From assembly GCA_029624675.1 (NCBI GenBank), contig JARSSP010000041.1, forward strand, positions 186,001-250,000: a DNA stretch of 64,000 nt. The letters are read 5' to 3'. Of this stretch, positions 1 through 64,000 are shown one piece after another. Under the pieces are notes generated by a model. The model ran no database searches. It was not told where the DNA came from and saw nothing but the letters and a program-made list of their open reading frames with translations. Both the position numbers and the translations under genes were made by a program. Source of the DNA: Candidatus Contendibacter sp. (GTDB taxonomy: Bacteria > Pseudomonadota > Gammaproteobacteria > Competibacterales > Competibacteraceae). Position 1 is the first letter of the stretch, and every line of letters starts with the position of its first letter.

Positions 1-50
1 CCACCACGCTTGAAAATCGAATCAGCATAGCAGAGAGGAACAACAAACGC

Positions 51-1322
51 ATGAACGCCGCCATCACTTCACGTTTTGTCAGTCGCCTGACTCGGGAGAC
101 GCTTGCGCTGATTCTGGCGGGCGGACGTGGTAGCCGACTTAAACAACTTACCCTGTGGCGCGCCAAACCCGCCACGCACTTCGGCGGCAAGTATCGAATC
201 ATCGATTTTCCACTCTCCAATTGTATCAACTCCGGAATCAGGCGGGTTTGCGTATTGACTCAATACAAGGCGCATTCGCTGATCCAGCATATCCAGCGCG
301 GTTGGGGCTTCCTGCGTGGCGAGTTTGGCGAATTCGTGGAACTACTACCCGCCCAGCAGCGGCTTGACGAAGCGTCGTGGTACAAGGGCACCGCCGATGC
401 GGTTTATCAGAATCTGGATATCATCCGCAATCACGCACCTGAATTCGTGTTGATCCTGGCCGGCGATCACATCTACAAGATGGACTATGGTCCAATGTTG
501 GCGCGCCATGTCGAAAGCAAGGCGAACGTCACGGTTGGTTGCATCGAGGTGCCGCGCGAGCGGGCGCATGAGTTCGGGGTGCTGACCGCCAACGATCGCG
601 GTGAAGTCGTGCGATTCGTGGAAAAACCACAAACGCCGGAGACCCTGCCAGGCCGGGACGACATGGCGCTTGCGTCGATGGGAATTTACGTATTCGACAC
701 CCAATTCCTGTACGAACGGTTGATCGAGGATGCCGAGGATCCGAACTCCAGCCACGATTTCGGCAAGGATCTGCTGCCACGCCTGTTAGATCGGCATCGG
801 GTGATGATCTACCCTTTTCGCGACGTGCAGACCAAGGCGCAAAGCTACTGGCGCGATGTCGGTACCGTGGACGCCTTCTGGGAATCGAACATGGAACTGG
901 TCGACGTAGATCCGGAATTGAATCTGTACGATGAACGCTGGCCGATCTGGACTTACCAGGAGCAGTTACCTCCCGCCAAGTTCGTTTTCGACGACGACGG
1001 GCGGCGAGGCATGGCGGTGGATTCCATGGTGGCGGATGGTTGCATCATCTCGGGTGGCTACGTAAATCACTCACTGTTGTTTCCACGGGTGCAGGTGCAT
1101 TCTTTCGTGCAGTTGCGAGACGCTGTGGTGTTACCCCAGGTGGATATTGGCCGCTACTGTCACTTGAGCAAGGTGATCATCGACCGAGGCTGCATCATTC
1201 CGCCGGGTACGGTGGTCGGCGTAAATGCCGAGGAAGACGCGCGGCAGTTTTACCGTACCGAGAAGGGCGTGGTATTAATCACGCGCGAGATGCTGGGACA
1301 GGAACTGCAACGGGTTCGTTGA
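51..1322 (+). CDS. glgC: Glucose-1-phosphate adenylyltransferase (ADP-glucose pyrophosphorylase)
   Basis: Makes ADP-glucose from glucose-1-phosphate and ATP, the committed step of bacterial glycogen synthesis in the cytoplasm. The 423-residue length is normal for GlgC. The N-terminal nucleotidyltransferase domain carries LILAGGRGSRL and, further on, RAKPATHFGGKYRIIDFPLS, the signature of the ADP-glucose pyrophosphorylase family. LAGDHIYKMDY and VEKP motifs follow. The C-terminal third looks like the left-handed beta-helix domain used for allosteric control. The ATG at 51 has a GAGGAAC ribosome site about 10 bases upstream. The next gene on the same strand is malQ, 128 bases downstream, which supports a glycogen-metabolism locus. 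Family membership is seen directly; the allosteric effector (probably fructose-1,6-bisphosphate or a similar glycolytic intermediate) cannot be read from the sequence. Confidence 0.96.
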   Translation: MNAAITSRFVSRLTRETLALILAGGRGSRLKQLTLWRAKPATHFGGKYRIIDFPLSNCINSGIRRVCVLTQYKAHSLIQHIQRGWGFLRGEFGEFVELLPAQQRLDEASWYKGTADAVYQNLDIIRNHAPEFVLILAGDHIYKMDYGPMLARHVESKANVTVGCIEVPRERAHEFGVLTANDRGEVVRFVEKPQTPETLPGRDDMALASMGIYVFDTQFLYERLIEDAEDPNSSHDFGKDLLPRLLDRHRVMIYPFRDVQTKAQSYWRDVGTVDAFWESNMELVDVDPELNLYDERWPIWTYQEQLPPAKFVFDDDGRRGMAVDSMVADGCIISGGYVNHSLLFPRVQVHSFVQLRDAVVLPQVDIGRYCHLSKVIIDRGCIIPPGTVVGVNAEEDARQFYRTEKGVVLITREMLGQELQRVR

Positions 1323-1450
1323 AGCCCGGACGCTAAAGGTCGGAGGCCAAGGGTTGGGGACGAACATACGATGCCCGTGGCTCTCAAATTCGTTTAACCT
1401 GTCAATCAGTCAATTTCAAATTTCAATTTCAACTCAAGGAGTCAACGACG

Positions 1451-2926
1451 ATGAGTACAGATTCGCCCCTTGACCGCCGGCGTGCGGGATTGCTGCTGCA
1501 TCCAACCTCGCTACCCGGCGGCCCCGGCAACGGCGATCTGGGGCCGGATGCCTATCGGCTGGTGGATTTCATGGGAGCTTGCGGATTCACGGTCTGGCAA
1601 ACCTTGCCTCTGGGGCCGACCCATGGCGATTTGTCACCGTATTCGGCGCAGTCGGTTCATGCTGGCAATCCGCGGCTAATTGCCCTGGATCCGTTGATCG
1701 CGGCGGGCTGGCTGAATCCCGACGGCGGACCGGGTTCAGGCGAGGACGGTTGGACGTACCGCCAGCGGCGCTTGCGCGAGGCCCGGCGCGGCTTTCAGGA
1801 ACGGGGCGGAGCGGAACGCGGCGCTTATGAGGTTTTTCTGAACCAGCACCGGTACTGGTTGGATGATTATGCCCTGTATCAGGCGGTCCGGGCAGCGCGG
1901 GAACAGCAGGCTTGGTTCGATTGGCCGCGCGAGCTGCGTGATCGACGGCCCGAGGCGCTGGCTGAGGCGCGGCGGCAATTGGCCGACGCGGTCACCCAGG
2001 TTCAGTTTGAGCAGTTTCTGTTTTACCGGCAATGGGAGGCACTCAAGCGTTACGCCAACGAGCGGGGCATTCTGATATTCGGCGACATTCCACTGTTCGT
2101 CGGCTATGACAGCGCGGACGTGTGGGCTCAGCGCGAGGCATTTTTGCTTGATGGCGAGGGAAGACGAACCGTGGTGGCCGGGGTGCCGCCGGATTATTTC
2201 TCCGCCACCGGTCAGTTGTGGGGTAATCCGCATTACGCCTGGGAGCGGATGAAGGCCGATGGGTTCCAATGGTGGAAAGGGCGGATTCGCACGCAATTCA
2301 GCCAATTCGATCTGTTGCGCATCGATCATTTTCGGGGACTGGAGGCGTATTGGGAAATTCCCGCCAGCGCGGAAACCGCCGTGGCGGGACAGTGGCGGCA
2401 AGCACCGGGCGACGAACTGTTCCGGGCGCTGCGAGCGGAGTTTGGCAACTTGCCACTGGTGGCTGAAGATTTGGGCATCATCACCTCCGAGGTCGAGGCG
2501 CTGCGCGATACTTATGGTCTACCGGGCATGAAAGTATTGCATTTCGCCTTCGGCGGCGGGGCCGACAACCCGTATCTCCCGCATAACCATATTGTCAATT
2601 CAGTGGCTTATACCGGCACGCACGACAACAACACGACGCTGGGCTGGTTCGCGGAACTTGACGAGCGGACCCGCGCGCATCTGTTCGATTATCTAGGCGG
2701 CGGGCCGGAGCGGATGCCCGAACTGCTAACGCGGACCGTGTTCGCCTCGGTGGCGCGGCTAGCGGTTGTACCAATGCAGGACATATTGGAACTGGGTGGC
2801 GCGGACCGCATGAACCAGCCAGGGGTCGCGGAAGGCAACTGGCGCTGGCGGTTTCGCTGGGAGCAGGTCAAACCTAGCGTTACCGAACATTATCGGCATT
2901 TGTTGACACTATACGGGCGGGTGTGA
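1451..2926 (+). CDS. malQ: 4-alpha-glucanotransferase (amylomaltase, GH77)
   Basis: Disproportionates alpha-1,4-glucans by transferring maltodextrin units, acting in glycogen and maltodextrin turnover. At 491 residues it is a compact amylomaltase. It begins with RRAGLLLHPTSLPGG and contains the three catalytic carboxylate regions typical of GH77: LLRIDHFRGLEAYWE (nucleophile Asp), VAEDLGIIT (acid/base Glu) and YTGTHDNNTTLGWF (Asp). The ATG at 1451 follows an AAGGAGTCAACGACG stretch, a good ribosome site. The 128-base gap after glgC contains only short AATTTCAA-type repeats. The stop overlaps the start of the thiM-like gene, so the two are probably co-transcribed although their pathways differ. 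Confidence 0.95.
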   Translation: MSTDSPLDRRRAGLLLHPTSLPGGPGNGDLGPDAYRLVDFMGACGFTVWQTLPLGPTHGDLSPYSAQSVHAGNPRLIALDPLIAAGWLNPDGGPGSGEDGWTYRQRRLREARRGFQERGGAERGAYEVFLNQHRYWLDDYALYQAVRAAREQQAWFDWPRELRDRRPEALAEARRQLADAVTQVQFEQFLFYRQWEALKRYANERGILIFGDIPLFVGYDSADVWAQREAFLLDGEGRRTVVAGVPPDYFSATGQLWGNPHYAWERMKADGFQWWKGRIRTQFSQFDLLRIDHFRGLEAYWEIPASAETAVAGQWRQAPGDELFRALRAEFGNLPLVAEDLGIITSEVEALRDTYGLPGMKVLHFAFGGGADNPYLPHNHIVNSVAYTGTHDNNTTLGWFAELDERTRAHLFDYLGGGPERMPELLTRTVFASVARLAVVPMQDILELGGADRMNQPGVAEGNWRWRFRWEQVKPSVTEHYRHLLTLYGRV

Positions 2927-3738
2927 CGATGGCGATGAACGCCGATACCCTTTGGAGCTTGTTGGTCACGGTACGCGAACGGCAGCCGCTGGTGCACAAC
3001 ATCACCAACTTCGTGGTAATGAACAACAGCGCGAACGCGCTGTTGGCGCTGGGCGCGTCACCAGCGATGGTGCATTCCTGCGATGAGGTGGAGGATTTCG
3101 TTTCGTTCAGTCATGCACTGGTTATCAATATCGGTACGCTGTATTCGGAACAAATCGCGGCGTGCAAGCTGGCGGCCATGCGCGCGCGCGCGGTGGGCGT
3201 GCCCTGGATTCTCGATCCAGTGGGAGCGGGCGCGACATCCTACCGACGCGCGGTGGCGAACGCACTAGTGCGGTTGCAACCGAACGCGATTCGGGGCAAC
3301 GGCTCGGAAATCCTGACACTGGTTCGCCAGGCGGGTGGGGGTAGGGGCGTGGACAGCCAGCACGGCTCGAAAGCCGTGCTGGATGCGGCGCGGCTACTGG
3401 CGCAAGAAACCGGCGCGGTGGTTGCCGTCACCGGCGCGGTGGACTATGTGACCGATGGCGCGCAAGTAACGGCAATTGCCAACGGCCATCCGCTGATGAC
3501 CCGCGTCACGGGCCTGGGATGCTCGGTGACGGCGGTCATCGGAGCATTCCTGGCGGTGGAACTTGATCCGCTGGCGGCGACGGTAGCGGGACTGGCTGTA
3601 TTCGGCGTGGCTGGCGAGATCGCGGCGGAGCAGGCGCGAGGGCCAGGGAGTTTACAAGTAGCGTTGCTGGACGCGCTACACACGATGACGCAAGATGATT
3701 TGGCGCAAAGGTTGAAACTGGAAAAGGTCAATCCTTAA
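2923..3738 (+). CDS. thiM: Hydroxyethylthiazole kinase
   Basis: Phosphorylates 4-methyl-5-(2-hydroxyethyl)thiazole for thiamine salvage. The protein (271 residues from the GTG at 2923; ATG alternatives at 2929 and 2935) has the ThiM features PLVHNITNFVVMN near the N-terminus, LDPVGAGA, IRGNGSEI and the C-terminal TGLGCSVTAVIGAF segment containing the family's conserved Cys. The start overlaps the malQ stop by 4 bases if the GTG is used, indicating translational coupling. No thiE or thiD partner is visible here, so it probably serves salvage only. A strong hairpin with a T run follows the gene. Confidence 0.93.
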   Translation: MTMAMNADTLWSLLVTVRERQPLVHNITNFVVMNNSANALLALGASPAMVHSCDEVEDFVSFSHALVINIGTLYSEQIAACKLAAMRARAVGVPWILDPVGAGATSYRRAVANALVRLQPNAIRGNGSEILTLVRQAGGGRGVDSQHGSKAVLDAARLLAQETGAVVAVTGAVDYVTDGAQVTAIANGHPLMTRVTGLGCSVTAVIGAFLAVELDPLAATVAGLAVFGVAGEIAAEQARGPGSLQVALLDALHTMTQDDLAQRLKLEKVNP

Positions 3739-3762
3739 GGATGACGCCAGGTATCACCCAAC

Positions 3763-3789
3763 CCCCTCCCTGAGCGGGAGAGGGTTTTT
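3763..3789 (+). terminator. Rho-independent terminator after thiM
   Basis: CCCTCCC and GGGAGAGGG arms (one bulged A) around a short TGAGC loop are followed by five T residues on the plus strand. The hairpin lies between the convergent thiM and gltD ends and would stop the glgC-malQ-thiM transcript. Confidence 0.7.
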
Positions 3790-3800
3790 CAGACAATCTC

Positions 3801-5237
3801 TCAGACCGGCAACTCCGAACTTCCCATCAGATACTCGTCCACCGCGCGGGCGCACTGCCGCCCCTCGCGGATGGCCCAGACCACTAGTGACTGTCCCCGT
3901 CGCATGTCGCCAGCGGCGAAGATCTTGTTGACCGATGTCTGGTAATCGCTTTCACCGGCGCGAACATTGCCGCGCGGGTCCAGCGCCACACCCAGTTCCC
4001 GCAGCATCCCGGCGTGAACCGGATGGACAAAGCCCATCGCCAACAATACCAGATCGGCTTTAATCTCGAATGTGCTGTCAGGAATCTCCACCATGGTCTG
4101 CCGACCGTTGGTATCGCGCCACTCCAGCCGCGTGATTTGAATCCCAGTCACCTGGCTGTCCCGACCGACGAATTGCTTGGTCGTCACCGCCCAATCGCGT
4201 TCGCAACCTTCCTCGTGGGAGGTGGAGGTGCGCAGCTTCAGCGGCCAGTTCGGCCAAGTCAGCAGTTTGTTCTCGTGCAGCGGCGGCTTGGGCATGATTT
4301 CCAACTGCGTCACCGAGCGCGCGCCCTGGCGGACCGAGGTGCCGACGCAGTCGGAGCCGGTGTCGCCGCCGCCGATCACGATCACATCCCTGTCGGTGGC
4401 CAGGATATCCTCGCCCGCGATTTTCGCGCCCGCCACCCGGCGGTTTTGCTGGGTCAGGAAATCCATGGCGAAGTGGATACCGCGCAACTCGCGGCCCGGC
4501 GCGTTCAGGTCACGCGGCTGCTCGGAGCCACCGGCCAGCGCCAAGGCGTCGAACTCCGTCAACAACGCGCGGGCCGAGATATCCACGCCAACGTGACTAT
4601 TGGGACGGAACTCCACCCCCTCGGCCCGCATTTGGGCCAGGCGGCGGTCGATCAGCCCCGCCTCCAACTTGAAGTCAGGGATGCCGTAGCGCAATAGACC
4701 ACCGATGCGGTCGTTCTTCTCAAACACCACCACGTCATGCCCCGCCCGCGCCAATTGCTGGGCGCAAGCCAACCCGGCGGGACCGGAACCGATCACCGCC
4801 ACCCGCTTGCCGGTGCGGTGAGCGGCGATTTGCGGGGTCACCCAGCCCTCGGCCCAGCCCTTGTCAATGATGGCGCACTCGATGTCCTTGATGGTCACCG
4901 GCTGGTTGTTGAAATTCAGGGTGCAGGAGGCCTCGCACGGGGCCGGGCAGATGCGACCGGTGAATTCCGGGAAGTTGTTGGTGGAGTGGAGCACCTCCAG
5001 CGCCTCGCGCCAGTGGCCGCGATAGACCAGGTCATTCCAGTCGGGAATGATGTTATGGACTGGACAGCCACGATGGCAGTAGGGGATGCCGCAGTCCATG
5101 CAGCGGGCGGCCTGTTCGCGAACGCCGGGTTCCGGCAGGGGAACCACGAAATCGCGAAAGTGCGCGACCCGTTCCGCGATCGGCGCGTAACCGTGCTCGT
5201 GGCGGGCGATTTCCAAAAATCCAGTCGGTTTGCCCAT
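3801..5237 (-). CDS. gltD: Glutamate synthase small (beta) subunit
   Basis: Passes electrons from NADPH to the large subunit so that glutamine and 2-oxoglutarate yield two glutamates. The N-terminal Cys-rich region ([19 protein letters not shown]) binds [4Fe-4S] clusters. [13 protein letters not shown] is the FAD-binding Rossmann motif and [13 protein letters not shown] the NADPH site. I chose the ATG at 5237 (protein [16 protein letters not shown]..., 478 residues), which is the usual GltD start and lies 2 bases after the gltB stop; the longer open frame only reads back into gltB. Cotranscribed with gltB. All cofactor motifs are intact. Confidence 0.96.
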
Positions 5238-5239
5238 GG

Positions 5240-8200
5240 TCACGCTCCCACAGCAAGGCCGGTCTTTTCGGTGCCGCGCCGGGCGTCGGCGCGGGCCTTG
5301 GCCTGCAGATCCTGCAAGGCTCGCCGGTAATCCAGCGGCATGATCTTGACGAATCTCGGCAACATTTCGCGCCATTGCTCCAGCACTCGGCGGGCCGGTT
5401 CGCTGCCGGTATGGCGATGGTGGCGGGCGACCAGGATTCGCAGGCGCTGGGCGTCGTGGCGCAGCGGGTCGTCCGGCAATTCGGACTGGGCCAGATCGCT
5501 CCAGTCGTCGCCCAAAACCCGGACGTTGAGGGTTTCCTCGACATCGTTCAACGGTTCCAGCGCCACCATGGCTTTATTGGCGCGGCGGGCGAAGTCGCCG
5601 GTTTCGTCCAACACGTAGGCGATACCGCCACTCATGCCGGCGGCGAAGTTACGGCCAGTGGAACCCAGCACGACCACCACGCCACCGGTCATGTATTCGC
5701 AGCCGTGATCGCCGACGCCTTCGATCACCGCCAGCGCCCCGGAGTTGCGCACCGCGAAGCGTTCGCCAGCCACGCCGCGGGCGTAGCACTCACCGGCGAT
5801 GGCGCCGTAGAGCACGGTGTTACCGATGATGATGTTATCCTCAGCGCGCAGACGGCTGTTCTCAGAGGGGTAGATGACAAGCCGTCCGCCGGAAAGGCCC
5901 TTGCCAACGTAGTCGTTGGCTTCACCACGAAGTTCGAGCGTGATGCCGCGCGCCAGGAAGGCGCCGAAACTCTGGCCAGCAGTGCCGGTCAGGCGGACGT
6001 GGATGGTGTCGCTCGGCAAACCGGCGTGGCCATAGCGGCGGGCGACCTGGCCGGAGAGCATGGCGCCGACCGTGCGGTCGCTGTTGCGCACCGGAGTTTC
6101 AATCCACACCGACTGGCGCGCTTCCAGGGCGGGCCTGGCCTGGGCAATCAGCCGGTGATCCAGCGCGCCGCTCAGGCCATGGTCCTGTTCCTCGCAGTGG
6201 TAGGTGGCGACGCCGGGCGGGGCGAGCGGAACGGCCAGCAGCCGGGTAAAGTCCAGCCCGCGCGCCTTCCAGTGGTGGATGGCCCGGCGCATGTCGAGCC
6301 GGTCGGCCCGGCCGATCATCTGGTCGAAGGTGCGAAAGCCGAGCTGAGCCATCAATTCGCGCACTTCCTGCACCAGGAAGGTAAAGAAGTTGATGACGTG
6401 GGCCGGCTGGCCGGGAAAGCGCTTGCGCAGTTCCGGATCCTGGGTGGCGACCCCGACCGGGCAGGTGTTGAGGTGGCACTTGCGCATCATCAGGCAGCCG
6501 GCGGCGATCAGCGCGCCGGTGCCGAAGCCAAATTCGTCGGCGCCCAGCAGGGCACCGATCACGATGTCACGGCCGGTGCGCAGGCCGCCGTCGACTTGCA
6601 CGGCGATGCGGCCACGCAAATGGTTGCGCACCAGGGTTTGGTGGGTCTCGGCCAAGCCGATTTCCCAGGGCGAACCGGCATTTTGGATCGAGGTGATCGG
6701 GCTGGCACCGGTGCCGCCGTCCTCGCCGGAGATGGTGACGTGGTCGGCGTGGGCCTTGGCCACGCCGGCGGCGACGGTGCCGACCCCGATCTCGGACACC
6801 AGCTTGACGCTGATGGCGGCCTTGGGATTGACGTTCTTCAAGTCGAAGATTAGTTGCGCCAGGTCTTCGATAGAATAGATGTCGTGGTGTGGGGGCGGGG
6901 AGATCAGGCCGACGCCGGGGGTGGAATGACGCACCCGAGCGATCCAGTCGTTGACCTTGTGACCGGGCAGTTGGCCACCCTCGCCGGGTTTGGCGCCCTG
7001 GGCCATCTTGATTTGCAGGGCGTCGGCGTTGACCAGGTATTCGGCGGTGACGCCGAAGCGGCCGGAAGCGACCTGCTTGATGGCCGAGCGGATGGAGTCG
7101 CCGGTTTCCAGCGGGGTGTAGCGCACTGGATCCTCGCCCCCCTCGCCGGTATTGGACTTGGCGCCGAGACGATTCATGGCGATGGCCAGGGTGGTGTGGG
7201 CTTCCCAGGAAATCGAGCCGAACGACATCGCGCCGGTGGCGAGGCGCTTGACGATCTCGCTGGCCGGTTCCACTTCGTCCAGCGTCAGCGGCTGACTGGC
7301 GAAGCGGAACTCGAACAGGCCGCGCAGGTTGCGCAGATGATCGCGCTGGTCGTTCATCGCCCGGCTGTAGTGTCTGAACCGCTCGTAATCGCCGGAGCGG
7401 ACCGCATGTTGCAGCAGGGATACCGTTTCCGGGGTCCAGGCGTGACGCTCGCCACGGATGCGGAAGGCCAGTTCCCCGCCCACGTCCAAGGCGTCCCGGT
7501 AGAGGGGAGCATCGCCGAAGGCCTGTTGGTGGCGACTGACAGCCTCGCGGGCAATTTCGTCGAGACCGACGCCTTCGATCACACCCTGGGTGCCAGTGAA
7601 GTAGTGGTTCACGAATTCGCTGGCCAGGCCCACCGCCTCGAAAATCTGCGCGCCGCAGTAGGATTGATACGTGGAGATGCCCATCTTGGACATGACCTTG
7701 AGGATGCCCTTGGCGATAGCTTTGGTGTAGTGCTCGTGGGCCTCGGCCTCGGTCAGGGCCTGGGGCGCGTGGGACAGGTTAGCCGACAGGGTGTCGAAGG
7801 CCAGCCAGGGGTTGATGGCCTCGGCGCCATAGCCGGCCAGCAGGCAGAAGTCGTGCACCCGCTTGGCCTCGCCGGTTTCCACCACCAGACCCACCTCGGT
7901 GCGCAGCCCGGCGCGGATCAGGTGGTGATGGACGGCGGCGGTGGCGAGCAGGGCGGGAATGGCGATGTGATCGGCGTCCATCCCCCGGTCGGACAAGATC
8001 AGGATATTGCCGCCGCGCCGCACCACGTCGGCGGCCTCGCGGCAGAGATCCTCCAGCGCGCGGGCCATGCCGTCGGCGCCCCGGCCCACTGGGTAGCAAA
8101 TGCTCAACGTGCGAGTACGGAAGGCCCGGTCGACGTGGTACTCGATGCGGCGGATGCGTTCCAGATCGACATTGGCCAGGACCGGTCGCTTGACTTCCAG

Positions 8201-9895
8201 GCGCTTCTGGGTGCCGGCGCTGTGGGGATCGAGCAGGTTGGGGCGGGGACCGATGAAGGAGACCAGCGACATCACCAGTTCCTCGCGGATCGGATCGATC
8301 GGGGGGTTGGTGACCTGGGCGAATTTCTGCTTGAAGTAGTCGTAAAGCAGCTTGGGTCGATCGGACAGCACCGCCGGCGGAATGTCGCGGCCCATCGAAC
8401 TGATCGGGTCCTCGCCGGTCAGCGCCATCGGGTTGAGGAAGGCGCGAATATCCTCCTGGGTGTAGCCGAAGGCTTGCTGGCGATTCAGAAGGGTGCGCGG
8501 GTCGGGTGCCATCGGGCCGATTTCGGTCGGCAGGTCCTGCAAGCGGATCTGGGTGGCGTCCAGCCAGGCTTGATAGGGTTCGGCGGCGGCGAGTTGGGCC
8601 TTGATTTCGTCGTCGCCGACGATACGGCCCTGTTCCAGGTCGATGAGCAACATCTTGCCGGGTTGCAACCGCCATTTCTTGACGATCTTCTCTTCCGGGA
8701 TCGGCAATACGCCCATTTCCGAGGCCATGATCACTTGATCGTCGTCGGTGACCAGATAGCGGGCGGGGCGCAAGCCGTTGCGGTCCAGGGTGGCGCCGAT
8801 CTGGCGGCCGTCGGTGAAGGCGATGGCGGCGGGGCCATCCCAGGGTTCGATCAGGGCGGCGTGGTATTCGTAGAAGGCGCGGCGCTGGGGATCCATCAGC
8901 GGGTTGTCGGCCCAGGCTTCGGGCACCATCAGCATCATGGCGTGGGGCAGGGAATAGCCAGCGGCCAGCAGCAGTTCCAGGGCGTTGTCAAAGGTGGCGG
9001 AGTCGGACGCGCCGTCGCCGATCAGCGGCCACAGCTTGTCCAGGTCGGCGCCGAGCCGGTCGGAGCGCATGTTGTGGCGACGGGCCAGCATCCAGTTGAT
9101 GTTGCCGCGCAGGGTGTTGATTTCGCCGTTGTGGCACAGGTAGCGGAACGGGTGGGCCAGCGCCCAGGAGGGGAAAGTGTTGGTGGAGAAGCGCTGATGG
9201 ACCAGGGCAAGGGCCGATTCCAGCCGCTCGTCGCGCAGGTCGGGGTAGTACACGCCGATGTTGCGCGCCAGGATCATGCCCTTGTACACCAGGGTGCGCG
9301 ACGACAGCGAGGCGATGTAGAACTGCTGGCTGCCGAGCAGTTCAAGATCCCAGATGGCGTGATGGGTTTGCTTGCGGATCACGAACAGCTTGCGCTCGAA
9401 GGCATCGGTATCCGGGCAATTCGGGCCGCGTTGGACGAAGGCTTGGCGCACCACCGGCTCGGATGGGCGCACGCTGCGGCCCAGGCAGGAGTTGTCGGTC
9501 GGCACGTCGCGCCAGCCTAGGAAAATCTGGTCCTCGGCGACGACGGTGCGTTCCAGGGCGGCTTGGCTTTGAGCGCGAGTCTGAGCGTCGCGGGGGAGGA
9601 AGACCATGCCCACTGCGTAGTCGCCGGGCGCGGGCAGGTCGAAACCGAGATTGGCGGATTCAGCCCGCAGGAAGCCGTCGGGGATTTGCACCAGAATGCC
9701 GGCGCCATCGCCCGCCAGCGGATCGGCACCCACCGCGCCGCGATGGCTCAGGTTGGCCAGGATTTCCAGACCTTGGCGGACGGGCTGGTGGCTTTTACGG
9801 TTCTTGATGTCGACAACGAAACCGATGCCGCAGGCGTCATGTTCGTTGCGGGGATCGTAGAGTCCTTCGGAGGCGGGTGGGCGGGTCATGCTCAT
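5240..9895 (-). CDS. gltB: Glutamate synthase large (alpha) subunit
   Basis: Catalyses the amidotransferase and synthase halves of NADPH-GOGAT. The 1551-residue length is standard. The N-terminus shows a short propeptide followed by DACGIGFV, where the Cys (residue 22) should become the N-terminal nucleophile of the glutaminase domain after processing. The FMN-binding synthase domain contains the 3Fe-4S motif [17 protein letters not shown], and the C-terminal GXGXG beta-helix domain is seen in GGRLVIYP and [13 protein letters not shown]. The ATG at 9895 is preceded by GAGGAATGACCC. About 190 bases separate it from the end of the nine-gene cluster upstream; no convincing terminator or promoter was recognised there. 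With gdhA at 25 kb the window carries both routes of ammonia assimilation. Confidence 0.97.
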
Positions 9896-10083
9896 GGGTC
9901 ATTCCTCAATAACGGCGGCTGGTGGCCTCCTTGCCCGGGCGGATCCCCTGAATCGGGGACCGTAGCAATCCTAAAAAACTCAGAAGATGGATACTACCGA
10001 CCCCACGACCGTTGGCGCAACCGCCGCGATGGTTGGCTAACCGAAGGGGTGCCAAAATCGGCGACCGACCATGCAGGCCATCT

Positions 10084-11169
10084 TCAAAGAATATTGTGGC
10101 TGCACGGCACGCAGAACGGTCGCATCGGGGCACCGAGCCGTTCGGCCAGTTCCATCGCGCGCTCGCGCACCGATTCCATGCCTTCGACCGTGGGTTCGGG
10201 ATGACGGGCAAGGAAGATACCGGGGTCGGCGGTGAAGGGGCTAAGTTCCACCAGCACGCCGCGTCGGGCGAGGTCGTCCACCGCTCGCAGGGTTTCCTCC
10301 TCCGGCTCCAACCCGACCAGCAGCACCGAGCGCACCTTGCCGGGACCGAAATGCTCGACGGCCAGTTCCATGAACAGCAGATAGTTTTCCCGACCGATGG
10401 CATCCTTTTCCGGGATGTGGCGCTGGCGGGCAACGGGGCTGTTGAGTTCCAGATTCACCGACAGGGCGTCGAATCCCCATTCCCGCAGACGTTGGACAAA
10501 ATTGTCGTAGGTGCGCCGGGTGTGCCGGCCAGCGTGGAGGGTGCGGGGGGCCAGCATCAGGTCCCATTTGAGAGTCGGGAATCGCCGCAGCAGGCTTGCG
10601 TAGACTTGGTTGAGGAAGGCGTATTCCTGTTCCTCGGGGCGGGGGGTGCCGCCGCTGATCAGGACATGGGGGTGGGGCAGGATGCGATCCGCCAGGGCGA
10701 TTTCCAGCGCCTCGGCCAATTCCTCGACGGTGTTCTGGCGATAGGGCAGCGGGGGATAGTTACAAAACTGGCAGTGGTAGGCGCAGCCGTGCAGCGGGGT
10801 CAACCGCACCCGGTCGGCGTGGGTCATGGCCACCATGCGGATGGATTTGCCGCTGCGCAAACGGCGGCTTTCCAGGGCGTACCGGGGAGGCGGCAACACG
10901 TCGACCGGAACGGTTCCGGCGCGGGTGCGCAGCACGAACCGCGCGCCGTCGTGATCGAGGGGCAGATGCTCGGGGTGGTCGGGCCGTAGCCGGGCGTTGG
11001 CGTAGAGGTCGCCCGGCAAGCGCAGGATCAACCCGCTGGTGGTCGGGTAGTCGCGCACCACCACCTTCGCTCCACGATTGCTCGGCAAGGCGGCGATGGC
11101 GGCGTCACTGGGGAAGATGCCGTGGCGCAGAATCTCAAGCTTGAGGCGCGGATATCCGGGGGCATCCAC
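10084..11169 (-). CDS. Radical SAM enzyme, last gene of the nine-gene cluster
   Basis: Predicted radical S-adenosylmethionine enzyme of 361 residues. The cluster-binding motif is GCAYHCQFCNYPP, which fits the Cys-X3-Cys-X2-Cys pattern coordinating the [4Fe-4S] cluster. It lies near residue 145, preceded by about 100 residues of unassigned sequence and followed by a TIM-barrel-like region (HVLISGGTPRPEEQ, LSVNLELNSPVARQRH, VLLVGLEPEEETL). The C-terminus has FCVPCSHNIL with two further Cys that might bind an auxiliary centre. Translation probably begins at GTG 11169, four bases after the stop of the toroid protein, so it is coupled to the cluster. The substrate is unknown. The order suggests it modifies a product or a protein made by the upstream genes; that is inference. 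Confidence 0.85.
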   Translation of the reverse strand: MDAPGYPRLKLEILRHGIFPSDAAIAALPSNRGAKVVVRDYPTTSGLILRLPGDLYANARLRPDHPEHLPLDHDGARFVLRTRAGTVPVDVLPPPRYALESRRLRSGKSIRMVAMTHADRVRLTPLHGCAYHCQFCNYPPLPYRQNTVEELAEALEIALADRILPHPHVLISGGTPRPEEQEYAFLNQVYASLLRRFPTLKWDLMLAPRTLHAGRHTRRTYDNFVQRLREWGFDALSVNLELNSPVARQRHIPEKDAIGRENYLLFMELAVEHFGPGKVRSVLLVGLEPEEETLRAVDDLARRGVLVELSPFTADPGIFLARHPEPTVEGMESVRERAMELAERLGAPMRPFCVPCSHNIL

Positions 11170-11173
11170 GGAG

Positions 11174-12859
11174 TCACCCGATCAGGTGCCGCGCCGCGAT
11201 CAGATAGTTTTGTAGAACCTGGATCGCCATGGCGGTGGCCGCCGCCAGGGGCATGCCGGCCACCGGCTCGTTCCAATGGCCGTGCTCGGGGTGCTGTTCG
11301 CGCAGGATTTCGCCGATGGTCCGCTCCAGACGCCGCCACAGGCCGGGTCCGAATTCCACCGGCAACGCACCGTCGCCACCGCGCCCTTCGTTGAAAAGGT
11401 CCAGCAGAAACATCGCCAGGGTCACGTCGTAGCGGTTGGACCATTTACCGAAATTGTCGTGCGGACGCTCGCGCAGGGGAACGCGGAATTCGAATTCCGC
11501 GATACGCCGGTAATTTGGCTCCCAGTGGGCGCTCGCCAGGGCCAACAGGTCGGCAAGACGGGGAACGATGGCGGCCCGCAGGTCGGGCAGGCCACGGTAG
11601 AGAGCGAGCAATCCAGCGCCGGTCCAGACGCTGGCGCGCAGGATGTCCTGGGAAGCGTAATCCTCGACCCGATCGGCGAAAAAGGGCAGCCAGACTTGCC
11701 GCCCCTGAAAGCTTACCGCTCGCTCTTGCAAAAACGCCCAGGCGCGCCGGAGCGTCGCCTCGACCGCCGCGCGCCGTTCCGGACGTTCCTGTTCCTCGAA
11801 AACGTCGGAAAGGAGGGATAGACGGAGCGCCAGGATGGTTTGGGCGGTGGTGAACTCGTGGGCCGGGACCGGCGGTTGATCGTCCGGGTAGCGGTAGATT
11901 CCCCAACCGCCGGACGGGAGCTGCATCCGCAACAGAAATTCGATTCCGCCCAGCAGAGTCTTTCCCACTGCGGACCTGGAGCAGTGAAAGGGGCCATAGC
12001 TGGTGGTGAAGCGGTCGTATTGATCGTACACCGAACCCAGGGCCAGCACCGCGTCCCAGGTGGCGTCCACCGTGGGATAAACGGCCTCGGGCTGGTCGTC
12101 GAAGGGCCAGAACCCTCCGCGATTCCAGCATCGGAGGGTTTCATCCCAGTCGGGTGGCACAGCCGTTTCCACGCGACAGGCCAGCAACCAGCGTAGCAGG
12201 CTGTCCAGCGCCGGGCCGTGCGCGCCTTTCATTTTCTCGATGGAATGAGAGAAGTAATGGCTGTCGGCCAAAGCGCCCAGCGCGTCGCCGATGCCGGTGA
12301 CCGCCCGGACGAAACCCAAGGGCGAATCTTCGCCATCCTGGCACTGCCAGAAGGCGGGCATGGCGTCCAGTTGGTTCGCCGGGTTACGAGCATAGTCGGC
12401 GGTCCACAGCAGCCAGCCGTAACCCTTGCCGATGGCTTCGCCAAGATCCCGCACGCTCCAGAACGTGTCGATCACGGGAAAGAACAGCGCGTCGATTTCC
12501 GCCAGCGTCCAGGTGACCCGATGCAAGGATTTGGGCAAGCGCCGCCCGGCGGCGGCAAACGCGGTCAAGGGCAGGATCGGGCGGAGGCGGTAGCGTCCCT
12601 CGCGCTCTTCCAGCAAGGGGATGGAGGTCACCAGTTCCCAGAGTCGAGGGCGGGGCCGCAGGCCACCGATCTCTTCCATTTGCAGCAGAAGGTCATCGCG
12701 GTTCAAACCCTCGTTTTGCAGTTGGGGCGTTCGCAACAGCTTCTCGATGGCCTGGCGCTTGAACAGGCGGTCATTGATATCCCCGGCGTCGGTGAGCAGG
12801 GCGAACAACAGATGGCCTCGCCATGCGTCGGGTATGGATGGATTTGCCGAGCCAAACAT
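11174..12859 (-). CDS. Alpha/alpha-toroid (prenyltransferase/terpene-cyclase-like) protein, cluster gene 8
   Basis: Protein of 561 residues that I cannot assign to a characterised family. The segment MQLPSGGWGIYRYPDD resembles the QxxxGxW motif of alpha/alpha toroid proteins (squalene-hopene cyclases, prenyltransferase beta-subunits, lanthionine-cyclase-like folds), and the helical periodicity after it (FTTAQTILALRLS, DVTLAMFLLDLF, AATAMAIQVLQNYL) fits the same fold. No DxDD cyclase motif was found, so terpene chemistry is doubtful. The first 130 residues (LFKRQAIEKLLR, DLLLQMEEIG) may be a winged-helix-like module. The ATG at 12859 has a TAGGAG ribosome site and lies 9 bases after the preceding cluster gene. 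Fold assignment is moderate; function is open. Confidence 0.6.
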   Translation of the reverse strand: MFGSANPSIPDAWRGHLLFALLTDAGDINDRLFKRQAIEKLLRTPQLQNEGLNRDDLLLQMEEIGGLRPRPRLWELVTSIPLLEEREGRYRLRPILPLTAFAAAGRRLPKSLHRVTWTLAEIDALFFPVIDTFWSVRDLGEAIGKGYGWLLWTADYARNPANQLDAMPAFWQCQDGEDSPLGFVRAVTGIGDALGALADSHYFSHSIEKMKGAHGPALDSLLRWLLACRVETAVPPDWDETLRCWNRGGFWPFDDQPEAVYPTVDATWDAVLALGSVYDQYDRFTTSYGPFHCSRSAVGKTLLGGIEFLLRMQLPSGGWGIYRYPDDQPPVPAHEFTTAQTILALRLSLLSDVFEEQERPERRAAVEATLRRAWAFLQERAVSFQGRQVWLPFFADRVEDYASQDILRASVWTGAGLLALYRGLPDLRAAIVPRLADLLALASAHWEPNYRRIAEFEFRVPLRERPHDNFGKWSNRYDVTLAMFLLDLFNEGRGGDGALPVEFGPGLWRRLERTIGEILREQHPEHGHWNEPVAGMPLAAATAMAIQVLQNYLIAARHLIG

Positions 12860-12868
12860 CGCGCGCTC

Positions 12869-13885
12869 CTAGCCCTCGGCCATCAACGTCAGCATCAGCG
12901 ACGGATAGTACGGGCCGGGCCAGCGGACGAAGCGGCCATCGGCGTCCAGACCGGGGACACCGCGCGAGAGCAGCAGTCCCTGCAAGCCGAAGGGGTCGAT
13001 GATCTCCTCCCGAAATTCCAGCCAATCGCCGTAGCCGGCGCGCTTGCCGAGCAGGAGCATCTCGCTTTGGTCGAACCCTTGCTCCAGATCGGGGCGCTCC
13101 GCCAGATGGTCGAGGAAGAAGTTGAGGAAATCCGCCTGACGGTCGGTGGTGAATTGCGGGTCGAAATTGTCCTGAACGTAGTTTTTAGCCTGCTCGACGG
13201 TCAGCCAGCAGGGTTGCCGGTCGCCGGGCAAGGTGCGGACCAGGCCCTCCAAAAAGGTCAGGATGGCGCGGAAGCTGTTGACGTGGGCGGCGCCATCCGG
13301 CACCAGGATGTCGTACAGGGCCGGTTCGATGATCTCCTCGGGCCGGCGCTTGAGGTACTCCGCCATGCGCTGTTCGATCACCCCTTGCAGGAAAGCCCGA
13401 TCCAGCGGCTCGAAGGTTTGCAGAAACCGGTGCTTGGGCAGGTGGCCCAGCAGGCTTGGGTTGCGCAGGGTGTAATCGCCCAAGACCAAGCCCACCTGTT
13501 GTTGGTTGTCGCGCAGGTGTTGGCCGATCAATTGAATGCCCCGATCAAGATCGCTCCAATTGGTTTTGATATCGCCTTCGTCGATGAAAAATACTTCGCC
13601 TTTGGCCTGCTGGAGGTCGCGCTCGCTCACTTCCCCCACCAGCAGGGGTTTGGCGCGGCCTTCGAGTTTCAAAACGGCGGTCATCTGGTCGATGAAAAAG
13701 GTTTTGCCGGTACCCATGGGCGCGGAGATCAGCACCGCGCCACCGTGCAGGGGCGAGCGGTCGGCGAAGAGGTTGGCCAGTTCCTGTTTGGAGGTCGTCC
13801 GGTTGTAGAAAGGGGTCACGTAGGCGCGGCTGCTGGAGAAAAGCTGGCGCGCCACCCGCTTGATCTCTTGATTGGTGATGGGCAT
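12869..13885 (-). CDS. P-loop ATPase (active Walker motifs), cluster gene 7
   Basis: Protein of 338 residues with Walker A SAPMGTGKTFFID (about residues 54-66) and Walker B EVFFIDEGD (about 97-105), so ATP hydrolysis looks intact. The arrangement after Walker B (GLVLGDYTLRNPSLLG, a sensor-1-like strand, then helical and winged-helix-like sequence) resembles AAA+ or ORC/STAND-type ATPases, but I cannot name the family. It follows by 4 bases a second P-loop protein whose Walker A Lys is lost, suggesting an active/inactive heteromeric pair. The start is the ATG at 13885. It is part of the nine-gene minus-strand operon. Confidence 0.7.
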   Translation of the reverse strand: MPITNQEIKRVARQLFSSSRAYVTPFYNRTTSKQELANLFADRSPLHGGAVLISAPMGTGKTFFIDQMTAVLKLEGRAKPLLVGEVSERDLQQAKGEVFFIDEGDIKTNWSDLDRGIQLIGQHLRDNQQQVGLVLGDYTLRNPSLLGHLPKHRFLQTFEPLDRAFLQGVIEQRMAEYLKRRPEEIIEPALYDILVPDGAAHVNSFRAILTFLEGLVRTLPGDRQPCWLTVEQAKNYVQDNFDPQFTTDRQADFLNFFLDHLAERPDLEQGFDQSEMLLLGKRAGYGDWLEFREEIIDPFGLQGLLLSRGVPGLDADGRFVRWPGPYYPSLMLTLMAEG

Positions 13886-13889
13886 GGCG

Positions 13890-14987
13890 TCAGGCCGTTC
13901 TGGGTTTGCGTTCGAACTTTTTTCGGGGCGTCGTCGCCGGAGTAGCGGCTACGGCCGGCGAGGCAGTGGGGACTGGTTCCAGCAAAAAGGGAACGTCGGC
14001 CTCGGCGCAATCCAGGCGTTGCAGCACGGCCGTCTGGACCTGCTCTACCACCCCGCCCAAGGTAGCGGCGCCGCGCCAAGCGTCCTGGACGAAACGCTCG
14101 GAGAAGACCGCGTCGAGTCCCACCTGGTTGCGCCCGCGAAAGCCCGGCACGTTCGGGGTATAGCGCTTGAGCAGCATGGCGTAAATCTGGGCGGCGGTGT
14201 AGCGAGGATAGCGCAGCACATTGAACGGACGCTGGAAATCGCGTTCGATCTCCACCTTCTGCAAGGGGGTGCAGAAATAGACCTCGCGCAGGGCGGCGTA
14301 TTCCACCCCGCCGCGCTCGTGGCTGGCCTTGATCGAGCGCACCAGGTCGCGCAGTGGCTGGGGCTGGATGTCGCGGGGAAAGTGAAAGTAGAGGGCGGTC
14401 TGGATGCGGAAGTTGTGCAGCAGATAGTTGAGCAGGTCCGGCAATGCTTCTTTAAGCCAGGGAAATTGGGCTAGCAGTCTGCGAAAAGCGGGGGGACGGT
14501 CGAAGAGAAACTGGCGCATGTGCGATTTGTAGCTGGACAAATCGGTGGCGTATTCGAAATGGATGCACTCGAAATAGTAGTCCCGATTGAGGGATTGCTC
14601 CCAAGGGTTGTCGAGGAGGAGGCCGATCATCTGGCGCTTGATTTCCTCTTCCAGGCCGTCCAGGGTAACGGAATCCTTGCGGAACAGGTGCTCCAGGTCG
14701 ATGGAGACCGGCAATAGCAATCGCTCCATGGCCCGATCCCTGACTTCCCCAAGCATGTAACGAAACAGGCTGGTGCAACCCCAACCCGGCTCCACCACCA
14801 CCTGAGTGAGCTGATGGCTGCCCAGGCTGGAGCGCAGTCCGTCGATCTGCCCTGGGTCCAGGACCATTAGGGAAGGCAGCTCGCGCTCGGGGATCGGCGA
14901 CAGGGTGGGAAATTCCGGGTCCAGTCCCACCAGGCTGCGCCAGAAGACCAGGTTTTTTTCGGCTCTGCTTTGCTCGGTTTGATTCAT
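13890..14987 (-). CDS. Degenerate P-loop ATPase-like protein, cluster gene 6
   Basis: Protein of 365 residues. Around residues 63-76 it reads VVVEPGWGCTSLFRYML, which aligns by eye with ORC/STAND Walker A sequences such as GEPGSGKTSL, except that the catalytic Lys is Cys (position 71). I therefore read it as an ATPase relative that probably cannot hydrolyse ATP. The rest is helical; the C-terminal 40 residues are Pro/Ala/Thr rich and basic (TTPRKKFERKPRTA), probably a disordered tail. The ATG at 14987 overlaps the stop of the STAND gene by 4 bases (ATGA), so the genes are translationally coupled. No function can be assigned from sequence alone. Confidence 0.6.
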   Translation of the reverse strand: MNQTEQSRAEKNLVFWRSLVGLDPEFPTLSPIPERELPSLMVLDPGQIDGLRSSLGSHQLTQVVVEPGWGCTSLFRYMLGEVRDRAMERLLLPVSIDLEHLFRKDSVTLDGLEEEIKRQMIGLLLDNPWEQSLNRDYYFECIHFEYATDLSSYKSHMRQFLFDRPPAFRRLLAQFPWLKEALPDLLNYLLHNFRIQTALYFHFPRDIQPQPLRDLVRSIKASHERGGVEYAALREVYFCTPLQKVEIERDFQRPFNVLRYPRYTAAQIYAMLLKRYTPNVPGFRGRNQVGLDAVFSERFVQDAWRGAATLGGVVEQVQTAVLQRLDCAEADVPFLLEPVPTASPAVAATPATTPRKKFERKPRTA

Positions 14988-17866
14988 AGCGCACCACGCT
15001 CTTCAAGGAAGGCGCGGGTATTTTCGTCCAACCCCACGGCCCGGTCCAGAATCAGCCCGGCGCAATCCATGCGCATGGGTTCGTCCAGCAACAGTTCCAC
15101 GCCCGTCGAACTTTGACCCCAGACCGTGAGCCGCTCTCCCCCCACGGCCACGAACTGGCCATCGGGCGAGCAGGCCAGGACCGCTTTGGATTCCGGGTGA
15201 GGGAGATGGCCGAAAGGGTGAGGTTGCCCGGCTCTCCATTCCTGCTCCAGAAGGCGTTGCCCTTGCAGGAAGAAGAGGCGGTTCGACGACCGGGCGTATC
15301 CCAGCGCCTGCACGGACCCTGTCACCCAGCCGATCGATCGTTCCGCGCCGGTCCGGTCCAGATGAACGATTTGGCCGTTGTCGAGCAGCGCCAACAGCTC
15401 TTGTTCTGTCAGCACGACCAGGGAACGGATAGGACCGCCCAAATTTTCGCCCCAGTGGTCGAAAACGCCCGCCTCGCGCCAGTCCGCGCACCGGTAGATG
15501 TCGCCATCCCTGTTTCCCACAAAAAGTTGCTCCGAGGTAAGGGCAATACAAGTGACCAGCGCCCCTCTGGCCCGCTCCAGTTTGATACGGCGCAGTTCGA
15601 CGCCATCGGTGGCGCGGATCAATTCGACATAATCCCGGTCCCCGGCCACCACCAAAGTATCGTCTTCCCCGGCCATGGCCCGCAGGCTGCCCATGGCCAA
15701 GGGAAAGCTGCGCACGCTGTGCAAATCGCCGATTGCGCTGGCGCAGAGCGCGCCGTCCAGCGAGGCGCTGTACAGGGTGTCGTTACCGCTCCCTCGCATC
15801 TCGACGGCGGTGACGGCTTCGGTGTGAGGGCGGCTGCGCGACGGGAAGGGGGAGTCTGATCCCCACAAGGTCAACATGCCGTTTTCGGTGCCGCCGGCCA
15901 AGCGCCAATGACCGGTGCCGGCCCCTTCCCGGCGGATGAAGGCGGTGGTCAGCAATGCCCCGGCTTCCTGGATACGCACGCCCGCAAGATGAGCCTGGGC
16001 GAGGCTGGTATTGCGCAGGGTGGCAAAGGACAGGTCCGCGTCCTCCAGGTCGCAGCGAGAGAAATCGAGTCCCGAAAGGTCCGCCCCGCGAGCGTCCAGT
16101 CCCCGCAGCACCGCGTGTTTCAGCCGCAACTCCCGCAACAGACCGAGCCAGCTTTGTCGCTCCTCGGTGGAATCGGCGCCGTGCTGGATGCGGTCCAGGA
16201 TCAGGGTGAGGGCGTTCCCCCCCTGGAAGTCCACGTCCCGGAAGTGCCTGAAGCGGGTGGCGTCGACGAGGCGGCGCAGCGACTCCCCATGCTCTTCCGC
16301 CCGTAGCCGGGCCGCCACCATGCGGCGGCTTTCCCAGGTGAGGGGCGCGACCTTGACGAAGGCCCGTTCGCCAGGGGAATTCGGGTTTTTCAGCTCGTCC
16401 AGCACGAAGAAGGCGACCAGAAACTCCAGATAGGCGTTGAAGCGGAACACCAGCGATGGCGTGTTGCGGCGCAGCTTGGCTTGATCGAGCAGGGGGAGCT
16501 GCTTGAGGCAATCGAGCGCGGCCTTGCTTCGAGCTGGGTCGGACAGAATTCCGGCGCAATCGCGATCCGTCGCCAGACTGGCGAAGGGAATGGCGACGTT
16601 GGTGCCATCCAGTCGCGCGCGGGCGGTGATGGCCCGCAGAAGCTGAATCGATTGTTCCGCGCTCAGACCGGCGTGGTCCCTGGCCCGCCACCCTGTGAAC
16701 AGAAGCTCGAAAAGATCGTACTCGGTCAAAGGGGCCGGACGGGAACCCCCCGCTTTCGGGACGGACGACAAACGACTCGTCACTAATTGGCGGAACGACG
16801 CTTCGTGGTTGACGATGATTTGAAGGATCAGCGGTTTGTAATGGATGCCGCCCAGAATGTCCCGATGGCCGGGGGCATCGAGGAAAGCGAACAGATCGCC
16901 GAATTCCTGGAGCCGCTCGGCAACCTCCGCCGCGCTGAATCCCCGGATCAGCAGCAACCAAGAAGAAGATTCAGATTCTCGCTCCACAGCAGTCTTGAGG
17001 TGCTGGTTGAAAAAACCGAGGCGGCAGGTGCAATAAACGGGAGCACGTCCGCCAGCCAGGGCGCGCAGCGTGGCCCGGTCTCGCTCGATCCGCATTCCGC
17101 CAGCGCCGTGCCCCATCTGGTCCAGGGCGTCCAAAACCGGGATAAAGACCCCCAAGCGGCATAACCGCACGAATTCGGCAAAGGAAAGATTGAGGCCGTA
17201 GTCCTCATGCAAGCGACGAATCAGAAACTGCTCCAACCCGGCGGCGTCGCACTCGTTGAGGAGAAAGAGCAGGGGAATACCACCGGCCAGTTCCGCTCGC
17301 TCCAGCCAGCGAAAAGCGTAGTTGAAGCAAAAGCTGGTCTTGCCCTCGCCGTATTCGGCCGCCAGGAAAACGAGGCCGCCCCGCGAGGCCGCTTCATGCT
17401 GCTCGGCCCACGCGAACAGTTTGGCCGTGCGTTGCGCCGTATCGTCCACCACCAGGGGGTCGATGTAGCGGAAATTCTCGCCTTCGGTTTGCAAATACTC
17501 CGATTTCAGGCGGTGGTAGTGATCCTGGATGCCCGGTAGCTTGACGAGACCGGAGACGAACTGCGCCCAACTCATGGTATTGGCGTTGGCGTTGCGCTTT
17601 AGCATGTCCGCCTGATCGGCCAGAAGGCGTTTGGCCCGTTCGACTTCATCGGTGGTTTTCCCCAGCAGCAGCAGATCGGTGGCAGGCTCCTGCTGTGCCC
17701 AATGCGCGATACTCGAAGCCGCCGTGTCTTCGACAAACAGCACGCGCAACCTGGCGTCTCCGGCAAGGAAATCCTCCTTGCTCGCCAGCATGCCAGGGAT
17801 ATCTGTCGCTTCTTCGCAGCGCCAGCCCCCGAGAATTTCCAGCAAAGCCCGCGCGGTTTCGATCAT
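14984..17866 (-). CDS. STAND/NACHT-like NTPase with pentapeptide repeats and beta-propeller, cluster gene 5
   Basis: Large multidomain protein (960 residues from the ATG at 17866, which overlaps the previous stop by 4 bases; the open frame continues 40 codons upstream inside that gene and was rejected). Residues 1-110 form an N-terminal domain I cannot name, in the position normally held by an effector. Walker A is AAEYGEGKTSF (about 169-179) and the NACHT-like Walker B is FIPVLDALDQM (about 241-251). A helical region follows to about 580. Residues about 585-630 show pentapeptide-type repeats (ARGADLSGLDFSRCDLEDA). From about 645 to the end there is a WD40-like propeller (SASLDGALCAS, VGNRDGDIYRCADW, CSPDGQFVAVGGERLTVWG). 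STAND NTPases of this layout are typically oligomerising sensors in bacterial conflict or regulation, with the propeller detecting the trigger. Confidence 0.8.
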   Translation of the reverse strand: MIETARALLEILGGWRCEEATDIPGMLASKEDFLAGDARLRVLFVEDTAASSIAHWAQQEPATDLLLLGKTTDEVERAKRLLADQADMLKRNANANTMSWAQFVSGLVKLPGIQDHYHRLKSEYLQTEGENFRYIDPLVVDDTAQRTAKLFAWAEQHEAASRGGLVFLAAEYGEGKTSFCFNYAFRWLERAELAGGIPLLFLLNECDAAGLEQFLIRRLHEDYGLNLSFAEFVRLCRLGVFIPVLDALDQMGHGAGGMRIERDRATLRALAGGRAPVYCTCRLGFFNQHLKTAVERESESSSWLLLIRGFSAAEVAERLQEFGDLFAFLDAPGHRDILGGIHYKPLILQIIVNHEASFRQLVTSRLSSVPKAGGSRPAPLTEYDLFELLFTGWRARDHAGLSAEQSIQLLRAITARARLDGTNVAIPFASLATDRDCAGILSDPARSKAALDCLKQLPLLDQAKLRRNTPSLVFRFNAYLEFLVAFFVLDELKNPNSPGERAFVKVAPLTWESRRMVAARLRAEEHGESLRRLVDATRFRHFRDVDFQGGNALTLILDRIQHGADSTEERQSWLGLLRELRLKHAVLRGLDARGADLSGLDFSRCDLEDADLSFATLRNTSLAQAHLAGVRIQEAGALLTTAFIRREGAGTGHWRLAGGTENGMLTLWGSDSPFPSRSRPHTEAVTAVEMRGSGNDTLYSASLDGALCASAIGDLHSVRSFPLAMGSLRAMAGEDDTLVVAGDRDYVELIRATDGVELRRIKLERARGALVTCIALTSEQLFVGNRDGDIYRCADWREAGVFDHWGENLGGPIRSLVVLTEQELLALLDNGQIVHLDRTGAERSIGWVTGSVQALGYARSSNRLFFLQGQRLLEQEWRAGQPHPFGHLPHPESKAVLACSPDGQFVAVGGERLTVWGQSSTGVELLLDEPMRMDCAGLILDRAVGLDENTRAFLEERGAL

Positions 17867-19275
17867 ATGAGTTCCACCCCCAAAGTCATGCAGTCGAACA
17901 GGCCCGCGTAATCGAGAAAGCCGAGGCGGGGATCGAAGGCGTCCGCCTGTTCGTTTGGCCCCCATTCGGCTTGTTGCCGCAGGCAAGCGCCCCAGTGTTC
18001 TTTGTTGTATAGGTAAACGATGCCGAGCTGGCGCTCACCCACGTCGTATTCCAGGCGGCAGCGGGCGACCTGCTGGTCGAGGGTCAGGCTTACTTTGTCG
18101 CTTTCCGAGGAGAAATGGGCATGGAAGCGCCCGTAACTCTGAATCTGGTCCGCCATGCCGAGCACGAAGGAGACCGGATCGCGGCGAAAAGCGACCCGCA
18201 TGTGGGGCCGGCGGGGAGTGAGAGGTTGGCCGGTCCATTCCCGCTCGACCTCTTCTCCCAGGTAGATGCGCTGCATGTCGTGCATGACGATGGCCAGGGC
18301 CGCCAGTTCGATAGTCAGCCGGCCGGTGGCGTTGCGCCATTCGCTGCGGACATCCATCACCTCGTGGTTGAGGTAGAGGAAGGTGAGTCCGCCGGGCAGG
18401 CCGTGGGATTCCCGCAGCGCTCGACCGATGGCCCGATTCACATCGGGGGTGGCGGCGTGAGACAGGCCAATGCGGCGGTTGGAGCGGTAGCCACGGAACG
18501 GCATCAGGCACAGAGGGTCGTCGAACAGTTCGTAAACCTGCTTCACTTCACCGCCCTGAATGAGGTCGGTGAACCGGCTGCGGTTCACCTTGCGCGTGAT
18601 TCCGCGCAAGAACTGCACGGGATAGCCGATGTCGTGGTACAGCGCGGCGGTCACGGCGGCGTTGTAGATCACCTCGCGCCAGAACCAGAAACAGCCCGGC
18701 GTTTGGGGTTCCAGCCACTGGGACCGGACACCCAGTTCGCGGGCGTAGTCCATCAGATAGCTGCCGTCATCCTCGCCCAAGGCGAGACAGTAGGCCGCCA
18801 GTTCGCGCAAGGTCACGTAACGACCTTGCTCCGGCAGAGGGGTCCACCAAGCGTCCCGATAGGCTTGCGCCAGCGGGTGCCGGTCGCAATCGAACTTCAG
18901 ATTGTCGAGGAGCGTTTGCACCACCACGGCAACTTGGCCCTGATGGACGATGTGGTCGCGGTGGAAAGCTTTGTGGTAGTCCACCAAGGCCAGCCAGTCT
19001 TCATTGACAAATTCGCCGCAAACGCTGGCAAAGCCGGGAAAGAGCCGCGCGCCATAGCGGAGTAGCCAGTCGAGACTGCACAGCACATCGCCAAAAGCGT
19101 TGGCGGGCAGGCGTTTTCTGATCTGTTTCAACGAGGCGCTGACCCGTTTCGCCGGATTATCGGGAAAAAGAGCGTGGCACCGAGCCGGGTCGATGGGAAA
19201 AAGCGCCGGTGGTCGGCCGCCGGGCCAGAGCCGGGCCAGGGCTTCGGTATCCTGAAGAAGTTCAAGGGTCGGCAT
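17863..19275 (-). CDS. HD-domain-like protein, cluster gene 4
   Basis: Protein of about 470 residues. It shows HKAFHRDHIVHQGQV (His around 101-111) and ALYHDIGYPVQF (His-Asp at about 214-215), the arrangement of metal-binding His and HD pairs in HD-superfamily phosphohydrolases. A further MHDMQRIYLGEE lies in the C-terminal half. The ATG at 19275 gives a 14-base overlap with the ParA-like gene; a GTG at 19284 is possible. The stop overlaps the STAND gene start by 4 bases. HD proteins often cleave nucleotides or phosphoesters, but some relatives lack activity, so catalysis here is only inferred. It sits between the MinD-like and STAND NTPases of the same operon. Confidence 0.65.
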   Translation of the reverse strand: MPTLELLQDTEALARLWPGGRPPALFPIDPARCHALFPDNPAKRVSASLKQIRKRLPANAFGDVLCSLDWLLRYGARLFPGFASVCGEFVNEDWLALVDYHKAFHRDHIVHQGQVAVVVQTLLDNLKFDCDRHPLAQAYRDAWWTPLPEQGRYVTLRELAAYCLALGEDDGSYLMDYARELGVRSQWLEPQTPGCFWFWREVIYNAAVTAALYHDIGYPVQFLRGITRKVNRSRFTDLIQGGEVKQVYELFDDPLCLMPFRGYRSNRRIGLSHAATPDVNRAIGRALRESHGLPGGLTFLYLNHEVMDVRSEWRNATGRLTIELAALAIVMHDMQRIYLGEEVEREWTGQPLTPRRPHMRVAFRRDPVSFVLGMADQIQSYGRFHAHFSSESDKVSLTLDQQVARCRLEYDVGERQLGIVYLYNKEHWGACLRQQAEWGPNEQADAFDPRLGFLDYAGLFDCMTLGVELI

Positions 19276-21436
19276 GGCCAGCACCAGCGGCGAAAAGGTG
19301 GTCAGTCACATTGCCCAGACGCTGTTCGATGCGAGCGGCCAAATCCTGGGGCGCATCGCCCGATCCCTGGGCCAGAAGCTTCAAAACCTCGATACGCACC
19401 TGTTTGTGATCGGTGCGCAAGCCTTGGAAAAGCCCAGCAAGCGCGGTGTGCAGATAAAGTTCCGCAAGTTCGGTGAGCGGGTTGCCATCGGCAGGGAGTT
19501 GTTTCAGCAAAGTGAGCAGCATGTTGCTGGAAGTTTCGCCATGCTCTACCGAGGTCTCGAAGAGACGCAGCCGTTCCATGATATCGCCCAACTCCAGATT
19601 GAATTTTTGGACCTGTTCGGCGCGGTGGTTGGGGTGGCTGGAAAACCGATTGTGTAAGTCTTCGCACAAAGCTTGCGCCGATTCGCGGTTTAGCGCCTCT
19701 TTCAGCGCCATTCCGGCCACGGTGTAAAGTTCTTTGAAAAATGGCGCAAATTCCGGTTTGAGCGTGCCGGATTTGGGTTCGATCTGGTCTGGGAGAGAAA
19801 TAAACACGCCGAAAGTCGGAAATAATCCTGCGGCCATCTGGTGTGCGATGCGATCAGATCGGTCGATAGCGTGCGATTTTTTAAAGTTTTCCAGTGCTTC
19901 CACGAAGTTTGGCCCGTTGGCCTTTTTTCCAACCGGCGTGCAAGCATTGAGAAAACTTGCTCCTTGCACATCGTCCCAAGGATTGAGGGTCGTGGATTCC
20001 TTTTCTGCCTCTTCTTCCATCCGAACCACCAAGTTGTTGAGCATCCTTGCCCTGAAAGAAAGTCCATCTGGAGCAGGTTGGGGTAGATCGGGGTGGCAGG
20101 CGCGCAAGATGCGATGGGAGAGATCGAAGAGCCGCGCGAAAACATCCAAACCTCGGTAAAGATGACTGGCGGTGCTCACGGTGAAGGCGCGGGCCAGCGT
20201 GCGCTGGGTAGCGCCAAAATCGTGCCAAGCCTTGCGGCTATACAGTTTCCGGTAGAGGGCCAAATCGAGTTCGGCCAGACGGCGCAACCTGTTTTCTGGC
20301 TTTTCCTTTGGGGCATCGGGTGACGCTGCTGGCGGTTCTGGTGGAGAAGATTCAGGGGCAGGCGCAGTTGCCGGTTTGCTGTCTTTCGGCGGAGCGGCGC
20401 GAAAGCGTTCCTGAAAAAACAGGGCCAGGGCGGGATCGAATGGGAATGCGATGCGCGGGATATCGAGAAGGGATGCGTCCGGTTTGCCCACCCGCTCCAG
20501 GATAAATTCATCCACCCGCCCCAAATCCAAGGTCTCGAACACGCGGTTCAGGATCAGCGCCGCGAAACGGGGGTGCTGCTCCTCCAGGCGATATTCCTCG
20601 CAAGCGGTCTTGATCGCGTCCGGGCTGTCGGTCAGCAGTTCCAACAGCAGTTCCCGGTCGATGCCGTCCCACCTATGCCCCGCCAACAACCTTCCCCAGT
20701 CACTGGACGAGGCGTTCGGCCCATGTTCGGCGATTACTTTTTTGGTCTGGTGGATGGTGGCTGCGCGTTGCTGGATCTGAGCCAAAACCTCCAGACTGGC
20801 CCGAATATCCATTTCGTCCAAGGTAGCCACTTGCAGGAATTTGGCGCGATGCGTGCCCCAACGCAGCAAGCGTTCTTGCAGGAGGGGCAGCAATTCGGAT
20901 TGACCGGGCGCGTTATCGAGAATGATGTAAAACGGAGCCGATGGCTCTGGCGCTAGTTTCTTGTTGAGATACCCGAATAGATCAAACAGGAAATCGACGA
21001 ACCAGAGGGCGTGGTTGGCGTCGAACAGCACGTTGGCGGCGGAGGGGTCTTTTCGTGGGCCATAGGTGGTTCCCGAAGCGAGGTGGGAAACGGCATCGGT
21101 AGCCGAAAAGTTGCAATAATCCAGCGTCTCGGATAGATCATGCCCACCGAGATGGTGCTGAAACAGGTCGAGCAGAGTACAGACCCTATTCCGTTTTGGG
21201 CCGCGCATGGGCCGGACCCGCACACCGTGGATCGTCGCGATGCCGTCATCGCCCGATGGAACCATATCGGCTACCGACGTGCCGGTGAAATCCAGATCGA
21301 ACACCATGACTCTGTTGGCTGAATCCAGCCCGCGCAAGTGCTGGGCCAGCAGAAAAGAAAGCATGGTCTTGCCCACGCCGCCCTTGACGGACTGGACACA
21401 GACGATGCGGACATTATCTCCAAGCTTCGCGCCCAT
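19262..21436 (-). CDS. ParA/MinD-like ATPase with long C-terminal extension, cluster gene 3
   Basis: Begins with VRIVCVQSVKGGVGKTMLSF, the deviant Walker A of ParA/MinD/SIMIBI ATPases with its signature Lys, followed by VMVFDLDFTGTSVAD (Walker A' Asp region) and FYIILDNAPGQSE (Walker B-like). The N-terminal ~330 residues fit the ATPase. The remaining ~390 residues, after a Pro/Ala-rich linker (APAPESSPPEPPAASPDAPK), are helical and unlike a normal MinD. I chose the ATG at 21436 (724 residues) because GGGGAGGAAAC precedes it perfectly; the open frame extends 10 codons further up. It probably acts as a nucleotide-dependent scaffold or chaperone for the cluster rather than in plasmid partition, since no ParB or parS is nearby. 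Confidence 0.75.
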   Translation of the reverse strand: MGAKLGDNVRIVCVQSVKGGVGKTMLSFLLAQHLRGLDSANRVMVFDLDFTGTSVADMVPSGDDGIATIHGVRVRPMRGPKRNRVCTLLDLFQHHLGGHDLSETLDYCNFSATDAVSHLASGTTYGPRKDPSAANVLFDANHALWFVDFLFDLFGYLNKKLAPEPSAPFYIILDNAPGQSELLPLLQERLLRWGTHRAKFLQVATLDEMDIRASLEVLAQIQQRAATIHQTKKVIAEHGPNASSSDWGRLLAGHRWDGIDRELLLELLTDSPDAIKTACEEYRLEEQHPRFAALILNRVFETLDLGRVDEFILERVGKPDASLLDIPRIAFPFDPALALFFQERFRAAPPKDSKPATAPAPESSPPEPPAASPDAPKEKPENRLRRLAELDLALYRKLYSRKAWHDFGATQRTLARAFTVSTASHLYRGLDVFARLFDLSHRILRACHPDLPQPAPDGLSFRARMLNNLVVRMEEEAEKESTTLNPWDDVQGASFLNACTPVGKKANGPNFVEALENFKKSHAIDRSDRIAHQMAAGLFPTFGVFISLPDQIEPKSGTLKPEFAPFFKELYTVAGMALKEALNRESAQALCEDLHNRFSSHPNHRAEQVQKFNLELGDIMERLRLFETSVEHGETSSNMLLTLLKQLPADGNPLTELAELYLHTALAGLFQGLRTDHKQVRIEVLKLLAQGSGDAPQDLAARIEQRLGNVTDHLFAAGAGHADP

Positions 21437-21478
21437 GTTTCCTCCCCATTCTGGCCGAAACGCCATTATCGCTACGCG

Positions 21479-22726
21479 TTATGCAACCGCTGCTTTGCGC
21501 GATTGTAAGTAAAAGAAATCCATGTCCGATCTGCTGTCTTGTAAACGGAAGCGCCGACCCGCCAAGCCGAGAAAATGACCTGCTTCGATCCGCACGGGTC
21601 GATTATGGTAACGGATATAAAAAGCATCCGCTTGTCCAGCCAGGAATGCCGCCACCGTGCTTCGATCTTCCTCGGGAGGGTACATTTCGCCGATGGCCGG
21701 ACGGATCTTGGTGACGGCGATTCGCGATTCGGGTTCGGGGAGCAGGGGAAGGGATTCGGGCCGCTCGTCCCCCCAGAGCACCCCAAACAGGTTGCAGCGC
21801 AGATTCGCCGCCAGAAATGTGGCTTCGCCGGCGAAGCGGACGTTGATCTCGGTGATCAGCGGCGCGCGGCCAGGCCGGCTCAGAAAATCCACAGCGAAAT
21901 ATCCCCAGTATCCCTTGGCCGCCAAAACGCAACCGACCCGCCCGGTGAGGTTCAAAAGCGCCTCCTCGTCCCCATCGCCGGGAAAAATCGGATACAAAAA
22001 GCCATCGAACTGGAAGTTGTCGAGCAGCAATTCATCGACGCCCAGGACGAACACCGCACCGCCGCGCGATACCAGCCCGTGACCGGAAAAAGTCAGGGCG
22101 CCGGGTACGTACCGGGTCACGAGAAACCGGGAACCGGCACCCGCCAAACCGGATGCGGCGATACGAGTCAAGTATCCATCCAAATCTTCGATGGTGCGAA
22201 CCAGCCCCGCGCCAGAACCTCCAGCCGACACTTCGGGCTGAACGAATAGCGCGCCCCACGCGCGTAACCGGGCCGGCAGCTCCCGGCGGAGAATTTCGCG
22301 GTCCCGGCAACAGAAAAACGGCGGAAGCGGCAAACCGGCGTCCCGCAACCATTGAAATTGCCGCACTTTGTTGTTGAGCGCATCGCTCACCCAAGGAGCC
22401 GGACCGAACAAGCAAAGACCCTCTCTCGGTTCCAGGCCGGACATGGTGAAGGCTGCCAGCGGGATGATGTCCAGCCTTCGGAACGGTAAATCGCCGCGAT
22501 CCCAGGCCCGGATGAACCGGCGATTGATCTCCTCCGGCAACTCTTGGCGCAGCACGAGCGAGCCATCCTTGGCCACCGGGTCTTCGGTATCGGGAAACAG
22601 ACGATAACCGAGGACTGGTTGAGGGTCGGGGAACCCCCGGCGGGCCAGAAATCGCCGGAAAGCGGGAATCAGCGCATCGAAGCGTTGATCGAACAGCCAG
22701 ACGAAAAGGGCGCCGCTGGTTTGCAT
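21479..22726 (-). CDS. ATP-grasp ligase, cluster gene 2
   Basis: Predicted ATP-grasp carboxylate-amine/thiol ligase of 415 residues. After a pre-ATP-grasp region it has ALNNKVRQFQWLRDAGLPLP (start of the ATP-grasp fold), LFVQPEVSAGGSGAGLVRT (nucleotide-binding loop) and GYFAVDFLS...LITEINVRFAG, in which the E-x-N pair is the usual Mg/ATP ligand. The gene lies 18 bases after the amidinotransferase stop, so the two are coupled. ATP-grasp enzymes activate a carboxylate as an acyl phosphate; here the plausible substrate is the guanidino acid produced by the upstream enzyme, or a peptide. That link is inference from neighbourhood only. Confidence 0.8.
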   Translation of the reverse strand: MQTSGALFVWLFDQRFDALIPAFRRFLARRGFPDPQPVLGYRLFPDTEDPVAKDGSLVLRQELPEEINRRFIRAWDRGDLPFRRLDIIPLAAFTMSGLEPREGLCLFGPAPWVSDALNNKVRQFQWLRDAGLPLPPFFCCRDREILRRELPARLRAWGALFVQPEVSAGGSGAGLVRTIEDLDGYLTRIAASGLAGAGSRFLVTRYVPGALTFSGHGLVSRGGAVFVLGVDELLLDNFQFDGFLYPIFPGDGDEEALLNLTGRVGCVLAAKGYWGYFAVDFLSRPGRAPLITEINVRFAGEATFLAANLRCNLFGVLWGDERPESLPLLPEPESRIAVTKIRPAIGEMYPPEEDRSTVAAFLAGQADAFYIRYHNRPVRIEAGHFLGLAGRRFRLQDSRSDMDFFYLQSRKAAVA

Positions 22727-22744
22727 GGCGTTCGATCCTCGTCT

Positions 22745-23845
22745 TCATTCAAGATTGTCGGGATCGGGGAAACCATAATCACCCATCCCGCCTCGGCGCC
22801 GCAGATCGCAGGTGGCGCAATGGAACCCGCCGCCCAGCGTATAAACATGGCGAAAAGGCAATTCGACGGTTTGGAAACCAAGCGATTGCAGCAGACGAAT
22901 GGTCGGCTGTTCGTGGCGTTCCACAACCACCCTGCCCGGATCGAGAACCAGCAGATTCATGCTCAACCAGGGGCTGGATAGAAAAAGCGGCCAATCTTCC
23001 GGCAACGCCGGAGCGGGCGCATCGACCATCGCCCACCCCGCCCGCCGGAAAAGCTCTTTTTGGTGGCATGGCCGAGTCGGATTCACCAGCAACAATCCGG
23101 GCCGCAACGGCATGATGGTGGAATCCAGGTGCATCGGATTCGGATCGTCGAAGGACAGGCGATGGAGGCGAAAGCCCGGAGGCAGGTGACGCCGAATCCA
23201 GCGAATTCCGGCAAGATTGGTCACCTGGCTGCGCTGGATGAAGAGATCCCGCCCGCAGCGCACCATGTCCGCCGCGTCGAAGCAGGGTTCCGCTTCCGTG
23301 GTCACGAAGCGACCGGCCGCCGCCTGGAGGTTTCTTTCCCGAGGCGAGTCCGCGTCGTAGTCCCACCGATAAAGATCGTCACCTTTCAGCGGTTTGGGCG
23401 CGCACAACCAGCCGGCTCCCTCGTGGGCGCAGCGATTCAGGATGCCGCGATAGGCGCGATACTCGAAATGGCGCTGACGCCACCCCATGGAAGCTTCGAG
23501 GACGGTATCTCCCAGCACCGCGAGGAGATCGCGCGGCATCGCGGCATACAGTCCCTGTGATGCGAAATCCGGGGTCGTGAAGGATCGGGAGTGGTCGATA
23601 TGGTCGGGGCGATGGACAACGATGCCTTCTTGCCGCAGACGCTGCGCCAGTCCATCCAGTTCGCGCTCGGCGGATTCGAGCATGTCGGGTGGAAAGGGGC
23701 CACCGCCGTAGCGTTCGAGCAGGGGAAGGTTGCGAGGCGAGACACAAGCGCGAATGGTTGGATCCAGCATCGGCGCGCAAGCACCGTGGGCCGTGCCGAC
23801 GATCACTTCTTGCAAGGGGCTCCATTCGTCGTAACTGCTGACCAT
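22745..23845 (-). CDS. Glycine amidinotransferase homologue, first gene of the nine-gene cluster
   Basis: Clear homologue of L-arginine:glycine amidinotransferase (GATM), which moves the amidino group of arginine to an amine. It is 366 residues long. EPCFDAADMVRCGRDLFIQR, DDPNPMHLDST and GGGFHCATCDLRRRG match the family. Counting by hand, the residues corresponding to human Asp170, Asp254, His303 and Cys407 are Asp106, Asp190, His239 and Cys343, with constant spacing, so the enzyme should be active; the NPM segment associated with small acceptors such as glycine is kept. The start is ATG 23845, 76 bases after gdhA. In bacteria such enzymes feed creatine-like compounds or natural products. Clustering with an ATP-grasp and a radical SAM enzyme favours a dedicated guanidino metabolite or modification. 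Confidence 0.92.
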   Translation of the reverse strand: MVSSYDEWSPLQEVIVGTAHGACAPMLDPTIRACVSPRNLPLLERYGGGPFPPDMLESAERELDGLAQRLRQEGIVVHRPDHIDHSRSFTTPDFASQGLYAAMPRDLLAVLGDTVLEASMGWRQRHFEYRAYRGILNRCAHEGAGWLCAPKPLKGDDLYRWDYDADSPRERNLQAAAGRFVTTEAEPCFDAADMVRCGRDLFIQRSQVTNLAGIRWIRRHLPPGFRLHRLSFDDPNPMHLDSTIMPLRPGLLLVNPTRPCHQKELFRRAGWAMVDAPAPALPEDWPLFLSSPWLSMNLLVLDPGRVVVERHEQPTIRLLQSLGFQTVELPFRHVYTLGGGFHCATCDLRRRGGMGDYGFPDPDNLE

Positions 23846-23869
23846 CGTACATTTCGAGCCTGGTTGCGC

Positions 23870-23902
23870 GTCGCCGGCCCGGAAGTCGGCCGAACCGGCG
23901 AC
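23870..23902. repeat. Inverted repeat between gdhA and the nine-gene cluster
   Basis: GTCGCCGG and CCGGCGAC form perfect 8-base arms with an inner GGCC/GGCC pairing. No T run follows on either strand, so it may be a REP-like palindrome or part of a Rho-dependent end for gdhA rather than a true intrinsic terminator. Confidence 0.4.
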
Positions 23903-23921
23903 GAAAAGGTCGATTGAGCGG

Positions 23922-25277
23922 TTAAACGACGCCCTGGTCGATCATGGCGTCGGCGACCTTGCGGAAGCCGGCGATATTGGCGCCGAGCACCAAGTTGCCG
24001 GGCGCGCCGAATTCCTTGGCGGTCTCGCTGGCGGCGCGGTAGATATTGGCCATGATCCGCTGGAGCTTGGCGTCCACTTCCTCGAAGGTCCACTGCAACA
24101 TGCTGGCGTTCTGGCTCATCTCCAACTGGCTGGTGGCAACGCCGCCGGCGTTGGCGGCCTTGGCCGGGCCATAGGCGATGCCGGAGGCCAGGAATTTGTC
24201 GATGGCGTCGGCGGTGGAGGGCATGTTGGCGCCCTCGGAAATGCAGATGCAGCCATTTTTCAGCAATGCGGCGGCGTCCTCCGCGCTGACTTCGTTCTGG
24301 GTGGCGCTGGGGAAAGCGGCCTGGCAGGGCACGCTCCAGACGCCATTGCGGCCAGCGGGGTAATCCTCGACCGGGGTGTAGACCGCACTCGGCCGTTGTT
24401 CGGCGTAACGGGTCAACCGGGCGCGTTCAACTTCCTTGACGCGCTTGAGCAGGTCCAGATCAATGCCGTTCTTGTCGTAAATCATGCCATTGGAGTCGCT
24501 GACGGTGACTGGCTTGGCGCCCACCTGATAGAGCTTCTCAATGGTGTAGATGGAAACGTTGCCAGAGCCGGAGACCGTGCAGACCTTGCCTTCCAGGGAG
24601 TCGCCACGCTCGGCCAGCATGTTTTGGGCGAAGTAGACCGCGCCGTAGCCGGTAGCCTCGGTGCGCACCAGGGAGCCGCCCCAGTTCAGGCCCTTGCCGG
24701 TCAACACGCCTTCGTACCTGCCGGTCAGGCGCTTGTACTGACCGTAGAGATAGCCGATCTCGCGGCCACCGACGCCGATGTCGCCCGCCGGCACATCGAT
24801 GGTGGCGCCGATGTGGCGGAACAGCTCGGTCATGAACGACTGGCAGAACCGCATGATTTCGTTGTCGGACTTGCCCTTGGGATCGAAGTTGGAGCCACCC
24901 TTGGCGCCGCCGATGGCCAGGCCGGTCAGGGAGTTCTTGAAAATCTGCTCGAAGCCCAGGAATTTGATGGTGCCGGCGGTGACGTTGGGGTGGAAGCGCA
25001 GACCGCCCTTGTAGGGGCCGATGGCGGAGTTGAATTCGATGCGGTAGCCCTTGTTGACCTGCACGCTACCCCGATCATCGAGCCAGGCGACCCGAAACAG
25101 GATTTGGCGTTCCGGTTCGACGATGCGCTGGATGATGTTGTGCTTCTGGTACTTGGGATTGCGGTCGAGCAGGGGCTTGAGCGAGGACAGGACCTCGTCG
25201 GCCGCTTGATAGAATTCGTCCTGCGCCGGGCTGGACTGCTTGAGGTAGTTGATCGTGTCGTGGATATAGGAAGACAT
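23922..25277 (-). CDS. gdhA: NADP-type glutamate dehydrogenase
   Basis: Hexameric glutamate dehydrogenase interconverting 2-oxoglutarate plus ammonium with glutamate. The 451-residue length is that of the small bacterial GDH. GPYKGGLRFHPNV and GLAIGGAKGGSNFDPKGKS carry the substrate-binding Lys residues and DVPAGDIGVGGREIGYL is typical. VSGSGNVSIYTIEKL is the dinucleotide-binding site. I chose the ATG at 25277, which has AAGGAAAA upstream and gives MSSYIHDTINYLKQ; the open frame extends 20 codons further without a ribosome site. It lies between the tyrosine recombinase and the nine-gene cluster, and together with gltBD brackets that cluster. Confidence 0.97.
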   Translation of the reverse strand: MSSYIHDTINYLKQSSPAQDEFYQAADEVLSSLKPLLDRNPKYQKHNIIQRIVEPERQILFRVAWLDDRGSVQVNKGYRIEFNSAIGPYKGGLRFHPNVTAGTIKFLGFEQIFKNSLTGLAIGGAKGGSNFDPKGKSDNEIMRFCQSFMTELFRHIGATIDVPAGDIGVGGREIGYLYGQYKRLTGRYEGVLTGKGLNWGGSLVRTEATGYGAVYFAQNMLAERGDSLEGKVCTVSGSGNVSIYTIEKLYQVGAKPVTVSDSNGMIYDKNGIDLDLLKRVKEVERARLTRYAEQRPSAVYTPVEDYPAGRNGVWSVPCQAAFPSATQNEVSAEDAAALLKNGCICISEGANMPSTADAIDKFLASGIAYGPAKAANAGGVATSQLEMSQNASMLQWTFEEVDAKLQRIMANIYRAASETAKEFGAPGNLVLGANIAGFRKVADAMIDQGVV

Positions 25278-25364
25278 AACGGGGTTTTCCTTGATTTGAT
25301 TTGGATTTTTGTCGCAAACCTTCACTCCGCCGGACAAACCCGCCCGGTTCGAAGCGGCGGAAGT

Positions 25365-26537
25365 TTAATCTTTGAGCCGATGCCGTTCCATGGTTTCGTG
25401 CCATTCCTTCTCCTCGGCGTGCAGGTACAAACCGGTAGTGTCGATGCGGGCGTGGCGGGCGTTGCGCTGGAGGAATTGAATGTCGATGCCAGCGTCGGCC
25501 TGATGGGTGATGCTGGTATGGCGGAACCAGTGGGTCGATGCGCGGCGCAGCTTATCAGCTTGATGGGGGTCATCCGCTTCCAGTCGCGCCGCTGCTTTCG
25601 CCACCAGATCCTTGACGATGCGGTAAATCATGTTGTCGCCGATGCCGCCGGTGCCCTTGAGGTTGAGCACCAGCGGGGTGGTTTCGTCCGGGGCGGGCAG
25701 GGGCGGCAGGCCGTAAAAGCGCCGGTAGTCGCGCAGGGCTTGCAGCATGTCCTGGTTGACGGGGACCTGGGCTTCCTTGCGGCCCTTGCCGATCACCCGC
25801 CACCACCAGCGCCCGCGAACCTGGACGAAGCTACCCATGGTGTGTTCCGCGACTTCGCTGACCCGAGGACCGAGCAGGTAGAGCAGGGCGGTCAGATACC
25901 TGGCGCGGGCGTGGTGCTGGCGGTCGCGTTCGCTGTCGCGGGGTAGCTGTTCGACCGTGGCGAGCAGAGCTTGCCATTGGTCGTGTTCGAGAAAGCGTTC
26001 CACCTGGCGCATGGGTTGATGGCCGCGACCCCGGCGGCGAGCCAGCGCCAGCGGGTTGCCGGCGAGATAGCCGGCCTTGACCAGATAGCTGAACAGGGAG
26101 TTGACGATCAGCATGGCGACTTTGCGGCTGGCGGGGTTGAGCGGACCGAGAAAGGGTCGCCAGCGGGGGCTGAAGCGGGGCGCTTTTTGCCCGCACCAGC
26201 GGTCGCGGGGTTGGGGGTCGGTCAGAAAATTCTCGTAAAGAATGCAATCCTCGCGGGTGAGACTGGACAGCGGTTTGCCGCGTTCCAGCAGCGCCCACAA
26301 CAGTAGGCGCTCGGCTTCCTTGCGGTAGTTGCGCAGGGTTTGCGGTGAGTCGTGAAATTCGGTCAGCCAGGCTTGCACGGCTTCCAGATCGTTGCCGGCG
26401 GCCAGTTGGCAGACCACGTCCGGCCCGGCGCGGTTATGGCCGGCGTGACCGTCCAGTTCGTCGGGCAGGCGCAGGCGCTCCAGGGGCAATGGTGGGGGAG
26501 TGGCAACGGTGGGGGTAGGAATCGGAAGGGTCTTCAT
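25365..26537 (-). CDS. Tyrosine recombinase/integrase
   Basis: Site-specific recombinase of 390 residues. The N-terminal SAM-like core-binding domain (EFHDSPQTLRNYRKEAERLL) is followed by the catalytic domain with LLGPRVSEVAEH (Arg I), GKGRKEAQVPV (Lys strand), HWFRHTSITHQADAG (HxxR) and TTGLYLHAEE (nucleophile Tyr). The second His region reads NARHARIDTT, where many family members have GH. All catalytic positions appear present, so it should be active. It is placed 87 bases upstream of gdhA and next to decayed gene remnants, marking a mobile or formerly mobile segment. No att site or tRNA gene was recognised nearby. Confidence 0.92.
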   Translation of the reverse strand: MKTLPIPTPTVATPPPLPLERLRLPDELDGHAGHNRAGPDVVCQLAAGNDLEAVQAWLTEFHDSPQTLRNYRKEAERLLLWALLERGKPLSSLTREDCILYENFLTDPQPRDRWCGQKAPRFSPRWRPFLGPLNPASRKVAMLIVNSLFSYLVKAGYLAGNPLALARRRGRGHQPMRQVERFLEHDQWQALLATVEQLPRDSERDRQHHARARYLTALLYLLGPRVSEVAEHTMGSFVQVRGRWWWRVIGKGRKEAQVPVNQDMLQALRDYRRFYGLPPLPAPDETTPLVLNLKGTGGIGDNMIYRIVKDLVAKAAARLEADDPHQADKLRRASTHWFRHTSITHQADAGIDIQFLQRNARHARIDTTGLYLHAEEKEWHETMERHRLKD

Positions 26538-26761
26538 GATCGGTGGGGGTCTGGTGGAGGCGGTAACTGGGTGGCGCTAGTTGGCGATTGCCGGATGCGT
26601 TTATATCCTGCCACAGGATCGCGTGCGTGGAGATTCGTCACCGCGCTGTGGACCATCGGGGTCCGCTACCTGGACCAGGCGGCGCCGTGTCCCGGTATGA
26701 GGGTGGTCAGCGGGTCCCGCACCCGTACCACATCAGCCGGCACTCGGCCGCTGGCGTTTGA

Positions 26762-26935
26762 TTACTGATCCGGAGAAGAAAGCGAATCCAGCAGCGCTTG
26801 CACTTGCCGCGCTTGCGCTTCCTGGCCCAGTTTTCGGAATCCATCCCGCGAGCGGCTCAGCACCGCCACACCTTGCTCTGTTTCGCCGATGGCGCAGAGA
26901 AACTGCCCCAAATCCAAACCCACGTAGATGACGCC
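26762..26935 (-). pseudogene. Remnant of a TPR-type protein
   Basis: The last ~57 codons of an open frame ending at 26762 read like a tetratricopeptide tail (LGQFLCAIGETEQGVAVL, FRKLGQEAQARQVQALL). No start or upstream TPR units remain; the frame runs back into the neighbouring decayed ATPase. The ~220 bases from 26538 to 26761, between this remnant and the integrase start, hold nothing I recognise. Confidence 0.45.
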
Positions 26936-27004
26936 GTCCAGCCGGCCTAGCCCTCGCCCTTGGCGACCTTGATGCGGGCGATGTCGCCCAGCACGATGCT
27001 GTGC

Positions 27005-27511
27005 TCGCCAGCCCCAAGGCAAGGCATAAAGGTTTTCGCCGAGTGGGCGGGGCGAGCCGCCGTGCAGGACCGCGCCGCGCCGCAACCGCTGGCCGGCCCC
27101 AAGCCTTGCTCAAACGCCTTGATGCCGGCGACATCCGAAAGCGTGACCTGGGACGCCGCCTTGATTTCCAGAGCGACCAGAATCCCGTTTTCTCCAGGAC
27201 GAAATCCACCTCCCGTCCGGAGCGGTCCCGCCAAAAATAGAGCCGGCGGCCGGTCAAATCCAGCGCGCGCCAAGCTTGCAGCGACTGAAAAATCGCCTGT
27301 TCCAGCCAGAATCCCTGATCCAGACGGCCGGAGAGATCTTGTCGGCTCCGGATGCCCGCCAGCCAAGCCGCCAACCCGCAATCGCTCCAGTACAGCTTGC
27401 GGCTTTTGATCAAACCGGTGGTCGGATTGGGCCGGTCAGGACGACGACCGGCAACGCCCGCAATGCGGCTTGCAAGCGCTCGGTCAGCCAGCGTTTTTTA
27501 AAATTATTCAT
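27005..27511 (-). pseudogene. Internally deleted, frameshifted AAA ATPase of the DUF4143 type
   Basis: The 5' end (ATG at 27511) reads MNNFKKRWLTERLQAALRAL followed by PVVVLTGP, the beginning of the AAA domain in DUF4143 ATPases. The Walker A and roughly the next 200 codons are missing. The frame is then lost and resumes as LIKSRKLYWSDCGLAAWLAG, RLYFWRDRSGREVDFVLE, VALEIKAASQVTLSDVAG and PRPLGENLYALPWGW, all typical of the family's C-terminal domain but spread over three frames. At least one large internal deletion and two frameshifts are needed. It cannot make a functional protein. Confidence 0.75.
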
Positions 27512-27531
27512 ACCAAGATTAAAATTTATTC

Positions 27532-27690
27532 ATGACGCGACATCAATGCCCGCGATGCGGAAATGTCGGCAGGATTGCGAAAGGGGAGTGGGCGGGCGCG
27601 ATGCCCTTCCCTCGCATGGGTTATGATTGCGCCTGCGTGGACGCGACCGACAACGGCGCGATTCAAAGAACAGCGGCCACTGATCACTAG
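27532..27690 (+). CDS. Possible 52-residue zinc-ribbon-like small protein
   Basis: A short open frame from ATG 27532 to TAG 27690 encodes a protein starting MTRHQCPRCGNVGRI and containing a second Cys pair (DCAC), so a C-x2-C / C-x-C zinc site is possible. There is no clear ribosome site (upstream AAAATTTATTC), and codon use is not decisive. It ends about 20 bases before the next gene. It could be chance or a leader peptide. Confidence 0.25.
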   Translation: MTRHQCPRCGNVGRIAKGEWAGAMPFPRMGYDCACVDATDNGAIQRTAATDH

Positions 27691-27711
27691 ATTATGAAGG
27701 GGGAGAATGCG

Positions 27712-30348
27712 ATGGCGGCGATTGACGCACAGGTCAGCACGGGGTTGGCGGGTCTGGACCGGGTATTCCGGGGGGTGATGGCGGGCGACAACATCGTCTG
27801 GCAAGTGGACGGCATCGACGATTACATGCCGCTGGTCGAACCGTTTTGCCAGTACGCCCGCTCCAGGGGCCGCAAGCTGGTGTATTTCCATTTCGCGCGC
27901 CATCCGGCGCTGGTGGATGAAGGACCGGGGGTGGAAGTGCAGGTGCTGGATCCCGGCGACGGCTTCGAGCCGTTCCTGACCGCCATTCACAAAACCATCG
28001 AACAGGCGGGGCGGGGAGCGTATTACGTGTTCGACTGCCTGTCCGATCTGGTGGCCGACTGGTACAGCGATCAGATGCTGGGCAATTTCTTCATGCTGAC
28101 CTGTCCGTATTTGTACGACCTGGAAACGGTGGCCTATTTCGCCTTGCTGCGCGGCCATCATTCCTTCCACGCCACGGCGCCGATCATCGACACCACCCAA
28201 TTGTTCAACGACGTCTACCGCCATCAAGGCGAGTTGTACGTCCGCCCGCTGAAAGTGCAGCAACGCTATTCGCCGACCATGCACATGCTTCATGTCTGGC
28301 GGGGCGATGATTTCGTCCCGGTGGCTGACAGCATCACCATTTCCGAAATTCTGACCCGGTTTCCGTGGTCGGGGTTGAAGGCCAACGACCCGCGGTTGGA
28401 TATCTGGAACCGGACGTTCCTGGAAGCGGAGCAGGTGGTTGAGGCGGAGCGCGACAACGTGCACGTCGCCGAACTGGCGCGCGATTTATTGCAGCACACG
28501 CTGCGGATGACCGTATCGCGCGACGAGCGGGTGATTCGGCTGGCGGAAAAGGTGCTGAACCTGAGCGATATCCTAGCCATCAAGCAACGCATGATCGGCA
28601 CCGGCCTGATCGGCGGTAAAACGGTGGGCGTGCTGCTAGCGCGGGCCATCCTCAAGCGCAGCGATCCGCGCTGGAAGAGTTTGCTGGAAATCCACGACTC
28701 GTTTTTCGTCGGTTCTGACGTGTTTTACACCTTCCTGGTGCGCAACGGCTGCTGGTGGGTGCGGGAGAAGCAGAAGGATCCCGCGACCTTCCTGGACGGC
28801 GCGGAGACGGCGCGGCGGCGCATCCTGCGCGGCGATTTCTCGGATTACATCCTGCAGCAGTTTTCCGACATGCTGGATTACTTCGGCCAGTCGCCGATCA
28901 TCGTGCGTTCCAGCAGCCTGCTGGAGGACAATTTCGGCAATGCCTTCGCCGGTAAGTACGACAGCGTGTTCTGCGTCAACCAGGGGCCGCGCGAGAAGCG
29001 GATGGAGGATTTGCTGTCGGCGGTGCGGACCATTTACGCCAGCACCATGAGCGAGCGGGCGCTGCAATACCGGGCGCGGCGCGGGATTCTGGATCGCGAC
29101 GAGCAAATGGGCCTGCTGGTGCAGCGGGTGTCCGGCTCCCAGCAGGGCCGGTTGTTCTATCCGCACATCGCGGGGGTGGGGCTGTCGTTCAATCCCTACG
29201 TTTGGAGCGAGCAGATCGATCCCGGCATGGGCATGGTGCGACTGGTACTGGGGCTCGGCACCCGGGCGGTGGACCGGTCCGACGACGATTACACCCGGGT
29301 GGTGTCGCTGAGCGACCCGGAACGGCGGCCGGAAAGCAATTTCGACAGCATGCGTCAGTACGCCCAGCGGCGCATCGACTTGCTTGATCTGGAGGATGGC
29401 CAGCTCACGACCCGGCAGTTCAGCGACGTGGCCCAGCAAAGTCCGGACCTGCCGTTACAGATGGTGGCCTCGGTGGACGACGAACTGGAACAGCGGGCGC
29501 GGGAACGCGGGATGCGCGACGTATTTTCGTGGGTGCTGACCTTCGAGCAACTGCTGCGCGGCACGCCGTTCGTGGCGGACATGCGCGATATGCTCAAAAC
29601 CTTGCAGGAGGCCTACGATTATCCGGTGGATGTCGAGTTCACGGCGAATTTTGTCGATAAAAAGCACTACAAAATCAATTTACTGCAATGCCGGCCGTTC
29701 CAGGTGCGGGAAGCCGGGACCATTCCGAACCCACCGGCGCGGATCAATCCCGAACGGTTGGTGCTGGAGGCCCATGGCGCGGTGATCGGCCACAGCCGGA
29801 TCGGGACCATCGAGCGGCTGGTCTATGTCGTCCCCAGCGCCTACGGGCAGTTGCCGTTGAACGACCGGCACAAGATCGCCCGGCTGATCGGTCAGATCAC
29901 GCGGTTGCGCGGTCCGGATGCGGCCAAGACCAGCTTGCTGATGGGACCAGGCCGCTGGGGCACGACCTCCCCGGAACTGGGGGTGCCGGTGCGGTTCGCG
30001 GAGATCAACAACGCCACGGTGCTGTGCGAGATGGTGACCATGCACGGCGGATTGGTACCGGACGTGTCGCTGGGCACGCATTTCTTCAGCGATCTGGTCG
30101 AGACTGACATTTTGTATCTGGCGCTGTTCCCGCAACGGCAAGACAACCGCCTGAACGAAGCCTTTTTCGACCAGCAGCCCAACCGGTTGACGGAGTTGCT
30201 GCCGAACGCGGCGGAATGGGCGCACTGCGTGAAGGTCATCGACTTGCCGAACGACCAGTGTCGCGCGGTGCTGCGGTTGAACGCCAATACGCTCAAACAG
30301 AACGTGTTCTGTTATCTGGAAGCGCCCGAGGCGACGGAGACGTTGTAA
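27712..30348 (+). CDS. PEP/pyruvate-binding-domain protein with KaiC-like N-terminus
   Basis: Protein of about 878 residues. Its middle and C-terminal parts contain the ATP-grasp-like PEP/pyruvate-binding domain of PEP synthase and pyruvate phosphate dikinase (SPIIVRSSSLLEDNFGNAF, AGKYDSVFCV, DVEFTANFV...INLLQCRPFQ). The swivelling phosphohistidine and PEP-utilising C-terminal domains are absent, so it is not a complete PEP synthase. The first ~230 residues (STGLAGLDRVFRGVMAGDNI) resemble a KaiC/RadA RecA-type fold in which the Walker A is missing. The ATG at 27712 has AAGGGGGAGA just upstream and is preferred to the ATG at 27694. It is followed by a strong terminator. The function is probably phosphotransfer or regulation linked to PEP/pyruvate, but is unproven. 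Confidence 0.75.
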   Translation: MAAIDAQVSTGLAGLDRVFRGVMAGDNIVWQVDGIDDYMPLVEPFCQYARSRGRKLVYFHFARHPALVDEGPGVEVQVLDPGDGFEPFLTAIHKTIEQAGRGAYYVFDCLSDLVADWYSDQMLGNFFMLTCPYLYDLETVAYFALLRGHHSFHATAPIIDTTQLFNDVYRHQGELYVRPLKVQQRYSPTMHMLHVWRGDDFVPVADSITISEILTRFPWSGLKANDPRLDIWNRTFLEAEQVVEAERDNVHVAELARDLLQHTLRMTVSRDERVIRLAEKVLNLSDILAIKQRMIGTGLIGGKTVGVLLARAILKRSDPRWKSLLEIHDSFFVGSDVFYTFLVRNGCWWVREKQKDPATFLDGAETARRRILRGDFSDYILQQFSDMLDYFGQSPIIVRSSSLLEDNFGNAFAGKYDSVFCVNQGPREKRMEDLLSAVRTIYASTMSERALQYRARRGILDRDEQMGLLVQRVSGSQQGRLFYPHIAGVGLSFNPYVWSEQIDPGMGMVRLVLGLGTRAVDRSDDDYTRVVSLSDPERRPESNFDSMRQYAQRRIDLLDLEDGQLTTRQFSDVAQQSPDLPLQMVASVDDELEQRARERGMRDVFSWVLTFEQLLRGTPFVADMRDMLKTLQEAYDYPVDVEFTANFVDKKHYKINLLQCRPFQVREAGTIPNPPARINPERLVLEAHGAVIGHSRIGTIERLVYVVPSAYGQLPLNDRHKIARLIGQITRLRGPDAAKTSLLMGPGRWGTTSPELGVPVRFAEINNATVLCEMVTMHGGLVPDVSLGTHFFSDLVETDILYLALFPQRQDNRLNEAFFDQQPNRLTELLPNAAEWAHCVKVIDLPNDQCRAVLRLNANTLKQNVFCYLEAPEATETL

Positions 30349-30369
30349 GCGCTTCTGGAAAGTTTGGAG

Positions 30370-30400
30370 ACCGCGTTTGGGTTCGTTCCAAACGCGGTTT
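30370..30400 (+). terminator. Intrinsic terminator after the PEP-binding protein
   Basis: Perfect 11-base arms ACCGCGTTTGG and CCAAACGCGGT with a 7-base loop, then TT. It lies 22 bases after the stop and also ends close to the convergent patatin gene. Confidence 0.7.
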
Positions 30401-30434
30401 AGCGCTGGTTAACGCTGGAAGCGGGAAAGCCCGG

Positions 30435-31658
30435 CTATTGGTTCTTGGCAACCGTCAGTCCGGGTGGCGTTTTTTGCCACGGGTAGCCCTTGGCCGCCAG
30501 GTCGTAGCCCAAGGCGTACAACTGGCGCATGTATTCGGTATCGAACTCTTCCCGATGCGGCGCGTTGAAACTCGCCGGAATATAAGCCAGGTTGAAATCG
30601 ACCCCATCGCGCTGGGTGGTCAGATAAATCTTGTAGAGATCGCCGATTCCTTGCGTGTGGATCAGCGAGGAGACTGCTCGTCCGGCGATGGACATGGCCC
30701 GACGCTCCACCTGCGCCCAGTCGGGGTCGAGCCGACTGTTGCGGATCACGTACACCCGCCGCTCGCGCTGGTTGCCGCTCTTGCGTCCCATTGCCTTGAG
30801 ATCGAGCGAGGGCGGGTAAACGAACACTTGCGCCATGGCGCCGCCGTCCACGTGCATCTCCTGATACGGCTGACCGTCGACCTCGACGTCGATCAGGACC
30901 GGCGGAAAGGCGCCAGGGATGGCGGCGGACGCCACTAACAGGGTCTGGAACAGCTCCAGCGCCCTGGGATCCGGGTAGGTAGCTAGCTTGGTCAGGTTCC
31001 AGATGACACCCCGACGGGCGTCAAGGTCGGCGGTACCCACCAGCAGCAGGCGGCCCTTGGCGTACTCGGCGGCGATGGCGTCCAACAATTCCCGATTCAC
31101 GTATTTCTTGATCAGGTTTCGCAAGGGCCGGTTGTCGGCCATGGCGTCGTCGGTCAGCGCCGCCAAGATACCGCGCGGCTCCACGATGTCCTTGGCGGAA
31201 ATCGTGGTGTACACCTCCTTCAACGTGGCGTCGTACTTCGGCCCCAGGAAGGCGAACGGCGCGCTCAGGGCGCCGGTGCTTACGCCGGTAACCACTTTGA
31301 AGGTCGGTCGATCACCGGCGGCGGTCCAGCCATTCAACAGGCCAGCGCCATACGCGCCGTTGTCGCCGCCGCCGGAGATAGCTAGAAAGGCAGCGGGCGG
31401 CAGCGGACCTCGATGGCCGCTGGATGCCAGGAACGCCCGTTCGCGCTGGACCGATTCCAGGCCATCGCGGGCCATCGCGGCCAGATCGTCAGGGTTGCCG
31501 ACGCGATAGCGGATGCCCTCCAGCCCGGGAAGCCGCGCCTGGTTTTGGAGATTTTCGGGCACCGCTGGTTGGCGGGTCGGCGTGGCGCAACCTTGGAGCA
31601 GCAGCAGGGCGGCCAAGGATAGGAGGGTCATCCAGATTGATGGGAAGTGGCGCATCAA
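30435..31658 (-). CDS. Patatin-like phospholipase, lipoprotein
   Basis: Predicted outer-membrane or periplasmic lipoprotein lipase of 407 residues. The signal peptide ends in the lipobox LLLQGC (Cys about residue 28). The patatin fold is shown by the glycine-rich oxyanion loop AISGGGDNGAYGAGLL, the nucleophile elbow GVSTGAL (Gly-x-Ser-x-Gly) and the Asp of DGG (HVDGGAMAQ), so the Ser-Asp dyad is intact. Substrate is likely phospholipid or acylglycerol. The gene is monocistronic, convergent with the PEP-binding protein, and lies after the decayed DUF2092 gene on the same strand. Confidence 0.9.
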   Translation of the reverse strand: MMRHFPSIWMTLLSLAALLLLQGCATPTRQPAVPENLQNQARLPGLEGIRYRVGNPDDLAAMARDGLESVQRERAFLASSGHRGPLPPAAFLAISGGGDNGAYGAGLLNGWTAAGDRPTFKVVTGVSTGALSAPFAFLGPKYDATLKEVYTTISAKDIVEPRGILAALTDDAMADNRPLRNLIKKYVNRELLDAIAAEYAKGRLLLVGTADLDARRGVIWNLTKLATYPDPRALELFQTLLVASAAIPGAFPPVLIDVEVDGQPYQEMHVDGGAMAQVFVYPPSLDLKAMGRKSGNQRERRVYVIRNSRLDPDWAQVERRAMSIAGRAVSSLIHTQGIGDLYKIYLTTQRDGVDFNLAYIPASFNAPHREEFDTEYMRQLYALGYDLAAKGYPWQKTPPGLTVAKNQ

Positions 31659-31748
31659 GAACGCTCCTGAAAAATGGTATAGACTCCCAGCGAAACGAGC
31701 GGGGCCGCTTACGCGGCGCCAACCCGCCGCAGCCGGAGCCGTGATTGG

Positions 31749-32160
31749 TTATTGATTCCACCCAGATGGCGGTGAGATCACTTCGTACACCACGTTTGGA
31801 CCGTCGTAGCTGGGAACGTAGATGGTGACAGACGACACCACGGACCAAAGTCCGGCCCACGTAGGTTTCCGAGGTGAGATTTCGCGCCAGTCGGCTGTCT
31901 GGGTTGGCGATCAGTACGTCAGTGACCGGCAACGAGATCCGATATTGGTTGGCGAGCAAGTCCAGGATCTCGTCGATGGTTGGCGCGGCGACGGCGGTCG
32001 CGTAGACATTCGGTTCCGGCGTAAACAAAGAGAAATTCTTGCCGTCGTAAACCAATTGGCGACCGCCGCTGAGATTGAGGTAACTCACACGCATACGGTT
32101 GGGTTTCTGGATTCAGTTCCGTGGTTTTCTCAACCCTTACCATAAAGCGGTCAAGGGTAC
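31749..32160 (-). pseudogene. Frameshifted DUF2092-like gene
   Basis: In one frame the stretch from about 32105 reads KPNRMRVSYLNLSGGRQLVY, then FTPEPNVYA, PTIDEILDLLANQY and YVGRTLVRGVVCHHL. These match, from memory, the DUF2092 family of periplasmic proteins. The preceding part (VRVEKTTEL) lies in another frame with a TGA between, and the C-terminal part (VPSYDGPNVVYEVISPP then a stop) in a third frame. The 5' half and signal peptide are missing. I read it as a truncated gene broken by at least two frameshifts. Confidence 0.55.
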
Positions 32161-32211
32161 GGAGACAAGTGTAGTTTTTGGACACTCTAGCTGCTGAGTT
32201 ATGTAATTCAT

Positions 32212-32270
32212 GATTATGGGAATAATCTTGAATTTTAGACCTAAAATTATTGTAAAATACATATTATGTA
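32212..32270. promoter_or_regulatory. Three palindromes upstream of the KfrA-like gene (candidate operators)
   Basis: In an AT-rich 170-base gap there are GATTAT-GGGA-ATAATC (32212-32227), AATTTTAG-AC-CTAAAATT (32231-32248, perfect) and TACATA-T-TATGTA (32258-32270, perfect). Such closely spaced dyads ahead of a DNA-binding protein gene suggest autoregulation. A TATACT element lies just downstream, but no well-spaced -35 box was found. Confidence 0.5.
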
Positions 32271-32328
32271 ATCATTTTTTATACTATCATTATTCCCTGG
32301 TAACAAACCCACGGAGTTTCCCAATCCC

Positions 32329-33357
32329 ATGGCCCGTTCCGGGATCCGCTACGAAGACGTTCAGGCCGCCGCCGAAAGCCTGCTGGGACGCGGCCTCAAT
32401 CCCACCATTCAGCGTGTGCGCGAGTTGCTCGGCACGGGCAGCAACACCACCATCAGCGAGCATCTCAAACGCTGGCAACAGCATCTCGCCGAATCACCGA
32501 AGGTCATCCTACCGCCCGCCATTCCTGAAGCCGTGGCCACCGCGCTGGACGATTTCTGGAAAATCGCCGTGCGGCACGCCGAGGCGGCGTTCGAGGAGCA
32601 ACGCGCCGCCGCCGCGCAAGCGGTCTTGGAAGCCGAACAGTCCCGCGACATCGCCATCGCCGAACGTCGGCAGACTCAATCCACCGCCCAGGAGTACCAG
32701 CGCGAATTGGAATCCACCCAAACCACCGTCCGCGAACTCACGGACCGTCTACTGGTGGAGCAAGAGCGCCGCGCCGCCGCCGAGACCGCCATCCAGGCCG
32801 CCGAACAGCGCGTTCGAGCCGCCGCCGAGACCATGGTCCAAATCCGCGCCGAAACCGCTGCTCGGGTCACACAACTTGAAACCAATTTGTATCAACTACG
32901 CTCCGACACCGACCGACAATTGGCGGAAGCCCAGCACCGGTTCGAGACCGAGCGCCAGCGGGGCGAAGCCAGCGAAACCCGACTGATGGCCCTGCTCGAC
33001 CAGCTTCGCGCCGAACAGAAGGCGGAACGGCAAGCCTTCGCAACCGAGCGCCAGGACTGGAAAAATCAGGAAATCCACTGGCGGGAACAGTGGGAAACCG
33101 CGCGGCGCGAGAATACCGAGTTGCGGGCGAACCTGATCGCCGCCGGTGAGCGTCAGAACGTCTTGGCCGCCGAAGTGGAGCAAATCCGCCTGAAGCTCCA
33201 AAATATGGAAACCCGGCATTTGGAAACCGTGCGCGAAGCCGAGGGATTGCGGGGTGAACTGAAAGCCGTGCAAGAGGATCGAAACCGACTGCGACACCAA
33301 CTGGATGCCCTCCCCGCCCCATCGCCCGATTCGATTCAAGCGTCGACAGCGAACTGA
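32329..33357 (+). CDS. KfrA-like DNA-binding coiled-coil protein
   Basis: 342-residue protein. Residues 1-60 (IRYEDVQAAAESLLGRGLNP, then TIQRVRELLGTGSNTTISEH) form the helix-turn-helix region of the KfrA N-terminal family known from plasmid replication/maintenance regions. From about residue 80 to 325 there is a long, Ala/Glu/Arg/Gln-rich coiled coil. KfrA-type proteins bind operator repeats and can act as nucleoid-like or partition-associated factors. It begins at ATG 32329 after the palindrome region and ends 20 bases before the ABM-domain gene, so it may be the first gene of the sensor operon. A chromosomal setting next to gene remnants suggests a plasmid-derived segment. Confidence 0.8.
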   Translation: MARSGIRYEDVQAAAESLLGRGLNPTIQRVRELLGTGSNTTISEHLKRWQQHLAESPKVILPPAIPEAVATALDDFWKIAVRHAEAAFEEQRAAAAQAVLEAEQSRDIAIAERRQTQSTAQEYQRELESTQTTVRELTDRLLVEQERRAAAETAIQAAEQRVRAAAETMVQIRAETAARVTQLETNLYQLRSDTDRQLAEAQHRFETERQRGEASETRLMALLDQLRAEQKAERQAFATERQDWKNQEIHWREQWETARRENTELRANLIAAGERQNVLAAEVEQIRLKLQNMETRHLETVREAEGLRGELKAVQEDRNRLRHQLDALPAPSPDSIQASTAN

Positions 33358-33377
33358 GGAGCTTTATAGAAGCGGCC

Positions 33378-33707
33378 ATGAACGAACCATCCCCTCCCCG
33401 ACCCGGCGGTTTCGCCGTCGTCAGCCAGTTCATGGTGGCCAACGGCATGACCGAAGCCGTCAAAAGCGCCTTCCGTCAACGGCTGCGCCAGGTGGAGCAT
33501 GCGCCAGGCTTCGTGCGTCTGGACGTGCTCAGTCCGCTGGACTGCCCCGATGAAATTTGGCTGCTCACCTTCTGGCGCGACGAGGCCAGCTTCCGGTCCT
33601 GGTATCGCAGCCACGATTACCGCGAGGCCCACCAAGGGATTCCCAAGGGACTGAAACTGGTTCCCGGTCGGACCCTGATCCGCCATTTCGAACATGTCTG
33701 CTCCTGA
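33378..33707 (+). CDS. ABM-fold (antibiotic biosynthesis monooxygenase-like) protein
   Basis: Small dimeric alpha+beta-barrel protein of 109 residues. GGFAVVSQFMVANGMTEAVK, the spaced VRLDVLSP, and EIWLLTFWRDEASFRSWYRS are the strand-helix pattern of ABM/heme-degrading monooxygenases such as IsdG-like or YgiN-like proteins. The ATG at 33378 follows a GAGGAG ribosome site that overlaps the kfrA stop. The end overlaps the start of the cobalamin-binding gene by 14 bases. The substrate is unknown; heme or a quinone are possible, and its link to the tetrapyrrole-binding sensor next door is suggestive only. Confidence 0.75.
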   Translation: MNEPSPPRPGGFAVVSQFMVANGMTEAVKSAFRQRLRQVEHAPGFVRLDVLSPLDCPDEIWLLTFWRDEASFRSWYRSHDYREAHQGIPKGLKLVPGRTLIRHFEHVCS

Positions 33708-34779
33708 ACCGATGAACGCCCGAGAACTCAGCACCGCCATCGAAGCCCAGCGCCCGATGATCGCCGAGGCGGTCGCGACCCGCCAATACGCCGAACATCC
33801 GGAACTGCTCGAACGCCATGGCCCCATCGGCTGGCAACGCACCCTGGAAGACGCCAACTACAATCTCGCCTTCCTCGCCCAAGCCATCGCTCTGGAAAAT
33901 CCCGCGCTGTTCGTTGATTACCTGGGCTGGCTCAAGGTCGTCCTGTTGCGACGGCGGGTCCGGCTGCAGGATGTGCTCGATCATCTCGCGTATTTGCAAG
34001 AAGGTCTGCGCCAGAATCTGCCGGTCGAGGCGGCGGCGGTCGCATGCGCTTATGTGGCGGAAGGCGGTCGCCGGTTGCCGGACCTGCCTGACGACCTGCC
34101 CACGCTCATCGAGGGCAACGCGCCCATTTCCCTGCTCGCGCATCGATACCTCCAGGCTCTGATGCGCGGCGAACGCCATGTCGCCAGCCGGCTTGTCCAC
34201 GACGCCGTGACCCAGGGCACGCCGGTCAAGGACATTTACCTGGGCGTGTTCCAGCCCTGCCAGCGCGAGATCGGCCGGCTCTGGCAGACGAATCAAATCA
34301 GCGTCGCTCAGGAGCACTATTGCACCGCCGCGACGCAGTGGGTCATGTCGCAGCTCTATCCGTATATTTTTTCCGGCGAGAAGGGCGCCGGCCGGCTGGT
34401 GGCCACCTGCATCGCCGCCGAATTGCACGAGATCGGCGTGCGCATGGTGGCCGACTTCTTTGAGATGGAGGGTTGGGACACGTTTTACCTGGGTGCGAAC
34501 ACGCCCACCGACAGCGTCATCAGCGCGCTCGTCGAACGTCGGGCGGACGTGCTGGGCATCTCCGCCACCATCACTTACCATGTGAGCGAGGTGGAGCGGC
34601 TGATCCAGGCCGTGCGCGCGGCCCCCGCCTGTCGTGACGTGCTCGTCCTGGTGGGCGGGTATCCCTTCAATCTCGCGCCGGACCTGTGGCGGCGCATCGG
34701 CGCGGATGGCTGGGCGCCCGACGCCCAGACGGCCGTGGAGCGCGCGCGCGAACTCCTGGCCGCGCGGAGACCGGCATGA
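33694..34779 (+). CDS. Cobalamin-binding sensor with CarH-like W-x9-EH motif
   Basis: 361-residue protein. The C-terminal Rossmann domain holds ELHEIGVRMVADFF (Glu-x-His-x-x-Gly, the His that ligates cobalt, about residue 245), TFYLGANTPTDSVI and LVLVGGYPFN, typical of B12-binding domains. The preceding four-helix region contains WQTNQISVAQEHY, which is exactly Trp-x9-Glu-His (Trp197, Glu207, His208). That motif caps the adenosyl group in the light-sensing CarH/LitR proteins. Unlike CarH there is no N-terminal MerR DNA-binding domain; residues 1-130 are a different helical module. The stop overlaps the histidine kinase start (ATGA). I infer a cobalamin-dependent, possibly light-responsive, sensor acting through the downstream kinase. 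Start alternatives are ATG 33694 and ATG 33712. Confidence 0.85.
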   Translation: MSAPEPMNARELSTAIEAQRPMIAEAVATRQYAEHPELLERHGPIGWQRTLEDANYNLAFLAQAIALENPALFVDYLGWLKVVLLRRRVRLQDVLDHLAYLQEGLRQNLPVEAAAVACAYVAEGGRRLPDLPDDLPTLIEGNAPISLLAHRYLQALMRGERHVASRLVHDAVTQGTPVKDIYLGVFQPCQREIGRLWQTNQISVAQEHYCTAATQWVMSQLYPYIFSGEKGAGRLVATCIAAELHEIGVRMVADFFEMEGWDTFYLGANTPTDSVISALVERRADVLGISATITYHVSEVERLIQAVRAAPACRDVLVLVGGYPFNLAPDLWRRIGADGWAPDAQTAVERARELLAARRPA

Positions 34780-35993
34780 ACAGACTTCACGACCAGGGCA
34801 TCGCTCTGATCTGCGATCTCCAGGGGCGCGTGTGCGAAATCATTCGCGACAGTCTGGAGCTCGGCCCGCGCCTGCTCCCCGGCACGCCCATCGTCGAACT
34901 CGCGGACGCTGGCAACCAGGAGAAGGCCCGGCATTTTTTGGACGTCATCCACTCCACCGGCGCGGCGCTGGGATGGGAAATCAACGTGTTGCTGGAGGGC
35001 GGACTGGTCCCGCTGCACTGGGGCGGCGGAGTGAACGACGAGCGTCTGGTAGTGGTGATCGCCCGCACCCGCACCGCTCTGGCGGGACTGACGGAAGAAC
35101 TCATGCGGATCAACAACGAGCAGACCAACGCCTTCCGGTCGCTCGCCAAGGAGATCGCGCGACTCGTCCAGGCCCAGGGCGAACGGGACACGCGGTTGCT
35201 GGAAGAATTCACCGAGTTGAACAACGAATTGGCCGCGTTGCAGCGCGAAATGGCCAAGAAGAATGTCGAACTGGAACGGCTCAACCAACTGAAGAATCAG
35301 TTCCTTGGCATCGCCGCGCACGACCTGCGCAGTCCGCTGGGGGTGATTCAAATCTACAGCCAGTTTCTTGAAACCGAGCTGGGTCCCGCCGTCTCGGAAG
35401 AGCATTCCCAGTTCATCGTTACCATCCGCCAGACCAGCGAATCCCTGTTGCGGCTGGTGGATAATCTCCTCGACGTTTCGCAAATCGAAGCCGGCAAGCT
35501 GGAGCTGAACCGCCAACCGCTGGATTTGCGGGTTCTGGTCGAACAGAATCTCGCGTTCAATCGGGTGCTGGCCGCCAAGATGCAAAGACGGCTCGTGTTC
35601 GTCCCTCCCAAGTTCGCGTCCCTGATGTTGGAAGCCGACGGTCCGAAGCTCGAACAAGTGTTGAACAACCTCATCGGCAATGCCCTGAAGTTCTCCCCGG
35701 CGGGAACGCGAGTAGAGGTCAGCCTCGCTCGCGAAAGCGAGCGCGCGGTGGTATCGGTGCGCGACCAGGGACCAGGCATCCCGGCCGAGGAAGTGGGCAA
35801 GCTGTTCCGGTTTTTCCAGAAGACTAGCGTGCGCGGAGCCGGCGGCGAGCGCGGCAGCGGCCTGGGTTTGGCCATCGCCCGCAAGATCGTGGAGGGTCAC
35901 GGCGGGACGATCTGGGTCGAGACCGAACCCGGTTGTGGCTCCACCTTCTTGTTCTCGCTACCCCTGGCCTCCCCACAAGATTGCGACCCGTGA
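34776..35993 (+). CDS. Sensor histidine kinase coupled to the cobalamin sensor
   Basis: 405-residue cytoplasmic-looking kinase with no transmembrane segment. Residues 1-100 form a PAS-like input region, followed by a coiled coil (about 105-172). The dimerisation/phosphoacceptor box is FLGIAAHDLRSPLGV (His182). The ATPase domain has NNLIGNALKFS (N box), VRDQGPGIP (G1) and GSGLGLAIARKIVEGHGG (G2). The ATG at 34776 overlaps the B12-binding gene stop by 4 bases, and the response regulator start overlaps its own stop by 4 bases. The absence of a membrane sensor suggests that the signal comes from the neighbouring cobalamin protein. Confidence 0.92.
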   Translation: MNRLHDQGIALICDLQGRVCEIIRDSLELGPRLLPGTPIVELADAGNQEKARHFLDVIHSTGAALGWEINVLLEGGLVPLHWGGGVNDERLVVVIARTRTALAGLTEELMRINNEQTNAFRSLAKEIARLVQAQGERDTRLLEEFTELNNELAALQREMAKKNVELERLNQLKNQFLGIAAHDLRSPLGVIQIYSQFLETELGPAVSEEHSQFIVTIRQTSESLLRLVDNLLDVSQIEAGKLELNRQPLDLRVLVEQNLAFNRVLAAKMQRRLVFVPPKFASLMLEADGPKLEQVLNNLIGNALKFSPAGTRVEVSLARESERAVVSVRDQGPGIPAEEVGKLFRFFQKTSVRGAGGERGSGLGLAIARKIVEGHGGTIWVETEPGCGSTFLFSLPLASPQDCDP

Positions 35994-36982
35994 CGGCGCC
36001 CGTTCGCATTCTGGTGGCCGACGATGACGCCGCCAAGCGGCTGGCCATCACGCGCATCCTGCGCCAGGCTGATTATGAAGTGTTGCAAGTCGCGAGTGGC
36101 GTGGAGGCGCTCGATCTGGCCAAGGCCACTGCCCTCGATCTGGTGTTGCTGGACGTGGAAATGCCCGATCTCAGCGGCACCGAAGTCTGCCTCCGGCTCC
36201 GGGCGGAGCCCGCCACGAACGCCCTGCCGGTGCTCTATCTCTCGGCGCACCGCATCACCAGCCAGCATCGCGTCGAGGGACTGGATTCGGGCGCCGACGG
36301 TTATCTGGTCTGGCCGGTGGACCCGCGGGAGCTGTTGGCCTGGGTGCGAACCCTGCTGCGCGTCCGGCGCACCGAGCAAGCCTTGCGCACCGCCAACGCC
36401 GATTTGCACCAAACGCTGGAGAGCATCAGCGACGCCTTCTTCGCCCTGGACGATGCGTGGCGTGTAATCCACTTCAACGCCGCCGCCGAACGGGTAGCGG
36501 GGCGTGGTCGGGCGCAAGTTCTGGGCCGGCCCCTGCTGGATGGTTTCCCCGAATTGCGCGGCAGCGTGTTCGAAGCGAAATACGCCGAGGTCTTGCGTCA
36601 TCGACAACCGCTAGTCTTTGAAGCCCCCTTTGGTCAGCCGCCCCACACTCACTGGTACGAGGTGCGGATCTATCCGCGCGAGCCGGGTATCTCGGTCTAT
36701 TTCCAGGTCATCACTGCTCGCAAACAGGCCGAGACCGAGCGCGAGAATCTCATCCGCGACCTGCAATCCGCGCTGGCCAACGTCAAAACTCTCAGCAAAT
36801 TGCTGCCCATCTGCGCCGGCTGCAAAAAAATCCGCGACGACGCCGGCTATTGGCAGAGCGTCGAGAGCTATATGCTGCAACATGCCGACGTGCGTTTTAG
36901 CCACGGTCTTTGCCCGGACTGCTTGCGCGAATGCTATGCCGAACTGGATGATGACCTGGCGCCCCCCGGCGGTTCCCGATGA
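35990..36982 (+). CDS. Response regulator receiver-PAS protein
   Basis: 330-residue partner of the kinase, starting at GTG 35990 inside the kinase stop. The receiver domain has ILVADDDAAKRL and LVLLDVEMPDLSG (phosphoacceptor Asp55). Residues ~130-250 are a PAS domain (SISDAFFALDDAWRVIHFNA, then AAERVAGRGRAQVLG). The end carries a Cys-rich motif (LPICAGCKKIRDDAGYWQS, SHGLCPDCLRECY) often found at the C-terminus of PAS proteins; it may bind zinc. There is no DNA-binding or enzymatic output domain, so output is probably via protein contact or the Cys-rich tail. Confidence 0.88.
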   Translation: MTAPVRILVADDDAAKRLAITRILRQADYEVLQVASGVEALDLAKATALDLVLLDVEMPDLSGTEVCLRLRAEPATNALPVLYLSAHRITSQHRVEGLDSGADGYLVWPVDPRELLAWVRTLLRVRRTEQALRTANADLHQTLESISDAFFALDDAWRVIHFNAAAERVAGRGRAQVLGRPLLDGFPELRGSVFEAKYAEVLRHRQPLVFEAPFGQPPHTHWYEVRIYPREPGISVYFQVITARKQAETERENLIRDLQSALANVKTLSKLLPICAGCKKIRDDAGYWQSVESYMLQHADVRFSHGLCPDCLRECYAELDDDLAPPGGSR

Positions 36983-37005
36983 AAATCGACGACTTGGAAT
37001 TCAGG

Positions 37006-37041
37006 TATAATGGCCCGTATTCCCTGGTTTACCTCAGGGAA
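37006..37041 (+). promoter_or_regulatory. Candidate -10 box and leader hairpin before livK1
   Basis: A consensus TATAAT lies at 37006-37011, though no good -35 is seen 17 bases upstream. A perfect 7-base hairpin TTCCCTG / CAGGGAA follows at 37020-37041, close to the expected transcript start. It could protect the 5' end or be an operator. Confidence 0.4.
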
Positions 37042-37090
37042 ATCTAAATTCCGGGTGCTCGGTTTATCGCTTGCAAGGTGAAGGTCGACG

Positions 37091-38227
37091 ATGAAGACCA
37101 TATGGAAAAATCTACTGACATTGCTGTTTCTGATGGGCGTTGGCATCGCTCAAGCCGCCGAACCCATCAAAATCGGCTCGTTCCTGACCGTGACCGGCCC
37201 CGCCTCGTTCCTGGGCGACCCCGAACTCAGGACGCTGCAGATGATGGTCGAGGACATCAACGCCAAGGGAGGTGTGAAGGGCCGAAAAATCGAGTTGATC
37301 CATTATGATACCGGGGGCAATGCCCGCGAGGCGGTCAATTTCGTCAAGCGTCTGATAAAAAACGACCACGTGGACTTGATCATCGGTGGCACCACTTCTG
37401 GCGACACCCTGGCGGTCATTCCGGACGTGGAAAAGGAAGGCATCCCCTTCATCTCGCTGGCCGCCGCCGTCGAAATCACCGAGCCGACCAAAAAATGGGT
37501 ATTCAAGGTCGCGCCCACCGACCGCATGGCGGTCATTCGCATTTTCGAGGACATGCGCCAGCGGGGTCTTGCCAAAATCGCTCTGATCACCGGCGATGGC
37601 GGGTTCGACAAGTCCGGCCGCGAGCAGATCCTCAAGCTGGCGCCCCAATACGGCATTACCCTGGTCGCCGACGAGTCCTACGGCAACAAGGACACCGACA
37701 TGACCGCCCAATTGACCAAGATTCGCGCCACTGACGCCCAGGCGATCCTCAACTTCGGCTTCGGCCAGGCGCCAGCCATCGTTACCAAGAACATCAAGCA
37801 ACTGGGCATCGCCCTGCCGTTGTACCACTCGCACGGCGTCGCCTCCAAGGCGTTCATCGATCTGGCGGGCGCGGCGGCGGAAGGCGCGCGTCTGCCAGCA
37901 GCGGCGCTGGTGGTCGCCGATCAGTTGCCGGACAACGATCCGCAAAAACCGGTGCTGCTAGCCTACAAGCGCCAATACGAAGCCAGGCACGGCCCGGTCT
38001 CCACCTTTGGCGGTCACGGCTACGACAGCCTGATGATCGCCAAGGCCGCGCTCGAACGGGTCGGCAACCCCGACAAAGCCAAGGTGCGCGACGAAATCGA
38101 GAAAACCCAGGGCTTCGTCGGCACCGCCGGCGTGTTCAACATGACCCCCGAAAACCACATGGGCCTGGGCCCGGACGCCTTCAAGCTGGTGGAAATCCGC
38201 AACGGCGCCTGGAAAATCATCAATTAG
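37091..38227 (+). CDS. livK: ABC-transporter substrate-binding protein, branched-chain/aromatic amino acid type (copy 1)
   Basis: Periplasmic binding protein of 378 residues. The signal peptide (LLTLLFLMGVGIAQAAEP) predicts cleavage after AQA. The mature part has IKIGSFLTVTGPASFLGDPE and GRKIELIHYDTGGNAREAVN, typical of type I periplasmic binding fold LivK/Leu-Ile-Val-binding proteins. It is closely similar to the copy at 40.9 kb, differing at scattered positions throughout. It precedes iorA by 102 bases. The ligand is likely a branched-chain or aromatic amino acid or arylacetate, judged from the iorAB/paaK context. Confidence 0.9.
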   Translation: MKTIWKNLLTLLFLMGVGIAQAAEPIKIGSFLTVTGPASFLGDPELRTLQMMVEDINAKGGVKGRKIELIHYDTGGNAREAVNFVKRLIKNDHVDLIIGGTTSGDTLAVIPDVEKEGIPFISLAAAVEITEPTKKWVFKVAPTDRMAVIRIFEDMRQRGLAKIALITGDGGFDKSGREQILKLAPQYGITLVADESYGNKDTDMTAQLTKIRATDAQAILNFGFGQAPAIVTKNIKQLGIALPLYHSHGVASKAFIDLAGAAAEGARLPAAALVVADQLPDNDPQKPVLLAYKRQYEARHGPVSTFGGHGYDSLMIAKAALERVGNPDKAKVRDEIEKTQGFVGTAGVFNMTPENHMGLGPDAFKLVEIRNGAWKIIN

Positions 38228-38329
38228 CCAAATCTCCACTACACTGTTCACGGCCAGTTCGACGGGCGGCGAATTTCTCTCCGATCATCCGCCAGTCACC
38301 GATCACAACCAACGAGGTCCACACCCTTC

Positions 38330-40198
38330 ATGAATGCCGTGGTTCAAGCCAAGGCCGAAAGCCGTCATCTCCTCTCCGGCAACGAAGCGGTCGCCCGCGC
38401 CGCCTGGGAAGCCGGCGTCCGGGTCGCCGCCGCCTACCCCGGCACCCCCGCGACGGAGATTCTGGAAAACATCGCCCTCTATCCCGATATCTACTCGGAA
38501 TGGTCGGTCAACGAAAAAGTCGCGGTGGAAGTCGCCATCGGCGCTTCGCTGGCGGGTTCGCGCGCCCTGGCGGCCATGAAGCACGTCGGCATGAACGTCG
38601 CTTCGGACGCCTTCATGACCCAGTCACTGGCCGGCGTGGTCGGCGGGCTGGTGATCGTGGTGGCCGACGACGTGGGCCTCTCTTCCTCGCAAAACGAGCA
38701 GGATTCCCGCTACTGGGGCCGCTTCGGCCACATGCCGATCCTGGAGCCGGCCGACTCCCAGGAAGCCTACGACATGGTCAAACGGGCCTTCGACCTTTCC
38801 GAGGAATACGAAGTCCCGGTCATCGTCCGCATGACCACTCGCGTCTGCCACGTCAAGGCCATGGTCGAGTTTGACGGCGAACGCGTGGAGCATCGGGCCG
38901 CCGGATTTCAGAAGAACCCCCAGCGCTGGGTAATGACCCCAGCCAACGCCAAGCCGCGCCTGCCGCTGATGCACGAGCGCGACCGAAAATTCCGCGAACT
39001 GAGCGAAACCATCGACCTCAACATCGTTTTCCCCGGCGGCGACCGCCGGATTGGCTTCGTCACCGCCGGACCGGCCTTCATGCACGTCCGCGAGACCTTC
39101 CCCAACGCTCCGGTGCTCAAGCTCGGCTTCAGTTGTCCGCCGCCGCTGGACAAGATTCGCGCCTTCGCCGGCCAGGTGGACACGCTGGTGGTGGTCGAGG
39201 AAACCGAGCTGTTGCTCGAAACCGAAATTCGCGCCGCCGGCATCGCCGTCCGGGGCAAGGATGTGCTGCCGCGCTTCGGCGAACTGGCTCCCAGCGTGCT
39301 GCGCCCGGCCATCAAGCCCCTGTTGGGCGAACCCTGGGAGGTTCCAAAACGCGCCCAGGCCAGCGTCTTCCCCCGCCCGCCGACCATGTGCGCCTCCTGC
39401 CCGCATCTCGGCCCCTACTTCGCCCTGTCCCACATCCGCAACCTCAATATCATCGGCGACATCGGCTGCTACACCCTGGGCGCCGGCCATCCCTGGAACG
39501 CGCTCGACACCTGTACCTGCATGGGGGCCTCGCTCAGCATGGCCCACGGCATGGACAAGGGCCGCGGCGAGTCGGACGAGAAGAAGCACATCGTCGCGGT
39601 GATCGGCGATTCCACCTTCCTGCACATGGGGATGCAAGGCCTGCTGAACATGATCTACAACCGGGGCAACGTTACCGTGCTGCTGCTGGACAACCGTTCG
39701 GTCGGCATGACCGGCGGCCAGGAGAATCCTGGCACGGGTGAAGACTTGCACGGCTTGCCCGCCCCTCGGGTGGATTTCGCCAAACTGGTCGAAGGGCTGG
39801 GCGTCCGTCCCGAACGCATCCGTATGGTCGATCCCTATGAGCTGCCCACCATCGTCAAGCTGGTGCGCGAAGAGACCAAGATGGAGGAACCGTCGGTCAT
39901 CATCACCAACCGACCCTGTTCCCTCACCGACCGCTTCGAGCGTCTCCAGCCCTACGTGGTCATCGACGACCAATGCACCGGTTGCGGCAACTGCATCGAC
40001 CTCGGGTGTCCGGCCATCTTCGTCGCCCGCCGCGAGACCGTGACCGCCAAGAGCGGCAAGAGCAAGGAACTGGTGTTCGCCCGCATCGACGCCAATACCT
40101 GCACCGGTTGTCATATGTGCGTCGAAACCTGCGCGCCCGAGGCCATTGTCCAGCCACAGCCACAGAACCGCGTCATTCGGATTCAGCCCCATGCGTGA
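38330..40198 (+). CDS. iorA: Indolepyruvate ferredoxin oxidoreductase, alpha subunit
   Basis: Oxidatively decarboxylates aryl pyruvates (indolepyruvate, phenylpyruvate) to aryl-acetyl-CoA with reduction of ferredoxin. The 622-residue protein has the N-terminal pyrimidine domain (LSGNEAVARAAWEAGVRVAA, AYPGTPATEI), the thiamine-diphosphate region (GDIGCYTLGAGHPWNALDT, GDSTFLHMGMQGLLN) and a C-terminal pair of ferredoxin motifs (CTGCGNCIDLGCPAIF and CTGCHMCVETCAPEAI). The first motif has the spacing change typical of IorA. Its stop overlaps iorB by 8 bases. Confidence 0.95.
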   Translation: MNAVVQAKAESRHLLSGNEAVARAAWEAGVRVAAAYPGTPATEILENIALYPDIYSEWSVNEKVAVEVAIGASLAGSRALAAMKHVGMNVASDAFMTQSLAGVVGGLVIVVADDVGLSSSQNEQDSRYWGRFGHMPILEPADSQEAYDMVKRAFDLSEEYEVPVIVRMTTRVCHVKAMVEFDGERVEHRAAGFQKNPQRWVMTPANAKPRLPLMHERDRKFRELSETIDLNIVFPGGDRRIGFVTAGPAFMHVRETFPNAPVLKLGFSCPPPLDKIRAFAGQVDTLVVVEETELLLETEIRAAGIAVRGKDVLPRFGELAPSVLRPAIKPLLGEPWEVPKRAQASVFPRPPTMCASCPHLGPYFALSHIRNLNIIGDIGCYTLGAGHPWNALDTCTCMGASLSMAHGMDKGRGESDEKKHIVAVIGDSTFLHMGMQGLLNMIYNRGNVTVLLLDNRSVGMTGGQENPGTGEDLHGLPAPRVDFAKLVEGLGVRPERIRMVDPYELPTIVKLVREETKMEEPSVIITNRPCSLTDRFERLQPYVVIDDQCTGCGNCIDLGCPAIFVARRETVTAKSGKSKELVFARIDANTCTGCHMCVETCAPEAIVQPQPQNRVIRIQPHA

Positions 40199-40814
40199 CG
40201 GCATCACCAACATTCTCGTGGTCGGCATCGGCGGTCAGGGCGTGATGACCGCCGCCGAAATGCTGGCCCGCACCGCCCTGAGCCAGGGCTACGATGTCAA
40301 GAAGACCGAGGTTGCCGGCATGGCCCAGCGCGGCGGCGTGGTCTCCTCGCATGTGCGCTTTGGCCCCAAGGTCTACTCCCCGCAGATCGACGCTGGCGAA
40401 GCCGATTTGCTGATCGGCTTCGAAGCCGCCGAGGCCCTGCGCTGGCTGCCGCACTTACGACCGACTGGCGTGGCCATGGTCAACACCCTGCGTCTTCCTC
40501 CCCCGGTTGTGTCCGCCGGCCTGTACGACTACCCCGCCGATCCCATCGCCGATCTAGCGGCGTCGGGCATCGAAGTCCACGCCTTCGACGCGGGCGCCAT
40601 CGCCGAGGAATTGGGTAACTCCAAGCTGGTGAACACCATCATGCTAGGGGCGATTAGCGACCACCTGCCCTTCCCCGCCGAGGTGCTCAAGGCGTCCATC
40701 GTGGAGGGCTTTCGCGCCTACAAGCCCAGGCTGGCGGACATCAACGCCCAGGCTTTCGACGCGGGCAGGGAAGCGGGTCACGCCAAGACGACCACGCATC
40801 GTTCGGCGACCTGA
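40191..40814 (+). CDS. iorB: Indolepyruvate ferredoxin oxidoreductase, beta subunit
   Basis: Gamma-type subunit completing the IorAB complex, 207 residues from ATG 40191. INILVVGIGGQGVMTAAEML and VAGMAQRGGVVSSHVRFG are the hallmark sequences of the family. The start lies inside the end of iorA, so synthesis is coupled. The open frame extends 15 codons upstream but those overlap iorA and lack a ribosome site. The complex would supply phenylacetyl-CoA or indoleacetyl-CoA from transaminated aromatic amino acids. Confidence 0.93.
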   Translation: MRDGITNILVVGIGGQGVMTAAEMLARTALSQGYDVKKTEVAGMAQRGGVVSSHVRFGPKVYSPQIDAGEADLLIGFEAAEALRWLPHLRPTGVAMVNTLRLPPPVVSAGLYDYPADPIADLAASGIEVHAFDAGAIAEELGNSKLVNTIMLGAISDHLPFPAEVLKASIVEGFRAYKPRLADINAQAFDAGREAGHAKTTTHRSAT

Positions 40815-40902
40815 CGTCCATAATCCATAATGAACCCGTGGGGACAAGCCTCGCGCCTGCCCCTGCTCAACATAAAACATCACCCCAAGGGAGAAGATCG
40901 CT

Positions 40903-42042
40903 ATGAAAAACTTGTGGCAAACCACCCTGGCGGCGGTGTTGCTGTGCGCCAGCGTTAGCTGGGCCAGCGCCGCCGAGCCCATCAAGATCGGTTCCGTTCT
41001 GACCGTGACCGGCCCAGCTTCGTTTCTGGGCGACCCAGAACTGAAAACGCTGCAAATGTATGTCGAGGACCTCAACGCCAAGGGCGGCGTGAAGGGCCGC
41101 AAGCTCGAACTGATCCACTACGACACCGGCGGCAACGCCAAGGACGCGGTCAACTTTGTCAAGCGATTGATTAAGAACGACAACGTCGATCTCATCGTCG
41201 GCGGCACCACCACCGGCGACACCCTGGCGGTCATCCCCGACGTGGAAAAGGAAGGCATTCCGTTCATCTCGCTGGCGGGCGCGGTGGAAATCATCGAACC
41301 GGTCAAGAAATGGGTGTTCAAGACTCCCCACACCGACCGGATGGCTGTCGCGAAAATCTACGAGGATCTGCGCAAGCGTGGCCTGACCAAGGTGGCGATC
41401 ATCACCGGTGATGGTGGCTTCGACAAATCCGGTCGCGAGCAATTGCTCAAGCTGGCGCCCCAATATGGCGTCACCCTCGTCGCCGACGAGTCCTACGGCA
41501 ACAAGGACACCGACATGACCGCCCAATTGACCAAGATCCGGTCTTCGGACGCCCAGGCGATCATCAACTTCGGCCTGGGTCAGGCGCCGGCCATCGTCAC
41601 CAAGAACATCAAGCAACTGGGCATCACCCTGCCGCTCTATCAGTCCCACGGCGTGGCTTCCAAGACCTTCATCGATCTGGCCGGCGACGCGGCGGAAGGC
41701 GTGCGTCTGCCGGCGGCGGCCCTGGTGGTCGCCGAGCAACTGCCCGACGCCGATCCTCAAAAACCGGTGCTGCTGGCCTACAAGAACAAATACGAAGCCA
41801 AGCACGGCCCGGTGTCCACCTTTGGCGGTCACGCCTACGACGGCCTGATGATCGCCGTGGCCGCCATCCAGCGGGCCGGTGGAACCGACAAGGCCAAGGT
41901 GCGCGACGAGATCGAGAAAACCCAGGGCTTCATCGGCACCGGCGGCGTGTTCAACATGACCCCTCAAGATCACATGGGTCTGACCGTGGACGCCTTCAAG
42001 TTGGTGGAAATCCGTAACGGTTCCTGGAAAATCGTTCAATAG
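40903..42042 (+). CDS. livK: ABC-transporter substrate-binding protein, branched-chain/aromatic amino acid type (copy 2)
   Basis: Second LivK-like periplasmic binding protein (379 residues), with signal peptide LAAVLLCASVSWASAAEP and mature start IKIGSVLTVTGPASFLGDPE. It aligns without large gaps to copy 1 at 37.1 kb. A good GGGAGA ribosome site precedes the ATG. Located immediately before livH, this copy is the canonical partner of the permeases; copy 1 may have a different ligand or expression. Confidence 0.92.
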   Translation: MKNLWQTTLAAVLLCASVSWASAAEPIKIGSVLTVTGPASFLGDPELKTLQMYVEDLNAKGGVKGRKLELIHYDTGGNAKDAVNFVKRLIKNDNVDLIVGGTTTGDTLAVIPDVEKEGIPFISLAGAVEIIEPVKKWVFKTPHTDRMAVAKIYEDLRKRGLTKVAIITGDGGFDKSGREQLLKLAPQYGVTLVADESYGNKDTDMTAQLTKIRSSDAQAIINFGLGQAPAIVTKNIKQLGITLPLYQSHGVASKTFIDLAGDAAEGVRLPAAALVVAEQLPDADPQKPVLLAYKNKYEAKHGPVSTFGGHAYDGLMIAVAAIQRAGGTDKAKVRDEIEKTQGFIGTGGVFNMTPQDHMGLTVDAFKLVEIRNGSWKIVQ

Positions 42043-42050
42043 CGCCATGG

Positions 42051-42092
42051 CTCCCCTCCTTCCCCGCGCCGCGTTCGCGCGGGCAAGGGGAG
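42051..42092 (+). promoter_or_regulatory. Intercistronic stem-loop between livK2 and livH
   Basis: CTCCCC (42051) pairs with GGGGAG (42087) and CCCGCGC with GCGCGGG inside it, forming a long GC stem without a T run. Such loops after abundant binding-protein genes usually stabilise the upstream message and lower expression of the permease genes. Confidence 0.5.
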
Positions 42093-42116
42093 AAAATCGC
42101 CGGATTGTCTTTACCC

Positions 42117-42992
42117 ATGCTTGAACAGTTCCTTCAGTTTCTGGTCACCGGCGTCACCGTCGGCTCCCTGTACGCCCTGGTGGGTCTGGGTTTCGCCCTG
42201 ATCTACAACGCCTCCGACGTGGTGAACTTCGCCCAGGGCGAGTTTGTGATGCTGGGCGCCATGACCGCCATCGCCCTGCTGGGCGCGGGTCTACCGCTGC
42301 CCCTGGCCGCCATCGCCGCCACGCTGGCCGCGATCCTGGTCGGCCTGTTGCTGGAACGATTCGCCATTGAGCCGGCCCAGGGCGCGTCGGTGGTGACGAC
42401 CATCATCATCACCATCGGCGCCGCCATCTTTCTGCGTGGCGTCGCGCTGCTGCTATGGGGCAAGGACTTTCACGCCCTCCCCTCCTTCTCCGGCGATGCG
42501 CCCATCCGCCTGGGCGGCGCCACGGTGTTGCCGCAAAGCTTGTGGGTACTCGGCGTCACGGTACTGCTGGTGGGGCTGGTCCGCGCCTTCTTCAATCGCA
42601 CCCTGCTGGGCAAGGCGCTGTTGGCCTGTTCCTTCAACCGCGCCGCCGCGCAACTGGTCGGCATCAACGTCCGGGTGATGCTGCGGCTAGCCTATGGCCT
42701 GTCCGCTGGACTGGGAGCGATTGCCGGCATCCTGATCGCCCCCATTACCTTCAGTTCCTACGAAGCCGGCGTCATGCTCGGCCTCAAGGGTTTTTCCGCT
42801 GCCATCGTCGGCGGCATCGGCAACCCGATGGGCGCGGTCGCGGGCGGTGTGCTGCTGGGCCTGCTGGAAGCCCTGGGCGCGGGGCTGATCTCGTCCGGTT
42901 ACAAGGATGCCATCGCCTTTCTGTTCGTGCTGATGGTGTTGTTCTTCGAGCCGACCGGGTTGTTCGGCCACAAGGCCGCGGAGCGGGTCTGA
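42117..42992 (+). CDS. livH: Branched-chain amino acid ABC transporter permease LivH
   Basis: Inner-membrane permease of 291 residues with about eight hydrophobic segments. FLVTGVTVGSLYALVGLGFA and YNASDVVNFAQGEFVMLGAM are the conserved N-terminal signature, and GLKGFSAAIVGGIGNPMGAV the coupling-region signature. I chose the ATG at 42117; a TTG four codons earlier is possible. livM follows after 4 bases. Confidence 0.95.
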   Translation: MLEQFLQFLVTGVTVGSLYALVGLGFALIYNASDVVNFAQGEFVMLGAMTAIALLGAGLPLPLAAIAATLAAILVGLLLERFAIEPAQGASVVTTIIITIGAAIFLRGVALLLWGKDFHALPSFSGDAPIRLGGATVLPQSLWVLGVTVLLVGLVRAFFNRTLLGKALLACSFNRAAAQLVGINVRVMLRLAYGLSAGLGAIAGILIAPITFSSYEAGVMLGLKGFSAAIVGGIGNPMGAVAGGVLLGLLEALGAGLISSGYKDAIAFLFVLMVLFFEPTGLFGHKAAERV

Positions 42993-42996
42993 AGTC

Positions 42997-43947
42997 ATGC
43001 GGCTGGCCGGCTTCTACGTGTTCGCGGCCGTCGTCGCGCTGCTTCCGGTGCTGTTTCCGACCAATTATTTCGTCACCGTGGTGGGCGCATCCGCCGGCCT
43101 GCACGTCATTCTGGCAGTCGGCCTCAACCTGCTGATGGGCTACGCCGGCCAGATTTCCCTGGGTCACGCCGCGTTCTTCGGCATGGGCGCCTATGCCTCC
43201 GCCATCTTGACGACCCGTTTTGGCTGGTACTCGCTGCTGGCGCTCGCCACCGGCCTGCTGGTCGCGGGTACGGTCGCCTGGCTGCTGGCTCGCCCTATTT
43301 TGCGGTTGCGCGGCCATTATCTGGCGATGGCGACCCTGGGTTTCGGCATCATCGTTCACGTCGTCATGGTGCAGGCGACGCGATGGACCGGTGGGCCGGA
43401 CGGCTTGGCGGGGGTTCCGCCGCTCAATCTTCTGGGTTGGGCTGTCGAGGGCGACTTGCCGTGGTACGGCGTGATCATGGCGGCCATGCTGCTGACCGTC
43501 TGGCTGTCGCTCAACCTCGTCGATTCCCAGGTCGGCCGCGCCTTGCGGGCGGTGCACGGCTCCGAGTTCGCCGCCCAAATGATGGGCATCGACATCGGTC
43601 GCGCCAAGACCCAGGTGTTCGTGGTCTCCGCCTTGTTCGCCACCTTCGCGGGCAGTCTGTTCGCCCACCAGCAAGCCTTCGTCAGCCCGGACTCCTTCAA
43701 TCTGATCGTTTCGGTGGAATTGGTGACCATGGTGGTGCTGGGCGGCATGGCCTCGACCTTCGGCGCGGCCTGTGGTGCCATCGCTCTGACCCTGCTGAAC
43801 GAATGGCTGGTGGTGTTTGAGGACTACGAGATGCTGATCCACGGCGCCCTGCTCATGGTCGTGATGATTTTTCTGCCGCAGGGGTTGTTCGTGGGTTTGA
43901 GCCAGGGTGCGCGGCGGTTGTGGGCCATGGTTCCCCGAAAACCCTGA
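42997..43947 (+). CDS. livM: Branched-chain amino acid ABC transporter permease LivM
   Basis: Second membrane subunit (316 residues). LMGYAGQISLGHAAFFGMGA and GGMASTFGAACGAIALTLLN are the conserved LivM motifs, the latter close to the ATPase-contacting loop. It ends at 43947. The ATPase genes livG and livF, normally directly downstream, are displaced to 53.7 kb by an accessory block. Confidence 0.95.
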   Translation: MRLAGFYVFAAVVALLPVLFPTNYFVTVVGASAGLHVILAVGLNLLMGYAGQISLGHAAFFGMGAYASAILTTRFGWYSLLALATGLLVAGTVAWLLARPILRLRGHYLAMATLGFGIIVHVVMVQATRWTGGPDGLAGVPPLNLLGWAVEGDLPWYGVIMAAMLLTVWLSLNLVDSQVGRALRAVHGSEFAAQMMGIDIGRAKTQVFVVSALFATFAGSLFAHQQAFVSPDSFNLIVSVELVTMVVLGGMASTFGAACGAIALTLLNEWLVVFEDYEMLIHGALLMVVMIFLPQGLFVGLSQGARRLWAMVPRKP

Positions 43948-43950
43948 GAA

Positions 43951-44076
43951 GCTGTCTAAAAACTAACTTGTTGATTGTGGGAGCGGCCTTGGCCGCGATG
44001 GCTGACCCTCCTATCGCGGCCAAGGCCGCTCCCACACAGAAGTCATTGATTTAATAATATTCAGTTTTTAGACAGC
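43951..44076. mobile_element. Nested inverted-repeat element (MITE/REP-like), 126 bp
   Basis: Perfect 14-base terminal inverted repeats GCTGTCTAAAAACT (43951-43964) and AGTTTTTAGACAGC (44063-44076) enclose a second, perfect 24-base inverted repeat (43976-43999 with 44013-44036) beginning TGTGGGAGCGGCCTTGGCCG. The inner part resembles the widespread GTGGGAGCGG REP family. No coding capacity. It sits 3 bases after livM, exactly at the junction of the split liv operon. Confidence 0.75.
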
Positions 44077-44089
44077 CTCTGAGCTTGCC

Positions 44090-45622
44090 TTAACCGCGTG
44101 CCCACTCGAAGCCGACAAGGTTGCGTTGCTCGCGGCTGAACTCCATCCCGATCAACGTCACGGGCAGTCCGGCGAACTTCTCCGCGTAGCCGCGCGCCCG
44201 TAGTTGTTCCAGCGCCCCGCCGGCTTCACTGGATTCCACCACCTTGAATTCCAATAGATACACCCGCTCGGCGAAGCGGATCGACAGGTCGATGCGGCCA
44301 CGGTTGGTCGCATCCTCTGGCGTGACCGCCAGACCCAGCGCGGCGAAGTAGCAGTACACCACCGAGGCCCAGTAGCCTTCGTAATCGGCGATGGCGTTGC
44401 GCCGATGCCAGTCGTGAGGGATGGAGGCGAAAAAGGCATGGAATGCCCGGTACAGCCCATCCGGCTCGTCAGCCTCCAGGGCGGCGTAAATCCGGTCCTC
44501 GGTGCGCAGCCGATCCTGCATGTTGGGGACGTAAGCATTCAGGATCGCCGCCGGCAGGCTGGCGCGTACTTCAAAGTTGGGGTAACGCAGCCGGTAGCGG
44601 TAGAGACCACTGCGCTGGTAGCGCTCCCGGAGGGTCAGATAACCGGTCTGAAACAACAACGCCTCGGGTTCGATACGATCCACGTCGAAGGTACCGAGCA
44701 GTTCCTCGCCCACCTCCAGGTTTTCCAGGTCGGGAATGTTATAGCAGCGGGTTTGCAGCAGCTTGATCAGGAAGGTGGGGGTACCGGTCTCAAACCACCA
44801 GGGACGAAGCTCGCGGCTATCCAGGTACAGCAGTACGTCGAAAGGGTTATAGACTGGCTCGCCGAGAAAGTTGTAGCCGTTGTACCACTGCTTCACCTCG
44901 GCCAAGTCCACGCCGGCTAGATGATCGGCGAAGGCGCTTTCCAACTCGCCTTGGGTGTAACCACACAGCGTGGCGAAACGTCCGTCCAGGGTAATATCTT
45001 TGAGATTATTCAGCCCTGAGAACAGCGACACCTTGGAAAATTTGCTGACGCCGGTCAGCAAGACGAAGCGCAGGTGGGCGTCCTGGCTTTTCAGCACCGA
45101 GTACAGATTGCGCAAGCCTTCGCGCAGCGCCAGCGCCACCTCCGGTCGGTCCAGATGATCCAGAATCGGCTTGTCGTATTCATCCACCAGCACCACCGCC
45201 CGTTCGCCGGTGCGGGCGTGCAGGGCATGGATGAGCTCGTGCAAGCGCAGGTGGATGGGTTCCTGGGTCAGGGTCACGCTATAAGCCTGGGCGCATTCGG
45301 CCAGTTGCAGGGCCACGGTGGCGTCGAGCAGGCCGGTCGTGCTCAGGATGCCCTCGCCGAAGTCCAGACGCAGCACGGGGTGGCGCCGCTCCCAATCCCA
45401 GTGGGTTTCCAGGTACAGCCCGGTGAACAGATCCCGGTGTCCGGCAAAAGCATCCGCCAGGGTGGTGACCAGCAGACTCTTGCCGAAACGACGCGGGCGG
45501 GCGAGAAAATAGAACTGCCCTTCCCGCGCCAACCGCTCGATCAGCGGCGTCTTATCGGCGTAGCAATAACCGCCTTCCCGAAGCTTGCGGAAGGTCTGAA
45601 TGCCAATTGGCAGTTTGGTCAT
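44090..45622 (-). CDS. AAA-ATPase-like/PD-(D/E)XK nuclease-superfamily protein
   Basis: 510-residue protein. It begins LPIGIQTFRKLREGGYCYAD followed by KTPLIERL and FLARPRRFGKSLLVTTLADA, the Walker-A-like signature of the AAA-ATPase_like family usually fused to a DUF1703-type nuclease domain. VVLVDEYDKPILDHL is the Walker B region. The C-terminal part has GRIDLSIRFAERVYLLEFKV, fitting the Asp...Glu-x-Lys core of PD-(D/E)XK enzymes. This family is abundant and often multicopy; its function is unknown. It is read toward livM and separated from it by the inverted-repeat element. Confidence 0.85.
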   Translation of the reverse strand: MTKLPIGIQTFRKLREGGYCYADKTPLIERLAREGQFYFLARPRRFGKSLLVTTLADAFAGHRDLFTGLYLETHWDWERRHPVLRLDFGEGILSTTGLLDATVALQLAECAQAYSVTLTQEPIHLRLHELIHALHARTGERAVVLVDEYDKPILDHLDRPEVALALREGLRNLYSVLKSQDAHLRFVLLTGVSKFSKVSLFSGLNNLKDITLDGRFATLCGYTQGELESAFADHLAGVDLAEVKQWYNGYNFLGEPVYNPFDVLLYLDSRELRPWWFETGTPTFLIKLLQTRCYNIPDLENLEVGEELLGTFDVDRIEPEALLFQTGYLTLRERYQRSGLYRYRLRYPNFEVRASLPAAILNAYVPNMQDRLRTEDRIYAALEADEPDGLYRAFHAFFASIPHDWHRRNAIADYEGYWASVVYCYFAALGLAVTPEDATNRGRIDLSIRFAERVYLLEFKVVESSEAGGALEQLRARGYAEKFAGLPVTLIGMEFSREQRNLVGFEWARG

Positions 45623-45862
45623 GATATTTCTGCCTCAAAAACGAAAAATCCGTATTAAAATACAGTTTCTATTGAGCCTGTTCGGCTTCCTAGCGGAAGC
45701 CGCCAATCCTCCGGGCAGTGATGGAGGCACCGCCCTCACGGTGGGCTCTGTGCACGCCGTAGCGCTCAAGGGCGGTGTACGCTGTTTAGCTTTTGCGCGG
45801 CATGCGGTGCCAAAGCCCAGCCTCTTTTTGCGTTCAAGCCAAATTTGCCGAGAAGGTTTCAT

Positions 45863-47635
45863 ATGTCAAGTCTTCTGTCTTCCAAACTATACATCCGGTT
45901 GGTATTAGGTGCTTTATTGGCTCTATTATCGGATATTTCCCAAGCAATAGGTAATCTCACCCCATATAAGATGTCCGGTTGGTCGGACAAAGTTGTGATC
46001 AGTAACACATCAGGAGGGACGACGGATAGTAGTCCTTTGTATACAAACGATGTCCTTTCCATATCTTGGGCTGTGATCAATAACGGTGATACTAAAGTCG
46101 TTGGTCCATTTTTTATAGATTTATATGTTGATGGAGTTAAAATAAAAAGTTCTTCCATTGATTCTTTAGATCCTGGATGGTATTTCTGGTGGAAAGGCCA
46201 TGCTGAAATTGTTTTACCAGAACCTGGTGAACATACATTACGTCTTGTCGCAGATAGTACAAAATTGGTATCTGAAGCTAATGAAAACGACAATATTTAT
46301 GATAAAAAAATCAATGTATTGACTCGAAACTCCACAACTAGTCGCTTGATTTGGAATGGTAACGGTCATTCCTACCAGCGGATTGAAATTCCGTTAAATT
46401 GGCCGGAAGCAAAAAGCTACTGCGAATCACAAGGTGGCTACCTAGTGACCATTACATCAAAGGAAGAAAATGAATTCATTTTTTCACGGTTAGGTAGCTC
46501 CTCCTATGCGCTGTGGATTGGTGGAACGGACGCTGGCCAAGAAGGGACTTGGGCTTGGGTTAATAATGAACCTTGGAGTTATTCAAACTGGGATACGGGA
46601 GAACCTAATAATGCAGAGGGTAATGAAGATTCTTTACAAATGGTCGGAACTGGAAAATGGAATGATAATAATTCAGATGGAAAAATCTGGTTTTCATGTG
46701 AATGGGATTCAACCTCGACACCGCCGTCCAGCTCTCGCGCGACCAACCTCAGCATCAGTCAAATGAGTCCCGGCCGCTACCGGTTGCTCGGCACCCTGAT
46801 GGACGCCAATGGTCAGCCCGCGTGCGGTCTCGCGCTGGCCAGTGGCCGGTGCGTGTTCAGTTGTGGGCCGGGGTCGCTGCGCTGCGAGGGCGGCGTGGAC
46901 AGTCTGCCCCTCGGCCAATTCGATCTGACCGACCTGCCGACCGAGGCGGATGGTACCCTCACCCTGCAAACCTTCGTCTTTGGCAGCCCGCCCGGTCGCC
47001 AGGTGGTTCGTTCGGACGGCACGGCTCAACTGGTCGGCGGCGCCACCAGCCGCGCCAGTTCCCAAGCGCTCAACCCCCGCGTCAGCGAAGTCAGTCCCGG
47101 CCGCTACCGACTGACCGGCACCCTGGTGGACGCCAACGGTCAGCCGGCGTGTGGCCTGGCCTTGGCCAGCGGTCGCTGCGTGTTCAGTTGCGGGCCGGGG
47201 TCGTTGCGCTGCGAGGGCGGCGCCAGCACTCTGCCCCTGGGCCAATTCGAGCTGACCGACCTGCCGACCGAGGCGGATGGCACCCTCACCCTGCAAACCT
47301 TCGTGTTCGGCAGCCTGCCCGGCCGCCAAAGCCAGGCGGCCACCGGCGGCGGCGGGGGGTGTAGCTACACCATCGATCCCACCAGCCGAGCGTTCGAGTA
47401 CCTCGGTGGATCGGGCGCGGTGACCGTGTCCGCCCCGGCCGGTTGCGCCTGGACCGCTCAAAACCATGACGACTGGATCGCCATCACCTCGGGAACGAGC
47501 GGGACCGGCCCCGGCACGACGACCTACACGGTATCGACCAATGCCTCCAGCGCCAAGCGCACCGGGACCTTGACCATTGCCGGCAAAACCCACACCGTGT
47601 CCCAAAATCCCAAGGGTCCTGACCCCATTGACTGA
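45863..47635 (+). CDS. Secreted CARDB / C-type lectin / BACON-domain protein (copy A)
   Basis: Predicted exported protein of 590 residues starting at ATG 45863 with AGAAGGT upstream. Order: signal peptide (RLVLGALLALLSDISQA); a CARDB-like beta domain (about 25-150); a C-type lectin domain (WPEAKSYCESQGGYLVTITS, WIGGTDAGQEGTWAWV, DTGEPNNAEG, KWNDNN) with the EPN calcium/mannose-type motif; two ~110-residue repeats each containing GRYRL...GTL.DANGQPACGLALASG; and a C-terminal BACON-like domain (CAWTAQNHDDWIAITSG). The first half is AT-rich and the second half GC-rich. From 46811 to 47575 the DNA appears identical to copy B, although the lectin parts differ. Probably binds glycans outside the cell. 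Confidence 0.85.
   Translation: MSSLLSSKLYIRLVLGALLALLSDISQAIGNLTPYKMSGWSDKVVISNTSGGTTDSSPLYTNDVLSISWAVINNGDTKVVGPFFIDLYVDGVKIKSSSIDSLDPGWYFWWKGHAEIVLPEPGEHTLRLVADSTKLVSEANENDNIYDKKINVLTRNSTTSRLIWNGNGHSYQRIEIPLNWPEAKSYCESQGGYLVTITSKEENEFIFSRLGSSSYALWIGGTDAGQEGTWAWVNNEPWSYSNWDTGEPNNAEGNEDSLQMVGTGKWNDNNSDGKIWFSCEWDSTSTPPSSSRATNLSISQMSPGRYRLLGTLMDANGQPACGLALASGRCVFSCGPGSLRCEGGVDSLPLGQFDLTDLPTEADGTLTLQTFVFGSPPGRQVVRSDGTAQLVGGATSRASSQALNPRVSEVSPGRYRLTGTLVDANGQPACGLALASGRCVFSCGPGSLRCEGGASTLPLGQFELTDLPTEADGTLTLQTFVFGSLPGRQSQAATGGGGGCSYTIDPTSRAFEYLGGSGAVTVSAPAGCAWTAQNHDDWIAITSGTSGTGPGTTTYTVSTNASSAKRTGTLTIAGKTHTVSQNPKGPDPID
46811..47575 (+). repeat. Long direct repeat, copy A (partner at 49863-50627)
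   Basis: About 765 bases covering the two internal repeats and most of the BACON domain appear identical to the partner 3052 bases downstream: translations agree in the coding frame and in overlapping shadow frames. Identity stops abruptly at TTGACCATTGCC here versus TTGACCGTCGCC in the partner. Internally it holds two ~300-base tandem units. Confidence 0.85.
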
Positions 47636-47655
47636 CCGTTCTGAAGGGCTACGCG

Positions 47656-48321
47656 ATGTCCACTGTACAACCCACGTTCGACGATATTTGGCGATTGTTC
47701 CAGGAAACCCGGTTGCAGTTCCAGGAAACCCGGTTGCAATTTCAGGAAACCCGGTTGCAATTTCAGGAAACCGAACGGTTCCTCAAAGAGCAGGCTCAGG
47801 AAACCGACCGTCGATTTCAGGAGACCGACCGCCGGTTTCAGGAGACCGACCGCCGATCTCAGGAGACTGACCGCAAAATCAAGGAAGTGACCATGAATAT
47901 CGGGCGACTGGGTAACAAGCTGGGGGATTTTGTGGAGGAGATGGTGCGTCCGGCGGCGGTGCGGCTTTTTCAGGAGCGAGGCATTGCCGTTCACGAGGTC
48001 CATCGCCAAGTCGTCGCTAACCGGCGGGGAGCCGCCATTGAAGTGGATTTGCTGGTGGTGAACGACGAGGATGTCGTGGCCATTGAATGCAAAAGCACCT
48101 TGAGCGTGGATGACGTGAACGAGCACCTCGCGCGACTGGGCAAAGTGAAGGAACTGCTCCCCAGTTATGCGAACAAGCGGGTTCTGGGCGCGGTTAGCGG
48201 TATGGTGATCCCCGATCATGTCGCCGCGTATGCCTACCGACAAGGTTTGTTTGTCCTGGCACAGTCCGGCGACAGCGTGGTGATTCTCAACGACGTCCAC
48301 TTTCAACCCAAGGCGTGGTGA
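47656..48321 (+). CDS. Coiled-coil PD-(D/E)XK-like protein (DUF3782-like)
   Basis: 221-residue protein. After STVQPTFDDIWRLFQETRLQ comes a heptad-repeat coiled coil to about residue 75. The rest reads IGRLGNKLGDFVEEMVRPAA, IEVDLLVVNDEDVVAIECKS, with Asp and Glu-x-Lys of a nuclease-like core, then a helical end. Similar proteins are common and multicopy in bacteria with large genomes; function is unknown. It begins 20 bases after lectin copy A. A truncated second copy lies at 49159. Confidence 0.75.
   Translation: MSTVQPTFDDIWRLFQETRLQFQETRLQFQETRLQFQETERFLKEQAQETDRRFQETDRRFQETDRRSQETDRKIKEVTMNIGRLGNKLGDFVEEMVRPAAVRLFQERGIAVHEVHRQVVANRRGAAIEVDLLVVNDEDVVAIECKSTLSVDDVNEHLARLGKVKELLPSYANKRVLGAVSGMVIPDHVAAYAYRQGLFVLAQSGDSVVILNDVHFQPKAW
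47698..47880 (+). repeat. In-frame 21-bp tandem repeats encoding heptads
   Basis: Units of the type TTTCAGGAAACCCGGTTGCA (7 codons, FQETRLQ) occur about three times in near-perfect copies, then after a short break TTTCAGGAGACCGACCGCCG (FQETDRR) about three times. Because each unit is 21 bases, slippage would lengthen or shorten the coiled coil without breaking the frame. Confidence 0.85.
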
Positions 48322-48484
48322 CGCACTCCTACGTGAGCTGTGGAATTTTCCTTACGACGGTTGCATGATAAGGCACTGAGGCACTGAGGGGTGGTTCAGC
48401 GGGCGATGGGCTCGCGTGGACTCAATCGATGATTCTCTCCCTTCACGAACGCAGGGTTTCGCGCGCAATTTGGATGATTGAAAC

Positions 48485-49090
48485 ATGCCATACAGCAGCT
48501 TTACTCTGAAAAGAGCCAAAAGTGAACTTAATATTCATATTGTCGAGACTCAGGGTTTCTTTGAAAAGATTGCAGCGGTTGAAATCAGTGAAATACTGAC
48601 AATCCTCTTAAAGGAGCAGGTTTCGTTGGCCGTTTCGATGAATACGGAAAAGGCGAGATCAGAGTTGATTATCTCCAATATTATGGTCGAAATCCGCAGA
48701 AGATTTAACAGCCAGGTCAGTATATTTTCAGGTATTGAATTCAATGTAGATAAAGACAGGGACTTAAATGGTTTTTGCGATTTTATGATCAGCAAATCCT
48801 CAGAGCAGTTGATATTAAACGCACCGGTAGTAGCGTTGGTGGAAGCGAAGAATGAGAATATTATCGGAGGTTTGGGTCAATGTATCGCGGAAATGGTGGC
48901 GGCGAATCTATTCAACATACAGGAAAAGAATCCCCTGGAAAAGATTTATGGTGTAGTCACTTCAGGCACTGCTTGGCAATTTCTGCGGCTGGCCGGAAAT
49001 ACGGTGGAAATTGACTTAAAGGAATACTTTATTGATCAGCCCGGCAAAATTGTCGGCATCCTTTCCGCCATGGTGGAACAGAGCGCTTGA
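48485..49090 (+). CDS. Uncharacterised protein with PD-(D/E)XK-like core
   Basis: 201-residue protein of lower GC than its surroundings. LNGFCDFMISKSSEQLILNA followed by PVVALVEAKNENIIGGLGQC gives the Asp...Glu-x-Lys spacing of PD-(D/E)XK nucleases. No signal peptide or membrane segment. ATG 48485 has no strong ribosome site. The 163 bases before it hold only a short direct repeat (AGGCACTG twice). Similar proteins of unknown function occur in cyanobacteria and other large-genome bacteria, from memory. Composition points to horizontal acquisition. Confidence 0.6.
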   Translation: MPYSSFTLKRAKSELNIHIVETQGFFEKIAAVEISEILTILLKEQVSLAVSMNTEKARSELIISNIMVEIRRRFNSQVSIFSGIEFNVDKDRDLNGFCDFMISKSSEQLILNAPVVALVEAKNENIIGGLGQCIAEMVAANLFNIQEKNPLEKIYGVVTSGTAWQFLRLAGNTVEIDLKEYFIDQPGKIVGILSAMVEQSA

Positions 49091-49158
49091 AGGATAGCCA
49101 ATAAATATTCAAAAGCCATCCGGCTGAAAACCCACTCTCAACGACTAGGCGCACAACC

Positions 49159-49287
49159 ATGGCCACAACACAACCCACGCTTGACGATGTTTGGCAATTA
49201 TTCCGGGAAACTGGTCAGCGATTCCGGGAGACCGAGATTTCAGCCCAGGGTGTGGTAGGCCGTGCTACGCTAGCTACAAGCCTTTAG
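49159..49287 (+). pseudogene. Truncated second copy of the DUF3782-like gene
   Basis: Encodes only 42 residues starting MATTQPTLDDVWQLFRET, clearly parallel to the start of the gene at 47656, then GQRFRETEISAQG and an unrelated tail before a TAG. The nuclease-like part is gone. It lies just upstream of lectin copy B and so is probably a relic of the duplication that made the two lectin genes. Confidence 0.75.
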
Positions 49288-49325
49288 TTAAAGTGAAAAT
49301 AACTTGTTCCTAATCGGGTATACCC

Positions 49326-50687
49326 ATGCTCTGTTCTCGCGTGTGTGTTTCGCTCGTCCCCTTTCTGTTCGGGACAACCCTATTGCTTTTACCTGCCGAA
49401 GCATCTGAGCGATTGGTTTGGCAGAACAATGGTCATTCTTATCAAAGAGTTGAGGGCATGCTGACTTGGCCGGAAGCCAAAGCTTACTGTGAATCGCAAG
49501 GTGGTCACCTAGCGACCATTACATCTAAGGAAGAAAACGAATTTATCTTCTCACAGTTTGGGGGGACTGATATTCAATTATGGCTTGGTGGAACCGACGA
49601 AGGCCATGAAGGGGTATGGACTTGGGTAACTGGAGAGCCTTGGAGCTATTCAAATTGGAATTCAGGAGAGCCAAATAATTATCAAGGCTTTAATGAAACC
49701 TATTTGGATATGGAACCCGATGGAACGTGGAATGATAACTCAGATCATCAATTCTGGTTTGTATGCGAAATAGATAATTCCAGCTCTCGCGCGACCAATA
49801 TCACCATCAGCACTGTGAGTTCCGGCCGCTACCGGCTACTCGGCACGCTGGTGGATGCCAACGGTCAGCCCGCGTGCGGTCTCGCGCTGGCCAGTGGCCG
49901 GTGCGTGTTCAGTTGTGGGCCGGGGTCGCTGCGCTGCGAGGGCGGCGTGGACAGTCTGCCCCTCGGCCAATTCGATCTGACCGACCTGCCGACCGAGGCG
50001 GATGGTACCCTCACCCTGCAAACCTTCGTCTTTGGCAGCCCGCCCGGTCGCCAGGTGGTTCGTTCGGACGGCACGGCTCAACTGGTCGGCGGCGCCACCA
50101 GCCGCGCCAGTTCCCAAGCGCTCAACCCCCGCGTCAGCGAAGTCAGTCCCGGCCGCTACCGACTGACCGGCACCCTGGTGGACGCCAACGGTCAGCCGGC
50201 GTGTGGCCTGGCCTTGGCCAGCGGTCGCTGCGTGTTCAGTTGCGGGCCGGGGTCGTTGCGCTGCGAGGGCGGCGCCAGCACTCTGCCCCTGGGCCAATTC
50301 GAGCTGACCGACCTGCCGACCGAGGCGGATGGCACCCTCACCCTGCAAACCTTCGTGTTCGGCAGCCTGCCCGGCCGCCAAAGCCAGGCGGCCACCGGCG
50401 GCGGCGGGGGGTGTAGCTACACCATCGATCCCACCAGCCGAGCGTTCGAGTACCTCGGTGGATCGGGCGCGGTGACCGTGTCCGCCCCGGCCGGTTGCGC
50501 CTGGACCGCTCAAAACCATGACGACTGGATCGCCATCACCTCGGGAACGAGCGGGACCGGCCCCGGCACGACGACCTACACGGTATCGACCAATGCCTCC
50601 AGCGCCAAGCGCACCGGGACCTTGACCGTCGCCGGGCAAACCCACACCGTGTCCCAAAATCCCAAGGGTCCTGACCCCATTGACTGA
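49326..50687 (+). CDS. Secreted C-type lectin / BACON-domain protein (copy B)
   Basis: 453-residue exported protein. Signal peptide SLVPFLFGTTLLLLPAEA, then directly a C-type lectin domain (TWPEAKAYCESQGGHLATIT, LWLGGTDEGHEGVWTWV, SGEPNNYQGF, GTWNDNS) with EPN and WND calcium-site motifs. It lacks the CARDB domain of copy A. The two DANGQPACGLALASG repeats and BACON domain follow; their DNA from 49863 on appears identical to copy A. The lectin halves are related but clearly diverged. It is followed by a membrane kinase gene on the same strand. Confidence 0.85.
   Translation: MLCSRVCVSLVPFLFGTTLLLLPAEASERLVWQNNGHSYQRVEGMLTWPEAKAYCESQGGHLATITSKEENEFIFSQFGGTDIQLWLGGTDEGHEGVWTWVTGEPWSYSNWNSGEPNNYQGFNETYLDMEPDGTWNDNSDHQFWFVCEIDNSSSRATNITISTVSSGRYRLLGTLVDANGQPACGLALASGRCVFSCGPGSLRCEGGVDSLPLGQFDLTDLPTEADGTLTLQTFVFGSPPGRQVVRSDGTAQLVGGATSRASSQALNPRVSEVSPGRYRLTGTLVDANGQPACGLALASGRCVFSCGPGSLRCEGGASTLPLGQFELTDLPTEADGTLTLQTFVFGSLPGRQSQAATGGGGGCSYTIDPTSRAFEYLGGSGAVTVSAPAGCAWTAQNHDDWIAITSGTSGTGPGTTTYTVSTNASSAKRTGTLTVAGQTHTVSQNPKGPDPID
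49863..50627 (+). repeat. Long direct repeat, copy B (partner at 46811-47575)
   Basis: See the partner. The 5' edge of identity falls at GGTCAGCCCGCG within the first internal repeat; upstream of it the two genes differ at many positions, downstream none was seen for about 765 bases. Confidence 0.85.
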
Positions 50688-50741
50688 CCGCTTGGTGTTC
50701 ATCAACCAGTCCCTTCTCTTCCCCGCTCGGGCGCGGGAGGG

Positions 50742-52841
50742 ATGGGGACGAGGAGCCGGACCTTGAGTTTCAAAGGCTCACACTCCAACCCCTTCCCTAA
50801 AGGGGGCCAAGGAAACGAAAACCCGCGCCAGGGAACGTCGGTGCAAATCGCGGGCTATCAAATAGACTGCCAGATCGGACGTGGCGGAATGGCCACTGTT
50901 TATCGCGCCATGCAACAGTCCCTTGGCCGTCAGGTGGCGATAAAGATTCTGGCGCAGAGTCCCGAGGAAGACGATGAGTTCGCGCAACGCTTTAAAAAGG
51001 AAGGACGTATTCTCGCCCGGTTACTGCACCCCAACATCATTACGATTCATGACGTTGGGATTTCCGAAAATAATCAGCTCTTTCTGTCCATCGAATATCT
51101 CCCCGGCGGCACGCTTGGCGACCGAATCAAGCAGGGCTTATCCTTTGAATCCGCCATCCAGATCACGAGAGCCATCGCGCAGGCATTGGGGTATGCGCAT
51201 GAGAGAGGCATCATTCATCGGGATGTCAAGCCTTCCAATATCATGTTTCGGCGGGACGGCACTCCGGTATTGACCGACTTTGGAGTTGCGCGAGTCCTTG
51301 AGTCGAAGACTATTCATACTCTATCGGGATTAGCGGTCGGTAGCCCGGGCTACATGAGCCCGGAACAGGCCATGGGCGAAAACGCCACGATTCAATCCGA
51401 TCTATACAGCCTTGGCGTCGTGCTTTATGAAATGCTCACCGGGCGGCGGCTTTACGAAGCTAGCAATCTGATTGCCGTTACGTTAAAGCATCTGCATGAC
51501 CCAATCCCCGATCTTCCTAGGCAGTACGCTCATTTACAGCCAGTCTTGAATAAATTACTTGCAAAGAAAAATACGGATCGTTATAGGAATACCGATGAGT
51601 TCTTGCAAGCGCTTGATGAAGCGATGGGTAATGGCGTAAGGACCGAGCCTAGGGATATCGATATTAGCCATATAAGCATAATGGAGTTCACGACTGGAAA
51701 AATTCAGACACTTATCGGGAATAAACTACGATGGCCAGTTCTCACTCTGATAGCCGGTTTTATAGTTATAGCTATCGCGATAGCTTACCTTTTTGCATCA
51801 CAGCGCCCGATGGATCAGACCGAGTTTCCTGAATCCAGAAGGCAAGGCCAACAGGAAGTCGGAACATTACTGAAGCTGGCCGGGATGCAGCTAAAATCAG
51901 GGATATTAGGAAAAGAATTCGGTGAGGATAACGCGGAAGCCACTTATCGGCATATTCTGATTCTTGATCCAGGTAATGCTGATGCACTGGCTGGCTTGGA
52001 AAATATTGCGAAGGAATACGAGAAAGTAGCCAAACAGCGCCTTGATCAGGGAGCATTGCAGGAAAGCCTCGATCAGATAAAACGAGGCTTGGCGGTCGCC
52101 CCTGAAAATCAAGAGTTTTTGCGCCTGCGCCAGGAGATCGAGGATCGAATTGCTGAAGTAAACGCCCAGAAGGCTCGTGAAGAAGAACAACGCCAACTTC
52201 GAATCCAAGCCGAACAATTTCTTGCGCAGGCACAGACTTACTTTCAGGAGGGTTTGTTGGAGATCGGCCTGTATCACACTCAGCAAGGTCTATTGGCGAT
52301 GCCTGATCATCAAGGCTTGCTGGCACTGCGCGATCAGATACAGACCCGGATAGCCGAGCAACAGCGCCGGCAGGAAGAGACGCGACGGCAAGCGGAGGCA
52401 GTGGAGCGCCAAAAGGCCGAGCAAGCACGCCAACAGAAAGAAGCGATGCAACGACAGGCCGAGATTGCGGAACGTCAAAAGGCCGAGCAAGCACGGCGGA
52501 AGGAGGAAGAGACGCGGCGGCAGGCGGAAGCCAGCCAATATCTGGCGCGAGCGTCGGATGATCGGCGAAATGGCAAATATTCGGCCAGTTTGCAGCAAAT
52601 CGAGCGGGGGCTGGCGCTGGTTCCAAACCATGAGGGTCTGTTACGTCTGCGTGAACAGGTGCGTGCTGAACGATTAGCGGAACAACAACGACAGGATGCG
52701 CGACGCCAAGCCGCCAAGACGGCTCGACCTCAAACCAAACCAGCGGTGGATTCGCCTCAACAGGAAAGCGACACGACGCTCAAGAAACTTCAAGAGATTA
52801 AAAATGCCGTCGATGCGCTTGATAAATCATTGAGCAGATAG
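50742..52841 (+). CDS. Membrane Ser/Thr protein kinase with coiled-coil/TPR-like C-terminus
   Basis: Hanks-type kinase, 699 residues from ATG 50742, or 666 from GTG 50841, which starts at VQIAGYQIDCQIGRG and may be the true start since the first 33 residues look like intergenic sequence. Kinase motifs: GRGGMATVYRA, QVAIKIL (Lys), HRDVKPSNI (catalytic loop), LTDFGVARV (DFG), GSPGYMSPEQA. A single transmembrane segment (LIAGFIVIAIAIAYLFA) about residues 340-356 is followed by repeats of the form LDQGALQESLDQIKRGLAV and long Glu/Arg/Gln-rich coiled coils (RRQEETRRQAEAVERQKAEQ), probably exported. All catalytic residues are present. It is followed 34 bases later by a membrane-anchored partner candidate. 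Confidence 0.9.
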   Translation: MGTRSRTLSFKGSHSNPFPKGGQGNENPRQGTSVQIAGYQIDCQIGRGGMATVYRAMQQSLGRQVAIKILAQSPEEDDEFAQRFKKEGRILARLLHPNIITIHDVGISENNQLFLSIEYLPGGTLGDRIKQGLSFESAIQITRAIAQALGYAHERGIIHRDVKPSNIMFRRDGTPVLTDFGVARVLESKTIHTLSGLAVGSPGYMSPEQAMGENATIQSDLYSLGVVLYEMLTGRRLYEASNLIAVTLKHLHDPIPDLPRQYAHLQPVLNKLLAKKNTDRYRNTDEFLQALDEAMGNGVRTEPRDIDISHISIMEFTTGKIQTLIGNKLRWPVLTLIAGFIVIAIAIAYLFASQRPMDQTEFPESRRQGQQEVGTLLKLAGMQLKSGILGKEFGEDNAEATYRHILILDPGNADALAGLENIAKEYEKVAKQRLDQGALQESLDQIKRGLAVAPENQEFLRLRQEIEDRIAEVNAQKAREEEQRQLRIQAEQFLAQAQTYFQEGLLEIGLYHTQQGLLAMPDHQGLLALRDQIQTRIAEQQRRQEETRRQAEAVERQKAEQARQQKEAMQRQAEIAERQKAEQARRKEEETRRQAEASQYLARASDDRRNGKYSASLQQIERGLALVPNHEGLLRLREQVRAERLAEQQRQDARRQAAKTARPQTKPAVDSPQQESDTTLKKLQEIKNAVDALDKSLSR

Positions 52842-52875
52842 TTGTATTCCAACTTAAGCCTGGAAGGATAAAGTC

Positions 52876-53700
52876 GTGGATGATACTGCCAGTAAGAAAT
52901 ATTTTATTATCCTGGTCATTGGATTATTAGTGGCCCTGTCGTCCGTTACAGCTTTCATGAAGCCCTCATATGCTCAAACCAATTTGCAGGAGTTAAATAA
53001 TCGAGTGGCGGAATTGGAAAAAAGGTTGGCTGACGCCAAGGCCCGACAAGAAAGGGCCTATAGTGTCCAGATGAAACTGGAGGAGCAGGAACAAAAGCTT
53101 TCCAGTTTGCCTGATTCAGAAAAATACAGAGTACAAGCTATAGAGATCCGGGCGGATATCAAGAATATACGCACCAAGATCGAAGCGATTACCAAGGAAA
53201 AAAATGACTTGGAGGAAAATTTAAGACTTGCCAGGAATCTACAGGCTATCTTGATCGAAGGGCAAACAATAACAAAACCGAAAACTAAAACTCAAGCGCC
53301 TTCAGTTCAGGAAAGCAAATTCAACCAGACTGAGTCAAGGGCGCTCCCTGCCGCCAAACCGATCACTACCGATAGTGGTTCCAAGGCAGGCTGGCGCATG
53401 GAAAATATTAGGATCAGCAACTATTTCAATGATGATGAGCGTAATGAAATCATGAAAAATTTTAATACCGGAACCCTGCTTAGTCAGGATGACCTGTTAA
53501 ACAGTGCTTATCGGACTTATAGCCTTGCGGGAGTCAGTTTGCGACTCACAGTACACCCAAGAAGTGGAAACACCGCCGACTTGGAAATTGCCTTGGGCCA
53601 AAGGGACAATAGAAATCGAACCAGTGGTGGAACCAGCTTTTCACCAATGACCCTTGACCAATTTAAAAATGAGCTATTCAAAATTACAGTAGCCAAATGA
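52876..53700 (+). CDS. Membrane-anchored coiled-coil protein with POTRA-like C-terminus
   Basis: 274-residue protein starting at GTG 52876 with GGAAGG upstream. One N-terminal signal-anchor (FIILVIGLLVALSSVTAF) precedes a coiled coil (about 35-120), a Lys/Thr/Pro linker and a C-terminal domain (MENIRISNYFNDDERNEIMK, LLSQDDLLNSAYRTYSLAGV, SLRLTVHP) whose strand-helix pattern resembles POTRA domains of two-partner secretion transporters, without the beta-barrel. Composition is AT-rich. Its stop overlaps the livG start by 4 bases (ATGA). It probably works with the kinase upstream in an envelope function; this is inference. Confidence 0.6.
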   Translation: MDDTASKKYFIILVIGLLVALSSVTAFMKPSYAQTNLQELNNRVAELEKRLADAKARQERAYSVQMKLEEQEQKLSSLPDSEKYRVQAIEIRADIKNIRTKIEAITKEKNDLEENLRLARNLQAILIEGQTITKPKTKTQAPSVQESKFNQTESRALPAAKPITTDSGSKAGWRMENIRISNYFNDDERNEIMKNFNTGTLLSQDDLLNSAYRTYSLAGVSLRLTVHPRSGNTADLEIALGQRDNRNRTSGGTSFSPMTLDQFKNELFKITVAK

Positions 53701-54476
53701 CCCACGATTTGCTCACCGTCGAAGGACTGGAACAAAGCTTCGGCGGCGTCATGGCCCTGGCCGGGGTCAGCTTCCAGACGCCAGCCGGTTTGATCTACGC
53801 CGTCATCGGACCGAACGGCGCCGGCAAGACCACCCTGTTCAACAACCTCTGCGGATTCTACCAACCCTCCGCCGGTTCGATCCGGTTCGACGGTCACGAA
53901 CTGCGTGACCTGCCGCCGCACCGCATCGCCGCCCTGGGCATGGCGCGAACCTTCCAGAACCTGCAACTGTTCTTCAACATGACCGTGATCGAGAACGTCA
54001 TGGTCGGCTGCCACTTGCGCGCTCGGACCGGGTTGCTGGCCGCCGCGTTGCGCCTGCCCCAGGTACGGCGCGAGGAACGGCGCTTGCGGACATGGGCCAG
54101 CGAGGCGCTGGAATTGTGTGATCTGGCCGACCGGGCCGAACAACCGGCCGGCGCCCTGCCCTACGGCCTGATGAAACGGGTCGAAATCGCCCGCGCCCTG
54201 GCCGCTAAGCCCCGCCTCCTGCTGCTCGACGAACCCGCCGCCGGTCTCAACGACACCGAAACCCTGGCCTTGCGCGAACTGATCGCCCGCATCCGCGCCA
54301 GCGGCGTCACCGTGTTGCTGGTCGAGCATCACATGCCGCTGGTGATGAGCGTTTCCGACCGGCTGCTGGTGCTGGATTACGGCAGTGTGCTGGCCGAGGG
54401 TTCCCCGGCGGAAATCCAGGCTAATCCCCGGGTCATCGCCGCCTATCTGGGAGGAGCGGTGCAATATGCGGTCTGA
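53697..54476 (+). CDS. livG: Branched-chain amino acid ABC transporter ATPase LivG
   Basis: 259-residue ATPase. Walker A IGPNGAGKTTLFNN, a family-type signature region (PYGLMKRVEIARALA in place of LSGGQ), Walker B LLLLDEPAAGLN and the switch His (LLVEHHMPLVM). It completes the transporter of livH/livM, which lie 9.7 kb upstream. Its start is coupled to an unrelated accessory gene. livF starts inside its 3' end (11-base overlap). Confidence 0.95.
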   Translation: MTHDLLTVEGLEQSFGGVMALAGVSFQTPAGLIYAVIGPNGAGKTTLFNNLCGFYQPSAGSIRFDGHELRDLPPHRIAALGMARTFQNLQLFFNMTVIENVMVGCHLRARTGLLAAALRLPQVRREERRLRTWASEALELCDLADRAEQPAGALPYGLMKRVEIARALAAKPRLLLLDEPAAGLNDTETLALRELIARIRASGVTVLLVEHHMPLVMSVSDRLLVLDYGSVLAEGSPAEIQANPRVIAAYLGGAVQYAV

Positions 54477-55245
54477 ATCAGTGGTCAGCGACCCGCGGTC
54501 GGTGGCCGACCAGCGGAATTCCGTGCCCAATGAACCCTTGCTGCGAGTCACGGGCCTGAGCAGCGACTATGGCCCGGTGCGCGCCATTCACGCGGCGGAC
54601 CTGACCATCCATGCCGGCGAACTGGTCGCGCTGGTGGGTGGTAATGGCGCGGGTAAAACCACCCTGCTGCACACCCTGTCCGGCTTGCACCCCGCCAGCG
54701 GTGGCTGTATCCGCTTTGCCGGCCAGGACATCACTCGCTGGCCACCGCATCGCATCGTCGCCGCCGGCGTTTGCCAGGTCCCCGAGGGCCGCCAGGTCTT
54801 CGCGCCGCTCAGCGTCGAGGACAACCTGCGGTTGGGCGCCTACCGCCAACACCGCGATCCCCAATGGGTGCGGGAAGAGATGGCGCATGTCTACACCCTG
54901 TTTCCGATCCTCGCCGAACGCCGCCAGCAACTGGCCGGCACTCTGTCCGGCGGCCAGCAGCAAATGCTGGCCATCGGCCGCGCCCTGCTCGGGCGACCGC
55001 GCCTGTTGCTGCTGGACGAACCTTCGATGGGACTGGCGCCGCTGCTGGTCGAGGAAATCTTCCGGGTGATCGTCGAACTCAACCGCCGGGGCGTGACCAT
55101 CCTGCTGGTCGAGCAAAATGCCCGCGCCGCCTTGGCGATTGCCCAACGCGGCTATATTCTTGAAACCGGCCGCATCGCCAAAACCGCCCCTGCGGCCGAA
55201 CTGCTGGCCGACGACGACGTGCGCCGGGCGTATCTGGGCTATTAG
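54466..55245 (+). CDS. livF: Branched-chain amino acid ABC transporter ATPase LivF
   Basis: Second ATPase of the importer, 259 residues from ATG 54466. Walker A VGGNGAGKTTLLHT, signature TLSGGQQQMLAIGRAL, Walker B LLLLDEPSMGLAP, H-loop region LLVEQNARAAL. The first ~20 residues are longer than in most LivF proteins. The gene is followed after 11 bases by the CBS-domain gene with a GGGAGG ribosome site. Confidence 0.95.
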   Translation: MRSESVVSDPRSVADQRNSVPNEPLLRVTGLSSDYGPVRAIHAADLTIHAGELVALVGGNGAGKTTLLHTLSGLHPASGGCIRFAGQDITRWPPHRIVAAGVCQVPEGRQVFAPLSVEDNLRLGAYRQHRDPQWVREEMAHVYTLFPILAERRQQLAGTLSGGQQQMLAIGRALLGRPRLLLLDEPSMGLAPLLVEEIFRVIVELNRRGVTILLVEQNARAALAIAQRGYILETGRIAKTAPAAELLADDDVRRAYLGY

Positions 55246-55256
55246 GGAGGTCAATC

Positions 55257-55925
55257 ATGTACGTGGACCGAATCATGACGCGCACGGTGGTGCAGGTCGC
55301 CGAGGACGCCCGCGTGACTCAGTTGGCGGCGCTGATGCGGGATCGTCACATTCGCCATTTGCCCGTGGTCCGCGACGGGCATCTGGTGGGGCTGGTGACC
55401 TCCCACGACCTTGAGCGAGTCTCGCCCTCCCCGATCACGACCCTGTCGGTCGGCGAAGCCAACTACCTGCTTGGCAAACTCACCGCCGCCAGGATCATGC
55501 GCGCCCAGGTCATCACCTGCGCTCCCGATACTCTGGTCGAGGAAGCTGCTCGCTTACTGCGGCAGGAAAAGATCGGCTGCCTGCCCGTCGTCGAGTCGGG
55601 GAGCAAGCTGGTGGGCATCGTGACCCACGAGGACGTGCTGGATTTTTTTCTCGATATCACCGGCTGCCTGATGGCGGATACCACCCGCATCGCGGTGCAT
55701 CTGCCCGACACCACCGGCCAACTGGGCCGATTGCTGGCCGCCATCAACGAAGCCGGCGGTTACATCGCCACCGTGGTGTCGCCGCTGCATCCCGATCAGA
55801 CCGGCCTGCGGGTCGCTGTCGTGCGCTACCGGGCCGACGATCCACGCGCCCTGAACCGGCGGTTGCGTGACCTCGGCTATGATTTGTTGACCGAAACCCT
55901 GCCGCCCCCGGCCGCCAACCCCTGA
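55257..55925 (+). CDS. CBS-domain pair with ACT-like C-terminus (AcuB-like)
   Basis: 222-residue regulatory protein. Two CBS motifs ([40 protein letters not shown] and [40 protein letters not shown]) form one Bateman module that would bind adenine nucleotides. The last ~80 residues ([20 protein letters not shown]) look like an ACT domain, suggesting amino-acid sensing. Such proteins often sit with liv and phenylacetate-CoA ligase genes and may set transporter or ligase activity. Confidence 0.88.
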
Positions 55926-55954
55926 TTGCCATTCCCACCCCCGAGAACGACTCC

Positions 55955-57265
55955 ATGATTCTGGACATCGACCAGGAAACCCTTCCCCGCGAGGAATTGC
56001 AGGCGCTGCAACTCAACCGGCTGCGCGCCACCGTCGAGCGTTGTTACCAAACGGTCAAGTATTATCGCGACGCCATGGACGAACTGGGCGTCAAGCCGCG
56101 TCACATTCAATCGGTGGCCGACGTGCGCCTGTTGCCGTTCACCAAGAAGGAAAACCTGCGCGAAAACTATCCCTTCGGCATGTTCGCCGTGCCCACGGAC
56201 CAGGTGGTGCGCATCCACGCCTCGTCCGGCACCACCGGCAAGCCGACCGTGGTCGGCTACACCCGGCGCGATATCCGCACCTGGGCGCGAGTGATGGCCC
56301 GCAGCCTGGCCGCCGCCGGTATGCGCACGGGCGACCGCCTGCATAACGCTTACGGCTATGGCCTGTTCACCGGTGGGTTGGGCCTGCATTACGGCGCCGA
56401 GGAACTGGGCGTGATGGTGACGCCGATCTCCGGCGGCCAGACCCAGCGGCAAATCATGCTGATTCAGGACTTTGAACCGACTGGCTTGTCCTGCACTCCG
56501 TCCTACGCCCTCAATCTGGCCGAGGCCGCCGAGACCATGAACGTGGATCTGCGCAAACTGCCGCTCAAGGTCGGCATTTTCGGCGCCGAACCATGGACCG
56601 AGGAAATGCGCTACGAGCTGGAATCGCGCTTGGGCATCAACGCGGTGGATATCTATGGATTGTCGGAAGTCATCGGTCCCGGCGTCGCCATCGAGTGCAT
56701 CGAGGCCAAGAATGGCCTCCACGTGTTCGAGGATCATTTCCTGATCGAGGCGGTGGATGTGAATACCGGCCAGCCGATTCCCTACGGCGAGGCCGGCGAG
56801 ATCGTCATCACCTCCTTGACCAAGGAAGCCTTTCCGGTCATTCGCTACCGCACCCGCGACGTGTCGGTGCTCAACCCCGCGCCCTGCCGCTGTGGCCGCA
56901 CCCATGTCCGCATGAAGCGCGTCACCGGCCGCACCGACGACATGCTGATCATTCGCGGCGTCAACGTGTTTCCCTCGCAGGTCGAAGCGATCCTGATGCA
57001 GACCGAAACCCTGTCGCCCTTCTATCAACTGGAGGTTGCCCGCGAAGGCAATCTCGATCTGTTGACGGTCAACGTCGAGGGAAGTCCCCCGCTGGTCGCC
57101 CAGGGACAGGAAGCCATGGATCGAGTCGCGCACAAGGCGCAAAAGGACATCAAGGACTTCATCGGCGTCACCGCCCGCGTCGTGGTCAAGCGCACCGGCG
57201 ACCTGCCCCGTTCCGAGGGCAAGGCGGTGCGCGTGATCGACCATCGCAAACACAAGGAAAGATAA
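55955..57265 (+). CDS. paaK: Phenylacetate-CoA ligase
   Basis: AMP-forming ligase (436 residues) activating phenylacetate to phenylacetyl-CoA. The adenylate motif [17 protein letters not shown], then [16 protein letters not shown] and the C-terminal [20 protein letters not shown] match PaaK. Preceded by the liv ATPases and CBS-ACT gene and functionally linked to iorAB, which yields the same CoA esters from aryl pyruvates. No paaA-E oxygenase genes are visible, so downstream catabolism lies elsewhere, or the pathway is anaerobic. Confidence 0.95.
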
Positions 57266-57317
57266 AGCGGTCTCACACTCTGCACTCTGAGCCTTGCGCT
57301 TTTGGAGGTATGCAGTC

Positions 57318-59267
57318 ATGGCAAACGTCAAACAACCTGCTCCAACCGCGCCCGCCTCGGCGGTTCCGGTCAACGAACCCGCTCCAGCCGCGTCCCCCTC
57401 GCCGGTGGCGACAACCGGCCAGTCAGCGGCCGCCAAACCGACGCCCCCCAAGCCCACGATCCCAGCCTGGGACGGTCCATCCGGCCAATCGTCCTCGGCG
57501 CATCGCGCCTATGGCATCGAACGTTCGTTTCTCGGCACGCACATCCCCGAAACCATCGACCGGATGGTCCACGCCAACCTGGCGCGTGGCACCAGCGGCA
57601 TCTCGCCTGCCGTAACGGCGATGGCCTATCTCGACTGGCTGATGCATCTGGGCCTGGCGCCGGGCAAACAGGCGTTGTTGAACGAGAAAGCCGTCCGCAA
57701 GATGGTGCGCATGATGCTCTACGCCTTTAAATCCGGCCAGGACCCCAACACGCCGCCCTGCATCGAACCGCTGCCGCAAGACCACCGGTTCGACGACCCA
57801 GGCTGGCGGCAATGGCCGTACAACCTGATTTATCAATCCTTCCTGCTGACTCAGCAGTGGTGGTACAACGCCACCACCCACAACCGGGGTGTCAACAAGC
57901 AAAACGAAGCCATCGTTTCCTTTATGACCCGGCAGATTCTCGACATGTTCTCCCCATCGAATGCGCCGCTCACCAACCCCGAGATTCTCAAAGCCACCAT
58001 GGAGGAAGGGGGTCAGAACCTGGTGCGCGGCTGGAACAACTTCATGGCCGACATGGAAAAAGTCATTGCGGGCAAGTCGTTGAGCGTCGAGACGGAGCAA
58101 CAGTTCGTGGTGGGTCGAGACGTGGCGGTCACACCGGGCAAGGTCGTGTTCCGCAACCATTTGATCGAATTGATCCAATATCAACCCGCCACCCCGCAGG
58201 TCTACGCTGAGCCGATCCTGATCGTGCCCGCCTGGATCATGAAGTACTACATCCTCGATCTGTCGCCCCACAACTCCATGGTGCGATACCTGGTCCAGCA
58301 GGGGCATACCGTTTTCATCATCTCCTGGAAGAATCCCACCGCCGAGGATCGCGACCTGGGCATGGAGGACTATCGCCAGCAAGGGGTCATGGCGGCGTTC
58401 GACGCCATTTCGACGATTTTGCCGGGGCGCAAGGTTCATACGGTCGGCTATTGCCTGGGCGGCACCATGCTGACCATCACCGCCGCCGCCATGGCCCGCG
58501 ACGGCGACAATCGCGTCAAGACCATAACCCTGTTTGCCGCCCAGACCGATTTCACCGAGGCCGGCGAATTGCTCTTGTTCATCAACGAAAGCCAGGTCGC
58601 CTTCCTGGAAGACATGATGTGGGATCAGGGTTATCTGGACGCCGATCAAATGGTGGGCGCGTTCCAGTTGTTGCGTTCCAACGACCTGATCTGGTCGCGG
58701 CTGGTTCACGACTATCTGCTGGGCAAACGCCAGACGCTCAACGACCTGATGGCTTGGAACGCCGACCAGACCCGGATGCCCTTCCGCATGCATTCCGAGT
58801 ACCTGCGGCATATCTTCCTCGGCAACGAACTGGCCACCGGCCATTACAAGGTCAATGGGCGCTCCATCGCCATTACCGATATTCGCGCGCCGATCTTCAC
58901 CGTCGCCACCGAGCAGGATCACGTCGCCCCGTGGCGTTCGGTGTACAAGATCAACCTGTTGGCGGATGCCGATGAAGTCACCTTCCTGTTGACCAGCGGC
59001 GGCCACAACGCCGGCATCGTCAGCGAGCCGGGGCATGGTCGGCGCACCTATCAGATGGCGTCCCGCACCGATCAGGATCGCTACATCGATCCCGACACTT
59101 GGCACGCCACCACGCCCCAGCAAAAAGGCTCCTGGTGGCCGGCCTGGCAAGCCTGGCTGGTTCAACACTCGGCTGAGAATCAGGTCTCGCCACACGGCAT
59201 GGGAGCGCCGGAAAAGGGGCTTTACCCGATTTGCGATGCGCCGGGAACTTACGTGTTGCGGAAGTGA
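57318..59267 (+). CDS. phaC: Poly(3-hydroxyalkanoate) synthase, class I
   Basis: Polymerises hydroxyacyl-CoA into storage PHA granules. 649 residues from ATG 57318, which has a perfect GGAGGT site 8 bases upstream (the frame runs 8 codons further up). The first ~60 residues are Ala/Pro-rich and disordered. FIISWKNPTAEDRDLGMEDY is the class I signature; VGYCLGGTML contains the catalytic Cys of the lipase-like box. TEQDHVAPW carries the Asp and SGGHNAGI the His of the triad. The length is somewhat above the usual ~590 because of the N-terminal extension. Confidence 0.96.
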   Translation: MANVKQPAPTAPASAVPVNEPAPAASPSPVATTGQSAAAKPTPPKPTIPAWDGPSGQSSSAHRAYGIERSFLGTHIPETIDRMVHANLARGTSGISPAVTAMAYLDWLMHLGLAPGKQALLNEKAVRKMVRMMLYAFKSGQDPNTPPCIEPLPQDHRFDDPGWRQWPYNLIYQSFLLTQQWWYNATTHNRGVNKQNEAIVSFMTRQILDMFSPSNAPLTNPEILKATMEEGGQNLVRGWNNFMADMEKVIAGKSLSVETEQQFVVGRDVAVTPGKVVFRNHLIELIQYQPATPQVYAEPILIVPAWIMKYYILDLSPHNSMVRYLVQQGHTVFIISWKNPTAEDRDLGMEDYRQQGVMAAFDAISTILPGRKVHTVGYCLGGTMLTITAAAMARDGDNRVKTITLFAAQTDFTEAGELLLFINESQVAFLEDMMWDQGYLDADQMVGAFQLLRSNDLIWSRLVHDYLLGKRQTLNDLMAWNADQTRMPFRMHSEYLRHIFLGNELATGHYKVNGRSIAITDIRAPIFTVATEQDHVAPWRSVYKINLLADADEVTFLLTSGGHNAGIVSEPGHGRRTYQMASRTDQDRYIDPDTWHATTPQQKGSWWPAWQAWLVQHSAENQVSPHGMGAPEKGLYPICDAPGTYVLRK

Positions 59268-59274
59268 CGAGACG

Positions 59275-59310
59275 AACCCCTCAGGTTGCGCAATGCAACT
59301 TGGGGGTTTT
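59275..59310 (+). terminator. Terminator after phaC
   Basis: AACCCC pairs with GGGGTT and an inner GTTGC with GCAAC, followed by TTTT. It lies 8 bases after the phaC stop. Confidence 0.7.
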
Positions 59311-59372
59311 AGTTGTAGGAGTCTTGAGCTAGTCTTAATGGGAAACCCTCCCAGCCGGCAAAGGAACCCGCA

Positions 59373-62300
59373 ATGCCAGCCACGCCCTCCAACGCCATAC
59401 AAGACGAAACCACGCACTGCATTGAAGAAACCAAGGCATTATGGAAAAAACGCCAAATCGGCATTGACGCCCCCTATTTCTCCCTGCGTGACCTGGCCAG
59501 CCTGGATAGCCGGCTCAATCAGCAACTGGACGACCTTCGCCAGAACAGTGCCCCATCCTGGTCTCTGCTTGAACAGCGATTCAACAGCTCCCAATACGCA
59601 CTGGACGACCTCTTCCCCGCCACGATACTCGCCTTTAGCGAAACCGCGCCTCCCCACTGGCGTGACTTTCTTATTGAACTGATCGGAACCGACGAACGGT
59701 CCATCACTACCGTCATTGAAACCCTGGGCTGGCTGCCGCTGGACCACATCAAGGAACCCCTGCTCCAATTCCTGGCGGCGGCAAACCCGCTTCACCAACG
59801 CATTGCGCTCGCCGTTTGCGCCCAGCGCCGCGCCGACGCTGGCGACTACCTGACCGCCGCCCTGCAAAGTGAAGTCCACGAACTCTGCACCTGTGCTCTC
59901 AAAGCCACCGGAGAACTCGGCCGCCTCGACCTGCTGCCCGCTCTGCATCAACACCTGACCGTAGAGTTACCCGACCAGCGTTTCTGGGCCGCGTGGTCCG
60001 CTGTCCGCATGGGCGAACGTGGGCAAGCCACCGAAGTCCTCAGCGAATTTGCCCTGACCGACTTCCCCCTGCGCCAGCACGCCCTGCTCCTTCTGCCTCG
60101 CGTTCTCAATGACTCCCAGCGGCAACGTTGGCTGGAGACGGTCAAAAGCCAGGCCGTGCATTCCCGCGACGCCATGGCCAGCATCGGCGCGGCGGGCGAT
60201 CCCTGGCAGATTCCCTGGCTGATTGCCCAGATGCAACATCCCGAACTGGCGCGAGTGGCCGGTGAAGCCTTCACCCTGATTACCGGCCTCGATCTGACCG
60301 AACATCAGCTCGCTCAGTCCATGGCAACCGGCTCCCCCAATCCCAAAGACCCGATACGCGGTCTACCCTGGCCCAACCCGGAGGCGATCACCGCTTGGTG
60401 GCAAACCAACGAAAACAGTTTCCAGCGTGGAACTCGCTATCTATGTGCTCGCCCCATCACTCCCGATCACTGCTTGCACGTTCTGATCAACGGCTACCAG
60501 CGCCAGCGCGCCGCCGCCGCCCTGGAACTGGCCCTGATTAAAACCGGAATGCCCCTGTTCGCCGTTCAAGCGCCCGCCGCCGAACAGCAGGAATTACTGA
60601 ATGTCCGGGATACGCTGCAAACCTGCGTCGAAACCGCCGTCCAACTTTGGTTGGAACGCGACCAGGCAGCCCGCGCGCCCATGACCACCCTTCCCGCGTT
60701 GACTGAACTCGATAGCCGACTGGAACAACACCTGACCCTGTTGCACGAAGCGGGCGACTTGGGCTGGAAGTGCTGTTGGGATAACCTGGCCGTCAACCTC
60801 AAGCCAGGCGTCGTCTTCGCCGCCGCCGCTACCGCCGTCAGCCATCCCGAAGAAGCGCCCTTCAAGCAGATAATCGACTACGTTAACGCCACGCCCGATC
60901 TCGCTCATGAACTCATCGCCGCCTTGGGCTGGGTGGGTCCTGATGTCTTGCGGGGTCGGGTCCGCGATCTGCTGGCTTCAACTTCGCCCCTGTTGCGCTA
61001 TGTTGGAATCACCGCCTGCGGCCTCCATCATGTGGACCCTGGTCGCTATCTGGATGCGGCGCTCAAGGATTCCGGTCTCCGTCTGCGCGCCCGCGCCCTG
61101 CGCCTGGTCGGCGAGCTGCGATTGCAGCGCTACCTGCCCGTCTTGCGGCAACACCTGACTCACGCCAACGAAACCTGGCGGTTTTGGGCTGCTTGGTCGG
61201 CGGGGCTGCTCGCCGACGGCAATGGCTTGGAGGTATTACAGCGGATTGTTGAACACCCTGCCGATCCGGCGTTTCAGCAACGCGCGGTGGATTTGCTGGC
61301 GCGCGCCATGAACCTTGAACCGGCTCGGCTCTGGATCCGGCAACTGCTCCTGGACGAGTATCTGACCCCGCTCGTCATTCGCGGCTTGGGCGTGCTTGGC
61401 GATTCCTCCGCCATTCCCTGGCTGATTCGCTGCATGAACGGCATGGCCGCCCCAGCCGCTGGGGCGGCATTCAGTCTTATCACCGGTGTGGATTTAATCA
61501 AGGAAGGACTGGTGGCCGATTCGTTGGAACCCGCCCAGGACAGGGAACCCGCGCATTCCTCATCCCTGCCCTGTCCAGACTCGAAAGCCGTGAACCAGTG
61601 GTGGAGCCAGCAGCGACGCCGCTACAAAAAAAATCGTTGCTACCTGATGGGATTCCCGATCAGTCTGGAAGTGTGCTGGCAGGTGCTGGTTCATGGGCAG
61701 CAATTCCAGCGCGCCACCGCCGCCATGGAGCTAGCGTTGCTTGAACCGCAAACCGCGTTTTTTCCCATCGAGGCGCCCGGCTTTCGACAGTGGGAATGGT
61801 TGAGCGGGATTGGAACCACTACTCCGGCGAGTGGTGAAGCGCGCAGCACGGTTCCCCATCCCTTCTCGCCCAAAAAAGCGCGCTCCAAAACTCAACAGGA
61901 TGCCCCGCTCCCGAAAGTGGTGGTGACGGATCCCAATATGGATCGTTCAACCCTGCCAAGACCGAGACGGTTAAAGCCAGCGCGTGCAGCGGATCCATCC
62001 CTGGCGTCTGCAATGGATACACTGGCGGAATTGACCCAACCCGTTAGCCGGGGCTGGTTGTTCCGTAGAAGAGAGTTGTTGCATGCGCCGGCGGGTAAGG
62101 CGAGCCCAAGAATTGCAATTATTCCGTTATCCGAGTCAGCTCGAGGCGAATCCGGGGCAGCGCTCCAGGAGGACGATCGGATGATTCGACTTCCCGAACC
62201 AACCTCGGCGGCGGTTCTGACCGCGCGCAACATCCTGTCGACCCGGAAATTACGATTCGACGTTGACCGTCAGGACCAGCCTGGCCAGGCTGGTGCGCCC

Positions 62301-63617
62301 TCAAAGCGGAGAAAAGCGCGACTGACTGCTTCACAAGAAACGGGAGATCATCGCGCGCTGATTGTTTTGTCACCCGTGACCTTTGAATGGTATTTCGAGA
62401 GAATTGCCCAAATTTGGCAAATGCGCCATACCTTGGCTACTGCTCGGTATTCTTTGTTTCACCACCTTTGCGAGGTCGATAGTTATCTGAAATCCTATCT
62501 TGAGTATCTTCCCGAAGTCACGGATAGTCTTTGGAGAAAAATAGAAAATTTTCCGGCGGAAAAATGGAAAGCGGGCCATTTATTCGCGGCTTCCTTCATT
62601 GCATTAAGAAATAACCAGATGCAGCGATTGCGCAGGGTAATTGACATCACTCTTGCCAAGCCAAGAATAGATCAGGGTTTCATATCGGTACTTGGTTGGA
62701 TGCCACCGTTGCTGGCCAGGAATAGAGTGCACTCGCTGCTGAATTCGAAATTCGCCAAATGGCGTCGCTTGGGAATCATGGCCGCCATGGGTAATCACAT
62801 CGACTGTAAAAATTTTCTGGAGCGGCTTACTAATGACGCGGATGTCGATCTGAGTATTATTGCTATCAAGGCCATTGGTAAACTGGGTTACATAAATTTG
62901 ATGCCCATCTTGCTGCGCGGCCTGCGTTCGAGGCATGATGACCAGCGCTTTTGGGCGGCATGGTCGGCTGTCCTGCTCGGTAATCGCCAGACGGCGCTCG
63001 AAATTATGAAGGGTTTTGCCTTATGCCCCATGCCGCTGCGGCAACAGCAAGCCCTGCAATTGATACTGAGAGTGGCCGATCGTCAGGAAGTGGAGCGCTG
63101 GATTTCGGTGGTGGCAAGACATAATCATCGCCTTCATGCCGCGATGGCCAGCGCTGGCGCCTGTGATAACGTTGCGTGGGTTCCATGGCTACTTGAGTCG
63201 ATGGATTGTCCGGAACGTGCGTGTTCCTCTGGGGAAGCTTTTACCCTTCTTACGGGGGTGGACTTGATTCGTGAAGGGTTGATGCGCCCGAGAGTTATAC
63301 ATCCTTCGGAAACCCAGTTGTTGGGCTCGATGGAATTAGCGCAATTCTTCTTGCCCGATGCAAAGGCGGTTAAAGCTTGGTGGGCCGCCAATCAGGATCG
63401 TTATCAGAAAGACAAACGCTATTTGCTGGGTCGGGAAATCACCCTTGAAAACTGTTTACACTTGCTGGATACGGGCCGGCAATATCAACGGGTGATGGCT
63501 GTACTGGAACTTAGCTTGTTGGAAGCCAATTTTCCTTTGCTGGAAATTCAGGCTTCAAGTTTCCGGCAGCGGGAATGGGTTAGCGATCTAAGGAATACCT
63601 TGTGGCAAGGGGAATGA
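59373..63617 (+). CDS. Giant HEAT-like repeat protein made of three fused modules (TIGR02270-like)
   Basis: 1414-residue soluble protein. Three modules of about 400 residues recur, each with a run of HEAT-like helices (FWAAWSAVRMGERGQA, FWAAWSAGLLADGNGL and FWAAWSAVLLGNRQTA), a segment like GEAFTLITGLDL / GAAFSLITGVDL / GEAFTLLTGVDL, then AITAWW / AVNQWW / AVKAWW, and a closing LELALIKT / MELALLEP / LELSLLEA unit. From memory this resembles the single-module family TIGR02270, often near type VI secretion genes; no such genes are visible here. Modules 2 and 3 are separated by a low-complexity linker of about 190 residues (820-1005). Module 3 is more AT-rich. ATG 59373 has AAAGGAAC upstream. 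Confidence 0.8.
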   Translation: MPATPSNAIQDETTHCIEETKALWKKRQIGIDAPYFSLRDLASLDSRLNQQLDDLRQNSAPSWSLLEQRFNSSQYALDDLFPATILAFSETAPPHWRDFLIELIGTDERSITTVIETLGWLPLDHIKEPLLQFLAAANPLHQRIALAVCAQRRADAGDYLTAALQSEVHELCTCALKATGELGRLDLLPALHQHLTVELPDQRFWAAWSAVRMGERGQATEVLSEFALTDFPLRQHALLLLPRVLNDSQRQRWLETVKSQAVHSRDAMASIGAAGDPWQIPWLIAQMQHPELARVAGEAFTLITGLDLTEHQLAQSMATGSPNPKDPIRGLPWPNPEAITAWWQTNENSFQRGTRYLCARPITPDHCLHVLINGYQRQRAAAALELALIKTGMPLFAVQAPAAEQQELLNVRDTLQTCVETAVQLWLERDQAARAPMTTLPALTELDSRLEQHLTLLHEAGDLGWKCCWDNLAVNLKPGVVFAAAATAVSHPEEAPFKQIIDYVNATPDLAHELIAALGWVGPDVLRGRVRDLLASTSPLLRYVGITACGLHHVDPGRYLDAALKDSGLRLRARALRLVGELRLQRYLPVLRQHLTHANETWRFWAAWSAGLLADGNGLEVLQRIVEHPADPAFQQRAVDLLARAMNLEPARLWIRQLLLDEYLTPLVIRGLGVLGDSSAIPWLIRCMNGMAAPAAGAAFSLITGVDLIKEGLVADSLEPAQDREPAHSSSLPCPDSKAVNQWWSQQRRRYKKNRCYLMGFPISLEVCWQVLVHGQQFQRATAAMELALLEPQTAFFPIEAPGFRQWEWLSGIGTTTPASGEARSTVPHPFSPKKARSKTQQDAPLPKVVVTDPNMDRSTLPRPRRLKPARAADPSLASAMDTLAELTQPVSRGWLFRRRELLHAPAGKASPRIAIIPLSESARGESGAALQEDDRMIRLPEPTSAAVLTARNILSTRKLRFDVDRQDQPGQAGAPSKRRKARLTASQETGDHRALIVLSPVTFEWYFERIAQIWQMRHTLATARYSLFHHLCEVDSYLKSYLEYLPEVTDSLWRKIENFPAEKWKAGHLFAASFIALRNNQMQRLRRVIDITLAKPRIDQGFISVLGWMPPLLARNRVHSLLNSKFAKWRRLGIMAAMGNHIDCKNFLERLTNDADVDLSIIAIKAIGKLGYINLMPILLRGLRSRHDDQRFWAAWSAVLLGNRQTALEIMKGFALCPMPLRQQQALQLILRVADRQEVERWISVVARHNHRLHAAMASAGACDNVAWVPWLLESMDCPERACSSGEAFTLLTGVDLIREGLMRPRVIHPSETQLLGSMELAQFFLPDAKAVKAWWAANQDRYQKDKRYLLGREITLENCLHLLDTGRQYQRVMAVLELSLLEANFPLLEIQASSFRQREWVSDLRNTLWQGE

Positions 63618-63709
63618 TTATCATGAAGGTAGCTGTTCAGATCCCTTGGTGGTTTCTCCTCGTATTGATGGGTTTTGTTCCTCAATATTTTATACCCATT
63701 ATTTATTAG
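63614..63709 (+). CDS. Small hydrophobic protein, 31 residues
   Basis: Short open frame whose ATG overlaps the stop of the HEAT-like gene (ATGA). The product, with PWWFLLVLMGFVPQYFIPII, is a single membrane-spanning helix. Coupled translation makes expression plausible, but so short a frame can occur by chance. Confidence 0.35.
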   Translation: MIIMKVAVQIPWWFLLVLMGFVPQYFIPIIY

Positions 63710-63771
63710 GATGGGTTGAGCGTAGCGAAATTCATCGCCGTGCGGGACTTAACAACCTTTGGAGAAAGGTA

Positions 63772-64000
63772 ATGATGGTGCGGGTGTTGCTTATCGCGGC
63801 TGTGTTGGTGGGTGTTTATTTTTTAGTCCGCTGGCCGCACCGTCCTGCTCGAAGCAGGCAAACTCCCATCCTTGCCATCGCCGCTGGCGTGACGGTTCTG
63901 TTGATAGTGCGTGGCGGTGCTGAAATGGCTATCCCTTTGCTGATTGTGCTGGCTCCGTTGCTGGTGCGTTGGCTTGGCGCCCGTTCTGTGTCTTCTTCCC
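63772..64000 (+). CDS. Small membrane protein, 3' end cut by the window (possible DnaJ-domain membrane protein)
   Basis: Starts at ATG 63772 (or 63775) after GGAGAAAGG and stays open to the window end, 76 codons. It shows two hydrophobic segments (VLLIAAVLVGVYFLVRW and MAIPLLIVLAPLLVRWLG) separated by a basic loop (PHRPARSRQ). This layout is like the N-terminus of small membrane-bound J-domain proteins of gammaproteobacteria, but the J domain would lie beyond the window. Confidence 0.55.
   Translation, partial: MMVRVLLIAAVLVGVYFLVRWPHRPARSRQTPILAIAAGVTVLLIVRGGAEMAIPLLIVLAPLLVRWLGARSVSSS

Follow-up and report, generated by a model that had tools for sequence, protein, structure and literature searches.

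Genes at the locus

The window was a 64,000-nucleotide stretch of DNA from Candidatus Contendibacter sp., and the operon described here lay on its forward strand. The first gene of the unit (33378..33707) encoded an ABM-family protein (PF03992, Pfam E 2.1e-15) with an IsdG/HmoB-like fold, and it overlapped by 14 bases with the gene of a 361-residue photocobilin-type protein in globin-B12 order (33694..34779). A soluble histidine kinase of 405 residues (34776..35993) and a response regulator (35990..36982) followed. The 4-base overlaps that the sequence-only reading had described between the last three genes were exact, with ATGA at the kinase (34776) and GTGA at the regulator (35990). The operon begins one gene before the start given in that reading, and the ABM gene belongs to the unit. 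Scans for promoters and terminators yielded no match above the level expected by chance.

The photocobilin-type receptor

The cobalamin domains (34138..34737) consisted of a four-helix domain (PF02607, E 2.8e-17, residues 149-221) and a Rossmann domain (PF02310, E 4.2e-25, residues 234-348). The W-x9-EH motif and the cobalt-ligating histidine claimed for this protein were found as W197 (34282-34284), E207-H208 (34312-34317) and H245 (34426-34428), and Pfam gave neither an HTH nor a MerR domain, in keeping with the claimed absence of a DNA-binding domain. In an alignment of 74 full-length sequences (the window and 73 of the 80 loci compared), the W, E, H, and H residues were invariant in 73/73 orthologues, and they were also present in the 7 rows that were short or split, which together with L045 were left out of some alignments. 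The condition under which the sequence-only reading would have been refuted, motif residues that vary among orthologues of the operon, thus did not arise. The E or D preceding H245 (E/DxH motif) was kept in 72/73 full-length loci. Q198, beside the motif tryptophan, took the place of CarH His132, where only 7/73 had histidine, and A242 of the GxxH signature was glycine in 53/73 orthologues. The AF2 model of the protein had a pLDDT of 95. Structure searches with residues 142-359 gave photocobilin 8j2w as the best match (residues 143-357, Z 26.8, rmsd 1.6 over 206 residues), and AppA, AerR, and PpsR structures were among the matches listed in the structure and PAS searches. The host genome encoded AdoCbl-making enzymes (two PF01923 and one PF02572).

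Residues 1-145 (33694..34128) are assigned to a bilin-type globin-like domain on the basis of the sequence profile, conserved residues, and a helical model. The profile of this domain matched 8j2x (SasPcob) at E 5.5e-8, 8j2y (AbDPcob) at 3.3e-6, and allophycocyanin at 2.6e-5. With a constant numbering offset of 5, which placed SasPcob W61, E71, H72, H108, D270, and W296 on the alignment, D53 (33850-33852) and W79 (33928-33930) aligned with the SasPcob biliverdin residues Asp270 and Trp296; the aspartate was present in 71/73 orthologues and the tryptophan in 73/73. N57 of the window was histidine in 63/73 orthologues, and no cysteine was found at the phycobiliprotein attachment place. In the whole-model structure comparison, the B12 part alone was matched, with no globin among the 50 matches listed. 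The globin profile and the equivalents of Asp270 and Trp296 indicated a photocobilin with its domains in reverse order rather than a CarH that has lost its DNA-binding domain. The sequence-only reading, which had proposed a CarH-like sensor, was thus right about an AdoCbl-photoreceptor-type B12 domain without a DNA-binding domain and is to be revised as to the kind of receptor. Given this identity, the likely inputs are a bilin and light of both colours, red and green. Photoglobins of the bilin type are reportedly associated with B12-binding proteins, and an association with signalling is said to have been proposed for them (Schneider et al. 2022, CSBJ).

The kinase and the response regulator

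HisKA (residues 173-240) and HATPase_c (residues 288-398) domains were found in the kinase with Pfam, and the phospho-acceptor H182 (35319-35321) lay within HDLRSPL. The kinase had been described as membrane-free, and indeed none of its 19-residue windows reached transmembrane-like hydropathy (maximum 1.1). Its conserved N-terminus (34776..35288), the proposed docking part, was a PAS fold followed by a coiled-coil; the PAS fold was seen in the AlphaFold model and in PDB PAS matches from E 1.0e-5, and the Pfam search of this segment gave no PAS match. The PAS-coil domain was retained without a kinase in 4 loci, including those of Adhaeribacter and Rufibacter.

The regulator had the architecture ascribed to it, with a receiver (residues 7-119), a PAS domain (residues 143-246), and a CxxC...CxxC tail from C275 (36812). 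The receiver aspartate was kept in DLVLLDVEMPD. A conserved lysine is a usual feature of receivers; read by eye, this residue was tryptophan in the window, L001, and L002, and lysine in L022, L026, and L031. The co-encoding of an AdoCbl-photoreceptor-type domain with a soluble kinase, as read earlier, was supported. With tryptophan at this place in the window, phosphotransfer to this particular regulator is less certain than was implied. Among the loci compared, the RR-PAS-Cys gene was seen in the nearest relatives of the window, and a more divergent form occurred in three Deltaproteobacteria-type loci.

Conservation of the photocobilin-kinase pair

The kinase gene lay directly downstream of the photocobilin gene in 76/80 relatives (by a 4-base overlap in 31 of the 76), and this pair spanned 16 named phylum-level groups, archaea included, from Gammaproteobacteria to Promethearchaeota. 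The gene set recurred in very different bacteria, with a simpler version in archaea. In a separate Bacteroidota-centred sample, a kinase adjoined 17/19 photocobilin homologues, 4 of which came from genomes already covered. Relatives without a globin (L067, L072, L076, L078, and L175) were still paired with the kinase. The association of the B12 protein with the kinase is more than chance, and the pair is old. It is the kinase, by way of its PAS-coiled-coil N-terminus, that is conserved as a partner from phylum to phylum.

The ABM partner

Profile searches matched the ABM protein to TT1380 (7.4e-18), HmoB (2.5e-14), and also MhuD and IsdI. Its Ser16, Trp75, and His85 took the positions that the Asn-Trp-His triad holds in IsdG (Asn7, Trp67, and axial His77); the triad asparagine has been described as critical in IsdG-type enzymes (PMC6018153). 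S16, W75, and H85 were invariant in 28/28 ABM proteins, and the serine was also found in 3 further linked members, so all 31 linked members had serine, whereas the 9 unlinked canonical relatives compared all had asparagine. L084 was a repeat of L008, and L148 (21.9 bits, no motif Trp) was left out of this comparison. No Ser-type ABM was found away from a photocobilin in two phylum samples (793 genomes). The independent new cases (G375, G654, and G744) all adjoined a photocobilin, and seven further matches (56-63 bits) were of the canonical Asn type in genomes without the receptor. In one ABM search, 3/4 genomes (window included) were already in the query alignment, as were 3/5 strong genomes in another. 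The ABM partner is a subfamily of its own, in which Ser-Trp-His replaces the canonical Asn-Trp-His.

The ABM gene was located beside the photocobilin in 27/80 loci, and in 0/6 loci without a globin gene (L067, L069, L072, L076, L078, and L175), which are too few to conclude from. The ABM-B12 distance test left out L001, L002, L055, and L077, and the genome-level counts left out L015 and L048. COX1 was present in 26/26 genomes with the ABM gene and 17/25 without it (Fisher p 0.0017, which ignores ancestry); the independent-pairs test of ABM against oxygen gave p 1 from 3 pairs on starred branches and had no power, so the link to COX1 is uncorrected for ancestry. Classical heme oxygenase (PF01126) was found in 1/26 genomes with and 5/25 without the ABM gene (Fisher p 0.10, not significant), and it was absent from 45/51 genomes examined. 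The genome of the window had neither PF01126 nor a phytochrome; a phytochrome as a further bilin user was accordingly rejected. The ABM protein probably handles heme or bilin, and this small heme-enzyme-like protein may handle the pigment of the photocobilin. D53 and W79 were also kept in anaerobes and in archaea without ABM or PF01126, so that a heme origin of the bilin should not be taken for granted in every relative.

Discussion

The most likely product of the operon is a light sensor that carries both vitamin B12 and a bile-type pigment and passes its signal to a histidine kinase. We propose that the photocobilin-type receptor acts in trans on its dedicated kinase, with a probability of about 0.6. 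Judging from the invariant residues and the 8J2W-like model, AdoCbl would be bound base-off/His-on with H245 as the cobalt ligand, and its adenosyl group would be surrounded by W197 and E207-H208. The globin would bind a bilin non-covalently (D53) and extend excitation to the red, as in SasPcob. Light would break the Co-C bond, and the aquo product seen in SasPcob would be likelier than the bis-His product of CarH because glutamine is at the place of His132. A shift of the four-helix/dimer interface would then change how the receptor touches the PAS-coiled-coil N-terminus of its kinase, and hence kinase activity; this step is suggested by the conservation of the gene pair, by the PAS-coil versions that lack a kinase, and by the known action of photocobilins in trans. 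The kinase may signal to the RR-PAS-Cys protein, to an unlinked regulator, or to both, and the linked ABM protein might supply or handle the tetrapyrrole. Several observations weigh against the proposal: classical heme oxygenase and phytochrome are missing from the genome, D53 and W79 persist in anaerobes and archaea that have neither ABM nor PF01126, the window has A242 and N57 where most orthologues have glycine and histidine, and tryptophan replaces the receiver lysine.

Known systems share parts of this arrangement. The receptor has W-x9-EH and the cobalt-ligating histidine in common with CarH/LitR, which carry a MerR DNA-binding domain and His132, whereas the window protein lacks MerR, has glutamine at that place, and has an additional globin. 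B12-type or SCHIC domains with a PAS partner are known from AerR-CrtJ and AppA-PpsR; there, as proposed here, a B12-fold protein controls a PAS-domain partner, but the partner is a transcription repressor instead of a kinase. Both domains and the AdoCbl motifs are common to SasPcob (8J2W/8J2X) and AbDPcob (8J2Y), and the biliverdin Asp and Trp to SasPcob. Photocobilins were described in 2024, with the role of standalone ones left open; they have the B12-globin order, the globin-B12 order found here was already noted as a group, and standalone ones altered a diguanylate cyclase in trans in vitro, which was the tested output, unlike the histidine kinase in the operon and the linked ABM gene found here (PMC10979010). 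The BBAG-2 globins are of the bilin type, with an association with B12 proteins, a proposed role in signalling, and an association with classical heme oxygenase (PMC10151467), in contrast to the genome studied here, in which PF01126 was not found and an IsdG-like gene is linked. The ABM protein has the fold and the catalytic Trp and axial His places of the IsdG/HmoB/MhuD heme monooxygenases and differs in the triad asparagine. In the literature searched, a link of photocobilins to a kinase or ABM protein was not reported; Schneider et al. 2022 on photoglobin neighbourhoods lay outside that coverage.

The same genes could be read otherwise. The bilin site might be unused, as in AbDPcob, which binds biliverdin weakly (PMC10979010), so that the globin would be merely structural and the receptor a green-light AdoCbl sensor; the scarcity of PF01126 and the kinase pairing of globin-less relatives fit this view, but weak binding by AbPcob was ascribed to loss of the aspartate (PMC10979010), which is almost always kept here, and we consider the view improbable, if still a serious one. 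A sensor of cobalamin, heme, or redox status, in which the fold reports the form of cobalamin (Ado-, aquo-, or none) or a tetrapyrrole and light is incidental, would suit the many holders that are, by their titles, sediment or sludge MAGs or anaerobes, the heme-enzyme-like partner, and a genome without phytochrome. However, a mere cobalamin sensor needs neither the invariant adenosyl-pocket W and EH, marks of light-responsive domains (PMC11796333), nor the conserved bilin residue pair, and this explanation is unlikely.

A role in one-carbon metabolism, as a corrinoid methyl-transfer protein that lies beside a regulatory kinase by chance, drew on NCBIfam matches to MtgC/MtbC. These matches all fell far below the model cut-offs, the protein carries photoreceptor motifs, none of the annotated genes next to the B12 gene was recognised as a methyltransferase, and the kinase adjacency is too regular for it; this candidate was rejected as extremely improbable.

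A photocobilin-type receptor acting on its kinase remains the preferred reading. Beyond it, the operon could be a self-contained B12/bilin photoreceptor-kinase unit, with the Ser-Trp-His IsdG branch as a dedicated bilin maker or loader for the photocobilin that replaces heme oxygenase in oxygen-respiring lineages and is lost without oxygen, a tentative and rather doubtful extension. With the PAS-coiled-coil histidine kinase, standalone photocobilins gain an obvious output, and the question of their output becomes directly testable. Where classical heme oxygenase is missing from a genome, the linked ABM protein may explain the origin of the bilin, and the operon provides optogenetics with a natural kinase for green and red light.

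Domain architecture and conserved residues of the receptor

The receptor (361 residues; 33694-34779, + strand) belongs to the photocobilin/photoglobin family and carries its B12 domain C-terminally. Its Pfam matches comprised two cobalamin domains only, from residue 149 on, and no Pfam model matched residues 1-145. When a profile of 38 orthologous receptor N-termini was compared with the PDB, the globin domains of SasPcob (E 5.5e-8) and AbPcob (E 3.3e-6) were found, followed by allophycocyanins and other phycobiliproteins. The AlphaFold model had a pLDDT of 95, and structure comparison of the B12 part gave photocobilins as the best match (8j2w, Z 26.8, rmsd 1.6, 206 residues), with the CarH cobalamin domain behind them at Z about 19-20. 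In the alignment, W197, E207, H208, and H245 fell in the columns of SasPcob Trp61, Glu71, His72, and His108, and D53 and W79 in those of Asp270 and Trp296; a single numbering offset of 5 mapped all six SasPcob residues, whose roles were taken from PMC10979010. The cobalamin motif noticed in the sequence-only reading was conserved in orthologues: W197, E207, H208, and H245 were invariant in all 73 full-length sequences, as was W79, and D53 was present in 71. Most family members differed from the window at two positions, with His in place of N57 (63/73) and Gly in place of A242 (53/73). In L068, L077, L151/L156, and L178, the globin and B12 parts of the photocobilin were encoded by distinct genes that remained within the unit.

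Organization and setting of the operon

The receptor gene is the second of four head-to-tail genes on the + strand. Before it lies a small IsdG/HmoB-like gene of the ABM family (33378-33707), and after it come a histidine kinase gene (34776-35993) and a response regulator gene (35990-36982). The ABM and receptor genes overlapped by 14 bases; successive 4-base overlaps from the B12 protein to the response regulator had been claimed from the sequence, and the receptor/kinase and kinase/response regulator junctions both measured 4 bases. The window lies on a genome of 4.7 Mb. Protein identity to the closest named relatives, which were Candidatus Competibacteraceae and Candidatus Contendobacter, was 88%. 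In one of these relatives (L001, 17 kb compared), DNA similarity was limited to window positions 33391-36954, so that the four genes behave as a single unit; in L002, the operon flanks matched the window DNA too.

A KfrA_N (PF11740) gene at 32329-33357 ended 20 bases before the ABM gene; it was also found upstream in L002 and L083, with no DNA match at that place in L001. The region directly after the operon (37091-42042) contained two ORFs resembling periplasmic amino-acid-binding proteins (37091-38227, Peripla_BP_6, and 40903-42042, alike by eye) and, between them, a TPP/ferredoxin oxidoreductase-like gene (38330-40198).

The kinase partner and the response regulator

In 80 related loci from named genomes, which spanned 16 named phylum-level groups including Promethearchaeota, Methanobacteriota, and Bathyarchaeota, a match to the window kinase lay directly downstream of the receptor in 76, and the two genes overlapped by 4 bases in 31 of these, a count that depends on start choice. 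Among the four loci without a kinase match, L045 stopped within the receptor gene and L075 shortly past it. In a 395-genome sample centred on a Rufibacter, a receptor homologue was present in 19 genomes (4 of them repeats of genomes already used), and the kinase or its N-terminal module adjoined it in 17. The two receptors with neither beside them (L176 and L177) both lacked D53, as did that of L155 from Pseudomonadota.

No Pfam PAS was among the families listed for the kinase N-terminus in 42 members scanned; its model showed a PAS fold (residues 11-100, pLDDT 85-93), and comparison with the PDB gave PAS matches from E 1.0e-5. N149-N150 and R157 were invariant in the coiled coil that follows. 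In four Adhaeribacter/Rufibacter loci, the gene after the photocobilin encoded this PAS-coil module alone (L014 7017-7508, L019 7025-7543, L027 7061-7549, and L036 7020-7517); no kinase was found in these loci, two of which were scanned with Pfam and gave no match. Elsewhere, the PAS-coil preceded either PAS domains or a hybrid kinase that had receiver and Hpt domains. Kept without the kinase or ahead of varied downstream domains, the PAS-coil is thus what stays constant, and we propose it as the docking site of the receptor.

The window response regulator ended in a Cys-rich tail (C..CK.IR....YW ... C..C; 36812-36982). A CxxC...CxxC tail was also carried by the response regulator downstream of the receptor-kinase pair in L022, L026, and L031 (about 8383-9379), whose middle parts were otherwise divergent. 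When every ORF of at least 60 residues from the 80 loci was scanned for the pattern, only these three, L001, and L002 had it. The tail, present in distant groups, had no Pfam match and is probably a metal site. By eye, the usual receiver Lys position was Trp in the window, L001, and L002, and Lys in L022, L026, and L031.

Linkage and possible role of the ABM protein

The ABM profile matched TT1380, HmoB, MhuD, IsdI, and IsdG. The catalytic triad of IsdG is Asn7-Trp67-His77, with Asn critical for activity (PMC6018153). The photocobilin-linked ABM proteins share the Trp and His but have Ser in place of this Asn: Ser-Trp-His was present in 28/28 linked proteins and 3 new cases, and Asn in 9/9 unlinked relatives having Trp and His. 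The ABM gene adjoined the receptor in 27 of the 80 loci, 26 times upstream on the same strand and once divergently. Whole searches of 51 genomes gave 26 strong matches, one in each of the 26 genomes with a receptor-linked ABM (ABM+), and none in the 25 without (ABM-), where the best match reached 51.7 bits. Among 398 Pseudomonadota, ABM was found in 4 genomes, all within the 5 having the receptor, and strong matches in the 395-genome sample occurred in 5, all within the 19 having the receptor; 6 of these 9 genomes were already in the query alignment, and in all 3 new ones the ABM adjoined a receptor. ABM and receptor distances were correlated (Spearman 0.75, 24 loci), with 0 of 2000 permutations as high. 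The presence and absence of ABM required at least 15 changes on the receptor tree, and in Desulfoferrobacter suflitae (L011, about 5550-5980) a decayed piece of the ABM C-terminus was left upstream of a receptor-kinase pair that was itself intact.

COX1 was present in 26/26 ABM+ versus 17/25 ABM- genomes (Fisher 0.0017, uncorrected for ancestry, the independent-pairs test being without power). Classical heme oxygenase (PF01126) was present in 1/26 versus 5/25, and was not found in the window's genome. The COX1 and PF01126 distributions and the D. suflitae remnant are compatible with an O2-using tetrapyrrole enzyme or carrier serving the receptor. That the linked ABM makes the receptor's chromophore is possible but rather doubtful, because, with Ser for Asn, the protein may bind heme but leave it undegraded, and because 20 of the 25 ABM- genomes had neither a linked ABM nor PF01126 while D53 was retained in nearly all of them (exceptions L079 and L080).

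Relation to known systems and proposed mechanism

In the literature searched, no earlier description was found of the Ser-Trp-His ABM subfamily tied to the receptor or of a PAS-coil module kept without the kinase. Schneider et al. 2022 reportedly deals with photoglobin gene neighbourhoods. The group with a C-terminal B12 domain was already recognised by the photocobilin authors (PMC10979010), and the term “histidine kinase” is absent from the main text of PMC10979010, PMC11796333, and PMC10151467.

Beyond the gene order, domain content, residue conservation, and linkage observed here, a mechanism can be proposed by analogy with SasPcob and AbDPcob, in which AdoCbl in the receptor would be photolysed, a bilin would act as an antenna, and an interface would change upon light. 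Structures of AppA, AerR, and PpsR were among the matches in the structure and PDB comparisons. AppA and AerR, as B12-type proteins, act on PAS-domain partners, a structural analogy to the receptor with its PAS-coil partner. Action in trans has a precedent in PMC10979010, where isolated photocobilins altered a separate diguanylate cyclase domain. The photocobilin-type receptor of the window would dock on the PAS-coil and control the kinase.

Follow-up and report, generated by a model that had tools for sequence, protein, structure and literature searches.

Evidence for recombination that homogenises the stalks, and probably exchanges the heads, of neighbouring lectin genes at a variable liv site of Competibacteraceae

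INTRODUCTION

Two neighbouring genes for secreted C-type lectins of a Candidatus Contendibacter sp. (Competibacteraceae, Gammaproteobacteria), here named LEC1 and LEC2, share identical DNA in their 3′ halves and differ widely in their lectin-coding 5′ halves. How did two parts of the same gene come to diverge so differently? A sequence-only reading had proposed gene conversion or domain swapping, leaving a constant stalk under a variable binding head. We analysed a window of 64,000 nucleotides (assembly GCA_029624675.1, contig JARSSP010000041.1, positions 186,001 to 250,000; the positions below are those of the window) and compared it with other genomes of the family. The closest relative carrying the locus is designated G018 (contig as in Ca. 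Contendobacter SCELSE-2-Con, JARSSO010000043.1), and its three head-stalk genes, which lie in a row, are designated G018_A, G018_X and G018_Y.

RESULTS

Domains of LEC1 and LEC2

The two genes and their shared segments are as follows.

45863..47635, + strand: LEC1; signal peptide, CARDB, C-type lectin (EPN/WND), R1, R2, BACON
49326..50687, + strand: LEC2; signal peptide, C-type lectin (EPN/WND), R1, R2, BACON
46811..47575, + strand: 765-bp tract, LEC1 copy, identical to 49863-50627
49863..50627, + strand: 765-bp tract, LEC2 copy, identical to 46811-47575
46727..46810, + strand: diverged 5′ stalk edge of LEC1; 15 mismatches in 84 nt relative to LEC2 49779-49862; nearest to G018_A

LEC1 starts at the ATG at 45863, and a TTG is in frame at 45845. 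Pfam Lectin_C matched both LEC1 and LEC2 (7e-21 and 1e-17; 75.4 and 64.8 bits against a cut-off of 22.6), BACON was found in both proteins, and the extra CARDB domain claimed for one of them was found in LEC1 only. Each head has the EPN and WND motifs, as had been read from the sequence, and this calcium-site sugar-binding motif (EPN...WND) is also carried by the lectin heads of G018_A, G019 and G037. A lectin head on another stalk (G015_Z; L038:6647-8551) has QPD/WDD instead of EPN/WND. In animal lectins, the QPD-type motif goes with galactose, not mannose, specificity. From its motif, the G015_Z head would be a natural specificity variant on that other stalk.

The constant part holds not one domain but two repeats of ∼105 amino acids, R1 and R2 (79% alike in DNA), followed by BACON. 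The Pfam scan of LEC1 and LEC2 assigned no domain to R1/R2. Folded with 20 homologues, R1 was confidently modelled as a seven-strand beta-sandwich (pLDDT 90.6). In comparison with the PDB, the R domain was generic Ig/FnIII-like; the best VIA-align match was an Ig domain of the SiiE adhesin (Z 7.2, rmsd 2.6 over 76 residues), and Foldseek gave no PDB match with E below 0.001. The modelled repeat would fit a stalk, and the model assigns it to a fold class, not to a named family. The full-length LEC2 model was unusable (pLDDT 42).

The GC content is 0.41 and 0.45 in the LEC heads and 0.69 in the stalk. The reported composition shift is therefore present, but it is not evidence of recency because the orthologous lectin heads are equally AT-rich, and this low GC is stable across several species. 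A recent foreign origin of the heads was rejected on the same ground. There was no further full copy of the stalk in the genome, and elsewhere only distant relatives of R were found. Close relatives of the whole proteins were absent from phage, plasmid and viral-contig collections, and phage or plasmid carriage was rejected as these gave only lectin or partial matches. Besides this genome, close relatives of the lectin heads (E <= 1e-12, 47-50% identical) were present in only 2 of the 369 sampled genomes of the class. A second tandem pair of secreted proteins ending in two distant R-like domains was observed at L041 (G000 C61, at ∼28.6 kb and ∼30.2 kb of the contig) and L042 (G018 C41); here too the copies adjoin each other, and more than one species has them.

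The identical tract and its edges

With LEC1 and LEC2 aligned at an offset of 3052, the ∼765 bases that had appeared identical came to exactly 765 nt with zero differences in this one assembly. The tract spans the two Ig-like stalk repeats and most of BACON. On its 3′ side, 4 mismatches in 10 nt are followed by 53 identical bases that run past the stop codon, and then the similarity is abruptly lost. Upstream of the 84-nt edge, the ungapped LEC1/LEC2 identity is at background. The claim of a sharp boundary hence holds for the 3′ side, and not for the 5′ side, where similarity tapers over ∼84 nt. In this unconverted 5′ stalk edge, LEC1 resembles G018_A at 89%, and LEC2 resembles all other sequences at 70-76%. 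G018_A also has the C-terminal tail GPDPID. Because of the likeness of its edge to G018_A and of this shared tail, the donor of the converted stalk was probably a LEC1-type sequence.

Different histories of heads and stalks

The lectin domains of LEC1 and LEC2 do differ, as had been noted (68.9% nucleotide identity, dS 1.69, dN 0.26), and their dN/dS is ∼0.16. With a dS of ∼1.7 in the heads against no difference within the tract, heads and stalks have different histories; uniform divergence along the genes, which would have spoken against the sequence-only reading, is not seen. Between this genome and G018, dS was 0.23-0.55 for the kinase, the ATPase, the DUF3782 protein and ORF274, and 0.32 for orthologous stalks. 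The zero dS of the tract against these values indicates that the LEC1 and LEC2 stalks became identical since the species split, and that the heads are far older. As judged from these divergences, the cause of the contrast is recombination, not selection on the head.

In the tree of R1-R2, the stalks cluster by genome, not by head (LEC1 with LEC2, 99/99; G018_A with G018_Y, 97/97). The AU test rejected head-type clades (p 4e-5 to 0.0018), among them the grouping of LEC1 with its orthologue G018_A (p 1.6e-4) and that of all the lectin-headed stalks together (p 4e-5). The LEC1/LEC2 identity run covers 225 consecutive variable sites and was unmatched in 5000 permutations (p 0.0002). As gene conversion predicts, the identity tract is longer than expected from the spread of the differences, and within it the paralogs are closer than the orthologs. 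Identity-run tests among the three G018 paralogs gave p 0.0004-0.0036, and the RCC1 heads of G018_X and G018_Y have dS ∼3, with a dS of 0.34 in their stalks. By the same comparisons, G018 is an independent repeat, in a separate assembly, of the LEC1/LEC2 pattern. The dS contrast, the AU test (p <= 0.002) and the run test thus bear out gene conversion or domain swapping as proposed. At the level of sequence comparison, these data show that homologous recombination keeps neighbouring stalks alike within a genome and that old, diverged heads are replaced by one another. Rates and timing of the exchange are uncertain because the R-R stalk is carried by only a few genomes.

The livM-livG site

LEC1 and LEC2 lie inside the branched-chain amino-acid transporter (liv) operon of Competibacteraceae (Ca. 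Contendobacter group), with the following neighbours.

42997..43947, + strand: livM, left border of the variable site
44090-45622, − strand: AAA-ATPase_like/PDDEXK_9 gene, head-to-head with LEC1
47656..48321, + strand: DUF3782-like protein (weak, below the Pfam cut-off); accompanies head-stalk genes in relatives
48485..49090, + strand: ORF201, PD-(D/E)XK-like protein; a relative adjoins livM in G036
50742..52841, + strand: Ser/Thr kinase with one predicted membrane segment (residues 328-355) and an extracytoplasmic repeat region
52876..53700, + strand: ORF274, signal-anchored coiled-coil protein; its stop overlaps the livG start
53697..54476, + strand: livG, right border of the variable site

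The gap between livM and livG (43948-53696) is a variable insertion site in the Competibacteraceae. It is free of the cassette in G013, G014, G017, G029, G030, G033 and G038 (gaps of ∼25-760 bp), holds metallopeptidase-Big_7 genes in G005 and G006, and has unrelated inserts in G026 (a sulfatase-like gene) and G034 (VgrG-like and DUF2169/pentapeptide genes). At least the kinase, ORF274 and livG look co-transcribed, since the ORF274 stop overlaps the livG start. Full-length ORF274 orthologues are present in 8 of the 39 family genomes, and in all 8 a gene for a BACON-ended modular protein adjoins the kinase and ORF274. The G036 version is a short, rearranged RCC1-BACON gene that sits between these two. 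In synteny with G018, the LEC1 slot is between the ATPase gene and DUF3782, and the LEC2 slot is before the kinase.

The ATPase gene is 95% identical in G018, and in G015 a piece of a relative sits between two of the head-stalk genes. The DUF3782-like protein and ORF201 are two small PD-(D/E)XK-like proteins that travel with the head-stalk genes, and in G018 DUF3782 is duplicated and homogenised (97.7% over 651 bp). A mobile or recombination-related role of the two is possible. A defence-system reading was rejected; the PADLOC models matched by the kinase are generic ones for kinases, and nothing around the two small nuclease-like proteins points to defence. If the 765-bp direct repeats, which are 3,052 bp apart, recombined with each other, DUF3782, ORF201 and the LEC2 head would be lost. 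In the loop-out product, the LEC1-headed gene would be the only one left and would immediately precede the kinase, much as in the single-gene layouts of G025 and G037.

Heads and stalks in relatives

The expectation that further heads occur on the same stalk proved right, as in sister species that stalk bears other heads at the same locus, among them an unrelated RCC1 propeller. The heads observed there are CARDB-lectin (LEC1, G018_A), lectin without CARDB (LEC2, G037 and G015_Z; G019 is cut at the contig end), RCC1 beta-propeller (G018_X, G018_Y, G015_X, G025 and G036) and reprolysin-like metallopeptidase (G005 and G006), along with one G006 head of unknown type. The stalks are of R-R or Big_7 domains; both kinds carry lectin heads as well as RCC1 heads, and the metallopeptidase head is on the alternative, Big_7 stalk. 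A BACON end is usual, not universal. The family plan would thus be a head, two Ig-like stalk domains and usually a BACON end, often in tandem genes. A constant stalk with varied tips within one genome is seen in LEC1/LEC2 and in the three G018 paralogs.

Traces of head replacement

Remnants of former genes were found at two places.

45600..45812, + strand: decayed 5′ end of a fossil RCC1-headed gene, upstream of LEC1; decayed at the same place in G018
49159..49325, + strand: fossil DUF3782 gene (both ends, middle deleted) and LEC2 leader, with homology to leaders of RCC1-headed genes

The LEC2 leader is homologous to the leaders of G018_X, G018_Y and G015_X up to the ATG, and the sequences part after the start codon. 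The slot before the kinase is occupied by the RCC1-headed G018_Y in G018 and by LEC2 here. The simplest reading of these sequences is that LEC2 once had an RCC1 head and that a lectin head took its place, the breakpoints lying at the start codon and within R1. In such a swap, the shared stalk DNA would serve as one arm and the 5′ leader as the other, and the partners would be siblings or incoming DNA.

The lectin domain of LEC1 is closer to G019 (89.6%, dS 0.48) than to G018_A (82.8%, dS 0.82), and the kinase is 67.8% identical to that of G019 (dS 2.6) versus 90.9% to that of G018. G019, whose contig is short, is the more distant relative. The lectin tree groups LEC1 with G019 (92/93), the AU test did not reject the alternative (p 0.105), and the run test gave p 0.0002. 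These values are suggestive of a transfer of the LEC1 head between species, to or from G019.

Alternative explanations

We consider it likely that LEC1 and LEC2 belong to a secreted modular family at a variable liv site, in which recombination homogenises neighbouring stalks and old heads, including non-homologous ones, are swapped. Another scenario is a recent tandem duplication of a single gene, after which the lectin heads diverged quickly by adaptation and the halves did not recombine; it would account for tandem genes in the same orientation with the same head fold. It is very improbable, and was rejected by the synonymous sites, as the heads are saturated there with a low dN/dS, the stalk is without any difference, and related stalks bear the non-homologous RCC1 head. 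A diversity-generating retroelement (DGR) acting on the heads is the least credible explanation of all. DGRs usually target C-type lectin folds (PMC10907252), and reverse-transcriptase genes are present in the genome; however, the nearest one on the same contig is ∼85 kb off, with none within ∼80 kb, and a DGR target was rejected for want of a linked reverse transcriptase. Moreover, the differences span the whole head, synonymous sites included, and the C-terminus, where a DGR has its variable region, is the constant part of these genes: in place of an adenine-directed C-terminal variable repeat, we found an identical C-terminal part and head differences that are spread out.

The assembly is MAG-like (74 contigs) and the exact repeat is longer than short reads, so one copy might have been duplicated artificially, or two slightly different stalks collapsed to one consensus. 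This is improbable: both slots are syntenic in G018, LEC2 has its own edges and head, and the pattern recurs in the separately assembled G018, where the copies are not identical and the conversion runs are significant. Ordinary homogenisation only, that is, incidental conversion of adjacent repeats and a slow shuffling of domains in which exchange has no selected role, is possible, though we doubt it. Conversion of long adjacent repeats needs no special purpose, the gap also takes up unrelated inserts, and the DUF3782 copies of G018 were homogenised too. On the other hand, non-homologous heads at one slot or stalk, and a lectin behind the leader of an RCC1 gene, amount to real replacement, which does not by itself prove selection.

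DISCUSSION

Our preferred reading, a modular family with homogenised stalks and swapped heads, has counterparts in several known systems. In the mosaic adhesive trimer (MAT) fibres of Bdellovibrio bacteriovorus, a family of surface proteins of one genome shares a fibre or stalk and bears various adhesive tips, a C-type lectin fold among them (PMC10769870). As in the MATs, the paralogs are alike in the stalk and different at the tip. Unlike the MATs, where the variable tip is C-terminal on a trimeric beta-prism, the LEC head is N-terminal on stalk repeats modelled as Ig-like, with a BACON end, and the LEC genes lie within the liv operon beside a kinase gene. By analogy, the LEC system is one that works most like the Bdellovibrio mosaic adhesins, yet it is not a MAT.

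In Thiohalocapsa PB-PSB1, DGR-diversified C-type lectin sensors vary by reverse transcription in a C-terminal variable repeat (PMC10907252). The LEC locus resembles them in the C-type lectin domains with swapped partner domains, which there include kinases, in the intragenomic duplication and in belonging to an aggregate-forming gammaproteobacterium; it differs in that no reverse transcriptase is linked to it and whole N-terminal heads are exchanged. The BACON Ig-like domain of Bacteroidota is joined to varying carbohydrate-active or carbohydrate-binding domains and has been proposed to be a spacer (PMC11216935). BACON is likewise joined to varying domains here; unlike in Bacteroidota, where it is usually N-terminal and found in polysaccharide utilisation loci, it is C-terminal and in a gammaproteobacterium. 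Polymorphic toxin and Rhs-CDI loci combine an N-terminal constant part with a C-terminal variable toxin and an immunity gene. Common to these and the LEC locus are a homogenised constant part, displacement of the variable part at a shared segment, tandem cassettes and gene remnants, whereas the LEC family has binding domains or a peptidase as heads and no recognised immunity gene. Our literature search found no paper describing this head-stalk locus. Since mosaic adhesins as a kind are already known, the LEC locus is not categorically new.

The LEC proteins are predicted to be exported by their N-terminal signal. From their EPN/WND motifs, the calcium-site lectin heads would bind glycans in flocs, be they those of neighbours, of prey or of the matrix, and the stalk with BACON would be a spacer that keeps the head at some distance. 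ORF274 and the transmembrane kinase encoded with the lectins would take part in one surface process with them, either regulated adhesion or signalling. We infer a role in glycan recognition or adhesion that may be linked to the kinase, the latter link because they share a locus. Aerobic granules have an abundant glycan matrix, and Ca. Contendobacter is active in them (PMC12016536); they are a plausible setting for such a role. It is conceivable, though unlikely, that livM-livG holds a dedicated recognition repertoire, in which heads of unrelated folds are exchanged on stalk DNA kept identical for this purpose and the kinase receives the signal that a head has bound. If so, floc- and granule-forming wastewater bacteria would have a constant-variable surface receptor system that works without reverse transcriptase.

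Predators, phage fibres and polymorphic toxins provide known cases of surface proteins with constant stalks and swapped heads. The LEC locus has the same logic at one syntenic site of the Competibacteraceae, which are wastewater bacteria related to Ca. Contendobacter, next to a transmembrane kinase in an amino-acid transporter operon. With its traceable leaders, fossils and conversion edges it is a clean natural case of head replacement, and it defines the R repeat as a stalk domain lacking a Pfam model. For the biology of these bacteria, the locus offers a small, testable set of candidates for adhesion or for recognition of partners or prey in granular sludge.
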